DNA of 64,000 bases from Psychroserpens sp. Hel_I_66 (GTDB taxonomy: Bacteria; Bacteroidota; Bacteroidia; Flavobacteriales; Flavobacteriaceae). Both the position numbers and the translations under genes were made by a program. Under the pieces are notes generated by a model, which was given only the letters and a program-made list of their open reading frames with translations, searched no databases and was not told where the DNA came from. The stretch is from the NCBI RefSeq assembly GCF_000799465.1, contig NZ_JUGU01000001.1, positions 620,001 through 684,000 of the forward strand, given 5' to 3'. Each line of letters opens with the position of its first letter. Position 1 is the stretch's first letter. This document shows, in pieces, positions 1 to 64,000 of this stretch.

Positions 1-53
1 TTAATCTATAATAGATTTAAATATTTGAAAATGAGATTTTTAATTCGGAAATT

Positions 54-1523
54 TTAATCTCTAAGTGTATGCTTTTTTATAATTCTTTTGCTTTCTTCCC
101 TAACTTTTTTATTCTTTCTAAGATTCCAAAGAATATCGCTGGCTTTTTTTCGCGTTTTGTCCATATCTACTATTGGATATGGGTAGTCCTTGCCTAATTC
201 AAAATTATATAGCTGCTGTTCCAATTCTGTCATTAAATAGGGTTCATGCGCAAAAGGAATTTCTAATTCTCTCAATTCTGGAACCCATTTTTTTATAAAA
301 ATTGCCTCTGGATCGTGCTCTAGACTATTTTTAATAGGGTTGTAAATTCTCAACATATTGGTACCTGTTTCTCCAGCTTGCATTTGCAATTGCGGATAAT
401 GAATTCCTGGCTCAAAGTCAAGAAACATCTGCGACAAATGTTTGGAAGCAGCTTGCCAAGGTTGCCATAAATTATGTGTAAAAAACGAAACCACTAAAGC
501 ACGCATTCTAAAATTTAAGTAACCTGTTTCATTCAAACAACGCATACAGGCATCTACGAGTGGATAACCGGTTTGACCTGTTTTCCAGGCTGTTTGGTAA
601 ATTTCGGAAATATCCTTTTTTAATTTTTGAAAGCCTTTATTGATACTTTCCTCTTCCATGGTATGTTCCATTTCAAATTTTTGCACAAAATGTGCTTGCC
701 AGCGCAAACGGGACATAAAAGCTTCTAAGGGTTTTTTGTTTTCTGAAGTTTTCTTTAAATGATAGGCCTTGTGATATACTTCACGTATGGATAAGTTTCC
801 CCAAGCCAAGTAAGGTGAAATCCTGCTACATCCTTTTCTTGCCAAATCTGGCTTAGAAATATGAAACATATAATTGACATAGCGATCGTTTAAAAAGGAG
901 TTAAGATATTTTAGTCCCATAGACCTACCACCTTTTTGAAATGGTGCATCGTCTGGAGTTTTTAATGAGGGTACTGTAAGTAATCGCTCAAGTTCTTCAA
1001 CGTCTTTAATTTGGAGTAGTTGATTTTCAGAAGGAGAAAAAGGCAGTGGCTCAATCTCAAAATAAGCATTGCATTTTTCGGTCCATAAGTCTCTATCCTT
1101 TAATCCACGTTGTACACCATTATTTATATTTTCGTGCCAAGTAATTAAGTTGTTTTTACAAAAACGCTTAAAGGATTTGTCACGGTTATATGTAATTAAA
1201 ATACCAGTTTCCTGGTGTGAAAAAATGTCTTTTATCGCATACTTTTCCATCAACTGGTTTATAGTCAATATTATATCTGCCTCAACGGTTAAAATCTTAC
1301 TATTATAGGCTTTCAATTGATCGTTCAAATCTCTAATGGATTCTTTGATGAAATTCCAATGACGTTGGCTATAATGCTCATCTTCTAAAAGCATGGTTTC
1401 AAAAGTATAGAGTAGTAGTGTGGGTTTGCCAGTGGCCAAGGCATTAAAAATAGCCTCGTTATCTTCTAACCGAAGATCACGTTTAAGCCAAACGATATGT
1501 ATTTGGGGTTTATTAATACTCAT
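54..1523 (-). CDS. Cryptochrome/photolyase family flavoprotein (divergent)
   Basis: A 489-residue member of the photolyase/cryptochrome superfamily. The N-terminal alpha/beta antenna domain opens with VWLKRDLRLEDNEA (about residues 11-24). The FAD-binding helical domain follows, with SPYLAWGNLSIREVY (about 236), SRLRWQAHF (271) and TGYPLVDACMR (318). It is divergent: the usual WREF box reads RWQAHF, and the segment that normally holds the first tryptophan of the electron-transfer triad reads HYPQLQMQAG. I therefore infer a cryptochrome-like photoreceptor or a divergent repair enzyme rather than a classical CPD photolyase. It is the last gene of the operon, and its start overlaps the end of the upstream FeS photolyase gene by 11 bp, which suggests translational coupling. 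Family certain, precise function not. Confidence 0.85.
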   Translation of the reverse strand: MSINKPQIHIVWLKRDLRLEDNEAIFNALATGKPTLLLYTFETMLLEDEHYSQRHWNFIKESIRDLNDQLKAYNSKILTVEADIILTINQLMEKYAIKDIFSHQETGILITYNRDKSFKRFCKNNLITWHENINNGVQRGLKDRDLWTEKCNAYFEIEPLPFSPSENQLLQIKDVEELERLLTVPSLKTPDDAPFQKGGRSMGLKYLNSFLNDRYVNYMFHISKPDLARKGCSRISPYLAWGNLSIREVYHKAYHLKKTSENKKPLEAFMSRLRWQAHFVQKFEMEHTMEEESINKGFQKLKKDISEIYQTAWKTGQTGYPLVDACMRCLNETGYLNFRMRALVVSFFTHNLWQPWQAASKHLSQMFLDFEPGIHYPQLQMQAGETGTNMLRIYNPIKNSLEHDPEAIFIKKWVPELRELEIPFAHEPYLMTELEQQLYNFELGKDYPYPIVDMDKTRKKASDILWNLRKNKKVREESKRIIKKHTLRD

Positions 1524-3045
1524 CTTGATGTTCTATAATATGTTGTGCTTTTTCCTTTATTTTTGTGAGTTCGTTTTGGTTCATTTTGTCTAGTAGACTA
1601 TACATCATTCCCATCCTAAAATTATTGCCCAAATGCTCTCGCTTATCGTCCAGAAAATTCCAGTAAAGGGTATTAAACGGACAAGCATCATCTCCAAATT
1701 TCTTGGATTTGTTGTAGTGACAATTTCCGCAGTAATTACTCATTTTATTAATGTAAGAACCTGAGGAGACATACGGTTTAGTTGCGATTTTTCCGCCATC
1801 TGCAAACTGGCTCATTCCTCTTGTGTTGGTGAGTTGAACCCACTCAATGGCATCCACATAAATACCCAAATACCAAGCATCAACTTCATCTGGATTTGTT
1901 TGTGTGAGCAACGCATAATTACCGGTAATCATGAGTCTTTGGATGTGATGTGCGTAGCCATTATCTAGTGAATTATTTATGGCGTTCTTTAGGCAATTCA
2001 TTTTTGTGTTGCCCGTCCAAAAAAAGTCAGCTAGTTTATTATGGTTGTTCAGCTCATTTAATGATTTGTATTCTGGCATAAAAGCCCAATACATCCCTCG
2101 CATATACTCTCGCCAACCTATGATTTGACGCACAAATCCTTCAACCTGGGAAATGTTGATATCATCACCATGCTTTCGGTAATAATTCATGACACTGGTC
2201 ACAACATCCTTGGGCGAGATCAATTTTAAATTCATTGCAAAAGATAGCCTAGAATGAAATAGATATTCCTGTTCGGTATGCATGGCATCTTGATAATCTC
2301 CAAAATGAATGAGCAATGCTTCACAAAAATACTTGAGTTGCTCAATTGCCTGACTACGTGAAATGGGATAAGGGAATGTTTTGGTTTCAAAACGTCCCAT
2401 CGTTTTAATGCCAGCAGTTTTAATATCTTTTTTTACTTCGGAAATATCATTTTTGAACAACTTGTAGTTTGGAATTTCTACATCGCCTTTCCATTTGTTT
2501 CTATTGCTTTTATCGTAGTTCCATTTGCCACCTTCCGGTTGATCTGCAACCATAAGGATATCGTGTTTTTTTCGCATATCGCGATAAAAACTCTCCATTA
2601 AGTATTGCTTTTTGCCTTTAAAAAAGATGCTTAGATCATTACGCTTCGTGTAAAAATGTTCTGCGGAAATAGAACGACTCTCAATCTCAATCTGCTCACA
2701 GAATTCCTTAAGCTGTTGGTCTAATCTATATTCGTCTGGCAACATATACTCAAAGCGCTCAGTGCCATTATCTTTAATTAAAGCTTTTAAATTTTTGGTG
2801 AGGCTTTGCGTATTTTTTTCATCATTGATTGTAAAATAAACCACGTTATGACCTTCTGCTTGTAAATCTTTGGCAAATTGCCTCATAGCAGCAAAAAACC
2901 CGATGACTTTTTGTATATGATGTGTTACATAGTCGGTTTCTTGACGCATCTCAAAAAGGCAATAGGTAACATCTTCATTGGTTTCTTTAAACCATGAGTG
3001 CTTGATATTTAGTTGATCACCTAATATGAGTCTTAGCGATTTCAT
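1513..3045 (-). CDS. FeS-type bacterial cryptochrome/(6-4) photolyase (PhrB/CryB class)
   Basis: A 510-residue protein of the FeS-BCP clade (COG3046). Members bind FAD and a [4Fe-4S] cluster, and the best-studied ones repair (6-4) photoproducts. The start KSLRLILGDQLN is typical of the clade. Four cysteines fall where the cluster ligands are expected: one in TKMNCLKNAI (about residue 351) and three in YCGNCHYN and DDACPFN (about 439, 442, 455). The segment GYAHHIQRLMITGNYALL is the conserved helix near the active site. Length is normal. It lies between the DASH-type gene (48 bp gap) and the divergent cryptochrome (11 bp overlap), so three light-driven flavoproteins are probably co-transcribed. 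Whether it repairs (6-4) lesions or only senses light cannot be told from sequence. Confidence 0.92.
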   Translation of the reverse strand: MKSLRLILGDQLNIKHSWFKETNEDVTYCLFEMRQETDYVTHHIQKVIGFFAAMRQFAKDLQAEGHNVVYFTINDEKNTQSLTKNLKALIKDNGTERFEYMLPDEYRLDQQLKEFCEQIEIESRSISAEHFYTKRNDLSIFFKGKKQYLMESFYRDMRKKHDILMVADQPEGGKWNYDKSNRNKWKGDVEIPNYKLFKNDISEVKKDIKTAGIKTMGRFETKTFPYPISRSQAIEQLKYFCEALLIHFGDYQDAMHTEQEYLFHSRLSFAMNLKLISPKDVVTSVMNYYRKHGDDINISQVEGFVRQIIGWREYMRGMYWAFMPEYKSLNELNNHNKLADFFWTGNTKMNCLKNAINNSLDNGYAHHIQRLMITGNYALLTQTNPDEVDAWYLGIYVDAIEWVQLTNTRGMSQFADGGKIATKPYVSSGSYINKMSNYCGNCHYNKSKKFGDDACPFNTLYWNFLDDKREHLGNNFRMGMMYSLLDKMNQNELTKIKEKAQHIIEHQDEY

Positions 3046-3093
3046 TAATTTATTTTTTCTTTGTTTTTCAAATATGTTTTTCTAAGTCCTTAT

Positions 3094-4404
3094 TTAAAAC
3101 AGTGTTTCCTGCAACCATAATCTTCTGTATGTTCCGTTTTCGTCATAGCGCTCTGCTTGAGAATCTACATTGAATTTTCGGTCTCTTGGATCATTTCCAA
3201 CTCCTGCCACATACATCCAATTTCCGTAGTTGGAATGCACATCATAATCAATGAGCATAGATTCAAAATAGGCTGCACCAATTCGCCAATCGAGCAATAG
3301 TTCCTTTGCAAAAAAGGAAGCTACATTTTGGCGACCACGATTGCTCATCCATCCCGTTTTTTTGATTTCAATCATGTTAGCATTTACAAAATCTGATCTG
3401 GTTTCTCCATTAATCCACGAGTTAACCTGTTTTTCGCTGTCCTTCCAATCATATTCTTTATCGAGAATTCCTCCAATTTTAAAAATGGAATTTCCATGTT
3501 TTAAAGAGATGTATTTGAAGTAATCTCTCCAAATCAACTCAAAAATGAGCCAATAGGTAGATTCGTTACTAAAATGTTCTTTTTCAAACGCTTTAATTTC
3601 CCAATAAATGGTTCTCACAGAAATACTGCCATTAGCTAACCAAGGTGAGAACTTTGAACTGAAATCTGCACCTATCAATCCGTTTCTTGTCTTTTTATAG
3701 ACACCTAACTTTTTGGTCTCGAAGAAATAATCATGTAATCTCTTTAGTGCTGCAGTTTCTCCACCTTTAAAGGGAAAAGCGGAATCTTTATGTATCTCAA
3801 AATCATTGAAACCTAAGTCTTCAAGAGTTGGTATGTGCGTATTATTAACAATCTTATCATTTTTCTCTGCGGAAATTGGCTCAACCAAAGATCTAATCTT
3901 ACTGTATTTCTCAACTTTTTTTCTAAAGTTGGTAAACACTTTTGGAATCTCATCTACAGACATTTTAATATCTTCAGGATGATATAAAAATTGATCGTAG
4001 TCACTATTAAATTTTATATTTTTTGGTAATTTGCTTTTTACTGCTTTAAGAACATCTGTTTCTTCTTTTGTCCATTCCGTTTGGAGATAAACTGAACTAA
4101 TCTCATATTTAGTCACTAAATGTTGTATTGCATATTCTGGGGTTTCCGAAGAAATAAATAATTCTACGTTTCTTTTTTTAAGATTTGATTTGAGATCTTC
4201 GACTGTTTCAATTAAAAATTTGGCTCTGTATTTTTCTGTTTTTTTAAATCCGAATTTTGACATTTCAAAATGTCTCGGATCAAAGCAGTAGAGCGCTATG
4301 ACAAATTTGTGGTTGGAAATGGCTGCATTCAAAATTCTATTGTCCTGAACTCTCAAGTCATTTCTAAACCATACTAATGCGATGTTGTTTTGTTTCTCCT
4401 GCAT
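3094..4404 (-). CDS. DASH-type cryptochrome/deoxyribodipyrimidine photolyase
   Basis: A 436-residue photolyase-superfamily protein with DASH-type hallmarks. The antenna domain starts at [15 protein letters not shown], and the FAD domain carries [42 protein letters not shown] and [15 protein letters not shown] proteins repair CPDs mainly in single-stranded or looped DNA and some act in signalling. The C terminus ends soon after the FAD domain ([10 protein letters not shown]), so it lacks the long disordered tail of some eukaryotic members. Its start lies inside the 3' end of the DUF2256 gene (31 bp overlap in another frame), consistent with translational coupling. Confidence 0.92.
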
Positions 4405-4514
4405 TTTTCACTACAATATTTTACGTTTTCCCAATTCTTTTCCCACTTTTTTCGCCAAGTGAATGGTAAGCCACAGGTTTGGCAAATTTTTGTTGGGAGG
4501 TGTTGTTTTTTCAT
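4374..4514 (-). CDS. DUF2256 zinc-ribbon-like small protein
   Basis: A 46-residue protein. It starts [20 protein letters not shown] and continues with a WRKKWEKNW stretch, then [12 protein letters not shown]. Two CxxC-type pairs (CQTC and CSEKC) can form one zinc-binding knuckle. This arrangement and length match the DUF2256 family, whose genes are known to sit beside photolyase/cryptochrome genes. The role is unknown; a nucleic-acid- or partner-binding accessory of the photolyases is an inference from context. The ATG at 4514 is the only plausible start, and the gene overlaps the next one by 31 bp. Confidence 0.85.
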
Positions 4515-4610
4515 GTTATCAAGCTGTTTGCTATTTGCTTTTGTCTATTAGCTGGATATTGATTTATTAGTCAATTATTAATAGAATTTACAACTTTGCT
4601 AAAGGCTAAG

Positions 4611-6035
4611 TTACACATCCACCAATTTATCAATCATACCTCTAAAAATAAAACCGTGAAATGGTAAAACGGAGTACCAATATAATCTTCCCCAAAGACC
4701 TCGAGGTCTAAAGGTTGCTGTTTGTTTTAGAAGTCCGTCCTCAATTTTAAATTCTAGCCAAGCCTCACCAGGAAGGCGCATTTCAGCATAAAGTAATAGT
4801 TTTTGCTGCTGTTTATCTGCAAAGATGACTCGCCAAAAATCCAGTGCATCTCCAACATCCAAATCTGTAGGACTCGTTCTCCCACGACGTAAACCGATAC
4901 CTCCAAAAAGTTTGTCGATATAGCCTCTTATTTTCCAAAGTATTGTTCCGTAGTACCAACCTTTTTTACCGCCAATACTCCAAATTTTATCAATTGTTTT
5001 TTCTGAATTTTTAACTGGTCTCTCTTTGTAATCTTTAAAGCAACCGTATTTTGGAACATTTATATATTTATGAAGTTGATTTCGTAAACGACCGCTACTT
5101 ACCATGGAATCTTTCCAGCTGGAAACAATACTGTTCTGTTCGATTTTTTCGAAAGCTAAAGCCACTGCTTCTTTATATGAAATTGGCTTTACATCGAGAA
5201 TTTTATTGATCTTACTTGGCTTTCCTATTATTTGTACTCCCATACTGTCCACCAGTGAAGATGCTAATTTATAGGAGGTTGAGGTTACAAAATATAACCA
5301 GTATGACGACAGTTTAGGTGTCATTACAGGAACCGTTAAAATGTACCGTTTTAAACCACGCACTTCTGCAAATTGCAGGAGCATTTGTTTGTATGTTAAA
5401 ATTTCTGGACCAAAAACGTCATAGGTCTTATTGTATAATTCTTCATTACCAACGCTATGGTGAAGAAAAGAAAGAATATCTCTAACAGCTAAGGGTTGGG
5501 TTTTTGTATTTAACCATTTTGGAGCAATCATAAATGGTAATTTTTCTACCAGATCACGAATAATCTCAAAAGATGAACTTCCTGAGCCAACTATAATTCC
5601 CGCTTTAAATATGGTTGTGGCATACTTATCTGATTTTAAAATATCTTCAACATTCTTACGGGACTTTAAATGTTTTGAGAGATTTTTTTCATTGGTAATT
5701 CCGCTGAGATAGATAACTTGTTTAACGTTTGTTTTCTCAAGTTGGGCTTTAAAATTTATTGCGCAACGCTCTTCCAAAGACTCAAAGTCTTTTGAAGAAT
5801 TTGACATGGAGTGAATTAAATAAAAAGCGATATCAATATCTTTGGGAATGTTGTGAAGTGTTTCTGGTTTTAAGAAATCAGCTTCAACGACATCGATTGT
5901 TCGATCTTCAGCGTAACTTTTATCTGCTCTTAATTTATCTCGTACAGCACAAACGACATGATGGTCACTGTTAGACAATAACGGTATTAACCGTTTGCCA
6001 ATATAACCTGTTGCGCCTGTTACGAGTATTTTCAT
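4611..6035 (-). CDS. SDR-family NAD(P)-binding protein with C-terminal DUF2867
   Basis: A 474-residue two-domain protein. The first ~290 residues are an atypical SDR/NmrA-type Rossmann domain with a glycine-rich TGATGYIGKRL nucleotide loop at residues 7-17 and VIYLSGITNE later. The C-terminal part (about 330-474) matches DUF2867, ending in the aromatic segment FRPRGLWGRLYWYSVLPFHG. The substrate is unknown. The same architecture is often seen in bacterial light-response clusters with photolyases, as here, where it sits between the flavin reductase (20 bp gap) and DUF2256. I infer a role in cofactor, lipid or isoprenoid metabolism linked to the light response; that is not shown by the sequence. 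Confidence 0.88.
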   Translation of the reverse strand: MKILVTGATGYIGKRLIPLLSNSDHHVVCAVRDKLRADKSYAEDRTIDVVEADFLKPETLHNIPKDIDIAFYLIHSMSNSSKDFESLEERCAINFKAQLEKTNVKQVIYLSGITNEKNLSKHLKSRKNVEDILKSDKYATTIFKAGIIVGSGSSSFEIIRDLVEKLPFMIAPKWLNTKTQPLAVRDILSFLHHSVGNEELYNKTYDVFGPEILTYKQMLLQFAEVRGLKRYILTVPVMTPKLSSYWLYFVTSTSYKLASSLVDSMGVQIIGKPSKINKILDVKPISYKEAVALAFEKIEQNSIVSSWKDSMVSSGRLRNQLHKYINVPKYGCFKDYKERPVKNSEKTIDKIWSIGGKKGWYYGTILWKIRGYIDKLFGGIGLRRGRTSPTDLDVGDALDFWRVIFADKQQQKLLLYAEMRLPGEAWLEFKIEDGLLKQTATFRPRGLWGRLYWYSVLPFHGFIFRGMIDKLVDV

Positions 6036-6055
6036 TCACTTTTTTGAATTAAAAT

Positions 6056-6670
6056 CTATTTTGGTCTTTGGTACTCAAACCGTGTGTTCGATTTTGGTAT
6101 AGCGTAACCATCAAGACCATTTATTGTGGCTACATTTCCTTTTACTAAGTTTACAAACCCGTCATCTTCTAACAGTTCATCTTCAATGTAAATACCAACA
6201 ATTTTACCAATAACTAAAATGGTATCGTTTGCTTTAATATGATATTGCTCAACAAATTGCATGGCCATTTTAAGAGGTGCACTTTTAACAAATGGTGCAA
6301 AAAAATCATTTTTATATTCTGAAATGAGCTGCGTTTTATCAAACTCTGATATGTGTGAATCATATTTGGCAGACGTATGATGTGCATCTTCCAAAATGGA
6401 TTCATCAATGTGATTTATAGTATAGAACCCTGTATTTTTTATGTTGTCATATGTATTTCTAGTAACCGTAGTTGGCCTACAAAAAAAACCTAACATTGCA
6501 GGATTGGAGCCCATGTGTGTGACTGAACTAAATACCGCAACATTCTCAACACCACCTTTTGATTTAGTGCCTAATAAATTAGCAGATTTGTAACCAGAAC
6601 AACTGTTTATTAAATTAATTCTGTACAAATGATCAAATGTGTCGAGATCTTCATTGCTAATATATACCAT
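6056..6670 (-). CDS. Flavin reductase-like FMN-binding split-barrel protein
   Basis: A 204-residue protein of the flavin reductase-like family (FMN-binding split barrel). Visible features are the N-terminal segment with NLINSCSGYKSANLLGTKS, the middle VAVFSSVTHMGSNPAMLGFF and FYTINHI, and the C-terminal ILVIGKIVGIYI. Relatives reduce or bind flavin using NAD(P)H. Its ATG overlaps the stop codon of the upstream kinase gene by one base (TAATG), a strong sign of translational coupling. In a cluster of three FAD-dependent photolyase-like proteins, supplying reduced flavin is an attractive but unproven role. Confidence 0.88.
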   Translation of the reverse strand: MVYISNEDLDTFDHLYRINLINSCSGYKSANLLGTKSKGGVENVAVFSSVTHMGSNPAMLGFFCRPTTVTRNTYDNIKNTGFYTINHIDESILEDAHHTSAKYDSHISEFDKTQLISEYKNDFFAPFVKSAPLKMAMQFVEQYHIKANDTILVIGKIVGIYIEDELLEDDGFVNLVKGNVATINGLDGYAIPKSNTRFEYQRPK

Positions 6671-7980
6671 TATAAGTTGTTGAAATTGTTGATTTTAATG
6701 TCTTTCGCTTTTAAATCAAACATCAAATTATACAATCCAAAAAAGGTTCGGTTGATGTATATAAAATGTTTAGAACCTCGATTGGCATTCATTTTTCGTA
6801 ACTCTGTACTTTTTGAATAGCGTTCACCGAGTTCTGATATTTTTCCAAAGAAATCACCATTTGAAAAATCAAATGTTTCAGCATGAAAAGGTTGGGTAAA
6901 TAAACTTAACATTTCATGAAACATATCTGTGAAAAAGGTAACTTCTTTAGGACTGTCATCTTTTCTTAAAATTTCTAATTGGTATAATTTTTCTATAAAA
7001 TAGTCACGATTATTGATGTTTTCTTTTTCTGCCAACTCAAAATAAGGCACGTAAAACTCATCAGGAATAGTTTTCATGCACCCAAAATCTAACGCAATTA
7101 ATTTTCCTTCTTCGGAAACTAAAAAATTGCCAGGATGCGGATCTGCATGAACCTTTTTAATCTTATGGATTTGAAACATGTAAAAGTCCCAAAGTGCTTG
7201 ACCTAATTGATTAGAATATTCTTGATTTTCGTTGTAAGCTGCAAATTCCGAAAGGTGTTCACCTTCCATATAATCCATTGTTATAATACGCTCTGAAGAT
7301 AATTCTTCATAGTATTGAGGAAACAAAAGATTTGGAATATGAGCGCATTTATGAGCAATTTCTTTGCTTTGCTCAACTTCCAAAATGTAATTTGTTTCTT
7401 CAATTAATTTGCCTTCAACTTCTTTGAAATATTTATCAGAGTCTTTTCCTTTGATGTTAAACATGCTCATGGCAATAGGTTTTACCATGGCTAAATCTGA
7501 TGCGATACTCTCAGCAACTCCCGGATATTGGATTTTCACAGCAAGTTTCTTCCCATTTTTTTCTGCAATATGGACTTGTCCTATACTTGCAGCATTTACA
7601 GAAGTTGCGTTGAATGTATCGTAAATTTCGTTTGGTAATTTTCCGAAGTATTTTTTAAATGTTTTCATCACCAATGGAGGTGATAATGGTGGTACTGAAA
7701 ACTGTGCCAAAGAAAACTTCTCAACATAGGCTTGAGGTAGAATGCTTTTTTCCATACTCAACATTTGTGCTACTTTTAGTGCACTTCCTTTAAGCTGTTT
7801 TAGTCCATCATAAATATCTTCGGCATTATTTTGATCTAATCTACCTTTGGCCTCAATTTCGGTTTTGGTTAATTTATCTCCGTAATATTTAAGATAATTA
7901 ACACCAACTTTTGCTCCTGTTGAAACCAATTTTGTAGCACGTTGAATTTTTGATGTTGGTATTTTATCAATAGTTTTCAT
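6670..7980 (-). CDS. ABC1/AarF (UbiB-type) atypical kinase
   Basis: A 436-residue member of the ABC1/ADCK/UbiB family of atypical protein-kinase-like ATPases. Family marks: the KxGQ-like KGSALKVAQMLSMEKSILP (about 65-85), ASIGQVHIAEKNGKKLAVKIQYPG (phosphate loop and ATP lysine, about 131-154), HADPHPGNFLV (catalytic loop, about 280) and LDFGCMK (metal-binding DFG, about 298). Relatives support isoprenoid-quinone or lipid metabolism; they do not clearly phosphorylate proteins. It follows the TetR gene by 10 bp and is coupled to the flavin reductase by a shared stop/start base. Co-occurrence of an ABC1 kinase with photolyases and an SDR-DUF2867 protein suggests handling of light-stressed membranes or quinones. 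Confidence 0.92.
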   Translation of the reverse strand: MKTIDKIPTSKIQRATKLVSTGAKVGVNYLKYYGDKLTKTEIEAKGRLDQNNAEDIYDGLKQLKGSALKVAQMLSMEKSILPQAYVEKFSLAQFSVPPLSPPLVMKTFKKYFGKLPNEIYDTFNATSVNAASIGQVHIAEKNGKKLAVKIQYPGVAESIASDLAMVKPIAMSMFNIKGKDSDKYFKEVEGKLIEETNYILEVEQSKEIAHKCAHIPNLLFPQYYEELSSERIITMDYMEGEHLSEFAAYNENQEYSNQLGQALWDFYMFQIHKIKKVHADPHPGNFLVSEEGKLIALDFGCMKTIPDEFYVPYFELAEKENINNRDYFIEKLYQLEILRKDDSPKEVTFFTDMFHEMLSLFTQPFHAETFDFSNGDFFGKISELGERYSKSTELRKMNANRGSKHFIYINRTFFGLYNLMFDLKAKDIKINNFNNL

Positions 7981-7990
7981 TTAGGGGCTT

Positions 7991-8647
7991 TTAGTTCATT
8001 TGTATTTTTTCTTTGAAAATGAATTTTCCAAAGTCAATTAAGCTTCTTACTGGTGCGACATCAAGTACATCAAAACTGGTATTTACTGATTTCTCAATAA
8101 AAATATCTGTTTTTTCAAATCCTGCGGAAGTATCATCAATCCAAAACTTCATGGTTAGTAATAACTGTAACCATGCGGTTTCTTTGAGTCCGCGTTGTTG
8201 TATTTTATCCAATTGCTCTTGTTTGATGTCGATAAGGTCGATACCTAAATGAACTATATAAGATGTGAAATGATGTTTTAGATCTTTAAGTAAACTCAAG
8301 CTTTTAAGACTATTTTTATGATGTTCTAAGGCATATCTTACATAACTGCGATTAGCGGTTAGATTCTCAAAAAACGTAAAATAGAAACTGAGTAATTTGT
8401 TGCGAGGGTCAAAAGATAAATAATCTTCACTTTTTTCTAAAACAGTTATTGTGTTTTGATAAAAAGCAGTGAAGACATGTTTTTCAACCGCTTCAAAAGA
8501 ACCAAAATAATCGTAGAATTTCTGCTCTTCAAAATTATTGGCTTTAGCAAAAGCATAAACCGTTTTTGGTTGTTCATTATGTTCTAAAACATAATCCATG
8601 TAGAATGAAATAATGTCGTTTTCTGTAATTTTTTTCTTTTTTGCCAT
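7991..8647 (-). CDS. TetR/AcrR-family transcriptional regulator
   Basis: A 218-residue regulator, using the ATG at 8647 (MAKKKKITEND). An upstream TTG at 8665 is also open but the ATG fits TetR proteins better. The N terminus (about 10-60) forms a three-helix HTH with VYAFAKANNFEEQKFYDYFGS, where YDYFGS replaces the common YYHFxS end of the recognition helix. The rest is helical and would form the ligand-binding and dimer domain. As first gene of the photolyase operon it probably controls its own operon. An inverted repeat just upstream (8679-8708) is a candidate operator. The signal it senses (light damage, flavin or a lipid) cannot be read from the sequence. Confidence 0.85.
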   Translation of the reverse strand: MAKKKKITENDIISFYMDYVLEHNEQPKTVYAFAKANNFEEQKFYDYFGSFEAVEKHVFTAFYQNTITVLEKSEDYLSFDPRNKLLSFYFTFFENLTANRSYVRYALEHHKNSLKSLSLLKDLKHHFTSYIVHLGIDLIDIKQEQLDKIQQRGLKETAWLQLLLTMKFWIDDTSAGFEKTDIFIEKSVNTSFDVLDVAPVRSLIDFGKFIFKEKIQMN

Positions 8648-8678
8648 GACTGTTAAATTGTGCAATAAAGGTACAAAA

Positions 8679-8708
8679 TGTTTAACAAAAACTATTAATT
8701 GTTAAACA
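8679..8708. promoter_or_regulatory. Candidate TetR operator: inverted repeat TGTTTAAC-N14-GTTAAACA
   Basis: Perfect 8-bp arms TGTTTAAC (8679-8686) and GTTAAACA (8701-8708), 14 bp apart. Further half-site-like copies flank them: GTTAAATTG at 8652-8660 and TTTAACAA at 8711-8718. The element lies about 30-60 bp upstream of the TetR start, where an autorepressor would bind. Function is inferred from position and symmetry only. Confidence 0.5.
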
Positions 8709-8781
8709 AATTTAACAAGACATTATACAATGCAGTTGTAAAAAAGGTGGTATTGCTAATCTGTGATGACTAGCAGTAATT

Positions 8782-9426
8782 TTACTTTCTAACTAGCGAG
8801 CAGCTCGCGACAGCTAAAAATGAACCTATAAATGGTGCTGTAAGGTAGAGCCATAAGTGTTGTAAATTACCAGATACCAGAGCAGGAGCCAAGGATCGTA
8901 TTGGATTCATAGAGGCTTTGGTCATTGGACCTGCAAACATAGCTTCAAGTAAAATTACACTGCCTACTGCAATAGCTGCCATTGTTCCAATCTCTTTACT
9001 TCCGGTGGATACATTAATGATTACGACCATTAGAAAAAATGTCAAAAACAGCTCCAAAACAAATGCACGGTAAGGCTCAAAACCCACAGCAGGTAAGGTG
9101 CTTCCTAATGTTTCACTCTGCGGAAATAGGAACCACAAGATTAAGCAAGCTAAAAAAGCGCCAATAGCTTGTGCGATTATATATTTTGGAACGTCTTTCC
9201 ACGGAAATTTCTTTGCATAAGCAAAACCAAAAGTAACTGCGGGATTAAAATGAGCACCAGAGATTTCTCCAAAGGCATAGATCATGCTCATTACAATTAA
9301 TCCCCACGTTATTGCAACTCCAACATGGGTAATGCTTCCTCCCGTAATTTCATCAATGGACATGGCACCACAACCACAAAACACCATGGCAAATGTCCCA
9401 ATAATTTCAGAATAAAATTTTTTCAT
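8782..9426 (-). CDS. MIP-family aquaporin/glycerol channel
   Basis: A 214-residue six-helix channel of the major intrinsic protein family. The first pore half-helix motif is intact (SGAHFNPAVTFG, about residue 60). The second reads ASMNPIRSLAPALVSG, that is NPI instead of the usual NPA, followed by the selectivity-filter arginine. NPI-type second boxes occur in some channels for small neutral solutes, so substrate could be water, glycerol or a metalloid; I cannot decide. The gene stands alone, with a good flavobacterial -7 element (TACCTTTG) about 55 bp upstream, and converges on nothing obvious. Confidence 0.92.
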   Translation of the reverse strand: MKKFYSEIIGTFAMVFCGCGAMSIDEITGGSITHVGVAITWGLIVMSMIYAFGEISGAHFNPAVTFGFAYAKKFPWKDVPKYIIAQAIGAFLACLILWFLFPQSETLGSTLPAVGFEPYRAFVLELFLTFFLMVVIINVSTGSKEIGTMAAIAVGSVILLEAMFAGPMTKASMNPIRSLAPALVSGNLQHLWLYLTAPFIGSFLAVASCSLVRK

Positions 9427-9476
9427 TTAGATTGTTGATTTCTAGCTGATTTTATATTTAAGATTTTCTTAACGTA

Positions 9477-9484
9477 CAAAGGTA
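9477..9484 (-). promoter_or_regulatory. Flavobacterial -7 element for the aquaporin gene
   Basis: The reverse strand reads TACCTTTG, a perfect match to the Bacteroidota -7 consensus TAnnTTTG, about 50 bp upstream of the aquaporin start. No clear TTG lies 17-23 bp further upstream. Just beyond it is an inverted repeat, TTCATGT/ACATGAA (9485-9508), in the divergent region shared with the DUF2911 gene. Confidence 0.45.
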
Positions 9485-9536
9485 TTCATGTTCGTAAATT
9501 TACATGAAATTAAAATTAACCATTAAATATATTAAG

Positions 9537-10382
9537 ATGAAAAAATTATTACTAGTATTTGCAGTGTTTGCATTGTCTTTCACTACTTACGCACAAATTG
9601 ACACACCAGCACCAAGCCCTTTTACTAAAATAGAACAAAAGGTAGGACTTACAGATGTGACTTTAGAATACAGCAGACCAAACATGAGAGATCGCGAGGT
9701 TTTTGGGAACTTAGTACCTTACGGAAAATTGTGGAGATTAGGAGCTAATGCCAATACAAAAATCACATTTAGTGACGATGTTATGGTTGGAGGTAACACA
9801 TTAAAAGCAGGATCTTATGCTATTTATGCAACTCCAAACGAAAAAACTTGGGATATTACATTTTATTCAGATACATCAAATTGGGGAACTCCAGAAGAGT
9901 GGGACGACTCTAAGGTTGCAGCAAAAGTAAGTGCAGACGTGGTTAAGTTACCAATGGATATTGAAACATTGAGTATTGGTTTTGATGATCTAACAAGTGG
10001 ATCTGCTCACCTTGGTTTTATGTGGGAAGATGTATACACAGCTGTAAAAATTGAAGTTCCAACAGATAAAAAAGTATCGGCAGCCATTGAGAGTGCTATG
10101 AGTGGTCCTTCTGCAGGAGATTACTATGCATCTGCTGTTTACTATTCTCAAGAAGGTAAAGATCTTGAAAAGGCTAAAATGTGGATGGAGAAAGCAATGG
10201 AAATGACTGAAAACCCACGTTTCTGGCAATTAAGACAACAATCTTTGATCTATGCTAAAGCTGGAGATAAGAAAAAAGCTATTGAAGCTGCTAAGAAATC
10301 TTTAGAAGGAGCAAAAGAAGCTAAAAATGATGATTACGTTAAAATGAATATGGACTCTCTTAAAGAATGGGGAGCAATGTAA
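9537..10382 (+). CDS. Secreted DUF2911 domain protein
   Basis: A 281-residue exported protein, starting at the ATG at 9537 (MKKLLLVFAVFALSF, a standard signal peptide with cleavage near TYAQ). An in-frame ATG 33 bp earlier only adds a basic leader and is less likely. Residues ~20-170 match DUF2911, with IEQKVGLTDVTLEYSRPNMR, GKLWRLGANANT and GSYAIYATPNEKTWDITF. The C-terminal ~100 residues are helical and TPR-like (YASAVYYSQEGKDLEKAKMW, then AKAGDKKKAIEAAKKS). The family is common in Bacteroidota and has no established biochemical role. The gene is monocistronic with a clear terminator. Confidence 0.9.
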   Translation: MKKLLLVFAVFALSFTTYAQIDTPAPSPFTKIEQKVGLTDVTLEYSRPNMRDREVFGNLVPYGKLWRLGANANTKITFSDDVMVGGNTLKAGSYAIYATPNEKTWDITFYSDTSNWGTPEEWDDSKVAAKVSADVVKLPMDIETLSIGFDDLTSGSAHLGFMWEDVYTAVKIEVPTDKKVSAAIESAMSGPSAGDYYASAVYYSQEGKDLEKAKMWMEKAMEMTENPRFWQLRQQSLIYAKAGDKKKAIEAAKKSLEGAKEAKNDDYVKMNMDSLKEWGAM

Positions 10383-10414
10383 TTTTCTTCGGAAATTTTA
10401 AAACTTAATATTTA

Positions 10415-10443
10415 GACCTTTTGAGAAATCAAAGGGTCTTTTT
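10415..10443 (+). terminator. Rho-independent terminator after the DUF2911 gene
   Basis: Hairpin GACCTTTTGA-GAAA-TCAAAGGGTC, ten pairs with one G-T wobble, followed by TTTTT. It begins 33 bp after the DUF2911 stop and ends at the stop of the oppositely oriented oxidoreductase gene. Confidence 0.85.
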
Positions 10444-11413
10444 ATTTGTAATCGAGACCAATTTGAAGTCTCACGGTATCCAAAAGACTAATTAATTTTC
10501 TGCTAAAATCAAATGTCATTACATCACTTTCGGTTTGACCGTCCCTAATGAGCTGATTAAAATGAACAATCTCATAATAGTAACCTATGCTTGAATGATC
10601 AAACTCTACTGTTTCTTCTTTTTCTTCGGAAATGAGCGTTACAGTGGATGGCTCGTGAAATCTAGAATTTATTTTTATAGTGCCACGCTCACAATAATAA
10701 ATAGCTTCAGTTGAAGTTTTTTCCAGAAGTGTACTTTTTAAATGGGCTTTTACATTATTATCGTAAGAAAAAATCATCAAACAAGAAGAATCCACATCAT
10801 TTTCAAAAAAAGTGGCTTTAGATTCTATATGATTAGGCTCTCCTAAAGTTGATAGTGCAGCAAAAATAGGGTAGATGCCTATGTCGAGTAAACTTCCGCC
10901 TCCAAGTGATTTTTTAAATACTCTCGAACTCATATCAAATTCAGGCTTAAAACCGAAATCTGCCTCGATTTTCAAGATTTTCCCAAAGGTTTCGTCTTTA
11001 AGTTGTCTAAGTGCAAATTGATAATGTGGCAAAAAGTAAGTCCACATAGCTTCCATTAGCAAAGTGTTTTTTGCCTTTGCTGTTGCGATCATTTCATCAA
11101 CTTCACTTAAATTGATTGCAAAAGGTTTTTCACAGAGCACAGCTTTTTTATGGTTTAGGCATAAAATAGTATGCTCATTATGAAATGAGTGAGGTGTCGC
11201 AATATAAATTGCATCTATATTAGGGTCTTCTGCTAATGTTTGGTAATCACCATAAGCATGATTTACATCATATTTCTTAGCAAAATCAATGGCTTTTTCT
11301 AGATTTCTGGAGGCTACTGCATAAAGCTTTGCGTTTTCTGCTTTAAGTAAATCTTGAGCAAATTTATTCGCAATTTTACCTAAACCGATAATTCCCCAAT
11401 TTATAGTTCTCAT
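10442..11413 (-). CDS. Gfo/Idh/MocA-family NAD(P)-dependent oxidoreductase
   Basis: A 323-residue sugar or polyol dehydrogenase-type enzyme. The N-terminal Rossmann fold has WGIIGLGKIANKFAQDL (about 5-21), the DAIYIATPHSFHNEHT stretch follows, and the family signature CEKPFAINLSEVDEM holds the catalytic EKP (about 96). The C-terminal half is the substrate domain (GGGSLLDIGIYPIFAALSTLG). The substrate is unknown; the four-base start/stop overlap with the upstream sodium:solute symporter suggests it oxidises a carbohydrate-like compound taken up by that transporter. Confidence 0.92.
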   Translation of the reverse strand: MRTINWGIIGLGKIANKFAQDLLKAENAKLYAVASRNLEKAIDFAKKYDVNHAYGDYQTLAEDPNIDAIYIATPHSFHNEHTILCLNHKKAVLCEKPFAINLSEVDEMIATAKAKNTLLMEAMWTYFLPHYQFALRQLKDETFGKILKIEADFGFKPEFDMSSRVFKKSLGGGSLLDIGIYPIFAALSTLGEPNHIESKATFFENDVDSSCLMIFSYDNNVKAHLKSTLLEKTSTEAIYYCERGTIKINSRFHEPSTVTLISEEKEETVEFDHSSIGYYYEIVHFNQLIRDGQTESDVMTFDFSRKLISLLDTVRLQIGLDYK

Positions 11414-13176
11414 GCAGGAGTATTGTTAAGAATTAAATAGCCGAAAAATACCAATACAGATATGAGTCCAGCCAAAATGAGTTTGTAGTTTTTTGGGATT
11501 TTCCCAAAATCAATAAGCATAGCAATAATTATAACTAAAAAGCAACCTACGAAGTTTAGCCATAAAAAAGGCAGATTTATGATTTCATATTGGTTTAATA
11601 AAAATAAACCAATAATTAAAACTTGAGTGATTAACGCAGCAATAAATACAGCGTTTGCTTTTACGAATTTAAAAAAGAATGCCAGGAGAAAAATACCGAG
11701 CACGTTTCCGTAGAAAATAGAACCAATAATGTTTACTAGCTGAATCAAATTTTCTGCAAGATTGGCAACACAGGCGACTCCAATGGCCATAACTCCCCAG
11801 CCTAGAGTAAACCATTTTGATGTTTTTACCATCTCGGTTTCAGACTTTTCTGAAGTATTACGTTTGTACAAATCCATAGTGGTCGTACTTGCTAGAGCAT
11901 TTAACTCGCTGGATGTACTTGACATGGCTGCACTCAAAATTACTGCTAATAATAACCCGATTAAACCTCGCGGTAAATTGTTTAAAATGAAATTTAAAAA
12001 GACATAATCTTTATCGTTGCTTTCTACTTTAATGTTTTGGGAGTCTCCAGCTTTTTCTATTAAAGTTCTGGCTTCTGCTCTCAAGGCATCACTTTCGGTA
12101 TTATATTGTGCTATTATTTGAGGATTTACTTTACCGCTTGCATTGGAGTATTCGTTTATTGCATCTTTCTTTTTTAAGAAAACATCATTCTGTTTTTCCT
12201 GTATGGCTTGATACTCATCTGCATATTTAGAACTTAGAACAACTTCTGTTGCAGCAGGATTAAAATTTAAAGGTGTTTCATTAAACTGATAAAACACAAA
12301 AACCATAACACCTATTAGTAATATAAAAAATTGCATTGGCACTTTTAAAAGCCCATTAAAAATCATACCAATTTGCATTTCTTTCAATGATTTACCTGAA
12401 AGATAACGCTGTACTTGGCTTTGATCTGTTCCAAAATACGAGAGCATCAAAAATGTACCACCAATAATTCCACTCCAAATGGTATAGCGATTATTGAGAT
12501 CAAATGAGAAATCCAAGACTTCCATTTTTCCGCTGGCACCAGCAATATCAAGTGCTTTCGAAAATGTAATATCTGCTGGGAGTTTATCGATTATCAAAAA
12601 AAACGTAATAATCAATCCTGTAAAAATTAAAATCATTTGGTGCTTTTGAGTAACATTTACTGCTTTTGTGCCTCCAGAAACAGTATAGATTATCACAAGA
12701 GTTCCGATGATTATATTCAGAAATAATAAATTCCATCCTAACACTGCCGACAAAATGATGGCTGGTGCAAAAATGGTTATTCCTGCAGCCAAACCGCGTT
12801 GGATTAAAAAGAGAATTGCGGTAAGCGTTCTTGTTTTTAAATCAAATCTATTTTCAAGGAATTCGTAAGCGGTATATACTTTAAGGCGATGGTACAATGG
12901 AATGAAAACCATGCAAATCACGACCATCGCTATGGGTAGTCCAAAATACAGTTGAACAAATCCCATCCCATCGTTAAAGGCTTGTCCTGGTGTTGATAAA
13001 AAGGTAATAGCGCTGGCTTGTGTTGCCATGACCGATAGACCGATAGTCCACCATTTTGAGGTATTACCGCCTTTTAAATAGTCCTGTACATTTTTGCTGC
13101 CTCGAGAGCGGTACGTTCCGTAGATAACAATAATCAATAGTGTACTAATAAGTACAACCCAATCTAATATTTGCAT
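11410..13176 (-). CDS. Sodium:solute symporter (SSS family)
   Basis: A 588-residue inner-membrane symporter of the SSS family with about 13-14 helices. Recognisable segments are WWTIGLSVMATQASAITFLSTPGQAF near the N terminus (helix 2, sodium site region), TYTAYEFLENRF-like YTAYEFLENRF, and LSYFGTDQSQVQRYLSGKS. A hydrophilic insert of about 100 residues (about 290-390; AATEVVLSSKYADEYQ to VESNDKDYVF) lies between membrane segments and is charged and helical; such inserts are common in Bacteroidota relatives. The gene is coupled to the oxidoreductase downstream, and a very small membrane-protein ORF abuts its start (stop TAA immediately followed by ATG). The solute is probably a sugar-like compound. 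Confidence 0.92.
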   Translation of the reverse strand: MQILDWVVLISTLLIIVIYGTYRSRGSKNVQDYLKGGNTSKWWTIGLSVMATQASAITFLSTPGQAFNDGMGFVQLYFGLPIAMVVICMVFIPLYHRLKVYTAYEFLENRFDLKTRTLTAILFLIQRGLAAGITIFAPAIILSAVLGWNLLFLNIIIGTLVIIYTVSGGTKAVNVTQKHQMILIFTGLIITFFLIIDKLPADITFSKALDIAGASGKMEVLDFSFDLNNRYTIWSGIIGGTFLMLSYFGTDQSQVQRYLSGKSLKEMQIGMIFNGLLKVPMQFFILLIGVMVFVFYQFNETPLNFNPAATEVVLSSKYADEYQAIQEKQNDVFLKKKDAINEYSNASGKVNPQIIAQYNTESDALRAEARTLIEKAGDSQNIKVESNDKDYVFLNFILNNLPRGLIGLLLAVILSAAMSSTSSELNALASTTTMDLYKRNTSEKSETEMVKTSKWFTLGWGVMAIGVACVANLAENLIQLVNIIGSIFYGNVLGIFLLAFFFKFVKANAVFIAALITQVLIIGLFLLNQYEIINLPFLWLNFVGCFLVIIIAMLIDFGKIPKNYKLILAGLISVLVFFGYLILNNTPA

Positions 13177-13272
13177 TTAAAAGGCTTTTGTGATGAAGTA
13201 AAATACAATAATGTACACAACATTCGCAGCAAGGACTAATGTGTACATTTTATTCCATTTGTATTTTTCCAT
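13177..13272 (-). CDS. Tiny single-span membrane protein next to the symporter
   Basis: A 31-residue ORF starting MEKYKWNKMYTLVLAANVVY and ending IIVFYFITKAF, with one clear transmembrane helix. Its stop codon directly abuts the symporter ATG, so translation is probably coupled. The frame stays open upstream with protein-like content (NLKKPYRSLKQNKLPN) back to the stop of the PIG-L gene, so the true start may be the TTG at 13317, giving 46 residues. I infer a small accessory subunit of the symporter, by analogy with other symporters that have tiny partners; no family is recognised. Confidence 0.6.
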   Translation of the reverse strand: MEKYKWNKMYTLVLAANVVYIIVFYFITKAF

Positions 13273-13332
13273 GTTTGGCAACTTATTTTGTTTTAGAGAT
13301 CTATAAGGTTTTTTCAAATTTTGCAGGAGCGC

Positions 13333-15858
13333 TTAATTTTTAATTTGTTCTGGTTGGTTCAAATCGTTTTTTCCAAGTGACAACATATTGGCAAACAAGC
13401 GATACGCTCCCGAAACTCCAGCAGGAAACTCCCTAAAGAAACTCAAACCAGTATATACGTAATAACCTTCTCCATGTCTTGCGACTAGTAAACTTCCGGT
13501 TTTTGGCGTTTCTCCCACATCATTCATAGATAGGATTGATGTAAACTCACTCGACCACTCATCAGGAAAATACAAACCACGCTCTTGTGTCCAACCTTCA
13601 AAATCTTTTTCTGTTATTTTATTCGGGAAATTTAAAACTTCATGAGTTGTCGCCAAAAGTCTAACATCTGCATTTTCATCAGTCACGCGATCACGCGATA
13701 ATTTTAAATCGTAAGGTGCGATATTATCGAATTTTAAACCTCTACTGGTATTATATTGTACGATCATATTTCCGCCTTGAGCGACGTAATCGAATAATAA
13801 TTGTTGTTTGAATTTGAGATCTTCAACTGTGTTGTAAGCTCTAATTCCCACGACTACTGCATCAAATCTTTTTAAATTTTCTGCGGAAATATCTTCTGGT
13901 TTTAAAATGGCAACCTCGTAACCAATTTGTTTTAAGCTCTCAGGCACAACATCTCCAGCACCTTCAATGTAACCGATAAGTTGTCCGCGTTTTTCAATAT
14001 CTAAACGAACAATTTTACTTTCGCTAGGTAATAGCACCGTTTGGTATGGGATATGATCGTAATCCATCTCAATCAACTCTTTGGTGTAAACCTTATCGCC
14101 GATATGAACCATAGGCGTGAGTAAGCCTTCACTTTGGTTTTTTGGTGGTACAACAGTAAAGATTAAGCGTTTGGCTTGACCCTTAACATCGATGTTTACT
14201 TTTTGTTTTTCAGGAAAGACGCTCCAGTCATTTGGATGTGCAATTTCTACGTAACCATCAATATTATCACGACCTGCTTGCACTAAAACCTCAATATCTC
14301 GTTGCTGATCGGAATCTAAAATGATAACTTTCTCTGAAATTTTTGCAGACACCTCAGGAATAATTTCAAAAGGTTTGTAAACCTCACCTTTTACGGGATC
14401 ATTAGTTTTGTAAACAATAGGTCTTGTAAAAGGAATCACTACATTTTCAATATTTAAATGGAATGTGATGTTAAGATTTTGAGGAGTTTCTGGTTTTCCA
14501 ATTAGAGATTTGTCTTCCACTTTATACATACCGAGCGTTCCGTTTTTTGTTAGCCAATATGGAGTTGAGACTTGCTCATTGTCACTTATTTTTAAAGTCT
14601 CCTTGAAATCAAAATCGGTATTATTATCTAATTTGAGATTCTTTTCAATTTTTATTCCATTAGGATTAGTGATGCTCGATAAAGTGATGTTTGAATCACT
14701 ACGATTAATGACTTCAATATTCAAATCTACCGTAGAGCCTGCTGTTGCATGGTTTGTATTTGCAGTAGCTTCTAGATATAACCCTGCGCATGCTGCGATA
14801 ATATCTTTAATCTCACTCGTTTTTACGGTTTTCCAATGGTCATTTTTTAAATCTTGAATGGCTTTGTAAGCTCTCATCAATTCTGGCAATGAAGCTGAAG
14901 GATTTCTAAAATCATAATTTTTTTGAACTGAGTAAAGAATGTCTCCAATGGCTTTTCCGCCTTCTATACGATTCCAAGACGTATCAATGCCATCAAAAAT
15001 ATTTGATTTATCTGTTGGTAAATCTCCTTTTATAAGTTCTATGTATTCAATTTGCGTACCTCGACTTCCTGTGCTTCCGAAACCTTGTGATTTATGTTGA
15101 CTTCTGCTTAATGCTGCAATTTCAGGATTACTCAAACCGCTGCTTGGGAAGTAAACGCCAGTATCAATATCTAATAAATTCGTTTTATCGGCTTTATCGA
15201 AGTTTTCCTGACTTCCGTAGAACCACCAAGACGTATTAAAAAATAAGCGCTGTGGTTGCCAGGTGTCCACTGTTTTTAATTGATTGGAATAAGCGCTTTT
15301 ATCACCAACCAAGTCAAAAGCTTCAACACTCAACATCGCAGAACTTGTATGGTGACCATGTGTGCTTCCTGGACTTCTATGATCAAAACGGTTGATAATG
15401 ACATCAGGCTGAAATTTTCTAATTGCCAAAACCACATCACTTAACACTTCATCTTTATTCCAAATGGCTAAGGTTTCGTCTGGATGTTTGGAGTAGCCAA
15501 AATCATTCGCTCTGGTAAACAGTTGTTCACCACCATCGGTACGACGAGCAGCTAATAACTCCTGGGTTCTAATCACGCCCAATAATTCTCTAATTTCTGG
15601 ACCAACGAGGTTTTGTCCGCCATCACCACGAGTCAATGAGAGGTAGGCAGTTCTTGCCTTTACTTCATTGGACATATATGAAATCAATCTTGTATTTTCA
15701 TCATCTGGATGCGCAGCAACATACAAAACCGATCCTAAAAAATTAAGCTTTTTTATGGATTCATGAATCTCTGAAGCTGTTGGCCTTTTGGGTTGTTGGG
15801 CTAGAAGTAAAGAAGTTGTGAAAAAGAATAGAAATACGTAGCGTAATTTTTTTTGCAT
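13333..15858 (-). CDS. Secreted PIG-L family deacetylase with ThuA-like C-terminal region
   Basis: An 841-residue exported protein (signal peptide MQKKLRYVFLFFFTTSLLLA, cut near AQQ). Residues ~40-250 form a PIG-L/LmbE zinc deacetylase domain: VAAHPDDENTRL gives the metal-binding AHPDDE, and STHGHHTSS the distal histidines. The middle (~370-600) is beta-sandwich-like. The C-terminal ~200 residues (GYEVAILKPEDISAENLKRF and VVGIRAYNTVEDL) resemble a class I amidotransferase/ThuA-like fold without an evident catalytic cysteine. It likely removes N-acetyl groups from a sugar or glycoconjugate in the periplasm or outside. It is upstream of the small ORF, symporter and oxidoreductase on the same strand, hinting at a carbohydrate-use operon. 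Confidence 0.9.
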   Translation of the reverse strand: MQKKLRYVFLFFFTTSLLLAQQPKRPTASEIHESIKKLNFLGSVLYVAAHPDDENTRLISYMSNEVKARTAYLSLTRGDGGQNLVGPEIRELLGVIRTQELLAARRTDGGEQLFTRANDFGYSKHPDETLAIWNKDEVLSDVVLAIRKFQPDVIINRFDHRSPGSTHGHHTSSAMLSVEAFDLVGDKSAYSNQLKTVDTWQPQRLFFNTSWWFYGSQENFDKADKTNLLDIDTGVYFPSSGLSNPEIAALSRSQHKSQGFGSTGSRGTQIEYIELIKGDLPTDKSNIFDGIDTSWNRIEGGKAIGDILYSVQKNYDFRNPSASLPELMRAYKAIQDLKNDHWKTVKTSEIKDIIAACAGLYLEATANTNHATAGSTVDLNIEVINRSDSNITLSSITNPNGIKIEKNLKLDNNTDFDFKETLKISDNEQVSTPYWLTKNGTLGMYKVEDKSLIGKPETPQNLNITFHLNIENVVIPFTRPIVYKTNDPVKGEVYKPFEIIPEVSAKISEKVIILDSDQQRDIEVLVQAGRDNIDGYVEIAHPNDWSVFPEKQKVNIDVKGQAKRLIFTVVPPKNQSEGLLTPMVHIGDKVYTKELIEMDYDHIPYQTVLLPSESKIVRLDIEKRGQLIGYIEGAGDVVPESLKQIGYEVAILKPEDISAENLKRFDAVVVGIRAYNTVEDLKFKQQLLFDYVAQGGNMIVQYNTSRGLKFDNIAPYDLKLSRDRVTDENADVRLLATTHEVLNFPNKITEKDFEGWTQERGLYFPDEWSSEFTSILSMNDVGETPKTGSLLVARHGEGYYVYTGLSFFREFPAGVSGAYRLFANMLSLGKNDLNQPEQIKN

Positions 15859-16131
15859 GATGGTTTAATTAGCTTAAACTCAAATATAATAAAGTATGGT
15901 AGGGAAGTGGGTTTTTTTAGAGTTTCTTTAACGTTAGTTAACGAGATATCTATAAATTTATAAATTTCACCAATTCTTTCAAAAAAAATCAATCCATAGA
16001 AACCGTCTCCCTTAAATAAATTAGAAGATATCAATGTCAATAAATCATTAATTTTCTGTTAATATATATCGCGAATTAAGTGGTATTTAAATTGATTTAT
16101 CTGTATTTTCGTTATCCCTAAAAAAATATAA

Positions 16132-16905
16132 ATGACAGTGACGGAGTACGAACCAATTATAGAGGTTATAGAAGAAGCCTACGAGATCCCACAACTTCAG
16201 GCAACGCGAAAGATCTCGGCATTATTGCCACACGATTACCATAGTACCAGCAAACTTTACCCTGTATTATACCTTCAAGATGGTCAAAATTTGTTCAATC
16301 CATTAGCGCCTTATGGTGACTGGGCTATTGATAAATCTATGACTAAATTGGCGGAAGAAGGCCTTGGAGACATCATCATCATAGCTATAGACCATGGCGA
16401 ACAGGAGCGTATCAATGAATACTTGCCTTATTACCATCCGCGTTTTGGAGAAGGAAAAGGTAATTTCTACATTCAGTTTATGATTGAAAGATTGATCCCT
16501 TACATCAATAAACGTTATAGAACATTGACCGATTTTGAAAACACAGGAATTGGTGGTAGCTCAATGGGTGGATTGATTAGTTTACATGCAGGACTTCAAA
16601 ATCCAGGAGTTTTTGGAAAAATGATGATATTTTCACCAAGCTTGTGGATTTCTAAAACAATTTTCAACCAAACAAAAAGCTTTAAGCCTCTTGAGAAATC
16701 AAGAATTTATTTATATTCTGGAGGAAAGGAAAGCAAAGAGCACTTGCCAAACTCAAAACGATTGGGAAGTATCATTACCGAAAAAATGGTAAAAGGTTAT
16801 AATATCGATTTCCATTTTTCTATCAATGAGCACGGTAGCCATGCAGAAATGCATTGGCGTGAAGAGTTCCCACATGCCATAAAATGGTTATTTTTTAATT
16901 CATAA
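16132..16905 (+). CDS. Alpha/beta-hydrolase esterase (esterase D/putative peptide-cluster hydrolase)
   Basis: A 257-residue cytoplasmic alpha/beta hydrolase of the esterase D type (PF00756). Visible are VLYLQDGQNLFNP (oxyanion side), the nucleophile elbow IGGSSMGGLISLHAG (serine about 143) and the late EHGSHAEMHWREEFP with the catalytic histidine. There is no signal peptide. It is the first gene of a plus-strand operon, 3 bp before the M17 aminopeptidase and followed by an ATP-grasp gene. A second esterase of similar type starts the facing operon (24585-25289). Together with the ligases I infer hydrolysis of an ester or activated intermediate in the same pathway. Confidence 0.88.
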   Translation: MTVTEYEPIIEVIEEAYEIPQLQATRKISALLPHDYHSTSKLYPVLYLQDGQNLFNPLAPYGDWAIDKSMTKLAEEGLGDIIIIAIDHGEQERINEYLPYYHPRFGEGKGNFYIQFMIERLIPYINKRYRTLTDFENTGIGGSSMGGLISLHAGLQNPGVFGKMMIFSPSLWISKTIFNQTKSFKPLEKSRIYLYSGGKESKEHLPNSKRLGSIITEKMVKGYNIDFHFSINEHGSHAEMHWREEFPHAIKWLFFNS

Positions 16906-16908
16906 GCT

Positions 16909-18321
16909 ATGATCTATAAACACACAAAAACACTAGACACATCAAAAGATTTTATTTTACCATGTAAAAAAAATGATGTTGATGGGATAAAACACTTATT
17001 AACCATAGAAAACCCAGATTTTGATGGTAGTTTTTCCACCTATCAATTACTCTACGGAAAAAATGGAAACCGCATTTATCTTTTAGGATTAGGAGAAGAA
17101 AAAGAGGCATCTAAGCTAGAAGAGACCTTTAGAAAATTAGCTTTTGAAACCCAGAAATACTGGAATAAGACGATACAGGTTTATGCGGAAGATCTTTCCG
17201 AAGAACATATAAAAAAATCAGTTATTGGGTTAGAAATGGCACAATACCAAATAGGAGAGTTTAAATCCAAAAAAGAAAAAGAAGATAAAAAGACAGTATC
17301 ATTTTCATCACCAAAATCTATTAACAAGGTATTGGAAGAGGGATTGTACACTGGTGAAACCATCAACAAAATAAAAGCGTTGGTAGATGCACCACCAAAT
17401 ATAAAAACACCAGAATATTTAGGCGATTGGGCAAAAAAATCGGCAAGTGAGGCCAACTATAAGTGCACTGTTTTAAAACATGCTGAACTTAAAAAGCAAG
17501 GTTTTGAAGCGGTACTTTCTGTTGGAAAAGGAAGTGTGAATAAACCTGTTGTGATCATCACAGAATATACGCCTAAAAAAACCAAAAAAGTTGATATCGC
17601 TCTCGTCGGAAAAGGGATTACTTTCGATTCTGGCGGATTATCAATCAAACCATCAACCAATCTACACTATATGAAAAGTGATATGGGTGGCGCAGCAGTT
17701 GTGCTTGGTGTTGTGGAGCTGGTCGCAAAATTAAAATTGGATATCAATATTGTTGGGATCGTTTGTTCCGCAGAAAATGCTGTGGATGCAGAGAGTTACC
17801 GACCTGGTGATGTCATCAATTCCTACTCAGGTAAAACCATAGAAATTATTGATACAGATGCTGAAGGTCGTTTGGTTTTGGCAGATGGCCTAAGCTATGC
17901 AGTGAAACATATAAAACCAGAATATCTTATAGATTTAGCAACCTTAACCGGTAGCGTTGTGAGAACTTTAGGGTATGAAGCTGCTGGGATGTTCACACAT
18001 AATCAAGACATGGCGAGCACAATGTCTAATATTGGCTATAAAGTTCACGAACGTGTTTGGCAATTGCCAATGTTTGAAGAGTATAAAAGTGATTTGCATA
18101 GTGATATTGCAGATTTAAGAAATTTTAGCGGTAAGCCATTAACAGGAGCCACAAACGCAGCTCAATTTTTAGAATCATTTACCGAAGACCATAAAAATTG
18201 GATGCACTTGGATATTGCAGGTGTTTCCTTCGGAAGCTCTCCTTACGCCAAAATGAAAAGTGCATCGGGTTACGGAATTCAATTAATTACAGAATTCGTT
18301 AAAGAAAAAGCTTCAAAATAA
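16909..18321 (+). CDS. M17 family leucyl aminopeptidase
   Basis: A 470-residue cytosolic metallo-aminopeptidase of the PepA/LAP family. The catalytic domain shows VGKGITFDSGGLSIKPS (metal lysine and aspartate, about 228-244), MKSDMGGAAVVLG (about 253) and the signature DTDAEGRLVLADGLSYA (about 318-334). The N-terminal ~160 residues are the weakly conserved macro-like domain. Two zinc or manganese ions would be bound for removing N-terminal residues. It is tightly coupled to the esterase (3 bp gap) and precedes an ATP-grasp ligase by 89 bp. In this context it may trim or recycle the peptide-like product of the cluster, although a general housekeeping role is equally possible. Confidence 0.95.
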   Translation: MIYKHTKTLDTSKDFILPCKKNDVDGIKHLLTIENPDFDGSFSTYQLLYGKNGNRIYLLGLGEEKEASKLEETFRKLAFETQKYWNKTIQVYAEDLSEEHIKKSVIGLEMAQYQIGEFKSKKEKEDKKTVSFSSPKSINKVLEEGLYTGETINKIKALVDAPPNIKTPEYLGDWAKKSASEANYKCTVLKHAELKKQGFEAVLSVGKGSVNKPVVIITEYTPKKTKKVDIALVGKGITFDSGGLSIKPSTNLHYMKSDMGGAAVVLGVVELVAKLKLDINIVGIVCSAENAVDAESYRPGDVINSYSGKTIEIIDTDAEGRLVLADGLSYAVKHIKPEYLIDLATLTGSVVRTLGYEAAGMFTHNQDMASTMSNIGYKVHERVWQLPMFEEYKSDLHSDIADLRNFSGKPLTGATNAAQFLESFTEDHKNWMHLDIAGVSFGSSPYAKMKSASGYGIQLITEFVKEKASK

Positions 18322-18410
18322 TATTGAGTTTCGTAAATTTCTTGTTGATAACTAATATATCTTGATTCTTGCTCTAAAAAATAGCAAATAAGATTCTAAT
18401 TAATCCAACT

Positions 18411-19610
18411 ATGTCAAAGCAACCCTTAAATTTTCTTTGTATTTCTACCTATTTTAAAGGTCAGGATTTTCTTAAAAGCTGTAAAGCAGATGGCAATAAT
18501 GTGTATTTATTGACCAAAAAAAAGTTGGAGCATGAGCAATGGCCTTGGGAGTCTATTGATGATGTGTTTTATATAGAAGATTGGAATCAAAAGGATGTTA
18601 GTAAAGGTATTGCTTACAAATTTAGAGAGATAAAATTTGATCGGTTTGTAGCGCTAGACGATTTTGATGTCGAAAAAGTGGCATTACTTCGCGAACATTT
18701 TAGAATGCCAGGAATGGGACGCACTACTGCACATTATTTTAGAGATAAGCTAGCTATGAGAATGAAGGCTAAGGAAGAAGGCGTAAACGTGCCTGATTTT
18801 ACAGATTTATTCAATAATGATACGATTAATGAATATGCAGATAGAGTAAGTGCGCCATGGTTGATCAAGCCAAGAATGGAAGCATCTGCAACAGGTATCA
18901 AAAAGATACACAGTAAAGAGGAGTTATGGCAGGTCGTCAACGATTTGGGAGACGAACGCGATAATTATTTAGTTGAAAAATTTGCTCCAGGTGATGTGTT
19001 TCATGTTGACGGATTAAATGTTGATGGAAAAGTAGCGTTCTCAAGAGCGAGTAAATATTTAGATACACCTTTTGAAGTCGCTCATGGAGGTGGAATATTT
19101 AGATCTGCAAGTTGCGAGATAGGTTCCAAAACCGAAAAAGCATTACAAAAAATTAATGCAGATGTGATGAAAGCTTTTGGGATGTATTGTGGAGCGTCTC
19201 ATACCGAGTTTATTCAATCGAAGGCTACTGGAGAATTGTTTTTTTTAGAAACATCGTCTCGAGTAGGAGGAGCTAACTTAGCAGAAATGGTAGAAGCAGC
19301 ATCAGGAATCAACCTTTGGGCAGAATGGGCAAATATTGAAATAGCAGAACTTAGAAAAGGTAAATACAAATTACCAAAAATCAATAATCAATACGCAGGA
19401 ATTGTGGTGTCTTTAAGCAGATACGAACGTCCAGATACGTCAAGCTTTACAGATAAAGAAATTGTTTGGCGAATGAATAAAGCTTGGCATATCGGTTTAA
19501 TTGTTGTTTCAAAATCCAGCGAACGTGTGCTAGAATTGTTAGATCAATATACCGAGAGAATAGGGAAGGAGTTTCATGCCAGTTTACCCGCTCCTGATAA
19601 GTCGTTGTAG
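18411..19610 (+). CDS. ATP-grasp family ligase (cluster ligase 1)
   Basis: A 399-residue ATP-grasp protein. The N-terminal domain (NFLCISTYFKGQDFLKSC) precedes the ATP-grasp fold: PWLIKPRMEASATGIKKI (ATP-lysine strand, about 147-164), NYLVEKFAPGDVFHVDGL and the metal-binding end LFFLETSSRVGGANLAEM (about 278-295, acidic residue and asparagine). Such enzymes join a carboxylate to an amine or similar nucleophile via an acyl phosphate. The substrate is unknown. It is the third gene of the plus-strand operon and one of three ATP-grasp-type proteins within 6 kb, which with the GCS2-like ligase and amidotransferase make up the predicted amidoligase cluster. Confidence 0.88.
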   Translation: MSKQPLNFLCISTYFKGQDFLKSCKADGNNVYLLTKKKLEHEQWPWESIDDVFYIEDWNQKDVSKGIAYKFREIKFDRFVALDDFDVEKVALLREHFRMPGMGRTTAHYFRDKLAMRMKAKEEGVNVPDFTDLFNNDTINEYADRVSAPWLIKPRMEASATGIKKIHSKEELWQVVNDLGDERDNYLVEKFAPGDVFHVDGLNVDGKVAFSRASKYLDTPFEVAHGGGIFRSASCEIGSKTEKALQKINADVMKAFGMYCGASHTEFIQSKATGELFFLETSSRVGGANLAEMVEAASGINLWAEWANIEIAELRKGKYKLPKINNQYAGIVVSLSRYERPDTSSFTDKEIVWRMNKAWHIGLIVVSKSSERVLELLDQYTERIGKEFHASLPAPDKSL

Positions 19611-19651
19611 TTATTAGTAAAGAGTTGCCATTAATGTGAAAAATAACGGAA

Positions 19652-20023
19652 ATGAATAGGATTGTAACATTTTTGTCTGTAATTCTGCTCCTTTCTTGTA
19701 ACGAAAATAATGAAAATTTAATATCTTTCAAATCACAGAATTTTAGGGAGTTAACCGATTTTGAATTTGAAAACAGAAATACAATTGAAACAGAAACAAA
19801 AAGAGCTGAATATAAAGATTATATTGAGATAAATGTGACTTTCCCACAAGCAGGTTGTATAGATTTTGATGGCGATATCGCAGTTATGAATGATACTCTT
19901 CAGCTCATATATTGGAATAAAACGGGAGATGTTTGTGACGAACTTGTAATTTATAAATTACGTTATAGAATTGAAAAAAAATATGCCAAAAAATATCCCA
20001 CTAAATTAGTTCGAGAGAGATAA
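19652..20023 (+). CDS. Small hypothetical lipoprotein
   Basis: A 123-residue protein with a lipoprotein signal: MNRIVTFLSVILLLSCNENN, with the lipobox cysteine at about residue 16 (LLSC). The mature part is acidic then basic, with two further cysteines (QAGCIDFDG and GDVCDEL) that could form a disulfide, and ends RIEKKYAKKYPTKLVRER. No family is recognised. It follows the ATP-grasp gene by 41 bp on the same strand but looks unrelated to the enzyme cluster. Confidence 0.65.
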   Translation: MNRIVTFLSVILLLSCNENNENLISFKSQNFRELTDFEFENRNTIETETKRAEYKDYIEINVTFPQAGCIDFDGDIAVMNDTLQLIYWNKTGDVCDELVIYKLRYRIEKKYAKKYPTKLVRER

Positions 20024-20217
20024 TTATGGGAAATATCTGCGTGGAAATAATAATGGTAATAAAGCAACAATGCGGGAATTTACATTCTGCTAGCTCTATT
20101 ATTCTGTGAACACAGTGTAAGTAGTGACAAGTAATGTTTTGAAGAATTAAGTTACAATTTACCTCAAATTAATGGTATAATAAAAGAACTCAAAAAAATA
20201 GTACTTTAGAATAAAAA

Positions 20218-21420
20218 CTACACCTCAAAAAAACCAGTACTGCCTCCAACCCAAGTTTTATCCTTATTATATTTTACGCCAACCATTTCACCTTTACTCA
20301 AACGCATTAGGTTACTCATAATTTGAGTTTTATTGGTTTTTGAGTTGTGAAGTAACATCATTCTAATCTCGCATTTTGCTGGCTCATCCATAGTTTCAAT
20401 AATGGGAGCGTAAGCAACTTTTTCTTGCAATAGATAGTTTGATTTATTTGTCACAGCATCAATCATTTCACGAGTGACGTGGATTTGAACACCTGCACCT
20501 GCAAAAGAATAGAGCGGTTTTAAAACGTAGTTTTCTAAATCTGCTGGGATGGTTTCCAACTTATCCAAGTAATATGATTTTGGCACATAATCCCCTTTCA
20601 ATAAAGGCATCGTGTATTTGCTAATGCGATAAAACCAGTTTGGGTGACCAATCCACTCCACATCAACTTTATCTTGAAAACTGAAATCAGTTTTTAGATC
20701 CTTACGTTGGTGCAACTCGTCAAAAATAATACGGTTGTAAATTTTTAAAACTTCAACTTCGCTGCCATTTTCATCTAAATAAAAAAGTGTTTTACCTTTT
20801 TTCTTCAAATTGGTAATACAAAGTACTTTGATGCCCAATTTTGCGCTAGTTGCATAAAAATCAATTGCTGTAGCTTGTAATTCTGGTTCAATCTCTAATA
20901 AAATAACTTGTTTAGGATTGGTGTCTCCTACAATTTCTTGTCGTAATAGTTCGATATAATCCTTTGGAGTCATACCATTGAGATGTTGCGAGAAATCTTT
21001 TGGGATCACCACTCCAAAATGCTCACGATATTTACGACCTAATAATTCTTGAAAAAAGTATAAAGAAGGAAAGCCTTGTAATTCAATAAGTTTTGGGGTT
21101 AATTCGCCTTTTTTGTCTTTGCAAATCCCAAAATCCAGCTGTATAAATTTTGAATGCTCATCCTCATTTGGTACAATTGTGGAGGCTTCAAAAAAAGCAC
21201 CATTTGTTAATTCCTTAAAATTTGGCTTATCGATAACCGTCATAATATCATCGCAAGCCTCTACCAATTTAGATTTTAATGACTTCGGAATAAAAGCTGG
21301 AGTTTCTGCAATTTTAAACGGTACCACATAATCAAATGAAGTGGTTATGTCCTTTAGAAAGGCTTGATATTTTTCTTCGGAAAAATTTTCGTTGAATTGA
21401 TCTCTAAGTTCTTTTATCAT
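20218..21420 (-). CDS. ATP-grasp-like protein (cluster ligase 3)
   Basis: A 400-residue protein with an ATP-grasp-like C-terminal half: ENYVLKPLYSFAGAGVQI (lysine and small glycine-rich loop, about 287-304), NYLLQEKVAYAPII, and CEIRMMLLHNS. The first ~250 residues have a preATP-grasp-like part with IQLDFGICKDKKGELTPKLIELQGFPSLYFF. The metal-binding end is not canonical, so I call the fold, not the chemistry. It is the last gene of the five-gene minus-strand operon, 6 bp after the amidotransferase gene, and converges on the plus-strand operon. The substrate is unknown. Confidence 0.72.
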   Translation of the reverse strand: MIKELRDQFNENFSEEKYQAFLKDITTSFDYVVPFKIAETPAFIPKSLKSKLVEACDDIMTVIDKPNFKELTNGAFFEASTIVPNEDEHSKFIQLDFGICKDKKGELTPKLIELQGFPSLYFFQELLGRKYREHFGVVIPKDFSQHLNGMTPKDYIELLRQEIVGDTNPKQVILLEIEPELQATAIDFYATSAKLGIKVLCITNLKKKGKTLFYLDENGSEVEVLKIYNRIIFDELHQRKDLKTDFSFQDKVDVEWIGHPNWFYRISKYTMPLLKGDYVPKSYYLDKLETIPADLENYVLKPLYSFAGAGVQIHVTREMIDAVTNKSNYLLQEKVAYAPIIETMDEPAKCEIRMMLLHNSKTNKTQIMSNLMRLSKGEMVGVKYNKDKTWVGGSTGFFEV

Positions 21421-21426
21421 TGTCTT

Positions 21427-22245
21427 TTATGATAGTAAGGGTTCTTTTATTTGATGAATGGCATTTTTGATGAAGGTTGGTAAGATAGTTTCATAGGTCA
21501 TGATCAACTTATCTGGATCATCCATTCTATCCATCATTTGTTTGTACTTGGCTTCACCAAAACTTTTTATAACCACTTGTTTGTGTTCTTCTAACGAAAA
21601 ATAGGCTTGCATACTCACGGGATCTGCTTCTGGGTGAAATTGCGTTCCGAAGAACTCATCAGAAAAGCGAACAGCCATGATTGCGCGTTCTAATTCGACA
21701 TGGGTTCGAATCTTTTCTAAGCTCAAAATTTTAGCGCCTCTGTTTTTGAAAACTGTCAGCTTTGGTTGTATCAACTGCCAGTCACGTGAATCTACAGCAT
21801 AAAAAGGATCGTTCAAACCTGCTAAAACTGGATCGTTATGACCTTTTTTTGTTTTGTGAACGGGTAGAATTCCGAAGGAAGTACTACGTCTAGGCTTGAT
21901 TTCTCCTAAATTAAAATAATCGCAGATCACTTGAAAAGAATAGCATATAAAAAACACATGCTTCTTTTGCTGACTTTCTTTTTTATTGAAGTCCCAAAGG
22001 TTTTGCATGAGCTTGAGATATGGAGCTCTCCATTCGCCTTTGTCTAACGGACTTCCTGGTCCGCCACTGGAAATATAAATATCATAAGAAGTATCTGGGA
22101 TTTCTTGTTTTGCTCTTACATTGTAAATTTTCCAGTCCACATCTGTATTAAAAAAACCAACAATATCAGCAATGCAACGAAGTCCTTGGTTGGGTTCGTC
22201 GTCATTCATGTCTAATATGGCCAGTCTTACTTTGTTATTTGTCAT
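21427..22245 (-). CDS. Class I glutamine amidotransferase (GATase1)
   Basis: A 272-residue class I glutamine amidotransferase-like protein. The nucleophile elbow reads FFICYSFQVICDYF (cysteine about residue 109) and the catalytic His-Glu pair appears as FFGTQFHPEADP (about 212), so the Cys-His-Glu triad looks intact. SSGGPGSPLDKGEW forms the oxyanion region. It differs from GuaA and CarA, having no synthetase domain, and would therefore supply ammonia or hydrolyse a gamma-glutamyl bond for a partner. It sits between the GCS2-like ligase (15 bp) and the ATP-grasp-like gene (6 bp), which are the likely partners. Confidence 0.9.
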   Translation of the reverse strand: MTNNKVRLAILDMNDDEPNQGLRCIADIVGFFNTDVDWKIYNVRAKQEIPDTSYDIYISSGGPGSPLDKGEWRAPYLKLMQNLWDFNKKESQQKKHVFFICYSFQVICDYFNLGEIKPRRSTSFGILPVHKTKKGHNDPVLAGLNDPFYAVDSRDWQLIQPKLTVFKNRGAKILSLEKIRTHVELERAIMAVRFSDEFFGTQFHPEADPVSMQAYFSLEEHKQVVIKSFGEAKYKQMMDRMDDPDKLIMTYETILPTFIKNAIHQIKEPLLS

Positions 22246-22260
22246 TTTGTTATTTGTAGG

Positions 22261-23358
22261 TTAATTTATGCCTAAAATGGTTTGTTCTGTAATGTAATCT
22301 ACTACCTTGGTGAGATCTTTTGTTTGGTTGAAAATTTCTAACTGACGGTCTGCACCAGTTCCGTTTTTGAGCATTTGGTGAATGTACTCGATTTCTTTAC
22401 GAGAGCCTAGATCATCAACAACATCATCAACAAAATGCAATAATTCTCCCATTAAGAGACGTGTCTCAACTTCGCATTCTTTTCCGAAGTCAATCATTTT
22501 TCCATCAATACCATAACGACTGGCTCTCCACTTATTCTCGTTAATTAGCGCACGATGGTAATTCATAAAGTTGAGATTCTGCGTTTTTAGTTTGTATAAT
22601 TTAGCAACTAAAGCTTGTATTAAAGCTGCTATACTTATAGTTTCATTTACAGTTAAAGGAACATCACAGATACGAACTTCTAAAGTTGGGAAAAAAGGAT
22701 GTACTCTAATATCCCACCAAATTTTCTTTGGGTTATCTATACACTTTGTTTTGACAAGCATGTTAACGTAATTTACGTATTGTGCATAGTTATCAAAAAT
22801 ACCAGGAATACCAGTTCTTGGGAATTTATCAAACACTTTTGATCTAAATGATTTAAATCCTGTATTTCGTCCTTCCCAAAATGGTGAGTTGGTAGACAAT
22901 GCGTACAAATGCGGTAAAAAGTAACGCATGGCATTAGATAAGTGCAATGCTAACTCTTTGTCTTCAATACCAATATGAACGTGTAATCCAAAGATTAAAT
23001 TTGAGCGTGCTGTATCCTGTAATTCGTTGACAATTTCGTCATAACGAGGATTGGGTGTTATTAATTGCGTTTCCCATTTTGAAAATGGATGCGTACCAGC
23101 AGCTCCAATTTTGAAACCTAAATCATTGGCAATGCCAGATATGGATTTTCTTAAATGTGTGATTTGCTCTCTAGCATCTGTAATGTCCTCACAAATATTG
23201 GTCCCAACTTCTACCACAGCTTGGTGCATTTCTGCCTTGCATTGATCACCCATAACTTTAGAGGCTTCTACAACAATCTTTTGATCGTGAGAAATTAATT
23301 CTCTAGAAACAGGATCAATAATTTGATATTCTTCTTCAATACCTAACGTAAATTTCAT
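22261..23358 (-). CDS. Carboxylate-amine ligase, GCS2/YbdK family
   Basis: A 365-residue enzyme of the glutamate-cysteine ligase 2 (GCS2/YbdK) family in the glutamine-synthetase-like fold. Marks are the start FTLGIEEEYQIID (metal glutamates), GLHVHIGIEDKELAL (about 146), LSTNSPFWEGRNTGFKSFRS (about 176) and FPTLEVRICDVPLTVNE (about 248). It uses ATP to link the gamma- or other carboxylate of one amino acid to an amine. No separate glutathione synthase is visible here, so a gamma-glutamyl or similar dipeptide made with the neighbouring ATP-grasp ligases is an inference. It is the third gene of the minus-strand operon. Confidence 0.93.
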   Translation of the reverse strand: MKFTLGIEEEYQIIDPVSRELISHDQKIVVEASKVMGDQCKAEMHQAVVEVGTNICEDITDAREQITHLRKSISGIANDLGFKIGAAGTHPFSKWETQLITPNPRYDEIVNELQDTARSNLIFGLHVHIGIEDKELALHLSNAMRYFLPHLYALSTNSPFWEGRNTGFKSFRSKVFDKFPRTGIPGIFDNYAQYVNYVNMLVKTKCIDNPKKIWWDIRVHPFFPTLEVRICDVPLTVNETISIAALIQALVAKLYKLKTQNLNFMNYHRALINENKWRASRYGIDGKMIDFGKECEVETRLLMGELLHFVDDVVDDLGSRKEIEYIHQMLKNGTGADRQLEIFNQTKDLTKVVDYITEQTILGIN

Positions 23359-23412
23359 ACTTGAATGGAGGTTAATTAAGATTTGACTTTAAAAAATCAA
23401 GTCCATAGATAT

Positions 23413-24540
23413 CTATTTCTTTGTTCCTTTTTTAGGAGCAACATTTTTAGCTGCAGGCTTTTTAACAGGCGTTGCTTTTTTAGCTGCTGCAGTTTTATTA
23501 GGAACTGCATTTTTAGCAGGTGCCTTTTTTACGGGAGCTTTTTTAGCAGGAGCTTTTGTAGCTGTTTTTTTAACAGGAGCTTTTGCTTTAGAAATTTGAT
23601 CGGTCACAAAGCTACCCCAAGTTAGATTCATTTGTCCTTTTTTGTACTGTTTTGCCTTTTCAATCGCCATATCTGCAGCGTTTTCTACAATCCAATCAAA
23701 ATTTTCTTGTCCTACGGAATGTATATCTGCATCTGGAGCAGGGTTACAGAAATCAATAGCATAAGGAACACCATCTCTAACAGCAAATTCTACCGTATTA
23801 AAATCGTAGCCTAAAGCTTTATTTAATTTGATACAGTAAGACTCTACCAAATCTAAAATCTTTTTATCTACAGGATCTCCATCAAGAACGTAACGTAAAT
23901 GATGAGGGTTTCTAGGTTCGTATTGCATGATATGTACTTTGTCTGTACCTAAAACGTAACATCTAAAATATTCTTTAAAGTTGATTTCTTCTTGAAGCAT
24001 CATTACCAAGTTTTCTGTTTCACCATGCTTTTCCCATAGATCTTCTGGGCTTTCAACACGGTAAACGCTTTTCCATCCACCTCCATCATGAGGTTTCATA
24101 TATGCAGGAAAACCTATCGTATCAAACATTTTTTCCCAATCAAAAGGGAATTTCATGTTTCTAAATGAGTTCTCATCTGTGTCTGGCGGACGATGCGATG
24201 TTGGCAAGATAAATGTCTTAGGTACAGGCACTCCAATAGATTCTGCTAAGGCATTGTTAAAGAACTTTTCATCAGCACTCCACCAAAAGGGATTGTTTAT
24301 TACTGCGGTTCCAGTAATAGCTGCATTTTTTAAAAACGCTCTGTAAAATGGAACATCTTGAGAGATTCTGTCTATGATTACAGCATATTCATCTGACTTT
24401 GCTTGCTCTACTGTATCGATTAGTACAGCTTCAGCCATCATATCTTTGATGCCTTGTGATTTGATTTTTTCGTTTACACGATCAATAAATGCCTGCGGAA
24501 AGGTGTTTTCTTGACCAAATAAAATTCCTATTTTTTTCAT
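23413..24540 (-). CDS. ATP-grasp (RimK-like) ligase with histone H1-like Lys/Ala/Pro tail
   Basis: A 375-residue protein. Residues 1-310 are an ATP-grasp ligase: KKIGILFGQENTFPQAF preATP domain, FPAYMKPHDGGGWKSVYRV (ATP lysine and glycine loop, about 154-172), and the metal-binding PYAIDFCNPAPDADIHSVG (about 272-290). The last ~60 residues, starting ISKAKAPVKKT, are a low-complexity tail of lysine, alanine and proline repeats (APAKK, APVKK) like histone H1 or bacterial AlgP/Hc1-type tails. Such tails bind DNA or polyanions and are unusual on a ligase. The gene follows the esterase by 44 bp and precedes the GCS2-like ligase by 54 bp. It could modify a peptide or be itself tethered to nucleic acid. 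Confidence 0.88.
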   Translation of the reverse strand: MKKIGILFGQENTFPQAFIDRVNEKIKSQGIKDMMAEAVLIDTVEQAKSDEYAVIIDRISQDVPFYRAFLKNAAITGTAVINNPFWWSADEKFFNNALAESIGVPVPKTFILPTSHRPPDTDENSFRNMKFPFDWEKMFDTIGFPAYMKPHDGGGWKSVYRVESPEDLWEKHGETENLVMMLQEEINFKEYFRCYVLGTDKVHIMQYEPRNPHHLRYVLDGDPVDKKILDLVESYCIKLNKALGYDFNTVEFAVRDGVPYAIDFCNPAPDADIHSVGQENFDWIVENAADMAIEKAKQYKKGQMNLTWGSFVTDQISKAKAPVKKTATKAPAKKAPVKKAPAKNAVPNKTAAAKKATPVKKPAAKNVAPKKGTKK

Positions 24541-24584
24541 AGTTTATATGATTAGTTGTTAGTATTATTATTGTGATTAATTAA

Positions 24585-25289
24585 TTATAGTTTTGAAAGA
24601 TAATGCGGAAACATGCGATTCCATAATGGCCAATCATGTTCTGCCCATTTATGCTCGTCATACCAAAATGGAATATTCTTTTCTGTTAAAATACTCGCTA
24701 ATCGCTTATTGGCATCTAAACAAATATCCCATTCGCCAACCCCTAAAACAATTTTCATGTTCCAAAGATCTGGATTGTTACTTCCTGGTAAAAAATCTAC
24801 CGGATTGTTATAGAACACATTATCATCATAATAATCGCCCACAAAAGATTTAATATCAAATGAACCGCTCATGCTAAACATATGGCTCACGCGTTCAGGA
24901 TGCTTAAATGCAAAGTTGGCAGCTTGGTAGCCTCCAAAGCTGGGACCTGCGACCGCTACTTTTTGTAAGCCTTTTTCCGTAGAAATTTTATTAACGATTT
25001 CATTCATTATAAATTGATCATACCACTCGTGGTTTTTTGCACGTTGCGCAGGGTGGATTTGTTTGTTGTACCAGCTTAGCTCGTTTATACTATCTGGGCA
25101 GTAGATGGTAATCATGCCTTGCTCAACAAACCATCGTGCAGATTCAACAAGTTTCATGTCTCTACATTCATTATGTTTTCCCATTGTGGTAGGAAATAAA
25201 ATAACTGGATAGCCAGAATGACCAAAAACAAGCATTTCAATATCCTTGCTCAATGTTGGTGAGTACCATTTAAAATGTTCTTCCTTCAA
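24585..25289 (-). CDS. Alpha/beta-hydrolase esterase (second cluster esterase)
   Basis: A 234-residue esterase D-type alpha/beta hydrolase. The nucleophile elbow is VAVAGPSFGGYQAANF (serine about 121), the acid is likely in VGEWDICLDANKRL, and the catalytic histidine is in WAEHDWPLWN near the C terminus. No signal peptide. The start codon is TTG at 25289: a stop lies five codons upstream in frame and no ATG is available. It heads the minus-strand operon (esterase, ATP-grasp, GCS2, GATase, ATP-grasp-like) and mirrors the plus-strand esterase at 16132. Confidence 0.88.
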   Translation of the reverse strand: MKEEHFKWYSPTLSKDIEMLVFGHSGYPVILFPTTMGKHNECRDMKLVESARWFVEQGMITIYCPDSINELSWYNKQIHPAQRAKNHEWYDQFIMNEIVNKISTEKGLQKVAVAGPSFGGYQAANFAFKHPERVSHMFSMSGSFDIKSFVGDYYDDNVFYNNPVDFLPGSNNPDLWNMKIVLGVGEWDICLDANKRLASILTEKNIPFWYDEHKWAEHDWPLWNRMFPHYLSKL

Positions 25290-25628
25290 TTGTTTAGTTT
25301 TAAATTAGTTAAATCAAGATTTAAGTGTGCAAAATTACGCTATTATCGGTAAATTTTTTAAAAATATTACGGATTCAACAAAATGGCTAAATATGTAGGA
25401 AATGGAGCTAATATTAATAAATATCGCTAAATTTTATGAAAATAAAAACTAGAATACTCAAGGTTTTTTAAGTTTTACTAAATTATCAAAAGAAATCTTG
25501 ATTGTTTATGGAATTCATTAAAAAATCTCAATTTTTGAGAGAAAATTCAGAATAATATAAATTCAGTTTTCTTCGGAAATTGATAAACTTTCGTATTTAG
25601 TTTTTCCAAGGACAAGAATTCTTAATTC
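25290..25628. other. Intergenic region, 339 bp
   Basis: No ORF of note. It holds the promoter side of the esterase operon (-7-like TAATTTTG on the minus strand at 25330-25337), very AT-rich stretches, and one copy of the repeated CTTCGGAA oligomer at about 25571. The 3' end of the mechanosensitive-channel gene follows. Confidence 0.6.
25330..25337 (-). promoter_or_regulatory. Flavobacterial -7 element of the esterase/ligase operon
   Basis: The reverse strand reads TAATTTTGCAC, matching TAnnTTTG, about 40 bp upstream of the TTG start at 25289. The -33 TTG is not evident at the usual spacing, so this is a tentative call. Confidence 0.4.
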
Positions 25629-26171
25629 TCATATGGCATCGCTGCCCTCATCAAAAAGACTTTCAATAGCATCTTTCTCAACAAGCGTCACTGCTTTTTG
25701 AAGTAACAGATTATTAGGGTAGGTCACCAAATCCCCATTGTCTAATCTAAGGTGAAGCTGGAAGGCTCTAATATCTTCAATGATTGCCTCAATAGGGAAA
25801 TCCTTGTCATGGATTTTAACTTTATCTCCAACTTTGTAAGGGAAAGAAAAGAACATTATTATACCAGAAGTGACGTTGCTCAAAATAGACCAAATTGCAA
25901 AAAGACCAATCCCAATAACCGCAAAAACAGAAGAAAATAAAACGGTCATTTCTCTTAATTCCGCTCCAAAAACAAAGGCTTCAATAATTAAAGCTAAAAT
26001 TAAAAATGTAGCAGATATATATCGGTTAATTAGCTTTATACGAGCTTCGTTGATCTCACTCTTTCTACCAATTTTTCTAACAAGGGTATGAATTAAAAAT
26101 CGAATGATCAATAGTACAATTACGATAATTGCTGTAGTGATCAATTCGGTTTGGTACGTTTGAAAAAACAT
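25629..26171 (-). CDS. Small-conductance mechanosensitive channel (MscS-like)
   Basis: A 180-residue MscS-family channel. Three membrane helices (about 10-30, 50-70, 75-110) precede the beta domain. The pore-lining region reads AVIGIGLFAIWSILSNVTSGIIMFF, and the conserved turn PYKVGDKVKI follows (about 122). The cytoplasmic part is short: the protein ends soon after NGDLVTYPNNLLLQKAV, without the large C-terminal vestibule of E. coli MscS (286 residues). It releases solutes at hypo-osmotic shock. Monocistronic, with a -7 element 23-30 bp upstream. Confidence 0.9.
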   Translation of the reverse strand: MFFQTYQTELITTAIIVIVLLIIRFLIHTLVRKIGRKSEINEARIKLINRYISATFLILALIIEAFVFGAELREMTVLFSSVFAVIGIGLFAIWSILSNVTSGIIMFFSFPYKVGDKVKIHDKDFPIEAIIEDIRAFQLHLRLDNGDLVTYPNNLLLQKAVTLVEKDAIESLFDEGSDAI

Positions 26172-26193
26172 AAGATGGGTTTAATTAATCCTG

Positions 26194-26201
26194 CAAAGAT
26201 A
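26194..26201 (-). promoter_or_regulatory. Flavobacterial -7 element of the MscS gene
   Basis: The reverse strand reads TATCTTTGCAGG, an exact TAnnTTTG match, 23 bp upstream of the MscS start codon. No good TTG box lies 17-23 bp upstream. Confidence 0.5.
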
Positions 26202-26219
26202 CACTAGATTCATAAACAT

Positions 26220-27155
26220 TTAGTTTAATTTCAAGGTTTCTCTAAGGCTTTCGTCTGCATTAGAATTTTTGCTCCAATATGCAGATTTCAAGGTTTCAAG
26301 TTTGGTCGCTTTTGTTGTTAGTTTTTTTGAATTTTCACCATAACCGTATTTATAAGTCTCTTCCCAACTTGTAATTTCAAAAGGAAATTCCGGATTGTAA
26401 TTTATGGTTAACCTTCGATCAATTTTGTGATAATTGATAATGTACTGTCCATTTTTGTTGATGGCTTTTGCATTGTAAGCCTTCGTTTCTAAATGCTTAA
26501 GTCTTAAAAACTCTAAAGATGGGATGGCTTTAAAATCGCCTACTGGCAAACTTTTGGGATCTAATCGTAATTGCGTCCATAATTCATTTTCTAAAATCGC
26601 TTTATCCAATTTGAAATCTTGGTCTGCCTCACCTTCAAAATAACTGTGTGAATTGATTTCAAATTGATCCCGGTTGTTCAATTGCGCATACACGTGACCA
26701 CACCATTCCTGTACCGAGCAACTCACTTTTAAAGCATGTTGATTATTGCTTACGGGATAAAATGTAGATTGCATAATCGAGTAAGGGTAAATACCGGTGT
26801 TGAAGTTTTTGGTTGCATTCAGTTTTAAAACCGGTATATTATTTTCACTGTAACTATCTGCTTTTACTTGTTTCTGCGGAAGAAAATCTTCTGTAACAAA
26901 TACCAAAACAGCTGTGCCATCCCGCAATTCGCCATAGCGTGCCTGTTCTAATTTATAAGATGTAATTTCTGCCTCGCCAGCATACCAGTAATCTTTAAAC
27001 TCCTGTGATGGACTAAATGCTTGTTTCTTCGGAATTTCCTTTTGCGCTTCGGAAATAGACTCGCTTTGTAAAGCTTGTTCTTTTGAAGTGGTATCGTCTT
27101 TGCATGATGCTAATATTCCGAAGAAAGAAAAAAGCAGAATGTATATTTTATTCAT
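26220..27155 (-). CDS. Conserved Bacteroidota lipoprotein beside maf
   Basis: A 311-residue predicted lipoprotein: signal MNKIYILLFSFFGILASCKDD with lipobox cysteine about residue 18. The mature protein carries KDYWYAGEAEITSYKLEQ and VSCSVQEWCGHVYAQLNNR, two cysteines in SCSVQEWCG that may pair. Proteins of this type are often labelled septum formation inhibitor only because they sit next to maf, as here (34 bp before the maf start side). No enzymatic motif is visible; I would call it a conserved lipoprotein of unknown function. Confidence 0.8.
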   Translation of the reverse strand: MNKIYILLFSFFGILASCKDDTTSKEQALQSESISEAQKEIPKKQAFSPSQEFKDYWYAGEAEITSYKLEQARYGELRDGTAVLVFVTEDFLPQKQVKADSYSENNIPVLKLNATKNFNTGIYPYSIMQSTFYPVSNNQHALKVSCSVQEWCGHVYAQLNNRDQFEINSHSYFEGEADQDFKLDKAILENELWTQLRLDPKSLPVGDFKAIPSLEFLRLKHLETKAYNAKAINKNGQYIINYHKIDRRLTINYNPEFPFEITSWEETYKYGYGENSKKLTTKATKLETLKSAYWSKNSNADESLRETLKLN

Positions 27156-27189
27156 GGCTATAATTTCATATAAAATTACAAACCAAAGC

Positions 27190-27777
27190 TCACAATACCA
27201 TACTGTTTAACGTTTTATAAAGTAGGTGAGTGGGTAAGCCCACAACATTGGTGTAGGAACCTTCAATGTTGGTAATGCCTATTTGCCCAATCCATTCTTG
27301 AATCCCGTAGGCACCCGCTTTATCAAAAGGTTTAAAGTGATCAATGTAATAATTGATTTCTTGTTCACTCAAACTTTTAAAAGTCACTTTTGTAATCGCA
27401 TTTACTGTTTTTTGAGAGGTTGAGGTCGTAAAACATATAGAAGTAATAACCTCATGGGTCGCGTTACTCATTGCAGATAACATCTTAAAAGCCTCATCGC
27501 CTGTTTTTGGTTTCCCTAAGGCTTTATTATTATGCCATACAATGGTATCACTGGTTACAAGTATATCGTGATCTTGAAGTTCGTCCTTAAATGGGAGCGA
27601 TTTTAACTGTGCTAAATAATCACAGATTTCAAAGTGTTTTAATTGGTCTGGATAAACTTCATCAACAGGCTTGAGTCTTATTTCAAAATCAAGACCCAGA
27701 TCCTTAAAAAATTGCTGTCTCCTTGGAGAACCTGAGGCGAGGATTAAGTTATGATTTTTAAGTTTCTCGTTAAGCAT
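27190..27777 (-). CDS. maf: Maf-like nucleotide pyrophosphatase
   Basis: A 195-residue Maf/YceF-family nucleoside triphosphate pyrophosphatase. Signature near the N terminus is LILASGSPRRQQFFKDLGL (about 11-29, phosphate-binding SPRR). LVTSDTIVWHNNKALGKPKT carries the catalytic aspartate, and YGIQEWIGQIGITNIEGSY the C-terminal part. These enzymes cleave non-canonical or modified nucleotides such as dTTP/UTP or m7GTP derivatives. It starts 3 bp after the prenyltransferase gene stops being read upstream and is part of the operon prenyltransferase-maf-lipoprotein. Confidence 0.94.
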   Translation of the reverse strand: MLNEKLKNHNLILASGSPRRQQFFKDLGLDFEIRLKPVDEVYPDQLKHFEICDYLAQLKSLPFKDELQDHDILVTSDTIVWHNNKALGKPKTGDEAFKMLSAMSNATHEVITSICFTTSTSQKTVNAITKVTFKSLSEQEINYYIDHFKPFDKAGAYGIQEWIGQIGITNIEGSYTNVVGLPTHLLYKTLNSMVL

Positions 27778-27780
27778 ATG

Positions 27781-28698
27781 TTAAGCGGTTTTTATTATAA
27801 AAGGATAAAGTAAAAGGGATAAAATTCCGAACAACATGATCAATTTATACACCAAACTTATATGTTTGTAATGAAAGTTATTGCTTGCTCCAAAAATTTT
27901 AATGGTTGCGTAAATGAGAGGTCCGATAACGAATAACAAGAAATAGCCAATGGCAACCGGTTGTGTGTACAGATAGGTGACCATAAAATAAATGACTGCT
28001 CCAATGGGAATCATGCTAACTAAAAACGCTATTTTATTGGCACGCTCACGACCTAATACTATAGGCAAGGTGTTCATTCCCGCTTTATAATCGCCATCTA
28101 CATCCTGGATATCTTTAACCATTTCTCTAATTAAGGTTATTAAAAAGGCAAAGATGGCATAATCAAAAACAATGTCAAAAAATGTAAGTTGTGTAGCTCT
28201 GTTCTGTGGAATGATTGCTGGTAATAAATCAAAAATACCAACAATTGTGATGCTCATGGCAACTAATAGTGATATGAGAATATTTCCGAATAAAACAGTC
28301 CCTTTTAAATAAGAGGCATACACATAAAGCGCCAGTGAAATAATCACAAAAATTGCAAAAAAGGAGCTTTCACCCACACTATGTGCGAGATAAAAGCCTA
28401 AAATAATACCAACAATATTTAGGGTAAAAAAGAGGTTGTAGGCTAAGTTCTCTGAAATTTGCCTGCCAATTATAACTTGGTTTGGTTTGTTTATGCCATC
28501 GGTTTCTAAATCATAAATATCGTTGATGATATTTCCAGCAGCAGCAATACATAATGTTGTGATTACAAGAAGTGAAAACCCAAGTGCATTTAGTGTAGTG
28601 ATGATATCAAAAGATTCAAAAAGAGCATACTTTATCAATAGTTGTGCAATGACAATGAGTAATAAATTTTTCCAGCGAATTAGGTTTAGTATGTGCAA
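27781..28698 (-). CDS. UbiA-family prenyltransferase (geranylgeranylglycerol-phosphate synthase type)
   Basis: A 305-residue integral membrane prenyltransferase with about nine helices. The first Asp-rich motif is NIINDIYDLETDGINKPN (about 57-74) and the second DIQDVDGDYKAGMNTLPI (about 194-211). Bacteroidota members of this type are usually annotated geranylgeranylglycerol-phosphate geranylgeranyltransferase-like, but the acceptor is not known from sequence. The start is TTG (28698): a stop codon lies eight codons upstream in frame and no ATG intervenes. It precedes maf by 3 bp. Confidence 0.88.
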   Translation of the reverse strand: MHILNLIRWKNLLLIVIAQLLIKYALFESFDIITTLNALGFSLLVITTLCIAAAGNIINDIYDLETDGINKPNQVIIGRQISENLAYNLFFTLNIVGIILGFYLAHSVGESSFFAIFVIISLALYVYASYLKGTVLFGNILISLLVAMSITIVGIFDLLPAIIPQNRATQLTFFDIVFDYAIFAFLITLIREMVKDIQDVDGDYKAGMNTLPIVLGRERANKIAFLVSMIPIGAVIYFMVTYLYTQPVAIGYFLLFVIGPLIYATIKIFGASNNFHYKHISLVYKLIMLFGILSLLLYPFIIKTA

Positions 28699-28801
28699 TT
28701 GGTTGTATAGTATTTAGTTGTTAGTTATTTTTGTTTGTCTTCATTGAAATGTACGAAGCAATCTTAAGCTATGTGCCGAAAGCTAAGAACTAATGGCCAT
28801 T

Positions 28802-29332
28802 TCAATCATATTTAGCATCAAAATTTCCATCCCATTTGTCTTGCACTTTCATGATTTGCTCAATAATATCTCGCACTGCGCCTTGTCCGCCACCTTTATG
28901 AGACACATATTTGCTGATGCCTTTGACTTCTATTGCTGCATCTTGAGGACAAACAGGTAAACCTACTAATTTCATGACAGGAATATCTGGAATATCATCA
29001 CCCATATACAACACATTTTTTGCATCAATATTGTTTTCATCCAAATACTCATTGTATTGATTGACCTTTTGGTGGGCACCTAAGTAAATATCTGTAATAC
29101 CCAAGCCCTCCAAGCGCTTTTGAACTCCAAGGTTGCTTCCGCCAGAAATAATACAAATATTAAATCCAGCATCTTTAGCAGTTTTAAGCGCGTAGCCATC
29201 TTTAATATTCATACGTCTTAGCATATCTCCATTGGTCATAATGGTTACTGTGCCATCTGTAAGTACACCATCCACATCAAAAATAAATGTTGTGATCTGT
29301 TCTAAATATTCTTTATAGCTTTTATCGTCCAT
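28802..29332 (-). CDS. kdsC: KdsC-type HAD phosphatase
   Basis: A 176-residue HAD-superfamily phosphatase of subclass C0, like 3-deoxy-D-manno-octulosonate 8-phosphate phosphatase. It has TFIFDVDGVLTDGTVT (catalytic Asp pair, about 14-29), the threonine/serine site FNICIISGGSNLGV (about 58) and YMGDDIPDIPVMKLVG (metal aspartates, about 111). Length fits KdsC. KDO is part of lipopolysaccharide, so the enzyme acts in the cytosol on outer-membrane precursor synthesis. The neighbour on the same strand, the DUF2520 gene, ends 3 bp upstream. Confidence 0.9.
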   Translation of the reverse strand: MDDKSYKEYLEQITTFIFDVDGVLTDGTVTIMTNGDMLRRMNIKDGYALKTAKDAGFNICIISGGSNLGVQKRLEGLGITDIYLGAHQKVNQYNEYLDENNIDAKNVLYMGDDIPDIPVMKLVGLPVCPQDAAIEVKGISKYVSHKGGGQGAVRDIIEQIMKVQDKWDGNFDAKYD

Positions 29333-29335
29333 CGG

Positions 29336-30145
29336 TTAGTTTTTATTAGTTGTAGGTTTGTTTTTATGATCACGCAGAGCACTCAAATCAAAAGCGTGTG
29401 TTGATTTTATAGAAGACGTCATCAATCTATAAATCACTTTATGCTGCTCATTATGCAGCATTTTTAAATGTCGCTTTATGGTTTTTTTATCATTACGTTT
29501 TGCAGGTCCTGTTTGTGCTTTAAAAGGCGAGAGGTATTGTACCTTTGTTGCAGTTTCGAGAATTAGTGGTTTTAATAAATCAAATTCCGCGCCTTGTGAT
29601 TCTGTGATTTCATGGGCAACCCTAAATAATTGGTTCGTGAAATTATTTACAAAAACTGCAGCAAGATGCAATGCAGCACGTTGGTCACTATTGACACGTT
29701 TAGTGATTTTAGAAATGGATGTGGCTAAGCTTTTAAGATGTTTATAATCTTTTCGCATCAAAGTTTCTAAACAAAGTGGTACTTCGGAAAAATCAATATC
29801 TGCATCTTTGGAAAATGTCTGCAAAGGATAAAAAACACCTCGTCTATTCTTTTGGTCAATATCGTAAGGGCTTGCGCTACCAGAAGTATGCACGACCAAA
29901 CGATCCTCAAAAGGTAATTGTTTAGAGATGTCACTTATAGCATCATCGCTCACTGCAATGATATAAATATCTGCCTCAACGAGTTGCGAGATGTCATCGG
30001 TCAAGCTTACCTCGTTAGTTAAAGGTGTGATGTGGTTTTTGTTTCGGTTGTACCATTGGGTAATGGTGACATTTTCCGAAGAGAAAAAAGCTTTATATAA
30101 GTGGTGAGCAACATTTCCTGCTCCTAAAATTACTACTGAAATCAT
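29336..30145 (-). CDS. Rossmann-like and DUF2520 domain protein
   Basis: A 269-residue protein. The start chosen is the ATG at 30145 (MISVVILGAGNVAHHLY), so the GxGxxA-like nucleotide loop stands at the N terminus; an ATG 15 bp upstream is possible. Residues 1-120 are a Rossmann-like domain (F420-type or 6PGDH-like). The rest is DUF2520: NRRGVFYPLQTFSKDA and RAALHLAAVFVNNFTNQLF. Function is unknown, though this family resembles NAD(P)-dependent pantoate- or imine-type reductases. It is operonic with the KdsC-like gene. Confidence 0.88.
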   Translation of the reverse strand: MISVVILGAGNVAHHLYKAFFSSENVTITQWYNRNKNHITPLTNEVSLTDDISQLVEADIYIIAVSDDAISDISKQLPFEDRLVVHTSGSASPYDIDQKNRRGVFYPLQTFSKDADIDFSEVPLCLETLMRKDYKHLKSLATSISKITKRVNSDQRAALHLAAVFVNNFTNQLFRVAHEITESQGAEFDLLKPLILETATKVQYLSPFKAQTGPAKRNDKKTIKRHLKMLHNEQHKVIYRLMTSSIKSTHAFDLSALRDHKNKPTTNKN

Positions 30146-30469
30146 ACCGCTAAAATACAATAGAAATAAGAAAAGATAAATATTGTAGATTAAATTATAT
30201 TCATGAGTTATTTTGCAAGGTTGGTGAAATAATGGTTTGTGTAAATATAGATGGAAGATAGAGGGAAAAATTTGAAATAATGAATACAGATTATATAATA
30301 CGCTAGCGAAAATAAAAAGCCATCATCTTAAAATCATTTAAGAAATAAAAAACTTTAAAATCTCTTCACATTTTTTAACATTCTAAATAAGCAAAAACGA
30401 TAAACCAACAAAGCACTAAACAAACTAAAATAGTTATCTTTGCACAACTAAAAAAGAACCTTTCTTACC
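30146..30469. other. Intergenic region, 324 bp
   Basis: Very AT-rich divergent spacer between the DUF2520 gene and ccsBA. No ORF or repeat family stands out. It ends with the ccsBA -7 promoter element. Confidence 0.6.
30435..30442 (+). promoter_or_regulatory. Flavobacterial -7 element of ccsBA
   Basis: TATCTTTGCAC, an exact TAnnTTTG match, 28 bp upstream of the ccsBA start. The -33 TTG is not evident. Position and match suggest the main promoter. Confidence 0.5.
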
Positions 30470-33400
30470 ATGCAAAAGAAACTTGCTAATATTCTCTTTT
30501 CTACACGTCTAACCGGTATTTTATTCATTGTTTATTTTGTTTCCATGATCATTGGTACATTTATGGATGCAGGCCAAGATACTTCCCCAACGCCATATTC
30601 TAGACATTATATCTATAATGCCTGGTGGTTTGAGGCGATTCAAATAATTTTTGTGATCAATTTTATTGGTAATATCTTTAGATATAGACTCTATAAAAAA
30701 GCAAAATGGGCAACCCTAACACTCCATTTGGCATTTATTTTTATTTTAATTGGTGCAGGAATTACAAGATATATTGGTTTTGAAGGTTGGATGCCAATTA
30801 GAGAAGGTGAAACCGAAAACACCTATTTAACAAGAGACGTTTTTTTAACCGCATTTGTTGATGGTGACCTGGTTGTTAATGGGCAACAACAGCGAAGAGT
30901 AGAGCAGGAGCGTGTAGATTTTTCTGAGCGTTTGGATAACGACCTTGAAATTAATACCGAGTATAACGGTACTCCAGTTAACATAAAAGTCAAGAAATTT
31001 GTTAAAGACGCAGAACTGGATATCATTCCTGGAGATGTTGGTGATTCTTATTTAAAACTGGTAGAGGCTGGTGACGAAGGTTCTCACAGCCATCACATCA
31101 AGGATGGTGATAAAGATGGGGAACTTATTCATAATATTGTTTTTACATTAAACAGTCCGCAACCCGGAGCTGTAAACATTACTACAGAAGGTAATAAAAT
31201 GTTCATCGAGTCTCCTTTTGAAGGTGATTACATGACCATGGCAACTCAAGAAACTGGTCTGGTTTATAAAGATTCTATCCAACCTTTAAAATTAAGATCG
31301 CGATACCAAATGGCTAATATGGCGATTGTATTTCCTAATCCGGTTATGCAAGGAGAATTTGGGATCGTAAAGAAATCGCAAATGTTAAGAAGTAGAGAAG
31401 ATGGAGTTGTGGTTGATGTCACTGCAAAAGGAGAAACAAAAACGTTAAACCTGCTTGGTGGACAATACATTAATGGACGCTTCGAGCAAGTTAATGTTGG
31501 TGGTTTGGACATTGCTGTTAAATATGGCTCTATCGTAAAAGAACTCCCGTTTAGTGTGAAACTCAATGATTTCGTTGCAGAGCGTTATCCAGGTACAGAG
31601 AATAATTTCTCAGCATTCTCAAGTGATGTGACCGTTATAAAACCTAATCAAACACCTTACGACTACAAAATTTTTATGAACCACGTACTTGATGAAGAAG
31701 GCTATCGCTTTTTCCAATCCAGTTATTATCCAGATGAAAAAGGAACTAAATTATCTGTAAATCATGATCGTTGGGGAACCTACGTAACTTACTTTGGTTA
31801 TATGCTATTGTATTTTGGTTTAATGGCAATCTTATTCGCTAAAGGCACTCGTTTTGCAGATCTCAAGCGTATGCTAGAAAAAGTAAAGACTAAAAAAGCA
31901 AAAACACTTACGGTTCTTATATTTTTCTTCGGAATGGTGGGCTTCTCGCAAGAACACACCGAAGACGATGGGCATAACCATCAAGCAGCAGTAGTACAAG
32001 ATTCCACACAACATTTTGAAGGTGATGGCCACAACCATGCTACGCAAACGCAAACAGCACCTAGAGTAAAAATCGACAGGCCTACAAAAGCACAAATTGA
32101 CTCTGTTCTTAAAGCTAATATCACTCCAAAAGCGCATTCCGATAAATTTGGAGAGCTTGTGATACAAGACTATAGCGGACGAATGATGCCCATGAACACA
32201 TTTGCTTCCGAAGTGCTTAGAAAATTAAGCAAAAGTGATCACTACGAAGAGTTTGATGCTAATCAAGTATTACTGTCCATGCAGGAGAGTCCTTTGTTTT
32301 GGTACAATGTTCCTATCATTTACCTGGCAAAGCGTAAAGGCGATTCTATTAGAAAAATAATAGGTGTTGACAAAGATCAAAAATATGTATCGATCACCGA
32401 TTTCCTAACAGACGACGGTAGAAATAAAATAGGACCATACCTCAAAGACGCATATGCTGCTGAGGTGCCAAACGGTTTCCAAAAAGAATTTAAGGAAGCT
32501 TACGATCGTATGAGTTTACTGTTTAATACGCTTGACGGTCGTTCGATAAAGATTTTCCCAGTACCTAATGATGAGGGTAACACCTGGATTTCACCAGTAG
32601 AATATAAAGAAGAATACCGTGAAAAAATTGATGATACACTCTACGGAAAGTTCATAGAAAACAGTTTTAGCTTCTATTTGGGTGAATTGTATAAGGCGAA
32701 ACAAACTGGAGATTATGGACTTCCAAACAAATTGTTGGCAGGTTTTAAAAGTAGCCAAGCCGAAGTAGGTAGTGAAGTCATGCTTTCTGACGATAAAGTA
32801 AAAACCGAAATTTTATATAATAAATACGATATCTTCAAAAAGCTATTTGCGTATTACATGATTATTGGAGGAGTACTTTTTATACTGCTTATTGTTCAGA
32901 TTTTTAAATCGAGAAGCAGGTTTTTAGATATCATTATAAAAGGACTCGCTATTGCCATCTTTGTGTTATTTCTAATCCACACGGGAGGTTTGATCACACG
33001 TTGGTACATTTCAGGTCACGCACCATGGAGTGATGCTTACGAGTCCATGATTTACGTGGCCTGGGCAACCATGTTTTTTGGCCTTGCCTTTGGCAGAAAA
33101 AGTATGCTCACATTGGCAGCAACCGCATTTGTAACCTCAATGATTTTAATGGTCGCTCATTGGAACTGGATGGATCCAGCGATTGGGAACTTACAACCCG
33201 TTTTAGATAGTTACTGGCTCATGATACACGTTGCGGTAATCGTAGCGAGTTATGGACCGTTCACACTTGGGATGATTTTGGGATTGACCGTTTTAATCCT
33301 GATGATTTTTACTACGGAAAAGAACAAAACCAAAATGTTACTCAACATTAGGGAGCTCACGTTAATCAACGAAATGGCATTAACTGTAGGCTTAGTTATG

Positions 33401-33757
33401 CTAACCATAGGGAATTTCCTTGGAGGCATGTGGGCAAACGAAAGTTGGGGAAGATATTGGGGCTGGGACCCTAAGGAAACTTGGGCACTTATTAGTATCA
33501 TCATTTATGCCTTCGTCATCCATATGCGATTAATGCCAGGCCTTCGTGGTCGTTACGGTTTTAATTTGGGCTCCATATTAGCGTTCGCAAGTATCTTATT
33601 TACTTATTTTGGAGTTAATTTTTACTTGGCAGGATTACATTCTTATCAATCTGGGCAGCAGATTTTGAGCTATCAATATATTGCGATAACTCTAGCTATC
33701 GTAGCCATTATTGCTGGTTTGGCCTATTGGAAGTATGCTAAGTACTATCGTAAATAA
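30470..33757 (+). CDS. ccsBA: Cytochrome c biogenesis fusion protein CcsB-CcsA (ResB-ResC)
   Basis: A 1095-residue fused System II cytochrome c assembly protein. The N-terminal half is ResB/CcsB: membrane segments around 10-110 then a large periplasmic region. The C-terminal half (from about 800) is CcsA with SDAYESMIYVAWATMFFG (about 857) and the WWD heme-handling motif SWGRYWGWDPKETWALI (about 988). The membrane passes number about 10-12. It exports heme and ligates it to CxxCH sites of apocytochromes in the periplasm. Two histidine-rich periplasmic stretches (HSHHIKDGDKDG near 207 and GHNHQAAVV / GDGHNHATQ near 505-525) could bind heme or metal. It is monocistronic and complete for a Bacteroidota CcsBA. 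Confidence 0.95.
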   Translation: MQKKLANILFSTRLTGILFIVYFVSMIIGTFMDAGQDTSPTPYSRHYIYNAWWFEAIQIIFVINFIGNIFRYRLYKKAKWATLTLHLAFIFILIGAGITRYIGFEGWMPIREGETENTYLTRDVFLTAFVDGDLVVNGQQQRRVEQERVDFSERLDNDLEINTEYNGTPVNIKVKKFVKDAELDIIPGDVGDSYLKLVEAGDEGSHSHHIKDGDKDGELIHNIVFTLNSPQPGAVNITTEGNKMFIESPFEGDYMTMATQETGLVYKDSIQPLKLRSRYQMANMAIVFPNPVMQGEFGIVKKSQMLRSREDGVVVDVTAKGETKTLNLLGGQYINGRFEQVNVGGLDIAVKYGSIVKELPFSVKLNDFVAERYPGTENNFSAFSSDVTVIKPNQTPYDYKIFMNHVLDEEGYRFFQSSYYPDEKGTKLSVNHDRWGTYVTYFGYMLLYFGLMAILFAKGTRFADLKRMLEKVKTKKAKTLTVLIFFFGMVGFSQEHTEDDGHNHQAAVVQDSTQHFEGDGHNHATQTQTAPRVKIDRPTKAQIDSVLKANITPKAHSDKFGELVIQDYSGRMMPMNTFASEVLRKLSKSDHYEEFDANQVLLSMQESPLFWYNVPIIYLAKRKGDSIRKIIGVDKDQKYVSITDFLTDDGRNKIGPYLKDAYAAEVPNGFQKEFKEAYDRMSLLFNTLDGRSIKIFPVPNDEGNTWISPVEYKEEYREKIDDTLYGKFIENSFSFYLGELYKAKQTGDYGLPNKLLAGFKSSQAEVGSEVMLSDDKVKTEILYNKYDIFKKLFAYYMIIGGVLFILLIVQIFKSRSRFLDIIIKGLAIAIFVLFLIHTGGLITRWYISGHAPWSDAYESMIYVAWATMFFGLAFGRKSMLTLAATAFVTSMILMVAHWNWMDPAIGNLQPVLDSYWLMIHVAVIVASYGPFTLGMILGLTVLILMIFTTEKNKTKMLLNIRELTLINEMALTVGLVMLTIGNFLGGMWANESWGRYWGWDPKETWALISIIIYAFVIHMRLMPGLRGRYGFNLGSILAFASILFTYFGVNFYLAGLHSYQSGQQILSYQYIAITLAIVAIIAGLAYWKYAKYYRK

Positions 33758-33839
33758 TTTTAGCTATTAGCTTTTAAAGGTTTATTTTTTTGTAATTATT
33801 TTTTAGATGCGAATTATGCGCAAATCAGCATTCTAGTTA

Positions 33840-34559
33840 TCAAATGGTGACGGTCACATAATTATATATTAAACCAATAACCATTGCTAACCCAAAACTG
33901 ATTAATGTTCCAATGAGGACATATTCAGTTAGTTTTCGGTCTTTAGCTCTTGATAGGTCCCCAAACCTAAAAATTGACTTTGCAGCGAGTAAAAAACCTA
34001 CGCCTTCCATAAAACCCATTAGAATAAAAAGAAATACAAACAAACGCTCTAGCATACCTATATAAGCTCCAGCATCTTCAAGAGAATCTTCTTTGTCACC
34101 TTTGTCTTCAATTTTCCATTTTGAGATGAGTGTTTTCATTACAATTGAGGACATGGAGGTCACTGCAATCAAAGAGGTTAGTAACAGTAGAAGCTTACTA
34201 TAATTTACATTATAGATTAAGGATAGATAAGGTTCGTAGATGTTAACTACTACCCCAATTACCAGCAAATGTGCCAATTGGTCTAATGCAAAAAGCCATC
34301 GGTTATTTTTTTTAGTTCTTAGATGGATTTTTGTAAGATCAATGAGGTAATGACTTATGATAATTATCAAGAAACCAAGCCAATAGGTAGTGTCAAATAA
34401 TAAAATAATAGCTAATGCCAAAGCATGAATTAGAATGTGTAAATACAAGTATTTGGAGTTCTGTTTGTACTTGTTTTTGTGTTTGACCCATTTTTGTGGA
34501 TGTATCAAAAAATCTCCAATGAGATGTGCCAATATTAGTTTTATGAAAAGTGCTACCAT
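33840..34559 (-). CDS. DUF3307 multi-pass membrane protein
   Basis: A 239-residue integral membrane protein matching DUF3307. The N-terminal LAHLIGDFLIHPQKWVKHKNK (about 11-31) contains the conserved His-Asp pair and basic patch, and ISHYLIDLTKIHL (about 84) a second HxxxD-like pair. About six helices. DUF3307 has no established role. It overlaps the SatD gene by 7 bp; DUF3307 and SatD are commonly found together, which suggests a regulator plus a membrane effector. Confidence 0.88.
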   Translation of the reverse strand: MVALFIKLILAHLIGDFLIHPQKWVKHKNKYKQNSKYLYLHILIHALALAIILLFDTTYWLGFLIIIISHYLIDLTKIHLRTKKNNRWLFALDQLAHLLVIGVVVNIYEPYLSLIYNVNYSKLLLLLTSLIAVTSMSSIVMKTLISKWKIEDKGDKEDSLEDAGAYIGMLERLFVFLFILMGFMEGVGFLLAAKSIFRFGDLSRAKDRKLTEYVLIGTLISFGLAMVIGLIYNYVTVTI

Positions 34560-35155
34560 AGGTTTTGAATTAGAGATTCATAATAAGCAAGTAGCTTTGA
34601 TATCTCATCGTATCCTCCACGTTTGAGACCTTCACTAATATTACTTTGGGATTTGTTGAGATGTTGTGCTATGACTTCTTGATTTTGATCTGGGTTTTCA
34701 AGAGTGTATCTCACAATGGTTGAGGTTGTAGGTTTCCAAGAGTCGATAACCAGAAGAGCTAACTCTAACATTAAGTTTATTGGAGTATCAAGCTCTTCAA
34801 AAGGTGACTTAATAGCTAAGTTGATTTTTTTTAGTTGCTCAAAGCATTGTCCGGAATTCACAAATGCACTACCGTTAGATTCGGTAATTTTTTGAGAATC
34901 ATAATTTTTTTCTCCAATACCTATAGCAAGTCTAGCATCAACTTCTTTGTATTGTTTTAAGGATGCTTTTATTAATAGAGCTGCTTTTAAAGCGTCATTA
35001 GGTTTTACTTCTAGTTGAAAACTATCACCTCTGTAAATCTCCCAATGCTTAGGTTCTTTCCCGAATTGGTTGAGGACATTTTTTAATGCATTTAACCATA
35101 TTTGCGGTGTGGTTTCGGTTGAATTTATAATATCTCCAGTAATTATTGCAACCAT
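34553..35155 (-). CDS. SatD-family protein with C-terminal HTH
   Basis: A 200-residue protein of the SatD family. The start chosen is the ATG at 35155 (MVAIITGDIINST) because an upstream ATG at 35188 would overlap the -7 promoter box. The N-terminal ~135 residues hold HWEIYRGDSFQLEVKP and DARLAIGIGEKNYDS, a fold of unknown chemistry. The C terminus (about 160-195) reads NQEVIAQHLNKSQSNISEGL, a clear helix-turn-helix. I infer that this protein represses its own operon through the palindromic repeats just upstream. It forms an operon with DUF3307. Confidence 0.87.
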   Translation of the reverse strand: MVAIITGDIINSTETTPQIWLNALKNVLNQFGKEPKHWEIYRGDSFQLEVKPNDALKAALLIKASLKQYKEVDARLAIGIGEKNYDSQKITESNGSAFVNSGQCFEQLKKINLAIKSPFEELDTPINLMLELALLVIDSWKPTTSTIVRYTLENPDQNQEVIAQHLNKSQSNISEGLKRGGYDEISKLLAYYESLIQNLW

Positions 35156-35176
35156 AATGTATAATATATTATAATT

Positions 35177-35209
35177 CAAATATATCATATTTTTTGCAGA
35201 TAATACAAA
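35177..35209 (-). promoter_or_regulatory. Promoter of the SatD-DUF3307 operon
   Basis: The reverse strand has a -33 TTTG (35206-35209), a 21-bp spacer and a -7 TATATTTG (35177-35184), a full flavobacterial promoter 22 bp upstream of the chosen ATG. The -33 box lies inside the first palindromic repeat, as expected for repression. Confidence 0.7.
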
Positions 35210-35290
35210 ATATCTGCTTTTTTACAGATAATATAGAATATCTGCTTTTTTACAGATAATTGTCATTATCTGCTGTTTCATAGATAAAAA
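35196..35290. repeat. 28-bp tandem palindromic operator-like repeats (3 full + 1 half)
   Basis: Three 22-bp palindromic units with arms CAGATAA and TATCTG start at 35196, 35224 and 35252, an exact 28-bp period, separated by runs of T. A half unit (ATAGATAA) follows at 35280 in phase. Each unit has near-perfect dyad symmetry while the centres differ, as expected for a dimer-binding operator array. The first covers the -33 box of the SatD operon promoter. The array could also influence mscL on the other side, about 70 bp away. Confidence 0.85.
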
Positions 35291-35340
35291 AGAGCTCATA
35301 GTTAAGACGATATTGAAAATCAAGTAATATAAATTTTATA

Positions 35341-35370
35341 TTGTCCATATTGAACGATTAAATATCTTTG
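35341..35370 (+). promoter_or_regulatory. Promoter of mscL
   Basis: TTG (35341-35343), 19-bp spacer, TATCTTTG (35363-35370): an almost ideal flavobacterial promoter, 29 bp upstream of the mscL ATG. Confidence 0.72.
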
Positions 35371-35398
35371 GCACTTTTCAGAATAAAAAATAAAAATT

Positions 35399-35839
35399 AT
35401 GAAATTTTTAAAGGAATTTAAGGAGTTTGCGGTTAAAGGCAATATGATGGATATGGCAATTGGTATCATCATTGGTGCTGCTTTTAATAGCGTCATAGAT
35501 GTATTGGTTAAAAAGGTGTTTATGCCACCGTTATCTTTAATGACAGATGGTCTGGAATTTCAGGATAAAAAATATGTGCTGCGCGATGCTGTGTTGAATG
35601 CAAATGGTGATGTAACAACTACAGAGGTCGCTATTGAATACGGGATGCTCTTTGAGACTTTTTTAGACTTTATCATTGTAGGATTGACTGTTTTTATTGT
35701 TGTTAAGGGTATGAATAGACTTAAGGATAAAGCGCAAGATCCTAAAAATACAGTGGTTAAAACGCCGAAGGATATTGAACTATTGTCTCAACTTACAGAG
35801 TTGATGGAGGAGCAAAATGCGTTGCTTAAGAATAAATAA
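35399..35839 (+). CDS. mscL: Large-conductance mechanosensitive channel MscL
   Basis: A 146-residue MscL. The conserved N-terminal helix and pore helix read LKEFKEFAVKGNMMDMAIGIIIGAAFNSVIDVLV, split here as KEFAVKGNMMDMAIGIIIG (about 7-25) and AAFNSVIDVLVKKVFMPP. The periplasmic loop is short, then the second helix MLFETFLDFIIVGLTVFIVV (about 84-103) and a cytoplasmic helix with QLTELMEEQNALLK. It is a homopentamer that opens at high membrane tension. Length is typical (E. coli 136). Confidence 0.97.
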   Translation: MKFLKEFKEFAVKGNMMDMAIGIIIGAAFNSVIDVLVKKVFMPPLSLMTDGLEFQDKKYVLRDAVLNANGDVTTTEVAIEYGMLFETFLDFIIVGLTVFIVVKGMNRLKDKAQDPKNTVVKTPKDIELLSQLTELMEEQNALLKNK

Positions 35840-35889
35840 AAAGGGTAAGCCATAAGAGAGTAAACCAAAGACTAAAAGTTTACTGTATT

Positions 35890-36306
35890 CTAAAACACGT
35901 CAACCAAACTCCAAATAAATAAAACGCTCCAAAGTGCTGTTCTAATCCAATTGCGAACTACAAGTTGTGATAATGTATTACTGGAGAACTTATTATTAGT
36001 GATCGCTTGGTGCAGTGGCACAAATTGTAAAAAGGTGGACAACCAAAGGAGAATCACGACAATCATTCCGAAGACATAAAAAAAAGATTGTTCTTGAAAT
36101 ACTTGAACGGTATATATAATCAACTGGCCAAACATAAAAGGGATCACAATCAGGGCCATATTGAACGTATACCGACTGTGCCATTTAAGTAACGAAGTAG
36201 TGGAGTAGTACTTAAAACTGGGATAGATGAGCAGTTGCACCATCCAAATAAGTACAACCAGTCCAAAATCGAGAAGAAGTCTAGCGAGTTCTAAGTTGGT
36301 CATCAT
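35890..36306 (-). CDS. Hypothetical four-helix membrane protein
   Basis: A 138-residue protein with about four predicted helices (about 8-28, 47-67, 72-95 and 115-135), beginning MMTNLELARLLLDFGLVVL. SFKYYSTTSLLKWHSRYTF and LHQAITNNKFSSNTLSQLVV lie in loops. No family is recognised. It overlaps the DUF2452 gene upstream by 26 bp in another frame, so the two are almost certainly co-transcribed. Confidence 0.75.
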   Translation of the reverse strand: MMTNLELARLLLDFGLVVLIWMVQLLIYPSFKYYSTTSLLKWHSRYTFNMALIVIPFMFGQLIIYTVQVFQEQSFFYVFGMIVVILLWLSTFLQFVPLHQAITNNKFSSNTLSQLVVRNWIRTALWSVLFIWSLVDVF

Positions 36307-36712
36307 TGGGCTTTACTTGTTTCCAAACAAATTCACTGTTGAGTTTGAAACTGCCTATAAAATCAAAATTGCAATCACTGGGAGCGATAATGGATAGAAA
36401 TGATTTTTCATTTTTATCGCGGTAAAGGTGATAGACCTCGCCAACAATAGGTTCAAAATTATAACGGGAATTATAGACGAGATTGTTGTATTCTAGCTCT
36501 TCTATCATGAGATCGTAAGCAGCTTTGAGCTCAAGATATTTGGCTTTTATTTGCTTGTTGGCTTTGAGGATGTTTCTGTTTTTCCAAGAGGAATTACCGA
36601 TCACTTGTATGGCTGGTGCTCCAACATTGGTGGCATAGGGCTTTAACGAGGCATCATAGCGCTGTGTGTCTTCATTAAAAACGATTTGGTCTGGCTTCTT
36701 GCTTTGAGACAT
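36281..36712 (-). CDS. DUF2452 protein (GTP-binding-like conserved protein)
   Basis: A 143-residue soluble protein matching DUF2452: KKPDQIVFNEDTQRYDASL (about 5-23), KPYATNVGAPAIQVIG, and the C-terminal VGEVYHLYRDKNEKSFLSII. The family has no demonstrated function. Promoter boxes are visible just upstream (-7 TATCTTTG, 36731-36738). It precedes the four-helix membrane protein, overlapping it by 26 bp. Confidence 0.85.
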   Translation of the reverse strand: MSQSKKPDQIVFNEDTQRYDASLKPYATNVGAPAIQVIGNSSWKNRNILKANKQIKAKYLELKAAYDLMIEELEYNNLVYNSRYNFEPIVGEVYHLYRDKNEKSFLSIIAPSDCNFDFIGSFKLNSEFVWKQVKPNDDQLRTR

Positions 36713-36730
36713 AACTTGACTTTTATTTTA

Positions 36731-36758
36731 CAAAGATACAGCACACAATTTATTCAAA
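36731..36758 (-). promoter_or_regulatory. Promoter of the DUF2452 operon
   Basis: Reverse strand: TTTG (36755-36758), 16-bp spacer, TATCTTTG (36731-36738), 18 bp upstream of the ATG. The spacer is one base short of the usual 17-23. Confidence 0.55.
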
Positions 36759-36833
36759 TCGACTAATTGAGGGACTAATTATTTATAATCTTTGTGGCTC
36801 TAATTAAACGCTGTTAATTTAAAATTTAAAATC

Positions 36834-36926
36834 ATGGGAGAATCAGCTATTATACTTATTATGACTTTAGTCATTACATTAGCCACAATTGTTTGGGCAA
36901 TACGCGTTACAAACTCTAAGCGTTAA
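36834..36926 (+). CDS. Tiny single-span membrane protein A
   Basis: A 30-residue ORF: MGESAIILIMTLVITLATIV then WAIRVTNSKR. It has one hydrophobic helix and a basic C-terminal anchor (positive-inside, so N-out). It resembles the 37-residue ORF at 37224-37337 (shared IIL start and the WA pair before the basic end), suggesting paralogy. No family is recognised; coding is inferred from start, helix, stop and the paralogue. Confidence 0.55.
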   Translation: MGESAIILIMTLVITLATIVWAIRVTNSKR

Positions 36927-36980
36927 TGGTTTTGCAGATGTTGAATTAGAAAACTCACTACCCATTGGGAATTTATATTT

Positions 36981-37011
36981 TTTGATACTAAATTTTATAG
37001 GGATATCTTTA
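36981..37011 (+). promoter_or_regulatory. Promoter of the small membrane protein pair
   Basis: TTTG (36981-36984), exactly 19 bp, TATCTTTA (37004-37011), one base off TAnnTTTG. It sits 38 bp upstream of the ATG at 37049. Confidence 0.58.
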
Positions 37012-37048
37012 GCTTATTATATTAGGGATATTAACTAATTATTTAATT

Positions 37049-37234
37049 ATGGATATTTTAAAAAAGCTAGGTGCATCAAACGTATTTATTCTCATTTTAT
37101 GTGCGTTGATTATTGGTGTTGCGGAGTATTTGTTTCTAAGAGGTGATGAGGCAGCTGCTATTTTCATGGGGCTTTGGGCACCAACATTATTACTAGTAGT
37201 CATATTTATAAAACTAATTAAAAATGAGCGCTAA
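37049..37234 (+). CDS. Small two-helix membrane protein
   Basis: A 61-residue protein with two helices (about 11-31 and 38-58) joined by a short acidic turn (LFLRGDEAAAIFMG). No family is recognised. Its stop overlaps the next small ORF by 11 bp, and it has a good promoter upstream. Part of a set of three tiny membrane proteins. Confidence 0.7.
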   Translation: MDILKKLGASNVFILILCALIIGVAEYLFLRGDEAAAIFMGLWAPTLLLVVIFIKLIKNER

Positions 37235-37337
37235 CGATATTATACTTTACTTTTCTATTTTTATATCGGTTTGCGTTGTCATCTGGGCTGTGTTGATTAT
37301 TCGTGCTTATAACAAAATTGATCGCGATAATAGATAA
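37224..37337 (+). CDS. Tiny single-span membrane protein B
   Basis: A 37-residue ORF: MSANDIILYFSIFISVCVVI then WAVLIIRAYNKIDRDNR. One helix and a basic tail. It overlaps the 61-residue gene by 11 bp, suggesting coupling, and is similar in pattern to small protein A at 36834. Its stop lies in a 20-bp direct duplication (37326-37365). Confidence 0.55.
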   Translation: MSANDIILYFSIFISVCVVIWAVLIIRAYNKIDRDNR

Positions 37338-37365
37338 GTCTTTTAGATAATAGATAAGTCTTTAA
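37326..37365. repeat. 20-bp tandem duplication at the end of small protein B
   Basis: GATAATAGATAAGTCTTT occurs twice at a 20-bp period (37326 and 37346). The first copy contains the stop codon of small protein B. It looks like a recent slippage duplication with no evident function. Confidence 0.8.
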
Positions 37366-37400
37366 GAAAATTCCTATATTTTTAATTTATTACTTCGCTT

Positions 37401-37547
37401 TTAGTCTCCTTTTGCTTTTTTTATAATAGCCTTTAATCGCTCTTTGCGCAATTCTGCTTCTTTTTTTAGCTTATTCTTTTTTTGTGCCATGAGTTTGGAA
37501 TGCTTGGCTTTGTTGTTTCCGTTTTTTTGACCTTTGGGTTTGGGCAT
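37401..37547 (-). CDS. Small highly basic protein
   Basis: A 48-residue ORF: MPKPKGQKNGNNKAKHSKLM, then AQKKNKLKKEAELRKERLKA and IIKKAKGD. About 20 of the residues are lysine or arginine, with helical heptad-like content in the second half. Small basic proteins like this are common near-neighbours in Flavobacteriaceae and may bind RNA or ribosomes, which is an inference. No family is named with confidence. Confidence 0.6.
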   Translation of the reverse strand: MPKPKGQKNGNNKAKHSKLMAQKKNKLKKEAELRKERLKAIIKKAKGD

Positions 37548-37794
37548 TTTATCTTCTAATATTATTTTAATTCTTATTTTAAGAGTTTATTTATTGATTA
37601 CTTCCTCGTTAAAGTATTAATAATAGCAGAAACTATTTCTTTAAATATATTGAGATTGATATGTAAAACTAAGTTTGTTTATCAGCACTAATATTTAATA
37701 GCGCTTTTATTTAATATAATAATTCAAATTCAGTTCAATAAAATGACTAATGATCCAACTAACGGATGATTCAACTAAATGAATATATAGTATT

Positions 37795-37932
37795 CTAAAA
37801 TACTTTAAAAACAAAACCGAGAAGCCAATACAAAATAAAGAATACCACGATGGTGCCAATACAGCCACATTTACCACCACCAATCTTTTTTGCTCCCCAA
37901 GCTGCTCCTAAAAATCTTAAAAACTTTTCCAT
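37795..37932 (-). CDS. Small membrane protein with glycine/cysteine hinge
   Basis: A 45-residue ORF: MEKFLRFLGAAWGAKKIGGG, then KCGCIGTIVVFFILYWLLGF and VFKVF. An amphipathic N-terminal helix is followed by a GGGKCGC turn and one membrane helix. The two cysteines (CGC) invite metal or lipid modification, but none is predicted with confidence. It is unrelated in sequence to the pair at 36834/37224. Coding is likely from start, length and helix. Confidence 0.55.
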   Translation of the reverse strand: MEKFLRFLGAAWGAKKIGGGKCGCIGTIVVFFILYWLLGFVFKVF

Positions 37933-38121
37933 ATGTGTGTCAATTAAACATTATATAATGAAGTGTAAAATTAGGAGTTATTAGAAGTATTGATTTACTG
38001 TATCCTGTAAATTTTTGCTTTTATCAATTCGTTTTAATTATTGAAATTGACTTATGCTTTACAATTCATTTGGAAAATGTTTAATACTCATTAAAACTCA
38101 CGGACACAGATATAATAAGAT

Positions 38122-38793
38122 CTAAGCTACCTTTTGAGTTACTCGCTTCTTTAATTTGTTATAGCTAATTTCTTTAAAATCAGAAACTACAAAATTTGCT
38201 TTGCTATAATCTTGATCTTTACTATGCAGGCTATTATAGCCTACGCAATAGATCCCAGCAGCTTTTGCTGCTAGTATACCGTTAGTAGAATCTTCTATGA
38301 CGAAGCACTCATTGGGTGAATAGCCAGATAGTTCCGCAGCCTTTATAAAAATCTCAGGATGAGGCTTAGAGGCTTCTAGATCGGCACCACTTATTTTGGC
38401 ACAAAAATATTGATCCAGATCAAAACGCTTGAATATACGGTTGATATTTTTCATGGATGCAGATGAGGCTAAAACCAAAGACATATTATTTTTATGATAA
38501 TCCTTAATGAGATCCAATACACCATCTATTAGCTGTAATGAAGTATCGCTTTTAAATAACTTTTTAAAGTGCTTACGCTTTATGGTAGTTAGTGTGTGGG
38601 CACTTAATGGTAGATTAAAATATTTGATAAGCTGTTGAGATATCTCCATGGTGGACTTTCCTGTGAAAGAGGCATAAAGTGCATCTGAAACTTCGATGTT
38701 GACATCGTTAAAAAGTTGGTAATAGGCTTTGTGATGAAGTGGTTCGGTATCTACGATGACACCGTCCATATCAAATAATACAGATTTAAACAT
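38122..38793 (-). CDS. HAD-family hydrolase (beta-phosphoglucomutase-like)
   Basis: A 223-residue HAD phosphatase/phosphomutase. SVLFDMDGVIVDTEPLHHKAY (about 4-24) holds the nucleophile and acid/base aspartates, LVLASSASMKNI (about 109) the second motif, and CFVIEDSTNGILAAKAAG (about 169) the metal acidic residues with ASKPHPEIF before it. The DTEPLH region is that of beta-phosphoglucomutase and related sugar-phosphate phosphatases. Substrate is not predictable. Monocistronic. Confidence 0.9.
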   Translation of the reverse strand: MFKSVLFDMDGVIVDTEPLHHKAYYQLFNDVNIEVSDALYASFTGKSTMEISQQLIKYFNLPLSAHTLTTIKRKHFKKLFKSDTSLQLIDGVLDLIKDYHKNNMSLVLASSASMKNINRIFKRFDLDQYFCAKISGADLEASKPHPEIFIKAAELSGYSPNECFVIEDSTNGILAAKAAGIYCVGYNSLHSKDQDYSKANFVVSDFKEISYNKLKKRVTQKVA

Positions 38794-39161
38794 TTAGTAC
38801 GTTGAATTAATTAGCGTTACGAATATAAATAAATACTAGTTTAATGCCAATTACTTTTATGTAAAAATTTGGAGGTTAATGGCTTAATGGTATATATATT
38901 CGATGAAATGAAATACGCATGTAAGAAGTATCGATGAAAAGTAGGTTGTTTCAATGTAAAAGCAGATGAAGATTATGCAATTTCAAATATTTTATTGGAT
39001 TTTATGCCTTAATTTATTAACCCAAAATCTAAATATATCACGTTATATTAATTAAATTAAAATGCATTTCATCGATTAATTTTGCGTTTTATAGAATTTA
39101 ATTATTTTTAATACTACTTTAGCACCACCTAAATTACTTATTTCATTTAATTCCAAATCTA
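38794..39161. other. Intergenic region, 368 bp, with repeated TCGATGAAA sites
   Basis: Divergent spacer with three copies of an ATCGATGAAA-like element: TTCGATGAAATG (38899-38910), TATCGATGAAAA (38929-38940, 31 bp later) and the reverse CATTTCATCGAT (39065-39076). The last abuts a -7-like TAATTTTG (39077-39084) upstream of the T9SS protein gene. No ORF. Confidence 0.55.
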
Positions 39162-39980
39162 ATGAAAGCTTTAAACTACTTATGCATCGCATTGCTTTTT
39201 GCAATTCCCAAACAAAGCTATTGTTCATCAATTGTTGATGATAATGTGGCTTTGACTGACAACCAAGTACAACGCGTTCGGCTTGATGTCACGACCTCTA
39301 CAGGTTTTGTGCGCCATTTATTATTAGCTTTCACTCCAAACAATGCAGCGACAGATGGTTACGATTATGGCTACGATGCTATAAATAGTGATAATTATCA
39401 AGATGATGCCAGCTGGATGGTGGGTAACCAGCGTTGTAAAATTCAAGGTGTTGGGGCTTTTGATGATACCAAAGCATATCCGTTAGGAATATTCTTATCA
39501 AATGCTGGAGATATTCAAATAGAATTAACAGCTCTGGAACATTTCGAAGAGTCCGTAAGCGTTTATATTTACGATGCATTTAATCAAACCACTACGTCAA
39601 TAATAGATAGCAATTTTATAGAAAATATGTCTCAAGGTGATTATAACAATCGCTTCTATATTACATTTACAAATACGATTAGTTCAATAGTGTTTATGGA
39701 TAGTACATTATCTTCGGAAAAAGTGATTCTCCAAACTCCTCAAATAAACTATATAACGTCCACCAAAACGTTACAGATCAATTTGGCACAAGGATTAAAT
39801 ATTAAGGATATAACTATGTATTCGATACTTGGTCAAAAGGTGTCCCAATGGTCAAACATGACCTCTAATGCTTCAGGAACCTATAACATTTCTGTATCTC
39901 ACATGTCTAAAGGCACGTATTTAGTAAGTCTTAATACTAAATCGGGTACATTCAATAAAAGACTTATTATTACGAAATAG
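39162..39980 (+). CDS. Secreted protein with type IX secretion sorting domain
   Basis: A 272-residue exported protein. The signal peptide reads MKALNYLCIALLFAIPKQSYC. The central part has LLLAFTPNNAATDGYDYGYDAI and CKIQGVGAFDDTKAYPLGIF, a beta-rich module common in Flavobacteriaceae extracellular proteins. The C-terminal ~70 residues are a T9SS type A sorting domain: KDITMYSILGQKVSQW, then SGTYNISVSHMSKGTYLVSL and FNKRLIITK. It would be sent through the type IX system and anchored or released at the surface. Function otherwise unknown. Confidence 0.9.
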   Translation: MKALNYLCIALLFAIPKQSYCSSIVDDNVALTDNQVQRVRLDVTTSTGFVRHLLLAFTPNNAATDGYDYGYDAINSDNYQDDASWMVGNQRCKIQGVGAFDDTKAYPLGIFLSNAGDIQIELTALEHFEESVSVYIYDAFNQTTTSIIDSNFIENMSQGDYNNRFYITFTNTISSIVFMDSTLSSEKVILQTPQINYITSTKTLQINLAQGLNIKDITMYSILGQKVSQWSNMTSNASGTYNISVSHMSKGTYLVSLNTKSGTFNKRLIITK

Positions 39981-40051
39981 CAAAACCCTGAGTTTTTAAT
40001 TGAATTGCTGATGTTCTTTTTTGTAATTTTAATGCTTACAATTTAGAAAGT

Positions 40052-41218
40052 ATGTCAAAGAAAAAACTAGGCTTAAATACCATTTGCACACATGTAGGCG
40101 AAATTAAGGACGAACAGTTTAAAGGTGCTGTTTCTCCAATATATGTATCCACATCTTACGAGTTTGATGATGTAGATTTAAAACGCTACCCAAGATATTT
40201 TAATACCCCAAACCAAGAATTCTTGGCAAAAAAGATTGCAGCATTGGAGCATACCGAAGCTGCGATGATTTTTGGCAGTGGTATGGCAGCAATAAGTCAT
40301 ATGTTTCTTGCTTTTTTACAAAATGGAGACCACATCGTTGTTCAAAATACATTATATGGAGGTACGAGTAATTTTATTCGAGAGGAATTTCATAAATATG
40401 GGATTGAATACACGTTCACAGAGGGTTATAAGGTTTCAGACTTTGAAGCTGCCATTCAACCCAATACTAAATTAATTCATATTGAAACACCCTCAAATCC
40501 ATTATTGACCATTACCGATGTTAAAGGTGTTGCTAATTTAGGAAGATCTAAAGGTATCATTACAACAATAGACAACACTTTTGCGAGTCCCATAAACCAA
40601 AATCCAATAGATTTGGGTATTGATATTGTAATGCACTCTGCCACAAAATATTTAGGAGGACACAGTGATATATTGGCTGGAGCAGTAGCCAGTACTCAAG
40701 AACATATGGATCGTATTTGGAACGTCTCTAAAAATCTTGGAGGTAGTTTAAGTGATATGACCGTTTGGATGCTGGAGCGCAGTATGAAAACTTTAGCATT
40801 GCGTGTAAAGGCGCAAACAAAAAACGCTCACAAATTAGCAGCGTTTTTAGACAAGCATGATGATGTAGCTAAAGTGTACTACCCAGGTTTAAAAAATCAC
40901 CCAGAGCACGAGCTCGCCAAATCCCAAATGAAAGATTTTGGAGCCATGCTGTCTTTTGAATTAGTTGATGATATTGACGCGATGTCCTTTATGAAACAAC
41001 TCCATTTGATCAAACCTTCAATGAGTTTGGCAGGCGTAGAGAGCACCATGCTTTTACCAGCGGAAACATCACACTCATTACTCACTCAAGATCAGCGTGA
41101 TGACATTGGGATTAGCAATCAGCTTATTCGATTTTCCGTTGGTATTGAAACGTTTAGAGACTTAAAGTCTGATATTAATCAAGCCATAACCAAAACAAAA
41201 ACCACCACTTTTGCATAA
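40052..41218 (+). CDS. Trans-sulfuration family PLP enzyme (cystathionine gamma-synthase/methionine gamma-lyase type)
   Basis: A 388-residue PLP enzyme of the Cys/Met metabolism family. PLP lysine: DIVMHSATKYLGGHSDILAG (lysine about 205). IHIETPSNPLLTITDV and TTIDNTFASPINQNPIDLG (about 160-190) form the cofactor site. Length fits the family. The GSG-type loop FGSGMAAISHMFLAF is at about 74. It either condenses an O-acylhomoserine with a sulfur source or breaks C-S bonds; gene context (rlmF, bshB1) does not decide, though bacillithiol synthesis next door needs cysteine. Confidence 0.93.
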   Translation: MSKKKLGLNTICTHVGEIKDEQFKGAVSPIYVSTSYEFDDVDLKRYPRYFNTPNQEFLAKKIAALEHTEAAMIFGSGMAAISHMFLAFLQNGDHIVVQNTLYGGTSNFIREEFHKYGIEYTFTEGYKVSDFEAAIQPNTKLIHIETPSNPLLTITDVKGVANLGRSKGIITTIDNTFASPINQNPIDLGIDIVMHSATKYLGGHSDILAGAVASTQEHMDRIWNVSKNLGGSLSDMTVWMLERSMKTLALRVKAQTKNAHKLAAFLDKHDDVAKVYYPGLKNHPEHELAKSQMKDFGAMLSFELVDDIDAMSFMKQLHLIKPSMSLAGVESTMLLPAETSHSLLTQDQRDDIGISNQLIRFSVGIETFRDLKSDINQAITKTKTTTFA

Positions 41219-42074
41219 AAATAATAAACATTCTAAGGGTTACGATTTTGAGCAACTATTAAAAACCTCTCCAGAGTTGGAGACCTTTGTTTTTATTAAT
41301 AACTTCGGAAATGTAACTATCGATTTTGCAAATCCCAAGGCAGTAAAATCGTTAAATACAGCATTACTGAAACACCATTACGGGATTAAATTTTGGGATT
41401 TTCCAGACGCACATTTATGTCCGCCAATTCCGGGACGTGTCGAATACATCCATTTGTTGAATGATTTGCTCAATGCTTCCGAAGTAAAAGAAGATATCAC
41501 TATTTTAGATGTTGGTACAGGTGCATCCTGCATTTACCCGCTACTCGGTCAATCGGAATATGGTTGGCACTTTATCGCTTCTGAAATTGATAAGCAAGCC
41601 ATTAAGTCTGCAGAACAAATTATAGCTAAAAATAAACTTGTCGGTTCTATAGAGATACGATTTCAGGAAAACCCACAAAATATCCTCACCGGAATTTTGA
41701 AACCAACAGAAAAAATAAGTGCAGTGATGTGTAATCCGCCATTTTATAAAAATGAGACAGAAGCAAATGAAAGCACATTGCTCAAACAAAAAGGTTTAGG
41801 CAACTCAACCGATAAAGTGAGTCGTAATTTTAGCGGAACTGCAAAAGAATTGTGGTATCCTGGAGGGGAAAAAGCATTTGTGCATAATTATCTATACCAA
41901 AGTTCTTTATTAAAAGAGAACTGTGTTTGGTACACATGTTTAGTTTCAAAAACGCAACATGTACTTAGTATGGAAACGTCATTGAAAAAACTCGGTGCTA
42001 CAGATTTTAAAATACTTCAATTAGCTTTGGGGAATAAGATAAGTCGAGTAGTGGCTTGGACTTTCGTGAAATGA
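41211..42074 (+). CDS. rlmF: 23S rRNA (adenine(1618)-N6)-methyltransferase RlmF
   Basis: A 287-residue SAM-dependent methyltransferase. The start MHKNNKHSKGYDFEQL matches the family N terminus, which proves that the TTG at 41211 is the start codon although no ATG is near. ILDVGTGASCIYPLLG (about 99) binds SAM, and CNPPFYKNETEA (about 174) is the NPPF/Y adenine-methyltransferase motif. It methylates A1618 of 23S rRNA. Its start overlaps the trans-sulfuration gene by 8 bp, so the two are coupled. Confidence 0.95.
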   Translation: MHKNNKHSKGYDFEQLLKTSPELETFVFINNFGNVTIDFANPKAVKSLNTALLKHHYGIKFWDFPDAHLCPPIPGRVEYIHLLNDLLNASEVKEDITILDVGTGASCIYPLLGQSEYGWHFIASEIDKQAIKSAEQIIAKNKLVGSIEIRFQENPQNILTGILKPTEKISAVMCNPPFYKNETEANESTLLKQKGLGNSTDKVSRNFSGTAKELWYPGGEKAFVHNYLYQSSLLKENCVWYTCLVSKTQHVLSMETSLKKLGATDFKILQLALGNKISRVVAWTFVK

Positions 42075-42130
42075 TACGACAAAAGTTATAATCTAAAATA
42101 CTGAAATTTATAAAAAGAAAGATTTAAAAT

Positions 42131-42847
42131 ATGAAATTAGACATACTAGCATTTGGAGCACATCCCGATGATATAGAGTTAAGTTGTTCTGGCACGATAG
42201 CCAAAGAGGTAGCCAAAGGTAAAAAAGTTGGTATAGTAGATCTTACAAGAGGAGAACTTGGTACACGAGGTACTGCAAAAACCAGAGATGAAGAGGCTTC
42301 AAATGCAGCAGATATTCTTGGCGTTAGCGTTAGGGAGAACCTAAGATTTGCAGATGGATTTTTTGTGAACGATAAAACACACCAATTGGAAATCATTAAA
42401 ATGCTTAGAAAATACCAACCCGACATTGTGTTGTGCAATGCTATTAAAGATCGTCATATAGACCATGGGAGAGGAAGTGAATTAGTAAGTGATGCATGCT
42501 TTTTAAGCGGACTTTTAAAAATTGAAACCAAGTTAGAAGGCAAGTCACAAGACAAATGGAGACCAAAACAAGTCTTTCATTACATCCAGTGGAAACAAAT
42601 AGAGCCAGATGTAGTGGTGGATATTTCAGAATATATAGATACAAAAATGGCATCTGTACTGGCTTATAAAACCCAGTTCTTTGATGCTCATAGTAAAGAA
42701 CCGCAAACACCAATATCAAGTAAGAATTTTACAGATAGTGTGAAATATAGAGCAAGAGATTTAGGACGTTTAATTGGGACAGAATATGCAGAGGGTTTCA
42801 CAGCAGAGCGTTATGTTGCGGTAGATAGTTTGTTTGATTTGATATAA
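42131..42847 (+). CDS. bshB1: Bacillithiol biosynthesis deacetylase BshB1
   Basis: A 238-residue zinc-dependent LmbE/PIG-L deacetylase. KLDILAFGAHPDDIELSCSG (about 2-21) carries the AHPDDIE metal motif and AIKDRHIDHGRGSELV (about 102) the second histidine. The protein removes the acetyl group from GlcNAc-malate, the second step of bacillithiol synthesis. It follows rlmF by 56 bp on the same strand. Bacillithiol is a known low-molecular-weight thiol of many Bacteroidota. Well supported. Confidence 0.94.
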   Translation: MKLDILAFGAHPDDIELSCSGTIAKEVAKGKKVGIVDLTRGELGTRGTAKTRDEEASNAADILGVSVRENLRFADGFFVNDKTHQLEIIKMLRKYQPDIVLCNAIKDRHIDHGRGSELVSDACFLSGLLKIETKLEGKSQDKWRPKQVFHYIQWKQIEPDVVVDISEYIDTKMASVLAYKTQFFDAHSKEPQTPISSKNFTDSVKYRARDLGRLIGTEYAEGFTAERYVAVDSLFDLI

Positions 42848-42852
42848 ACAGT

Positions 42853-43602
42853 ATGGGCTGGAAATGTTCACTTATTATCATTGAGAACACAAATAATTTT
42901 ATTGATGATCTCACTATTTTAAAAGCCATTGGTAAATCTAATTACCAATTGGATGGCACGTGTACATTAGAAGAATGTATGTATCCCGGAGACAACTCTA
43001 TAAATATTGGCTATTATAACGGTAATATTATTATAAGTGACGATTACCAATTGACCTCAAAATCCTTAGAACGTGCTAAAAAACTCCAATTAACTTCTGC
43101 GGAAAAAGGCTTGGTTGGATTATTTCCTAACTCTGAAATCGTAACTGTGGCCTGCCATAGTTCTATGAATTTTCATGGTTATTCCTTAATCAAAAAAGGA
43201 ATTAAGCAGCGTTTGAAAACGATATCTGCAGATGATGACAAAAAAGAATTTGGAACAAGATTTGAGGAAGAGATAAAAATTTATGATAAAGCTATAGTGA
43301 AAGATGGAGTTCATTATTGGCCTTATAATAATGATCCAGAGGATTTAAGTGCTGAAGACCAGTTAATGGAGAACTTTACTTTTAAAGTCGCAGCAAGACG
43401 GTTGGGCGTTGCAATAGATTATGAAGATGGAGAGGAATTGGTAGAACGTGTAACTTTCAAAAAATATATTAATCCGAAAGCAGATTCTAAGGATAGCGGT
43501 AAAGAGGAGACTTCTAAAAAAGCGAAATGGATCAAATATGCTATAATTATTGGATTGGTTCTTTTATGGCAAATTATCAAAAGAAAATATATAAACAATT
43601 AA
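42853..43602 (+). CDS. Hypothetical protein with C-terminal membrane anchor
   Basis: A 249-residue protein starting MGWKCSLIIIENTNNFIDD, mostly soluble, with GYYNGNIIISDDY and VACHSSMNFHGYSLI. A lysine-rich linker (KADSKDSGKEETSKKAKW, about 212-230) precedes a single helix (about 231-243) and basic end IIKRKYINN. It would be a C-tail-anchored membrane protein. No family is recognised; it follows bshB1 by 5 bp, so may share its operon. Confidence 0.72.
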   Translation: MGWKCSLIIIENTNNFIDDLTILKAIGKSNYQLDGTCTLEECMYPGDNSINIGYYNGNIIISDDYQLTSKSLERAKKLQLTSAEKGLVGLFPNSEIVTVACHSSMNFHGYSLIKKGIKQRLKTISADDDKKEFGTRFEEEIKIYDKAIVKDGVHYWPYNNDPEDLSAEDQLMENFTFKVAARRLGVAIDYEDGEELVERVTFKKYINPKADSKDSGKEETSKKAKWIKYAIIIGLVLLWQIIKRKYINN

Positions 43603-43633
43603 AATTAATAACTTACTGTTAATTAAATTTTTA

Positions 43634-43666
43634 AACAAAAAAAGCTTCTCATTTCTGAGAAGCTTT
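43634..43666 (-). terminator. Rho-independent terminator of tRNA-His
   Basis: Stem AAAGCTTCTC-ATTTCT-GAGAAGCTTT (43641-43666), ten pairs. On the minus strand it is followed by TTTTTTTGTTT, a classic intrinsic terminator, about 10 bp past the tRNA-His 3' end. Confidence 0.85.
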
Positions 43667-43675
43667 GTGATTCTG

Positions 43676-43750
43676 GGTGGAAGACCGGGTTCGAACCGGC
43701 GACTTTCGGTACCACAAACCGACGCTCTAACCAGCTGAGCTACAACCACC
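43676..43750 (-). tRNA. tRNA-His (anticodon GTG)
   Basis: Cloverleaf on the minus strand: GGTGGTTG acceptor 5' strand with extra G-1, D-arm GCTCAGCTGGTTAGAGC, anticodon arm TCGGT-TTGTGGT-ACCGA with anticodon GTG, T-arm GCCGG-TTCGAAC-CCGGT, ending CTTCCACC. The G-1:C73 pair typical of tRNA-His is present. Oddly, acceptor positions 5:68 and 6:67 are T opposite T. CCA is not encoded. A promoter (43849-43879) lies upstream beyond a decayed tRNA-like segment, and a strong terminator lies downstream. Confidence 0.9.
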
Positions 43751-43761
43751 ATGTAGATTTA

Positions 43762-43789
43762 TTATAAGTTTTTTAAAAAAAACTTATAA
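43762..43789. other. A/T-rich hairpin between tRNA remnant and tRNA-His
   Basis: Perfect arms TTATAAGTTTTTT and AAAAAACTTATAA with a 2-nt centre, lying between the decayed tRNA (43793-43823) and tRNA-His (43750). It could act as a weak terminator or processing signal in the leader of the tRNA transcript. Purely structural observation. Confidence 0.55.
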
Positions 43790-43792
43790 AAG

Positions 43793-43823
43793 GATGCTCT
43801 AATCAGTTGATTTGAGCCACCAT
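43793..43823 (-). pseudogene. Decayed tRNA 5' half (tRNA-His-like)
   Basis: The reverse strand reads GGTGGCTCAAATCAACTGAT followed by TAGAGCATCC. It keeps GGTGG and the D-stem GCTC/GAGC with an enlarged loop. It aligns with the first ~32 nt of the neighbouring tRNA-His, especially TTAGAGC. It has no anticodon, T or acceptor arms. It lies just below a full promoter, where the first tRNA of an operon would sit. Confidence 0.6.
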
Positions 43824-43848
43824 TTGTATGCATTTTTCAATGCGTCTG

Positions 43849-43879
43849 CAAATGTAAATCTTTTCAGTTTTACTTCAAA
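43849..43879 (-). promoter_or_regulatory. Promoter of the tRNA-His transcript
   Basis: Reverse strand: TTTG (43876-43879), exactly 19 bp, TACATTTG (43849-43856). This is a near-perfect flavobacterial promoter. Transcription would pass the decayed tRNA, the hairpin at 43762-43789 and tRNA-His. Confidence 0.75.
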
Positions 43880-43975
43880 GATTTTTTTGAATATTATTAT
43901 AGAAAATTTTAGGTCATTGAAGGAGAGACCAAAACGATCTGTAATATTACTCTCCTTAATGATATCATTTTGAAT

Positions 43976-45541
43976 CTACGACTTAGGTTCTGCTTTGTCT
44001 ACAACTAAACGACCTTCACGATTTGCAACTTCCCAAGCAGTATAAAAAACTAAACGGGCTCTGTTTTCTAACAAATCATACTGTATTTTGTCTGGTGTGT
44101 CACTAGGTTGGTGGTAATCGTCATGTGTTCCATTGAAATAAAAAATAACAGGAATATTATTTTTTGCAAAGTTATAGTGGTCACTTCTGTAATAAAAACG
44201 GTTAGGATCGTTTTCATCGTTATAGGTATAATCTAAAATAATATTTGCGTATTTTTTATTGACTTCTTCGGAAAGGTTGTGCAATTCTGTACTTAATTTG
44301 TCGCTACCAATTAGGTAAACGTAATTTCTATCACCTTCACGTTTTGGGTCTGTACGACCAATCATATCGATATTTAAATCGGCAACTGTGTTTTTAAGCG
44401 GAAAGATTGGGTCATTATCTGTATAGTGTTGAGAACCTAAAAGCCCTTTTTCTTCACCAGTTACGTGTAAGAAAAGTATTGATCTTTTTGGGCCATCACC
44501 ATTATCTGCTGCAGCTTTAAATGCTTGGGCAATTTCTAAGATAGCTACAGTTCCTGATCCGTCATCATCCGCTCCGTTGTAAACTTTTCCGTCTTTGATG
44601 CCTTCATGGTCTAAATGTGCTGAGATAACAACAATCTCGTCAGGTTTCTCTTTTCCTTTTATAAATGCTACTACATTTTTTGAATCCACATCTTTTGATT
44701 GGCTTTTGATATCTATTTCCATAGCAGTAGTAAAAGATTTTGTCATTGCGTCATCATTGATATTTGGATATAGCGCTTTTGCAAAATCTTCACTTACCAT
44801 TATTAAAAGTGTAGATTGCTCGTTAGATGGTAGTGAAACTCTACCATATTCGCCAGAGGCAGCTTGAGCACCAAAGTAATCGGCATATCTTTGAAATAGG
44901 GAAGGATCTAAGTATAAAAATGCTTTAGCACCTTTATCTTTTGCAATGTTTGCTTTTGATGACATAGACTGTCTGCCAGAGCTCCATTTGGTTTCTTCGG
45001 TTGTTCCAGAGGTCATATAATTTCCATTTTCATCTTTAGGCTCACCAGCTTTTGCTAATAATATCTTGCCTTTAACATCAAGATCTTTATAATCTGAATA
45101 GGTTTCAGAATCAATACCATAACCAACATATATAATATTTGATGCGTCTATTGTTTCGCTATTTTCAGCACCTAAAACAAGAAAGTCCTTAAACTGTTCA
45201 TAATTTTTATCGTTGAGAGTTAGCTTTATTTCCGGAGATTTTTGCTTTACCAAAGGTACTTCCTGAAAATAGTCATCACCTGAAAGTGGTGAGGGGATTC
45301 CCATTTTTACATATTGGTCTTTTAGATAATTGACTGCTTTTACTTCTCCAGATTCACCTGTTTCACGACCTTCAAATTCATCTGAAGCATAGGTGTAGAG
45401 TAGAGTTTTTAACTCATCTTGGGTTATTGTAGTCCCATACACTGTTGGATCTGCAGGGGTTTTTGTGACAGTTTTTTGATTGGAGCTTCCGCAACCTACC
45501 AAAAGTAGAGCTGCAGCAATAATGTTTAGTGACCTTTTCAT
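43976..45541 (-). CDS. M28 family zinc peptidase with PA domain (lipoprotein)
   Basis: A 521-residue exported aminopeptidase-like M28 enzyme. Lipobox LLLVGCGSSN (cysteine about residue 17). A PA (protease-associated) insert spans about 115-270, including GYGIDSETYSDYKDL and GKILLAKAGEP. The catalytic domain (about 290-500) has ISAHLDHEGIKDGKVYNGAD (metal His/Asp, DHE), DDGSGTVAILEIAQAF and FLHVTGEEKGLLGSQ (catalytic Glu pair). HYNFAKNNIPVIFYFNG gives the last metal histidine. It would remove N-terminal residues from peptides at the outer membrane or periplasm. A shorter paralogue lies 97 bp upstream. Confidence 0.93.
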   Translation of the reverse strand: MKRSLNIIAAALLLVGCGSSNQKTVTKTPADPTVYGTTITQDELKTLLYTYASDEFEGRETGESGEVKAVNYLKDQYVKMGIPSPLSGDDYFQEVPLVKQKSPEIKLTLNDKNYEQFKDFLVLGAENSETIDASNIIYVGYGIDSETYSDYKDLDVKGKILLAKAGEPKDENGNYMTSGTTEETKWSSGRQSMSSKANIAKDKGAKAFLYLDPSLFQRYADYFGAQAASGEYGRVSLPSNEQSTLLIMVSEDFAKALYPNINDDAMTKSFTTAMEIDIKSQSKDVDSKNVVAFIKGKEKPDEIVVISAHLDHEGIKDGKVYNGADDDGSGTVAILEIAQAFKAAADNGDGPKRSILFLHVTGEEKGLLGSQHYTDNDPIFPLKNTVADLNIDMIGRTDPKREGDRNYVYLIGSDKLSTELHNLSEEVNKKYANIILDYTYNDENDPNRFYYRSDHYNFAKNNIPVIFYFNGTHDDYHQPSDTPDKIQYDLLENRARLVFYTAWEVANREGRLVVDKAEPKS

Positions 45542-45637
45542 TTTTTGTTGTGTTAATGTATTATAGTTACGATATTACAAAAATTCTTATAGAGTTCTTC
45601 TTTTTGGTATTAGTCTTTGTGCAAAATTTAACAAGAA

Positions 45638-46672
45638 TTAGTAGTCTTGGTCAACCATTATTCGTTGATCTGAATTTGCCAAATACCAAGCAGTAGAAAA
45701 AATAAGCCAAGTGCGTTTTTTTAGTAGCTCGTAATCAATTTTTTCTGGAGTGTCTGTAGGTTGGTGATAATCTTCATGTTCACCATTAAAATAAAAAATT
45801 ACAGGAACTCCTTTTTGTGCAAAATTGTAGTGGTCTGATCTATAATAATAACGGTTGGGATCATTATCACTATTTAATTTGTAATCCAGACTTAGATTGG
45901 TGAATTTTTTATTGGCCTCTTCTGAAATATAATGGAGTTCTGTGCTCAAGCGATCTGCACCAATAATATATATGTAATTAGGGTTGTCTATATGTGCTTC
46001 ATCAATGCGACCAATCATATCAATGTTAAGGTTTGCCACTGTGTTTTTCATGGAAAATACGGGATGTTCCGTATAGTATCTCGAACCGTCGAGACCAATT
46101 TCTTCTCCTGTGAGATGTAAAAAAACAATACTGCGTTTGGGGCCTTTTCCTTCTAATGTAGCCAATTTGAAGGCCTCTGCCATTTCTAAAACTGCTGCTG
46201 TACCTGAGCCATTATCATCTGCACCGTTAAAAATCTCTTTATCTATGAAACCTTCATGATCTGAATGCGCAGATATAATTATTACTTCCTGCGGAAATTC
46301 ACTACCTTCAATATAGGCAATAACATTGGGTGATGTTTTTATGCCTCCAGTAAAATAGGATTCTGGTACATACTGAAAATAACTAGCTCCCAGAGGCGAA
46401 GGAATTTGTTCTTCTTTATAGTAATCTTCAAGATATTTTGCAGCTTTGTAATGACCAGGTTCTCCCGCTTTTCTGCCTTGAAATTCATTTTTTGAAAATT
46501 CGTAGACATGATGTTTTAATTCTTCCGAAGAAATTGAATTTAAATAGGTTTCAACATTTGTCACATTATCGTAATCAATGCTTTCTTTTAGTAGTTCAAT
46601 TTTATCTGTATACCTAAGTTTTGCACACGACCCAACCAAGGTGAGGGATAATAAGATGAGTTGAAACTTCAT
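45638..46672 (-). CDS. M28 family zinc peptidase, short paralogue without PA domain
   Basis: A 344-residue lipoprotein (lipobox LTLVGSCAKL) whose catalytic part is highly similar to the neighbour: ISAHSDHEGFIDKEIFNGAD, DDNGSGTAAVLEMAEAF, FLHLTGEEIGLDGSRYY and HYNFAQKGVPVIFYFNG. All metal and catalytic residues are present. It lacks the ~155-residue PA insert, joining the N-terminal region directly (ASYFQYVPESYF) to SPNVIAYIEG. It looks like a tandem duplicate that lost the PA domain, or an ancestral short form; substrate size preference may differ. Confidence 0.92.
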   Translation of the reverse strand: MKFQLILLSLTLVGSCAKLRYTDKIELLKESIDYDNVTNVETYLNSISSEELKHHVYEFSKNEFQGRKAGEPGHYKAAKYLEDYYKEEQIPSPLGASYFQYVPESYFTGGIKTSPNVIAYIEGSEFPQEVIIISAHSDHEGFIDKEIFNGADDNGSGTAAVLEMAEAFKLATLEGKGPKRSIVFLHLTGEEIGLDGSRYYTEHPVFSMKNTVANLNIDMIGRIDEAHIDNPNYIYIIGADRLSTELHYISEEANKKFTNLSLDYKLNSDNDPNRYYYRSDHYNFAQKGVPVIFYFNGEHEDYHQPTDTPEKIDYELLKKRTWLIFSTAWYLANSDQRIMVDQDY

Positions 46673-46750
46673 TGAGCGGAAAAATAAGTGACTGGTTATG
46701 ATTCAAATAAAAAGAAAAAAAAAGAAATACCGAAGTATTACCTAACTTAT

Positions 46751-47092
46751 TTACTCTTGGTCGATTTCTTCAATATCTATGTCTTCAAGATCTTGTATGG
46801 ATTCTTCTTCAAGAAGTTCTTCTTTTTCTTCTAGTTGCTCGGTGTTTCCAACTTCCGAAGAAGAGAAGATTGATTTATAGGTCGTCAATGCTAAAGCTAT
46901 TATGGTCATTAAAAACATTAACTGAACAGCTTTTTTGTTAATGGGTTTGTTTTTTGAAATAAACATTGCCAAAACACCAAATAAAAGAGCTGCTATGCAC
47001 GGTATAAATGCAATTTTGAACAAAGGCGTTACCGCAAGGATTAATGCAAAAATAGCAGCAATAAACCCTAAAATTAAAAATAACTTTTTCAT
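46751..47092 (-). CDS. Small membrane protein with acidic tail
   Basis: A 113-residue protein with three helices (about 4-24, 27-46, 55-72) and a strongly acidic C-terminal tail of about 35 residues (NTEQLEEKEELLEEESIQDL then EDIDIEEIDQE). No family is recognised. It lies 4 bp downstream of the DUF3108 gene and is probably co-transcribed. Confidence 0.78.
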   Translation of the reverse strand: MKKLFLILGFIAAIFALILAVTPLFKIAFIPCIAALLFGVLAMFISKNKPINKKAVQLMFLMTIIALALTTYKSIFSSSEVGNTEQLEEKEELLEEESIQDLEDIDIEEIDQE

Positions 47093-47096
47093 AATA

Positions 47097-47879
47097 TTAG
47101 TTTTTTAAACCTGTTGCAGATTTAATTTTTAATTCTCCATTACCAACAGGGATTTTAAATTTTGCATATACAGGGACTTTATTGGCATCTGCTGTAAGCC
47201 AAATTAAGTTATCATTATTTCCCTTTAAAACATTGCTATTATTAACAGATATAGATAATTTATAGCATTCCTTTTTACCTATAGCTGTATTGATTGTTTC
47301 TTTACTAACATATTGTACTCTTACCACAGATTCTTTGTTATCAAACAAAACTGTAAGATTTTGACTGTCTCCAATATTTGCTTTGTGAATATCCATATTT
47401 CTTATATGGTATAATGTAGCTACTATATCTCTGGTTGAAGATCCAATTTTAACGGTTTCATTAACTTCCCAAAATGTGCCATCTCTTCTTTTCTTACGCA
47501 TTAAACTCGAGACGGTATTCGATTTATGATTGTATTTATATTTCATAAATTTCTCATAACCACCTTCGTTGATGTCACGATTATATAAATATGGCGTCAA
47601 CGTTTTAGGGCTTACGTAGCTCTCGTACAAATCACGGATTTTAAAAAAATTGTCCCACTTGCTGAATGTTACAGCAGAACATTTTAACTTTAATAATGTA
47701 GAATTTGAGGTCTTGACCTCACTAGTCTCCATAGTAACTTGGGCTAATTCGTTTAGCAACCCAGACATATTGTATGTTGCGGTGTATAATAGTTTTTCTC
47801 CAGCAGGAATGGTGTTGTTTTGTGCAAAAATCACAAAACTGCTCAAAAAAAAGAGTGTCATTAAAGATGATAATCTCAT
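47097..47879 (-). CDS. Secreted DUF3108 domain protein
   Basis: A 260-residue exported protein with signal peptide MRLSSLMTLFFLSSFVIFAQ. DUF3108 features: IPAGEKLLYTATYNMSGLLNE (about 22-42), KIRDLYESYVSPKTLTPYLY and LPVGNGELKIK-like PVGNGELKIKSATGL at the end. The family is common in Bacteroidota and Proteobacteria, with no firm function; a periplasmic or outer-membrane role is likely. Operon with the acidic-tail membrane protein. Confidence 0.88.
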   Translation of the reverse strand: MRLSSLMTLFFLSSFVIFAQNNTIPAGEKLLYTATYNMSGLLNELAQVTMETSEVKTSNSTLLKLKCSAVTFSKWDNFFKIRDLYESYVSPKTLTPYLYNRDINEGGYEKFMKYKYNHKSNTVSSLMRKKRRDGTFWEVNETVKIGSSTRDIVATLYHIRNMDIHKANIGDSQNLTVLFDNKESVVRVQYVSKETINTAIGKKECYKLSISVNNSNVLKGNNDNLIWLTADANKVPVYAKFKIPVGNGELKIKSATGLKN

Positions 47880-48088
47880 AAGATAGGATTAGAGTTTGTA
47901 GATTTTTAAATTAACATTTATTATGCCATGATATTATTTCGCGACAATTAAAAATTAATTTCTAAAGGCCAAAGTTAAATTAAATTGTATTACCTCAAAA
48001 TAAAGAGGTATTTGATTCAACAATACTCTTATATAAGCACATTTTGTATTCATTAATTTAAGATATTTGATAAATTAAAAAAATAAGA

Positions 48089-51000
48089 ATGATATCACAT
48101 ATTAAATTGGTAAAAAATAACCATTTACGTTCACTACTTATTGTTGTTGCTTTTATTTCTCAGTATGTAGGCTTTGCTCAAGAAAAGCCAAAAGACATAT
48201 CTAAAACCATTTATTTGACTTCAAATATTGGTTTGGAAGATAATTCACATTCCGAAGAAATCTTAAAGGCAATCGTTGAAGCTTCAAAAAATGATGAACA
48301 CGCGTTGTTTTTAGCATTGGGAAACAGCACGAGAAAGACGGGTTACCCAGAGAATAAAGACGACCGCAAAAAAGAAGAATCCTTCTTGTCTTCAAAGTTG
48401 CTAAATCCCTTATCAAGTTTTAATGGAGAGCTTATTTTTATTCCCGGTAAATACGAATGGGAAAACGGAAGCCATAAAAATCTTGACGACCTAGAATCTT
48501 TTTTACAAGATAACAGTAAAGCAGAATTTTGGCCAAACGATGGTTGCCCAATTGAACGCGAAACGTTAAGTGACGAGGTAGAATTGGTTATGGTGGATTC
48601 ACAATGGTATTTAGAAAATTGGGATGATTACCCTTATATAAACAATGATTGTGAGATCAAAACTAGAGAGCAGTTTTTCGCACAATTCAAAGACGAACTT
48701 AAGGACGAGCAAAATAAAACGATAGTCGTCGCCATACATCACCCTGTATTAACTGAGTCACGTCAAGGCCTTATAGGTCGTTTAGGAGGATTATCTAAAC
48801 AGGCATACTACCATAAAGACATGCAAGATTTGATTGGCAGATTAGAAACATTAGCAAGTCAATTTAATGATGTGATCTTTGTTTCGGGAGCAGATCGAAA
48901 CTTACAGTTTTTGATGGATGATGGAATTCCGCAGATCATAAGTGGTGCAACTGGCAAAACAGAGAGTGTAAAATCCAATATAAAAGAAGGTCAATACGCA
49001 AGTAGCGAAAATGGATTTGCAAAGTTGAACATTTTTAAAGACGGAAGTTCAGAAGTTGAAATTTTCACTGTTAAAAATGGCCAGACATCAAAAGTGTTCA
49101 CAAAAGACATCAAACTTAAAAAAGGAAAGCTGGAAGATTTTAGTTACCATAAAAATTCCGACTTCGGAAGCACCTACTCTGATGCCATTTATACAGAAGA
49201 AGAAGTCAAGAAATCAGGATTTTACAAGTGGTTTTGGGGAGATCATTATCGCGATATCTACGGAAGAAAAATCACAGCACCAGTTCTATTTTTAGACAGT
49301 TTGCCAAACAACGTTAGAGCAATTACGGAAGGTGGAGGAAATCAATCCCGCAGTCTTAGACTTATTGACGATAACGAAAACGAATACACAGTGAGAGAGC
49401 TTAGAAAAAGTGGAGTTCGTTTTATACAGTCTAAAATAAAAGATCATTACGTGATTGAATATATGGATAATACAGTTGCTGAAACTATTGTTCAAGATTA
49501 CTATACTACTGCACAGCCCTACGCACAATTTGCTATAAATGAGTTGTTGGATGCTATTGATATTTCGCATGCCAATCCTAAAATTATTTATCTTCCAAAA
49601 CAAGAACGCTTGGGAAGATTTAATGAAAACTATGGCGACAAACTTTATATGATTGAAGAGCATGTTGGCGATGAAAATAAAAGTTTCGAGACTTTTGGAG
49701 ATGCAGACGATATTATAAGCACATCTGATATGCTACTCGAATTACGTGATGATAAAGACGCAAAAATTGATGAGGATAGTTATATAAGAGCTCGTCTTTT
49801 TGATTTTTTAATAGGTGATTGGGATCGACATTCAGACCAATGGAGATGGGCCTTGCACGAACAAGAAGACGGTACTGAGCTTTATAAACCAATCCCTAGA
49901 GATAGAGATCAAGCATTCCCAAAGTATGATGGTGTTTTTCCAGCAATTTTAAAAGCAGTTTCACCTTTAGCACGAAATATGCAAAGTTACGCACCAGAGA
50001 TTGATGATATAAAAACATTCAACAATGCGGTATATTATCTGGATAAGAATTTTATCAATAGAGCGAGTTGGAATGATTGGAAGACTCAAGCAGAGTTACT
50101 ACAAACCCAATTGACAGATGATGTTATTGACCAAGCCTTTGCAAATCTTCTGGAAGATACAAAAGATGAAAGCACAGAAAATATAAAATCTATTTTAAAG
50201 CAAAGACGAGGTAATATTGTTGATATAGCCAAAGATTATTATGATTATTTTAAAGAGCATGAAATAGTTGTGGCTACCACAAAGGACAACAAAATTGACA
50301 TCGATCGTATGGATGGTGGAAAAACGAAAATTTCTATAACCCACAAAGACAAATTGCATTTTGAAAACACCTATACTAAAGAAGAAACTAAAGAGATATG
50401 GATATATGCTTTAGATGGTGATGATGAAATAACGGTAAAAGGTGATGGTGATGACTTTATTAAACTTAAGATTTTTGGAGGAGAAGAAAATGACATTTAT
50501 GACATTCAGAATAACAGAGCAGTAAAGGTTTACGATTATAAATCAAAGAAAAATACATTTAAAAATCCAGTAAGAAAAACATTAACAGATTCTTACGAGA
50601 TTAATAATTATGATCCTCAAAAAAGAAAATACTCAAACAATGTCATTTTACCAAGCATAGGTTTTGATCCAGATGCAGGATTAAATTTCGGCTTGACAGA
50701 TACATTTACGACTTACAGTTTATTGCGCAACCCATTTACAACTAGTCATACGGTTGGCGCTTCATACTATTCAGCAACCGAAGGATTTCAATTAACATAT
50801 AATGGAGAGTTTGCACATTTTTTCCATAATTGGAATTTGGTATTAGATGCAAGAGTTACTAGCTCAAATTATGCTGTAAATTTCTTTGGCTTCGGAAACG
50901 AGACAACTTACGATCCAGACGCTGTTGATTTAGATTTTAATCGTGTGAAGATCAGTCAGTGGCACTTTGAGCCATCGTTGGTTTACAAAACATCTGGTAA

Positions 51001-51682
51001 TATTAGTGCACATATAGCAGCTCGTATAGAAGAGCATGATGTTGAGGATAATGAAAATGCATTTATTGAGCAATCTTTACCTAGTACAGATGACGTTTTT
51101 GAAAGTCAAATTTACGCAGGAGGAGAAGTAGGAGTTCATTTTAGTAATAAAGAAAGCTTATTAAGTTTGCCACGCAGAGGACTAGAATTGGGATTTGTAG
51201 TAGGATATAAACAAAGTATCAACTCTAATTTTGACAATAAATTTACTTACTTTACTCCAAAAGCATCATTTAATTATCCAATTCATGATAGCGGATTGGC
51301 TACATTGGCAACAAAAGTGCAAGCAGACTTTATTTTTGGAGATTCTTATGAATTTTATCATGCTGCTAGTGTTGGAGGTAATAATAGTTTGCGTGGTTAT
51401 AGAAATGACAGATTTATAGGGCAAACTTCCTTTTTTCAAAGTACAGACTTAAGATTATGCCTACTTGAAGTTCGTAGCGGATTTATACCATTGAGATTTG
51501 GTGTTACGGGAGGCTATGATCTTGGTCGAGTGTGGTCAGATAATGATGATTCAGGAAAGTGGCATAATAGTTATGGAGGTTCAATCTTTATTAATGGATT
51601 TCAAGCATTAACTGCAAATATTGGTTATTATTTAAGCCCAGAAGACAACAGAATTATTTTTACAGCAGGATTTAGGTTTTAA
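48089..51682 (+). CDS. Outer-membrane barrel protein fused to a degenerate metallophosphoesterase domain
   Basis: A 1197-residue exported protein. Residues ~35-330 have the order and spacing of a metallophosphoesterase domain, but the metal ligands are largely lost: the GDxxP site reads LFLALGNSTRKTG, the GNHDW site reads IPGKYEWENG, and GHEHNLQ reads SGADRNLQFL; only VAIHHPVLTE keeps a histidine pair. A middle region (about 400-840) contains FLIGDWDRHSDQWRWAL and PRDRDQAFPKYDG. The C-terminal ~350 residues are an Omp85-like barrel (SLRGYRNDRFIGQTSFF, LGRVWSDNDDSGKW, ending FTAGFRF). Probably a surface pseudoenzyme or binding protein rather than a phosphatase. It ends 29 bp before a terminator. 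Confidence 0.85.
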   Translation: MISHIKLVKNNHLRSLLIVVAFISQYVGFAQEKPKDISKTIYLTSNIGLEDNSHSEEILKAIVEASKNDEHALFLALGNSTRKTGYPENKDDRKKEESFLSSKLLNPLSSFNGELIFIPGKYEWENGSHKNLDDLESFLQDNSKAEFWPNDGCPIERETLSDEVELVMVDSQWYLENWDDYPYINNDCEIKTREQFFAQFKDELKDEQNKTIVVAIHHPVLTESRQGLIGRLGGLSKQAYYHKDMQDLIGRLETLASQFNDVIFVSGADRNLQFLMDDGIPQIISGATGKTESVKSNIKEGQYASSENGFAKLNIFKDGSSEVEIFTVKNGQTSKVFTKDIKLKKGKLEDFSYHKNSDFGSTYSDAIYTEEEVKKSGFYKWFWGDHYRDIYGRKITAPVLFLDSLPNNVRAITEGGGNQSRSLRLIDDNENEYTVRELRKSGVRFIQSKIKDHYVIEYMDNTVAETIVQDYYTTAQPYAQFAINELLDAIDISHANPKIIYLPKQERLGRFNENYGDKLYMIEEHVGDENKSFETFGDADDIISTSDMLLELRDDKDAKIDEDSYIRARLFDFLIGDWDRHSDQWRWALHEQEDGTELYKPIPRDRDQAFPKYDGVFPAILKAVSPLARNMQSYAPEIDDIKTFNNAVYYLDKNFINRASWNDWKTQAELLQTQLTDDVIDQAFANLLEDTKDESTENIKSILKQRRGNIVDIAKDYYDYFKEHEIVVATTKDNKIDIDRMDGGKTKISITHKDKLHFENTYTKEETKEIWIYALDGDDEITVKGDGDDFIKLKIFGGEENDIYDIQNNRAVKVYDYKSKKNTFKNPVRKTLTDSYEINNYDPQKRKYSNNVILPSIGFDPDAGLNFGLTDTFTTYSLLRNPFTTSHTVGASYYSATEGFQLTYNGEFAHFFHNWNLVLDARVTSSNYAVNFFGFGNETTYDPDAVDLDFNRVKISQWHFEPSLVYKTSGNISAHIAARIEEHDVEDNENAFIEQSLPSTDDVFESQIYAGGEVGVHFSNKESLLSLPRRGLELGFVVGYKQSINSNFDNKFTYFTPKASFNYPIHDSGLATLATKVQADFIFGDSYEFYHAASVGGNNSLRGYRNDRFIGQTSFFQSTDLRLCLLEVRSGFIPLRFGVTGGYDLGRVWSDNDDSGKWHNSYGGSIFINGFQALTANIGYYLSPEDNRIIFTAGFRF

Positions 51683-51710
51683 TATTGAATTTAGTATTCA
51701 ACTTAAATAA

Positions 51711-51742
51711 AAAACCCACAATTTTCATTGTGGGTTTTTTTT
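51711..51742. terminator. Bidirectional terminator between the barrel gene and tRNA-Ser
   Basis: Stem AAAACCCACAAT-TTTC-ATTGTGGGTTTT with T-runs on both strands, serving the plus-strand barrel gene and the minus-strand tRNA-Ser. Confidence 0.88.
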
Positions 51743-51743
51743 G

Positions 51744-51828
51744 CGGAGAAAGAGGGATTCGAACCCCCGGAGGTGTGACCCTCAACAGTTTTCAAGACTG
51801 CCGCATTCGACCACTCTGCCATTTCTCC
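51744..51828 (-). tRNA. tRNA-Ser (anticodon TGA)
   Basis: Minus-strand cloverleaf: GGAGAAA acceptor, D-arm with GCAGAGTGGTCGAATGC, anticodon arm GCAGT-CTTGAAA-ACTGT with anticodon TGA, a long variable arm (TGAGGGTCACACCTCC region) typical of tRNA-Ser, T-arm GGGGG-TTCGAAT-CCCTC-like, and TTTCTCC 3' acceptor strand. CCA is not encoded. Its own promoter lies 35-65 bp upstream. Confidence 0.95.
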
Positions 51829-51863
51829 TGAGTGCCTCATTGGGTATTCCCCAAATGCGAGTG

Positions 51864-51895
51864 CAAATATAGAACCCTTTTTTATTTCTTTCAAA
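51864..51895 (-). promoter_or_regulatory. Promoter of tRNA-Ser
   Basis: Reverse strand: TTTG (51892-51895), 20-bp spacer, TATATTTG (51864-51871). Position relative to the tRNA 5' end (51828) is normal. Confidence 0.7.
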
Positions 51896-51976
51896 TAAAA
51901 ACTGCTTTTTTTGAACTTTTAATTCCGCTATAGAATTATTTAATACTTATAAGAGACAATTTGAGCTTTCAAATCT

Positions 51977-51984
51977 TATTTTTG
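51977..51984 (+). promoter_or_regulatory. Flavobacterial -7 element of the nitroreductase gene
   Basis: TATTTTTGCAC matches TAnnTTTG and lies 18 bp upstream of the ATG at 52003, which argues that the in-frame upstream TTG at 51961 is not the start. Confidence 0.5.
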
Positions 51985-52002
51985 CACAAATATGAAACAT
52001 TG

Positions 52003-52632
52003 ATGAGTACAATAAATGATTTGAAATGGAGATATGCAACAAAAAAATTTGATTCTTCTAGGATTCTTTCCAAAGAGAAAATAAATATTTTAAAGCACGC
52101 TTTTAATCTTACCGCTACATCTTACGGGTTGCAGACCTTAAAATTGGTTATTGTTTTAGATAAAGAAATTAGAGAACAACTTATAAAGCATTCTTACAAT
52201 CAAAAGCAGGTTGTTGATGCCTCTCATTTATTTGTCATTTGTATTGAAGATGATGTCGTGGACTCCCATGTTACCGATTATTACGACAATATAAAAAAAA
52301 TACGTTCTACTCCAGAAACCATTTTAGCTCCTTATAGAAATGATTTAATGAAAATGATGAGCAATATGACGGTGAAAGAGCGTCAAGAATGGTCTATTAG
52401 ACAAGCTTATATTGCTTTAGGCAACTTAATGACTGTTTGCGCAGTTGAGCGAATAGATTCTTGTCCTATGGAAGGTTTTATTCCTAAAAAATATGATGAA
52501 GTACTAAATCTTGAAGAAAAAAATCTTAAATCTGTATTACTGTTACCGGTAGGTTATAGGGCAGATGATGATATGTTTTCTGAATTTAAAAAAGTAAGAA
52601 AACAACTTAGTGAAACTGTAATAGAACTTTAA
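52003..52632 (+). CDS. NAD(P)H-dependent nitroreductase-family oxidoreductase
   Basis: A 209-residue flavoprotein of the nitroreductase family, starting at the ATG at 52003 (MSTINDLKWRYATKKFD), the conserved N terminus with RYATKKFD for FMN phosphate. TSYGLQTLKLVIV and WSIRQAYIALGNLMTVCAVE (about 130-150) complete the FMN site; DSCPMEGFIPKKYDEVL and LLPVGYRADDD are the C-terminal motifs. Family members reduce nitro compounds, quinones or flavin. No neighbour suggests a special substrate. Confidence 0.92.
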   Translation: MSTINDLKWRYATKKFDSSRILSKEKINILKHAFNLTATSYGLQTLKLVIVLDKEIREQLIKHSYNQKQVVDASHLFVICIEDDVVDSHVTDYYDNIKKIRSTPETILAPYRNDLMKMMSNMTVKERQEWSIRQAYIALGNLMTVCAVERIDSCPMEGFIPKKYDEVLNLEEKNLKSVLLLPVGYRADDDMFSEFKKVRKQLSETVIEL

Positions 52633-52651
52633 TTTTATACTATTAATTACA

Positions 52652-52659
52652 TATATTTG
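52652..52659 (+). promoter_or_regulatory. Possible -7 element of the thioredoxin-like gene
   Basis: TATATTTG, an exact TAnnTTTG match, 33 bp upstream of the ATG at 52692. No clear TTG upstream; tentative. Confidence 0.38.
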
Positions 52660-52691
52660 TTTTATAACTATTGTTTTTATTATTAATTGCT

Positions 52692-53108
52692 ATGAAAAAA
52701 ATATTATTTATCTTAATTTTTGCAATATCAGGACAGATTTTTGCCCAAGAACAATCACAATGGATAAGTGATTATAAAGTGGCTTTACAACAATCTGAAA
52801 GTCAAAATAAACCTATTTTGGTTTTTGTGACTGATAATCAAAAAACAGAGTCCTTAGAACTTCTCAAAAAAGAATTTTTTGCAACAGAAGATTTTAAAGC
52901 CATAGAGGCTAAAGTGATTTTATTAAAGTTGGATATTTCTAATAAAGAATCTTATAATGTCCGTCTGGGAATCCATTATCTTGAAGAAAGAAATGCATCT
53001 GGTTTGGCCTTAATAAATAGCTATAACGATAATATTGGAGAGCCTCTAACTGAAATAAATTCAGAAAATATAAAATCTTTTATTTCCTTTTTGAACTCAA
53101 AATTATAG
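52692..53108 (+). CDS. Secreted thioredoxin-fold protein without the CxxC motif
   Basis: A 138-residue exported protein, starting at the ATG at 52692 (MKKILFILIFAISGQIFAQ, signal peptide). The mature part, SDYKVALQQSESQNKPILVFV then ATEDFKAIEAKVILLKLD and FLNSKL, has the order of a thioredoxin-like/DUF255-type fold, but the position of the redox CxxC holds TDNQKTES, so it is probably not a thiol oxidoreductase. Role unknown. It precedes the aminotransferase gene by 7 bp. Confidence 0.75.
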   Translation: MKKILFILIFAISGQIFAQEQSQWISDYKVALQQSESQNKPILVFVTDNQKTESLELLKKEFFATEDFKAIEAKVILLKLDISNKESYNVRLGIHYLEERNASGLALINSYNDNIGEPLTEINSENIKSFISFLNSKL

Positions 53109-53115
53109 TTTTTAC

Positions 53116-54309
53116 ATGCCTGGATTTGAATTATTTGGTGATTTAGAGCGAAAGGAGCTTAATGATGTTCTTGATAATGGCGTATTGATGCGTTATGGTT
53201 TTGATGGCATGCGTAAAGGCCATTGGAAAGCTAAAGAGTTAGAAAATGAACTTTCAGATTTTTTTAAAACAAATCATGTTCAGTTAGTGTCTAGTGGTAC
53301 CGCAGCTGTCACTGTCGCATTAGCATCTGCAGGTGTTGGAGCAGGAGATGAGGTGATTATGCCAACATTTACATTTGTAGCGAGTTTTGAAGCTATTATG
53401 ATGCTTGGGGCAATTCCGGTTTTAGTAGATATTGATGATACACTTACTTTAGACCCTAAGGCAGTTGAAACTGCAATAACTCCAAAAACTAAAGCAGTCA
53501 TGGTTGTTCAAATGTGCGGAAGCATGGGAGACATGAACGCACTTCAAGCTATCTGCACTAAGCATAATGTATTATTAATTGAAGACGCATGTCAGGCTAT
53601 TGGCGGAAATTATAACGGGAAACCTTTGGGTAGCATCGGCGATTTAGGCTGTTTTTCTTTTGATTTTGTAAAAACCATCACCTGTGGTGAAGGAGGTGCT
53701 GTAATCACAAACAATAAATCGTATTATATTAACGCAGACCATTATAGTGATCATGGTCATGACCACATTGGAAATGATAGAGGAGCCGAAGCGCATCCTT
53801 TTTTAGGGTATAATTTTAGAATTTCAGAATTACATGCAGCAGTAGGTTTGGCACAAGTAAGGCGTTTGCCAGAGTTTATTGCAATTCAGAAAAAAAATTA
53901 TACAATTTTACGTGAAGCTTTAGCAAGAGTTCCAGGTGTCACGTTTAGAAAAGTCCCAAAAGGAGGAGAGGAAAGTTATGCCTTTTTGAATTTCTTTTTG
54001 CCAGATTTGGATAGAGCACGTAAGGTTTCCGAAGCATTTAAAAACAACGGTATTGATGTGTGCTGGAATTATTTTGATAATAATTGGCACTACATTAGAA
54101 AATGGGATCACTTGAAAAACCAAAAATCTTTATTTCCTATTTCTTCGGAAGTTAAAGCAGGTTTGGAAAAACTTCAGAATACAACATTCGAACAATCCGA
54201 TCATTACATAGGTCGAAATATCTCGTGCTTGATAAAGATGTCATGGACGGAAGCCGAAGTGAAGTTACGTGCCTCTAAGATGGTTGATGCTATTAAATCT
54301 TCGATTTAG
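53116..54309 (+). CDS. DegT/DnrJ/EryC1/StrS aminotransferase
   Basis: A 397-residue sugar-aminotransferase-family PLP enzyme. VQLVSSGTAAVTVALASAG (about 55-73) is the phosphate-binding region, MPTFTFVASFEAI follows, LLIEDACQAIGGNYNGKPLG (about 155) binds the pyridine ring, and the PLP lysine is in FSFDFVKTITCGEGGAVITN (about 190). Family members transaminate keto-sugars in O-antigen, capsule or antibiotic-sugar synthesis. The substrate is not predictable, and no other nucleotide-sugar gene lies nearby. Its stop overlaps the stop of the convergent ribB gene by 4 bp. Confidence 0.9.
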   Translation: MPGFELFGDLERKELNDVLDNGVLMRYGFDGMRKGHWKAKELENELSDFFKTNHVQLVSSGTAAVTVALASAGVGAGDEVIMPTFTFVASFEAIMMLGAIPVLVDIDDTLTLDPKAVETAITPKTKAVMVVQMCGSMGDMNALQAICTKHNVLLIEDACQAIGGNYNGKPLGSIGDLGCFSFDFVKTITCGEGGAVITNNKSYYINADHYSDHGHDHIGNDRGAEAHPFLGYNFRISELHAAVGLAQVRRLPEFIAIQKKNYTILREALARVPGVTFRKVPKGGEESYAFLNFFLPDLDRARKVSEAFKNNGIDVCWNYFDNNWHYIRKWDHLKNQKSLFPISSEVKAGLEKLQNTTFEQSDHYIGRNISCLIKMSWTEAEVKLRASKMVDAIKSSI

Positions 54310-55463
54310 TAATTAACATATTCTACAATCTCCAGTCCATATCCAATAATTCCAACACGTTTGGTTTGCTGGCTATTTGAAATCAGTTTTAATTTATGAA
54401 TATTAAGATCGTGTAATATTTGCGCGCCAATACCAAAATCTTTAGAATCCATATCAATGCTTGGTGCCTTGACGACTTCTCCTTCAACTTGACTTTCTTT
54501 TAAAACACTCAGGCGCTTTAATAAATTCATAGATTGAGACTGCTGATTGATAAAAATGATAGCTCCCTTACCTTTGGAATTTATCACTTTAAACATGTCG
54601 TCTAATTTTTCATCAGCATTATTTGTCAAGGTGCCTAAAATATCATTGTTCACTAAAGTTGCGTTTACTCTAGTTAAAACAGGTTCATTCCTGGACCAAG
54701 TACCTTTGCTGAGAGCAATATGGATTTGATCATTTGTAGTTTGTTGGTATGCACGAAGTCTAAATTTCCCGAATCTTGTTTCAATATCAAAATCCTCGAC
54801 TTTATTAATTAGAGAATCATGTTCCATTCGATACGCAACCAAATCTTCAATAGAAATTAATTTTAAATCAAACTTTTTAGCGACTTCCAATAATTGTGGC
54901 AATCTTGCCATTGTACCGTCTTCATTAAGTATTTCTACTAAAATCCCTGCAGGCTGAAATCCAGATAATCTGGCTAAATCAACAGCAGCTTCTGTATGGC
55001 CTGTTCGCCTAAGTACACCACCGTTTTTTGCTTTAAGCGGGAATATGTGACCAGGGCGTCCTAAGTCATTTGGCTTAGTATCTTTATCGACTAACGACTT
55101 TATCGTTTTTGACCTATCATGAACCGAAATCCCAGTAGTGCACCCATGACCAATTAAATCTACAGATACTGTAAATTGAGTATGATGTAAAACGGTGTTG
55201 TTTTGTACCATCATAGTCAAATCTAGTTCGTCACAGCGATCTTCGGTAAGAGGTGCACAGATAAGACCTCGACCGTGTTTTGCCATGAAGTTTATCATTT
55301 CTGGCGTTACAGCTTCTGCAGCAGCAATAAAATCACCTTCATTTTCTCTGTTCTCATCATCAACTACAATAATAACTTTTCCGTTTTTTACGTCTTGAAT
55401 GGCTTCTTCAATAGTGTTTAACTGAATTTTATTATTGGCTTCTTTTGCTGTATTGGTAGTCAT
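54306..55463 (-). CDS. ribB: 3,4-dihydroxy-2-butanone 4-phosphate synthase with degenerate RibA domain
   Basis: A 385-residue RibBA-type protein for riboflavin synthesis. The N-terminal RibB domain is intact: [18 protein letters not shown] (metal/substrate acids, about 32-49), [25 protein letters not shown] and [15 protein letters not shown]. The C-terminal GTP cyclohydrolase II-like part (about 205-385) is degenerate: the zinc cysteines of the ECLTGD...RCDCG region are replaced by [20 protein letters not shown], and the RQEGRGIGL loop is missing, although [15 protein letters not shown] and [14 protein letters not shown] remain. It therefore probably makes only the butanone phosphate, with RibA elsewhere. 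Such proteins are known in Bacteroidota. Confidence 0.92.
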
Positions 55464-55503
55464 TATATTGTGTTTAGAAATGCAAAGATATGGCTTATTT
55501 TTT

Positions 55504-57861
55504 CTATGCTGAAACGTCTCTCGCGATTTTATTACGTCTTAAAATGTAAGTGATTGGATATAGAATAAATCCTATAATCGTCCAGAATGTATTTTTTGAT
55601 TGTCTTTGATCGGTTATATCATTGTAAATTTTTCCGAAGAAAATACTGGCAGCTATATGATAAATTAAAAATATTATTGCTGAAATCACAGCTAATTCTT
55701 TTGATGCCTCCTCTGCTGCAGGCAACTTATTATTTTTAAACACGAAAAATGATAATAGCAAAATCATCGAAAAACAGTAAAAAATCAATGCATAATTTGC
55801 ATAGGCCTTATAATCAAGAAAAGCTTTATTATTTGTTGGATCTATAATTGCTTTTGATACCTCTTCATTGGAAATTGTAGCAAATGAGTTTAATCTAAGT
55901 TCTTCGTTTATCTTTTTCTTCTGAAAAAAGTAGAATACAAAATAGAGTGGTAAACCAACAATTACAAATATCAAAGCATTAGAAATATTGTTTTTTCCTA
56001 ATTGTTTAAAGAGGTTGGATTGATCTATAAAAGATTTTAAGAGTGGGAATAAGTATAAAACTCCAAAAAGGATACCAGTTAAAAATAATGCATTTCCTAA
56101 CATTGGAAACTCATTGTTTTTTAATATAGCTCCAGGTAGAATAAAGAGTATGGCTAGAGCATATAATATAAATGCTAATTTAGAATTCTCTTCGTACCTG
56201 TATTTTAATCGTAATGACTCTTCGTACTTATGATCTGTTAGATTACCTCCAAACTTTAGTTCTTGCTTTGTAATGCCTCTGGTTTCTAAAATACCAACCG
56301 ACGAATTTTTATAAGCAATATCATAATCGTATTGTCGGTAATGTTTAACCACATCAATTAATTGATTATTGTCATAACTAGTTAATGTTTGATAGGCCTC
56401 AGAATTCTCGTCTAAAGTATTGGAGTCAAACACCAATGTTTTACTCTTAATGCCAAATAATTTTTTGAGGGGATCTAAAATTCCGTCAGACTCAAATAAA
56501 GGCCTATCTCTTGTAGCTCTTCTGGTCAAGTAGATACTTAAAGGGAGCATAATAGCAGTAGAAAGCCATGTCGCAATTACAGGATTTAGAGAATCGTCTA
56601 AAGAGCTGTTTTTTGCGAAAATCCCAATAAAGTGATAAGTTAAAAATAATAGAATAGCGATAACTAAAGGTAAACCTATACCGCCTTTTCTAATTAGCGC
56701 GCCTAAAGGAGCACCAACAAAAAAGAGAATAATACAAGCAAGTCCTAAAAGATATTTTTCATGTAATGAAATAACATGTTTATTTCTCCAATTTGTTTGC
56801 GCTGCAAAATTCTGTTTATTAGACTTAATGATTTGATTGGTGCTAGTAAGCGTATTATTGGCTAGATTAAGTAATTGAACTTTAGTTTTGTCATTAAATA
56901 AGCTTAATATATCGCCATCAAAAATAGAGTCTTTTTGAGGTGAGATATTTTTATTTAGTGTAGCTATAGAAGTCCTGTCATAAAGAGTTTTAGAGAAATT
57001 TTTTAAGGCAACTTCTTTTTTATCATATAAACTGTCAACTGTATAGCTAAGGTCTCTAATGTTAAGCATGTTATAACGATTGTCATAACTTTGGTCGTCC
57101 ATATCAACATCATTGAAACCCTCTAAATCAACGTTAATTGTATATTCTTCAAAATAACTCTTTGCGTGAGGCTTTTTTCTATTTTGTTTTATATCTCTAC
57201 TTTCTATTTCCTCGTAATAATTGCCATTGTATAAAATTAACTGTATTAGGTTAGAATTGACGCTACCCTCAAGTAATCCGCTTTCAGCAATAATAACAGT
57301 TTTGTTTTTAGCATTTTGAGTTGCTTTTTTATGAATGACCACATTTTTTAAAAATTCGCCATTTTCTCCTGTTTTATCTTCAACCTTAATATTGTAATTA
57401 CCAATTTCATTGAACTGACCTTTAGTAATGGCTAGAGCTGGTTTAACCTGAGCTATATTTTTACGAAGGTTATAAACATTTTTATTGGCCCAAGGAATCA
57501 CATTATTAGAAAAAACAAAGGTGACCAATCCAAGTAATACAATAAAAACACTTAAACTTTTCATAGCGCGTTGCAATGAAATGCCTGTAGACTTCATAGC
57601 TGCAAACTCATAGTTCTCAGCAAACTGGCCAAAAACCATAATAGAAACCAATAAAATAGTAAGTGGTAAGATTAAAGGGATAAGTGTAGGTGTGATATAT
57701 ACAAGCAGCTTAATGATGACAAAAGTGTCTAAATCCTTACCTGCCAAATCGCCAATATATAACCAGATAGCCTGTAAAACAAAAATGAACATGAGTATAA
57801 TAAACACGCTCAAAAATGTTTTTAGGTAGGTCATAAATATATACCTATCTAATATTTTCAT
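55504..57861 (-). CDS. LptF/LptG-family permease with long C-terminal extension
   Basis: A 785-residue inner-membrane protein. Residues 1-490 are the LptF/LptG (YjgP/YjgQ) permease: LDRYIFMTYLKTFLSVFIIL, TLIPLILPLTILLVSIMVFGQ (about 55-75), a large periplasmic beta-jellyroll (about 110-390) and later membrane helices with FFVGAPLGALIRKGGIGLPL. LPS-transport permeases are usually 350-500 residues. A further ~295 residues follow, with about seven more helices (AFILYALAILFILPGAIL, LGNALFLTGILFGVLYLF and others) and soluble segments; this tail is unlike the standard family and could be a fused accessory domain. It lies 40 bp upstream of ribB and after the LolA-like gene, suggesting an outer-membrane biogenesis operon. 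Confidence 0.88.
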   Translation of the reverse strand: MKILDRYIFMTYLKTFLSVFIILMFIFVLQAIWLYIGDLAGKDLDTFVIIKLLVYITPTLIPLILPLTILLVSIMVFGQFAENYEFAAMKSTGISLQRAMKSLSVFIVLLGLVTFVFSNNVIPWANKNVYNLRKNIAQVKPALAITKGQFNEIGNYNIKVEDKTGENGEFLKNVVIHKKATQNAKNKTVIIAESGLLEGSVNSNLIQLILYNGNYYEEIESRDIKQNRKKPHAKSYFEEYTINVDLEGFNDVDMDDQSYDNRYNMLNIRDLSYTVDSLYDKKEVALKNFSKTLYDRTSIATLNKNISPQKDSIFDGDILSLFNDKTKVQLLNLANNTLTSTNQIIKSNKQNFAAQTNWRNKHVISLHEKYLLGLACIILFFVGAPLGALIRKGGIGLPLVIAILLFLTYHFIGIFAKNSSLDDSLNPVIATWLSTAIMLPLSIYLTRRATRDRPLFESDGILDPLKKLFGIKSKTLVFDSNTLDENSEAYQTLTSYDNNQLIDVVKHYRQYDYDIAYKNSSVGILETRGITKQELKFGGNLTDHKYEESLRLKYRYEENSKLAFILYALAILFILPGAILKNNEFPMLGNALFLTGILFGVLYLFPLLKSFIDQSNLFKQLGKNNISNALIFVIVGLPLYFVFYFFQKKKINEELRLNSFATISNEEVSKAIIDPTNNKAFLDYKAYANYALIFYCFSMILLLSFFVFKNNKLPAAEEASKELAVISAIIFLIYHIAASIFFGKIYNDITDQRQSKNTFWTIIGFILYPITYILRRNKIARDVSA

Positions 57862-57878
57862 GCAAGGGTAAGGTTAGC

Positions 57879-58520
57879 TTAATCTAGCTTGTTGATGTAA
57901 TATTCTTTATACTTATTTTGGTCAAAAGTAAATAAGGTTTTCGAAATAGGCTCGTTTGTTTTAAAAGAATTAACAGTCAAGGTCGTTTTGGTACCGTTTT
58001 TACCAACTTCAATTAATCTATAAATATGTTTTGTTTGGGCATCAATACCTAAAAAGACCTCTTTTATTTCAGAATTTGTATCGATAGGGTTGAGTTTGAC
58101 AAATTGAACTTTTCTACCTTTTACATCTTGGATCACATCCATTTTATAGCTATAACCATCCTTATAAAAAGACATCATTTTGCTAGGAGTAATTGTGTTT
58201 TCATCTTCCGAATTATTAGATGATACTGTCACCTCTTCATCTTCAGGACTAATAGTGTACATGGTTTTGCCATCAAATAATCGAGTTACGCCAAGAATAT
58301 TAAGTACGTATTTATCGCCTTGCATTATAACATCACCTCGAGTTTCTTGTTTTATGTTTTCGCTTTGATTTTCTAAAACGTATTTAAAATCTATTGAAAT
58401 ATTATCATAGGCCTTTGCTTTGGCATAAACTTCATTTAATAAAGTTTCTGCCTTTTTAGAGTCTTGTGAGAATCCTATGTTACTAATTAAAAATGCTAAA
58501 ATTATAATTACCTGTTTCAT
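57879..58520 (-). CDS. LolA-like outer-membrane lipoprotein carrier
   Basis: A 213-residue periplasmic protein, starting at the ATG at 58520 (MKQVIIILAFLISNIGFSQ, signal peptide); an upstream ATG at 58586 would overlap ftsK. The mature part resembles LolA/outer-membrane lipoprotein-sorting proteins: AYDNISIDFKYVLENQSENI, GDVIMQGDKYVLNILGVTRLF and KEVFLGIDAQTKHIYRLIE. It would carry lipids or lipoproteins across the periplasm. It sits between ftsK and the LptF/G-like gene. Confidence 0.88.
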   Translation of the reverse strand: MKQVIIILAFLISNIGFSQDSKKAETLLNEVYAKAKAYDNISIDFKYVLENQSENIKQETRGDVIMQGDKYVLNILGVTRLFDGKTMYTISPEDEEVTVSSNNSEDENTITPSKMMSFYKDGYSYKMDVIQDVKGRKVQFVKLNPIDTNSEIKEVFLGIDAQTKHIYRLIEVGKNGTKTTLTVNSFKTNEPISKTLFTFDQNKYKEYYINKLD

Positions 58521-58560
58521 CGTTTTAATTTTTATTCCCTTCGGAAATATGCTGTTATAA

Positions 58561-60972
58561 TTAATTTTCGTTTGATAATAATGCATCTAGAGCTACAAAA
58601 TCTGGCACTAAAACCTGTCGTGCTTTACTTCCTTCAAAACCACCAACAATTCCAGCAGCTTCCAATTGATCAATAATACGACCAGCTCTATTGTAACCTA
58701 GTTTTAGTTTACGTTGCAATAAAGATGCAGATCCCTGTTGTGCTGTTACAATAATTTCGGCAGCTTCTCTAAATAATTTATCTCTATCTTCTATATTGTT
58801 ATCAAGACTTGTGCCACTTTCTTCACCAACATATTCTGGAAGTAAATAAGCTTCAGGATATGCTTTTTGACCGCCAATAAATTCAGTAATTCGTTCAACT
58901 TCTGGAGTGTCTACAAAAGCACATTGTATTCTAGTTATATCATTTCCGGAGGTATATAACATATCACCTCGACCAATAAGTTGATCTGCGCCACCACCAT
59001 CTAAAATGGTACGTGAATCAATTTTTGAAGTTACCCTAAAAGCTATACGCGCTGGAAAATTCGCCTTTATTATACCAGTAATGACGTTAACCGATGGTCG
59101 TTGTGTTGCAATAATCAAATGAATCCCAATAGCACGAGCCAACTGCGCTAAACGAGCGATAGGTGTTTCTACTTCTTTACCAGCAGTCATAATTAAATCG
59201 GCAAACTCATCAACTACCAAAACAATATAAGGTAAGAATTGATGGCCATCGTTAGGATTTAACTTTCTCGCTTTGAACTTGGTGTTGTATTCTTTAATAT
59301 TACGACATAATGCGTTTTTAAGCATTTCGTAACGGTTATCCATTTCTATACATAGTGAATTTAATGTATTGATAACCTTAGTATTATCTGTGATTATAGC
59401 ATCTTCGCTATCTGGAAGTTTTGCCAAATAATGACGTTCTATCTTATTGAATAAAGTGAGCTCCACTTTTTTGGGATCTACAAGCACAAATTTAACTTCC
59501 GCAGGATGTTTCTTGTAGAGTAGGGAAGTGAGCACCGCGTTTAAACCAACCGATTTACCTTGACCAGTGGCACCTGCCATCAACATGTGAGGCATTCTCG
59601 CAAGATCAACTACAAAGGTTTCATTACTAATGGTTTTTCCAAATGCGATTGGCAATTCCATATCAGACTTTTGAAATTTCTGGGACGCAATAACAGAACG
59701 CATCGAGACGATAGTTGAGTTTTTATTGGGAACCTCAATACCAATAGTTCCTTTACCCGGAATTGGTGCGATAATTCGAATCCCTAATGCAGAAAGGGAA
59801 AGCGCAATATCATCTTCAAGATTTTTAATTTTTGAAATACGAACTCCTGCTTCTGGCACAATTTCGTAGAGCGTTACCGTAGGTCCAATCGTGGCTTTAA
59901 TGCTAGAAATACCAATTTTGTAGTTGTTAAGAGTCTCTACAATACGGTTTTTGTTTTCTTCAAGTTCTTCTTTATTGATAGAGATACCTTCAGTATCGTA
60001 TTTTTTTAATAGATCTAAGGGCGGAAATTGAAACTTGCTCAACTCTAAGGTTGGGTCAAATTGCCCAAAATCCTCAACAAGCTTATTGGCAAGATTATCA
60101 TCTTCGGAAATTTCTTCCTCAACAGTTTCTATTTCTATATCTAACTCCGTTTCTATATCGTCTTCTTCGTCATCCTCTTTTTTCGGACTAACTTTTAATT
60201 CTGGTTCTGGAGTTTTCTGTTTTTCAGTTTTATCAACTGTTTTCACTTTTGTTTGATCTTCATCAACATTAAGTTCGAAAGCAGATTTAATCTCTTCAGC
60301 TTCCGCAGTTAAATCGTTATCAAGGGTAAAAGTGGAATCTTCATCCTGTGAATTCACTTCACCCTTAAAGTCGCTTTTCGCCCTTTTAAATAGCTTAACA
60401 AATGTGTCTCCATTGACTTTAAATCTAATTGCAGCGTAAGTAATCAAAACAAAAACGAGTAGGAGGATTGTACCAATTTTTCCAATATAATCTTGAAAGA
60501 ATGAGTTCATTTCAAAGCCAATAGTGCCTCCAAGTGCATCGTATTTATGGGAAAAGAAACCGAAAAATATAGATAGCCAAATGGCGATGAGTGTTCCCCA
60601 AACCCAATGGCGACGTAATCGTGATTTATTAATATCTAAAGTGATGTAGATACCAGAGAGAAATACCAATCCAGAAAAAATAAATGAAGAAATCCCAAAA
60701 CCTTTATTAATGAAAAAGTCGCTCGTCCAAGCTCCTAATTTATTAAGCCAGTTTTGTGTTTTTACTTCTCTTGAAGCTAATTCAGTAAGCGTACTTTGAT
60801 CTGCCTTACCAGTAAAGAAAAACGATAAAAACGCAATAAACATTAAAATACCAATGATAATCAAGAGACTACCAAAAATCAGTTTTTGCTGACTCGATAG
60901 CTTAAGGCTTGGTTTTTTAAATTTAGGAGAGGTTTTAGTGCTCTTTTTAGTCTTGGTTTTTTTCTTCGCCAT
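58561..60972 (-). CDS. ftsK: DNA translocase FtsK
   Basis: An 803-residue FtsK/SpoIIIE translocase starting at the ATG at 60972 (MAKKKTKTKKSTK); the longer form to 60996 overlaps the -7 promoter box. Four N-terminal helices (about 32-180) anchor it. A short acidic linker (about 225-300, EEDDIETELDIEIETVEEEI) replaces the long linker of E. coli. The motor (about 430-700) has GATGQGKSVGLNAVL (Walker A), YIVLVVDEFADLIMTAG (Walker B) and ATQRPSVNVITGIIKANFP. The gamma DNA-binding domain is at the end (LLQRKLKLGYNRAGRIIDQL then FEGSKARQVLV). It pumps chromosome dimers during division and should read KOPS-like sequences. Confidence 0.96.
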   Translation of the reverse strand: MAKKKTKTKKSTKTSPKFKKPSLKLSSQQKLIFGSLLIIIGILMFIAFLSFFFTGKADQSTLTELASREVKTQNWLNKLGAWTSDFFINKGFGISSFIFSGLVFLSGIYITLDINKSRLRRHWVWGTLIAIWLSIFFGFFSHKYDALGGTIGFEMNSFFQDYIGKIGTILLLVFVLITYAAIRFKVNGDTFVKLFKRAKSDFKGEVNSQDEDSTFTLDNDLTAEAEEIKSAFELNVDEDQTKVKTVDKTEKQKTPEPELKVSPKKEDDEEDDIETELDIEIETVEEEISEDDNLANKLVEDFGQFDPTLELSKFQFPPLDLLKKYDTEGISINKEELEENKNRIVETLNNYKIGISSIKATIGPTVTLYEIVPEAGVRISKIKNLEDDIALSLSALGIRIIAPIPGKGTIGIEVPNKNSTIVSMRSVIASQKFQKSDMELPIAFGKTISNETFVVDLARMPHMLMAGATGQGKSVGLNAVLTSLLYKKHPAEVKFVLVDPKKVELTLFNKIERHYLAKLPDSEDAIITDNTKVINTLNSLCIEMDNRYEMLKNALCRNIKEYNTKFKARKLNPNDGHQFLPYIVLVVDEFADLIMTAGKEVETPIARLAQLARAIGIHLIIATQRPSVNVITGIIKANFPARIAFRVTSKIDSRTILDGGGADQLIGRGDMLYTSGNDITRIQCAFVDTPEVERITEFIGGQKAYPEAYLLPEYVGEESGTSLDNNIEDRDKLFREAAEIIVTAQQGSASLLQRKLKLGYNRAGRIIDQLEAAGIVGGFEGSKARQVLVPDFVALDALLSNEN

Positions 60973-60993
60973 CAACAGGTCATTAGTATAAAA

Positions 60994-61001
60994 CAAAAAT
61001 A
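60994..61001 (-). promoter_or_regulatory. Flavobacterial -7 element of ftsK
   Basis: Reverse strand TATTTTTG matches TAnnTTTG 22 bp upstream of the chosen ftsK ATG. Confidence 0.5.
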
Positions 61002-61070
61002 CAAATTACTAACGTTTATCCTAACTTAAAAGTATTTAAACGAGTGTTTGAAGTTTGAGAATTTTATTTT

Positions 61071-61439
61071 TTAAAATATCTTCGGAATATAGATTACCAA
61101 GGCAGCAATTGCAGCACTAACAGCAGCGATAAAAACAGCTCCAGCAGCAATATCCTTGATCTTGCCAATACTTGCGTGCATATCTGGATGTACAAAATCT
61201 GCAATATTTTCTATGGCAGTATTGACGCCTTCAAGGCTCATGACCAATCCTATAAATGCAATCTGGAATAACCACTCTGTTGTAGAAATCTCAAAATAGA
61301 ATCCCGCTATTGTAATTATTATAGCGCAAAACACCTGTATTTTAATACTGGCTTCCGTTTTGATTAGATACGCAGCGCCTTTGTAGGCATAGCCCACGCT
61401 TTTAAGCCTATTTATTAAAAAGGATTCTTTTTTTGACAT
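61071..61439 (-). CDS. dgkA: Diacylglycerol kinase family protein (DgkA-like)
   Basis: A 122-residue membrane lipid kinase with three helices. Family signature SLEGVNTAIENIADFVHPDM (catalytic Glu and Asn, about 70-89) followed by KIKDIAAGAVFIAAVSA. Gram-negative DgkA recycles diacylglycerol; Gram-positive-like members phosphorylate undecaprenol, and the sequence does not decide. It lies 88 bp after tpx, separated by the 42-bp repeats. Confidence 0.92.
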   Translation of the reverse strand: MSKKESFLINRLKSVGYAYKGAAYLIKTEASIKIQVFCAIIITIAGFYFEISTTEWLFQIAFIGLVMSLEGVNTAIENIADFVHPDMHASIGKIKDIAAGAVFIAAVSAAIAALVIYIPKIF

Positions 61440-61447
61440 TTATTTAA

Positions 61448-61560
61448 TTCAAAGCATCAAATTTTACTTTGTAAGAATATTTGATTTATTTCAAAGCATC
61501 CAATGCTGCTTTGTAAGAGTATTTAAATTATTTCAAAGCATCCAATGCTGCTTTGTAATC
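61448..61560. repeat. 42-bp tandem repeats at the 3' end of tpx (about 2.7 copies)
   Basis: CAAAGCATCCAATGCTGC followed by TTTGTAA occurs at the tpx 3' end (61534) and again 42 bp downstream (61492), with a third, more diverged copy at 61450 (CAAAGCATCAAATTTTACTTTGTAAG). The 42-bp period equals 14 codons, each copy in the tpx frame with its own stop codon. The repeats fill the gap to the dgkA start. Confidence 0.88.
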
Positions 61561-62028
61561 TGGCTCATCAGCGATTTCTGGAACTTGTTGTGTATAAATG
61601 ATTTTTCCTTCAGAATTTAAAACCAATACACATCTCGAAAGTAAGGATTCAAATGCGCCATCTGTAAACTCTAATCCGTAGGATTTTCCGAAGTTACCAT
61701 CTCTAAAATCTGAGAGACTCTCGACATTGTCTAAACCTTCAGCAGCACAAAAACGAGCTAGCGCAAAAGGTAAATCTCTTGAGATGCAAAGCACTTTTGT
61801 GTTGTCTAATTTTGAAGCTTTCTCATTAAAAGATCTCACAGATTGTGCGCATGTCCCAGTATCTACACTTGGAAATACGTTTAAGATCACGTTATGTCCT
61901 TTATAATCGTTTAATGATTTAGAAGCTAAATCTGTAGTTGTTAATTTAAAGTCTGGGGCTTTAGAACCTTCTTGAGGTAATGTTCCAGATGTATGTACTG
62001 TGTCTCCACCTAATGTAACTGTTGCCAT
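61528..62028 (-). CDS. tpx: Thiol peroxidase Tpx
   Basis: A 166-residue atypical 2-Cys peroxiredoxin. Peroxidatic cysteine in SVDTGTCAQSVRSF (about 60) and resolving cysteine in FALARFCAAEGLDNVES (about 94). MATVTLGGDTVHTSGTLP and GSKAPDFKLTTTDL are typical starts. It reduces hydroperoxides with thioredoxin. The last nine residues (YKAALDALK) lie in a 42-bp unit that is repeated downstream of the stop codon. Confidence 0.97.
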   Translation of the reverse strand: MATVTLGGDTVHTSGTLPQEGSKAPDFKLTTTDLASKSLNDYKGHNVILNVFPSVDTGTCAQSVRSFNEKASKLDNTKVLCISRDLPFALARFCAAEGLDNVESLSDFRDGNFGKSYGLEFTDGAFESLLSRCVLVLNSEGKIIYTQQVPEIADEPDYKAALDALK

Positions 62029-62139
62029 GTTTTAAAGTTTTTTTGAATGTTAAAATTAAGGATTATTTAAATGTTAAAAGCAAGGTATGTGTAATATTTG
62101 CAATAGTTTAACAAGAAAATAAATATTGAGGAAAGTGTA

Positions 62140-62994
62140 TTAGAAAGTTCCTACAATACCAATTTGATTAGAACTAAATCTCAGGTTCCATGAGATTTGC
62201 TTTTTTTTCTTCGGAAAACCATAAGCCTCCTCCTTATTAAGGTAATTGTCAATACAGTCTACAACAATAATACTCAATGCGGTACTAAATGCTACATCTG
62301 TAATCCAATGTGCATCGTCAATAATTCTAGAAATAGGCGGTAACGCTCCAACACTATATATGCCAACCTTTACCCAAACATTATCAAACTGCTTGGCAAT
62401 AGAATGTGCCATAGTCATTGACAATATAGTATGCCCAGAAGGGAATGATCGATAAGTTGCCTCACCCGAAAAAGGGTTAAAGGCATAATTATCAAAACCA
62501 GATCCAGGACGTGCTCTGCCAACTGCAGCCTTGGTGATTGACTGAATTACTCCAGTGGTCACAGATGAAGAAATTATTAAAACACTCGTTTTTCTTATCT
62601 TTTCGTTTTTAGTCAACAACCCAAACGTATAAAGTCCAGTATTTACTGCAAAATAATTTTGTGGACTTCCAAAATACCAGCCAAAATCTCTTAATACCTG
62701 CGGATAATCATTTCTATTCTGTTGAGACCAATCTCGTATAGGTTGATCTGCAAGACTTAATGTTGCAGTCCCAGCAATGAGAATACCAAATTTAGCAAAA
62801 TCGTTACCCTTCCATTGAGCGGGACGCGTCATTGAATGAGCTACGCTCTTTACAGTAAATTTTGCGTCGTGTTTAACCAAATCCCAAATTGAAGACGAGT
62901 CTTTTACTTTAGTATCAAGTTCAAGAGTTTGTGCAACCAAAGTTGTTAATGACCCAAAAAAGAATATATAGAATAAGAGTATTTTTATTTTCAA
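62140..62994 (-). CDS. PAP2-family membrane-associated phosphatase
   Basis: A 284-residue exported protein with an N-terminal signal (MKIKILLFYIFFFGSLTTLV, first codon TTG at 62994 as no ATG is in frame). PAP2/haloperoxidase-type catalytic motifs: KAAVGRARPGSGF (about 158), RSFPSGHTILSMTMAHS (about 186) and SRIIDDAHWITDVAFS (about 222). It removes phosphate from lipid phosphates such as undecaprenyl-PP or phosphatidic acid at the periplasmic side. The gene starts 6 bp after pheT ends. Confidence 0.92.
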   Translation of the reverse strand: MKIKILLFYIFFFGSLTTLVAQTLELDTKVKDSSSIWDLVKHDAKFTVKSVAHSMTRPAQWKGNDFAKFGILIAGTATLSLADQPIRDWSQQNRNDYPQVLRDFGWYFGSPQNYFAVNTGLYTFGLLTKNEKIRKTSVLIISSSVTTGVIQSITKAAVGRARPGSGFDNYAFNPFSGEATYRSFPSGHTILSMTMAHSIAKQFDNVWVKVGIYSVGALPPISRIIDDAHWITDVAFSTALSIIVVDCIDNYLNKEEAYGFPKKKKQISWNLRFSSNQIGIVGTF

Positions 62995-62999
62995 TGTGT

Positions 63000-64000
63000 T
63001 TATCTTAATTCAGCACCAAGTTGTTTTTCAAAATTGGCCTGAAGTTTATTCATTATTTTATCAATTTGCTTATCGGTAAGTGTTTTGTGCTCATCTTGGA
63101 TGGTAAAACTTACTGCGTAGCTTTTCTTTCCCTTCGGAAGATTTTTACCTTGATACACATCAAAAAGATCGACATCCTTGAGCAATTGCTTTTCTGTTTG
63201 CATAGCGATTTTATCGATATCCTCAAACTTGACATCATTATCTAATAGTAAGGCAAAATCACGACGTACTTCAGGATATTTAGGGATGTCCTTAAATTTT
63301 ATGTCGTTATGTTTTGCCATATTGATCACATTATCCCAATTGAAATCTGCGAATAGTACTTCTTGTGAAATTCCGAAGTATTTCAAAACCTTTTTATTGA
63401 CAATACCAAAATCGACCAGTTTATTTTTACCAATAGACAAACTTATACCTTCACTAAAGACATCATTCTTTATAGGAGACACTTTATGTCTAGAAATCCC
63501 TAAACGCTCTAAAGTACTGTTAATTATCCCTTTTAAGTAAAAGAAATCGCTTTTTTGAACAGGGGCATTCCAACGTGAATTGGATTTGTTTCCTGTTAAA
63601 AATAAAGAGAGGTGTTTGTTCTCTATGCGACCATCATCATAACTATGGTAAGTTTTCCCGAACTCATAGAGTTTAAGGTCGTCACGCTTTCTATTGATAT
63701 TATAGCTTAAAGCTTCCAATCCAGAAAACAAAAGACTTTGGCGCATCACGCTTAAGTCATTACTTAATGGATTCAACATTTCTACATTATGTTCTTCTTT
63801 TAATTGCTCACTTAGTGCAATGTATTTGGGAGTGGTTAGCGAGTTTGATAGAATCTCAAAAAAACCTTGAGATGCCAATTGGTTACCAATAATGTTTTGA
63901 AGCTTATAGTCCTCAAATTTAGATGTATTAGAGATGGAAGCGTTTAATTTTTCCGTAGTACGAATATTATTATAACCAAACACACGTAAAACTTCTTCAA
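63000..64000 (-). CDS. pheT: Phenylalanine--tRNA ligase beta subunit, 3' part
   Basis: The last 333 residues of PheT are in the window; the reading frame remains open to the right edge (EEVLRVFGYNNIRTTEKL), so the gene is cut there. It shows the conserved LQNIIGNQLASQGFFEIL, NPLSNDLSVMRQSLLFSGL and LYEFGKTYHSYDDGR motifs of the B6-B7 core, and the C-terminal anticodon-binding/FDX-ACB domain (FKDIPKYPEVRRDFALLLDN then SYAVSFTIQDEHKTLTDKQI). It works with PheS as an alpha2beta2 enzyme. The PAP2 gene follows 6 bp downstream. Confidence 0.95.
   Translation of the reverse strand, partial: EEVLRVFGYNNIRTTEKLNASISNTSKFEDYKLQNIIGNQLASQGFFEILSNSLTTPKYIALSEQLKEEHNVEMLNPLSNDLSVMRQSLLFSGLEALSYNINRKRDDLKLYEFGKTYHSYDDGRIENKHLSLFLTGNKSNSRWNAPVQKSDFFYLKGIINSTLERLGISRHKVSPIKNDVFSEGISLSIGKNKLVDFGIVNKKVLKYFGISQEVLFADFNWDNVINMAKHNDIKFKDIPKYPEVRRDFALLLDNDVKFEDIDKIAMQTEKQLLKDVDLFDVYQGKNLPKGKKSYAVSFTIQDEHKTLTDKQIDKIMNKLQANFEKQLGAELR

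Follow-up and report, generated by a model that had tools for sequence, protein, structure and literature searches.

The genes of the two convergent runs

Within the window (the whole stretch of DNA that was analysed, 64,000 nucleotides), eight intact open reading frames are arranged between positions 16132 and 25289 in two convergent runs, with intergenic gaps of 3-89 bp according to the ORF listing. The plus-strand run (16132-19610) has the order Est1-M17-AG3, and the minus-strand run, read from 25289 down to 20218, has the order ESTE-RIMK-YBDK-GAT-ORPH. The coordinates, the gap sizes, the enzyme types and the Cys-His-Glu triad given by an earlier note on this DNA were all found to be correct on re-analysis. 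The 123-aa ORF located between the runs (19652-20023) had no match in Pfam or NCBIfam. The motif TTTG-N17-21-TAnnTTTG, which we take to be the Bacteroidota-type promoter, occurred 5 times in the window versus 4.6 expected and 0 times in 16132-25289, and was uninformative. An anti-phage defence system was also considered and rejected, none of the eight proteins matching PADLOC models at E <= 0.01.

Est1 (16132..16905, plus strand), at the head of the plus-strand run, was recognized by Pfam as a PF00756 serine esterase. It is followed by M17 (16909..18321, plus strand), a leucyl-aminopeptidase-type protein (PF00883, E 6.5e-113), and by the ATP-grasp ligase AG3 (18411..19610, plus strand), which scores 31.8 bits with PF02222 (cut-off 27) and has its best relatives among the L-amino acid ligases (4wd3, E 5.2e-23; BL00235, E 3.4e-11). 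The formation of dipeptides from free amino acids by AG3 is predicted from these relatives. In contrast to them, AG3 was seen, in the genomes searched, only where the cassette is present, and its operon also contains M17 and an esterase.

The minus-strand run is headed by ESTE (24585..25289, minus strand), another PF00756 serine esterase by Pfam, with a TTG start as listed. RIMK (23413..24540, minus strand) is a RimK-like ATP-grasp ligase with a Lys/Ala-rich C-terminal tail and a weak family match: it misses the RimK family cut-off (TIGR00768, 32.7 vs 143.4 bits) and the gathering score of R2K_2 (20.4 vs 26.2 bits). A RimK-like ATP-grasp fold was found, although weakly, for RIMK; its predicted model is poor, and in Foldseek D-Ala-D-Ala ligases and graspetide macrocyclases rank above RimK. 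Lys149 and Glu251 (K149 and E251) are kept in 76 of the 77 alignment rows. Besides its score, RIMK differs from RimK, an alpha-L-glutamate ligase, in that it accompanies YBDK and ORPH. Profile comparison of RIMK with AG3 established no homology. The next gene encodes YBDK (22261..23358, minus strand), a GCS2/YbdK carboxylate-amine ligase well above the YbdK-family cut-offs (PRK13515, 532.6 vs 371 bits; TIGR02050, 312.9 vs 176.4 bits; profile match to 1r8g, E 8.5e-66) but below that of gshA_cyano, the GshA family (TIGR02048, 70.1 vs 249.05 bits). GAT (21427..22245, minus strand) is class I amidotransferase-like, passes PF00117 (39.8 vs 22.8 bits) and has the Cys-His-Glu triad, which is present in 53 of 53 homologues.

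ORPH (20218..21420, minus strand) gave no Pfam or NCBIfam match. Structure comparison of its model revealed resemblance, at 10-15% identity, to YgiC, YjfC, GspS, trypanothione synthetase and the eukaryotic glutathione synthetase. The GspS-type ATP-grasp fold spans the whole chain of the model, which aligns only with the ligase part of GspS (residues 211-618) and has no fused amidase domain. Eight residues, D96, E113, Q115, R230, D234, K301, E351 and R353, are invariant in all 100 rows of the alignment (100 loci including one identical pair, L071 and L091); they are candidate ATP- and metal-binding positions. On the basis of the modelled fold, ORPH is a candidate peptide-amine ligase of the GspS/YgiC type.

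Submodules and their arrangement

Comparison of 40 stretches and of the best 80 of at least 590 named loci revealed three recurring submodules, namely [ESTE]-RIMK-YBDK, (GAT or M29)-ORPH and Est1-M17-AG3, and each of them pairs one or more ligases with one or more hydrolases (the neighbourhood gene lists contain ORFs of at least 80 aa, or at least 90 aa in the named loci). In the best 80 of the at least 590 named loci the genes are tightly packed, with median gaps of 29 bp for RIMK-YBDK (39 pairs), 32 bp for YBDK-GAT (20) and 23 bp for GAT-ORPH (33). Among genomes holding both partners, neighbours at less than 500 bp on one strand were seen for RIMK-YBDK in 55 of 91, for GAT-ORPH in 39 of 55 and for GAT-YBDK in 32 of 58.

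Six named loci among the top 80 of at least 590 repeat the facing layout (three Gelidibacter, Subsaxibacter, Polaribacter and Arcticiflavibacter), as does the stretch L035. In genome G012 of family f2 (stretch L073) all eight genes follow each other on a single strand in the order Est1-M17-AG3-ESTE-RIMK-YBDK-GAT-ORPH. The set is present in five of the six sampled f2 genomes, where the genes found share one strand; in the four other than G012 the coordinates fit the same order, Est1 lies on a separate contig in one of the five, and M17 was read in G012 only. M17 was found in the same place in L035, L073, six named loci and L165-L167. In other genomes the submodules are unlinked. These comparisons support the proposal that both runs belong to one system. 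The one-strand order in f2 and the varied layouts also mean that symmetry is not a design principle: the facing runs, in which the earlier note had seen a symmetric design, are one arrangement of the three submodules.

The two esterases, which had been regarded as a similar, symmetric pair, are not matched either; Est1 and ESTE belong to different submodules. Of the 16 genomes in which AG3 shares a contig with an Est1 homologue (identity of at least 42%), 15 have the two genes on the same strand and 1.4-2.3 kb apart; for this spacing 25 of 63 genomes were kept, Est1 rows below 42% and second AG3 matches in three genomes being dropped, and 24 genomes have both genes. ESTE is the first gene before RIMK in many of the best 80 of at least 590 named loci. 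In 19 of these 80, belonging to other lineages, a divergent, non-Est1 esterase stands upstream of ESTE or RIMK; Est1 as a single family everywhere was rejected, the esterase upstream of ESTE/RIMK elsewhere being only 23-32% identical to Est1.

Immediately upstream of ORPH (same strand, distance up to 1 kb), 99 distinct loci carry GAT in 44 cases, an M29 peptidase in 23, neither in 32 and both in none; of the 67 that have either one, 23 thus have M29 in the GAT slot. Of 17 verrucomicrobial-titled loci, 13 contain an M29 peptidase in which the E, H and HxD residues are conserved, and none contains GAT. The alternation of two unrelated hydrolases upstream of ORPH suggests that the step there is amide cleavage, and argues against GAT as an ammonia donor. 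GAT, whose identification as a class I amidotransferase with intact triad is upheld, is consequently more likely a hydrolase, probably of an amide, and its role is refined in this sense.

Co-occurrence across genomes

The distribution of the genes was followed in 296 genomes of the phylum, Bacteroidota judging by the names of the homologues. ORPH was present in 92 of them and RIMK in 108 (111 minus G154, G170 and G245, where only the Lys-rich tail matched; a weak second match in G035 and a second fragment in G272 were also dropped), while at E <= 1e-20 GAT was found in 70, YBDK in 103 and ESTE-like proteins in 124. RIMK accompanies ORPH in as many as 89 of the 92 ORPH genomes; the two are linked (one strand, at most 20 kb apart) in 50 of these and not so linked in 39. 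YBDK of at least 52% identity occurs in 87 genomes, every one of them with ORPH, and the remaining 16 YBDK genomes (33-49% identity) are without ORPH; the 52% line was chosen post hoc, from the gap between 52 and 49% in the list. ORPH, RIMK and YBDK are held together by 84 of the 92 ORPH genomes. With respect to RIMK, YBDK, GAT and ORPH, all four are present in 50 of the 296 genomes, all except GAT in 34 and none in 176; RIMK-GAT-ORPH was seen in 4, RIMK and GAT without ORPH in 15 (7 with a distant YBDK) and other mixtures in 17. YBDK is absent from four genomes of family f5 which retain RIMK, GAT and ORPH.

AG3 was searched for in 80 of the 111 ORPH/RIMK genomes and in 64 comparison genomes chosen as relatives: it was present in 50 of the 80 with ORPH or RIMK versus 0 of the 64 with neither. 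A cassette gene is found within 40 kb of AG3 in 15 of these 50 genomes, which belong to four families with differing layouts. Because the genomes are related to each other, the Fisher values are not independent tests and overstate significance, and the co-occurrence without linkage is the stronger argument. The pairwise identities of RIMK, YBDK, ORPH, GAT and M29 correlate at 0.61-0.81, a figure which was obtained with no unrelated control gene and from which nothing is drawn. Among the best 80 of at least 590 matches, ORPH was also found in records titled Verrucomicrobia, Ignavibacteria, Calditrichaeota and Cloacimonetes. Larkinella, Hymenobacter, Spirosoma, Polaribacter and Gelidibacter are among the named records that contain the set.

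Gene order or co-occurrence is therefore maintained in a large number of the phylum's genomes, and the possibility, raised together with the original observation, that the order is not conserved beyond this genome is refuted. ORPH is carried by nearly one in three of the genomes sampled, mostly with RIMK and YBDK, as parts of a probable multi-ligase pathway. The earlier idea of an uncharacterised amidoligase pathway is borne out in so far as a conserved multi-ligase, amide-forming set exists and no product was found described. Iyer et al. 2009 are said to have predicted ATP-grasp/COOH-NH2-ligase neighbourhoods, and theirs would be the likeliest prior prediction of such sets. In a passage of PMC4431377 the operonic linkage of ATP-grasp and COOH-NH2 ligases is described as seen repeatedly and is attributed to Iyer et al. 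2009; according to this passage, neighbourhoods in which these ligases are linked with peptidases are an already reported kind. No title or abstract among the literature matches listed dealt with this gene set, and the set is not claimed to be unreported.

A possible pathway of peptide-amine conjugation

What is established here comprises the identity of the genes, a modelled fold for ORPH and, at a weaker level, for RIMK, the conserved, likely catalytic residues, the submodules and the co-occurrence. From core ligases of GshA-, GshB/RimK- and GspS-related types, which are the kinds of enzyme behind glutathionylspermidine synthesis and which in many lineages are accompanied by at least one hydrolase per submodule, we infer as the favoured reading a pathway that makes a short peptide, couples it with an amine and dismantles the product; our belief is evenly divided on whether the region encodes a conserved non-ribosomal pathway for building and dismantling a small peptide-amine conjugate. 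In such a pathway YBDK would form the first amide on a carboxylate, of gamma-glutamyl type if its family kinship is followed, and RIMK would add one or more amino acids. ORPH might join the peptide carboxylate to an amine, for which a polyamine is the family precedent; the choice of polyamine would derive from the fold kinship of ORPH at 10-15% identity. AG3 could supply or add a dipeptide unit in genomes like this one. GAT or the M29 aminopeptidase would be the hydrolase paired with ORPH, M17 and Est1 those paired with AG3, and ESTE the one paired with RIMK/YBDK. The logic would be that of the synthetase-plus-amidase of the bifunctional GspS, distributed over separate genes. We likewise infer the order of the steps, the substrates, a small molecule as product, and a hydrolytic role of GAT instead of ammonia donation.

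The nearest known systems are GspS, YgiC/YjfC of E. coli and trypanothione synthetase, which ORPH resembles in fold. Unlike GspS, ORPH, a ligase of 400 aa, lacks an amidase domain; hydrolysis would be left to a separate protein (amidotransferase-like or M29), and glutathione is not indicated as the substrate. YgiC and YjfC are termed peptidylpolyamine synthetases in PMC12568646. Against a polyamine, YgiC is described in PMC12506659 as being without glutathionylspermidine synthase activity.

Some other explanations should be weighed against this pathway. The GshA-GshB system of glutathione synthesis contains the same two kinds of enzymes as YBDK (GCS2-type ligase) and RIMK (ATP-grasp), but RIMK is nearer to RimK, and additional ligases and hydrolases are found here. 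A thiol cofactor similar to glutathione or homoglutathione would fit the three core ligases, with their GshA-, GshB/RimK- and GspS/GSS-related types. Against it, YBDK is far under the GshA cut-off, and BshC is present in 291 of the 296 genomes, bacillithiol thus being nearly universal with or without the set, so a thiol role is not needed and we consider it very unlikely. As a substitute for bacillithiol the set was rejected, since with this distribution of BshC there is no replacement; two of the five BshC-less genomes (G109 and G237) carry ORPH. In a different scheme RIMK and its partners would tag proteins with a peptide or an amine, which the aminopeptidases, GAT and the esterases would strip off again. 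In a non-exhaustive look no recurrent gene for a candidate protein substrate was noticed in the cassettes, the enzymes that ORPH and AG3 resemble have free peptides or amino acids as substrates, and RIMK stays below the RimK family cut-off, hence protein tagging appears unlikely. We find it just as doubtful that stand-alone ligases make a secreted or bioactive pseudopeptide (compare dapdiamides and E-64), with the hydrolases serving for self-protection or release: the very broad, often unlinked distribution is more like that of primary or accessory metabolism, and the neighbourhoods, in which unlabelled genes were only partly identified, showed no exporter that recurs.

The number of hydrolases, at least as high as that of ligases, could also point to salvage, in which imported peptides or conjugates are dismantled and the ligases take part in recycling steps; a sodium:solute symporter precedes ORPH in one genus, and the two are fused in one ORF in L155. 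On the other hand it is the ATP-using ligases, three to four in number, that vary least, while the esterases and GAT come and go, and breakdown is quite improbable as the main function. The high rank of graspetide macrocyclases in the Foldseek search with the RIMK model recalls a graspetide-type RiPP pathway, whose precursor peptide would have been overlooked. Against it, the gaps inside the operon are too small for a precursor (outside the operons ORFs of at least 80 aa were considered), and such pathways have no place for ORPH, YBDK and AG3, which makes this possibility scarcely credible.

The peptide-amine pathway can be extended to a widespread, reversible peptide-(poly)amine conjugation, in which three to four free-standing ligases write and the hydrolases of each submodule erase; this wider proposal is tentative, and our doubts about it outweigh our belief. 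If it were true, the system would correspond in function to glutathionylspermidine/trypanothione metabolism, built around a core peptide. The gene set itself places YbdK-type ligases and a GspS-like family without Pfam entry in a genomic context, and its submodules predict the bond that each hydrolase undoes. Its core is small, consisting of three ligases plus a hydrolase.

The step order cannot be universal, since YBDK is absent in f5 and a CP_ATPgrasp_2-type protein occurs in genomes without ORPH. In all 11 genomes examined of the 15 with RIMK and GAT and no ORPH, this protein follows RIMK (in L042 it matches PF14403 with E 2.1e-09). It may stand in for ORPH; profile comparison of the two gave a probability of 2.7, by which homology is not shown. 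GAT comes next in 10 of the 11 RIMK-CP_ATPgrasp_2 cassettes and lies on another contig in one, and in five of the 11 another PF00756-type esterase then follows.

Variation of the ligase set

YBDK, the GCS2/YbdK-type ligase, had no match in four genomes of family f5 (G037, G064, G158, G178), in which the RimK-like ATP-grasp RIMK, the amidotransferase-like GAT, the GspS/YgiC-type ATP-grasp ORPH and the L-amino-acid-ligase-like AG3 were all retained. From this pattern of gene presence it appears that the YbdK step is dispensable or replaceable, i.e. it can be left out or taken over by something else. An alternative cassette, with a CP_ATPgrasp_2-type protein after RIMK, was recognized in L042, L043, L046-L048, L051, L052 and L158-L161; GAT follows this protein except in L051, an additional PF00756-type esterase occurs in part of these cassettes, and L042 also carries AG3.

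Symporter-like sequences and neighbouring ORFs

In two genomes of the same genus (the pair spans L155:3637-6240 and L156:3273-5950) a sodium:solute symporter-like sequence, judged by eye, immediately precedes ORPH, the two lying within a single 867-aa ORF in L155. This adjacency may hint at a substrate that is imported.

Upstream of the esterase Est1, window 11410-15858 holds two ORFs whose likeness was judged from their translations: sodium:solute symporter-like (11410-13176) and PIG-L deacetylase-like (13333-15858). Between the plus- and minus-strand runs lies a 123-aa ORF with a lipoprotein-like start (19652-20023), which matched no family in Pfam or NCBIfam and had no counterpart of at least 80 aa at the same place in the close relative L035.

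RIMK tail and third esterase

RIMK ends in a Lys/Ala/Pro-rich C-terminal tail of about 55 residues (window 23413-23590, minus strand); PF07382 is present on many homologues, and among relatives the tail ranges from absent to more than 100 residues.

Among the 80 named loci, the best 80 of at least 590 matches, 19 (e.g. L102:3699-4520; L134:2915-4432) carry a third esterase that is PF00756-like; it is oriented divergently from ESTE (the minus-strand esterase) or RIMK and shares 23-32% identity with Est1.
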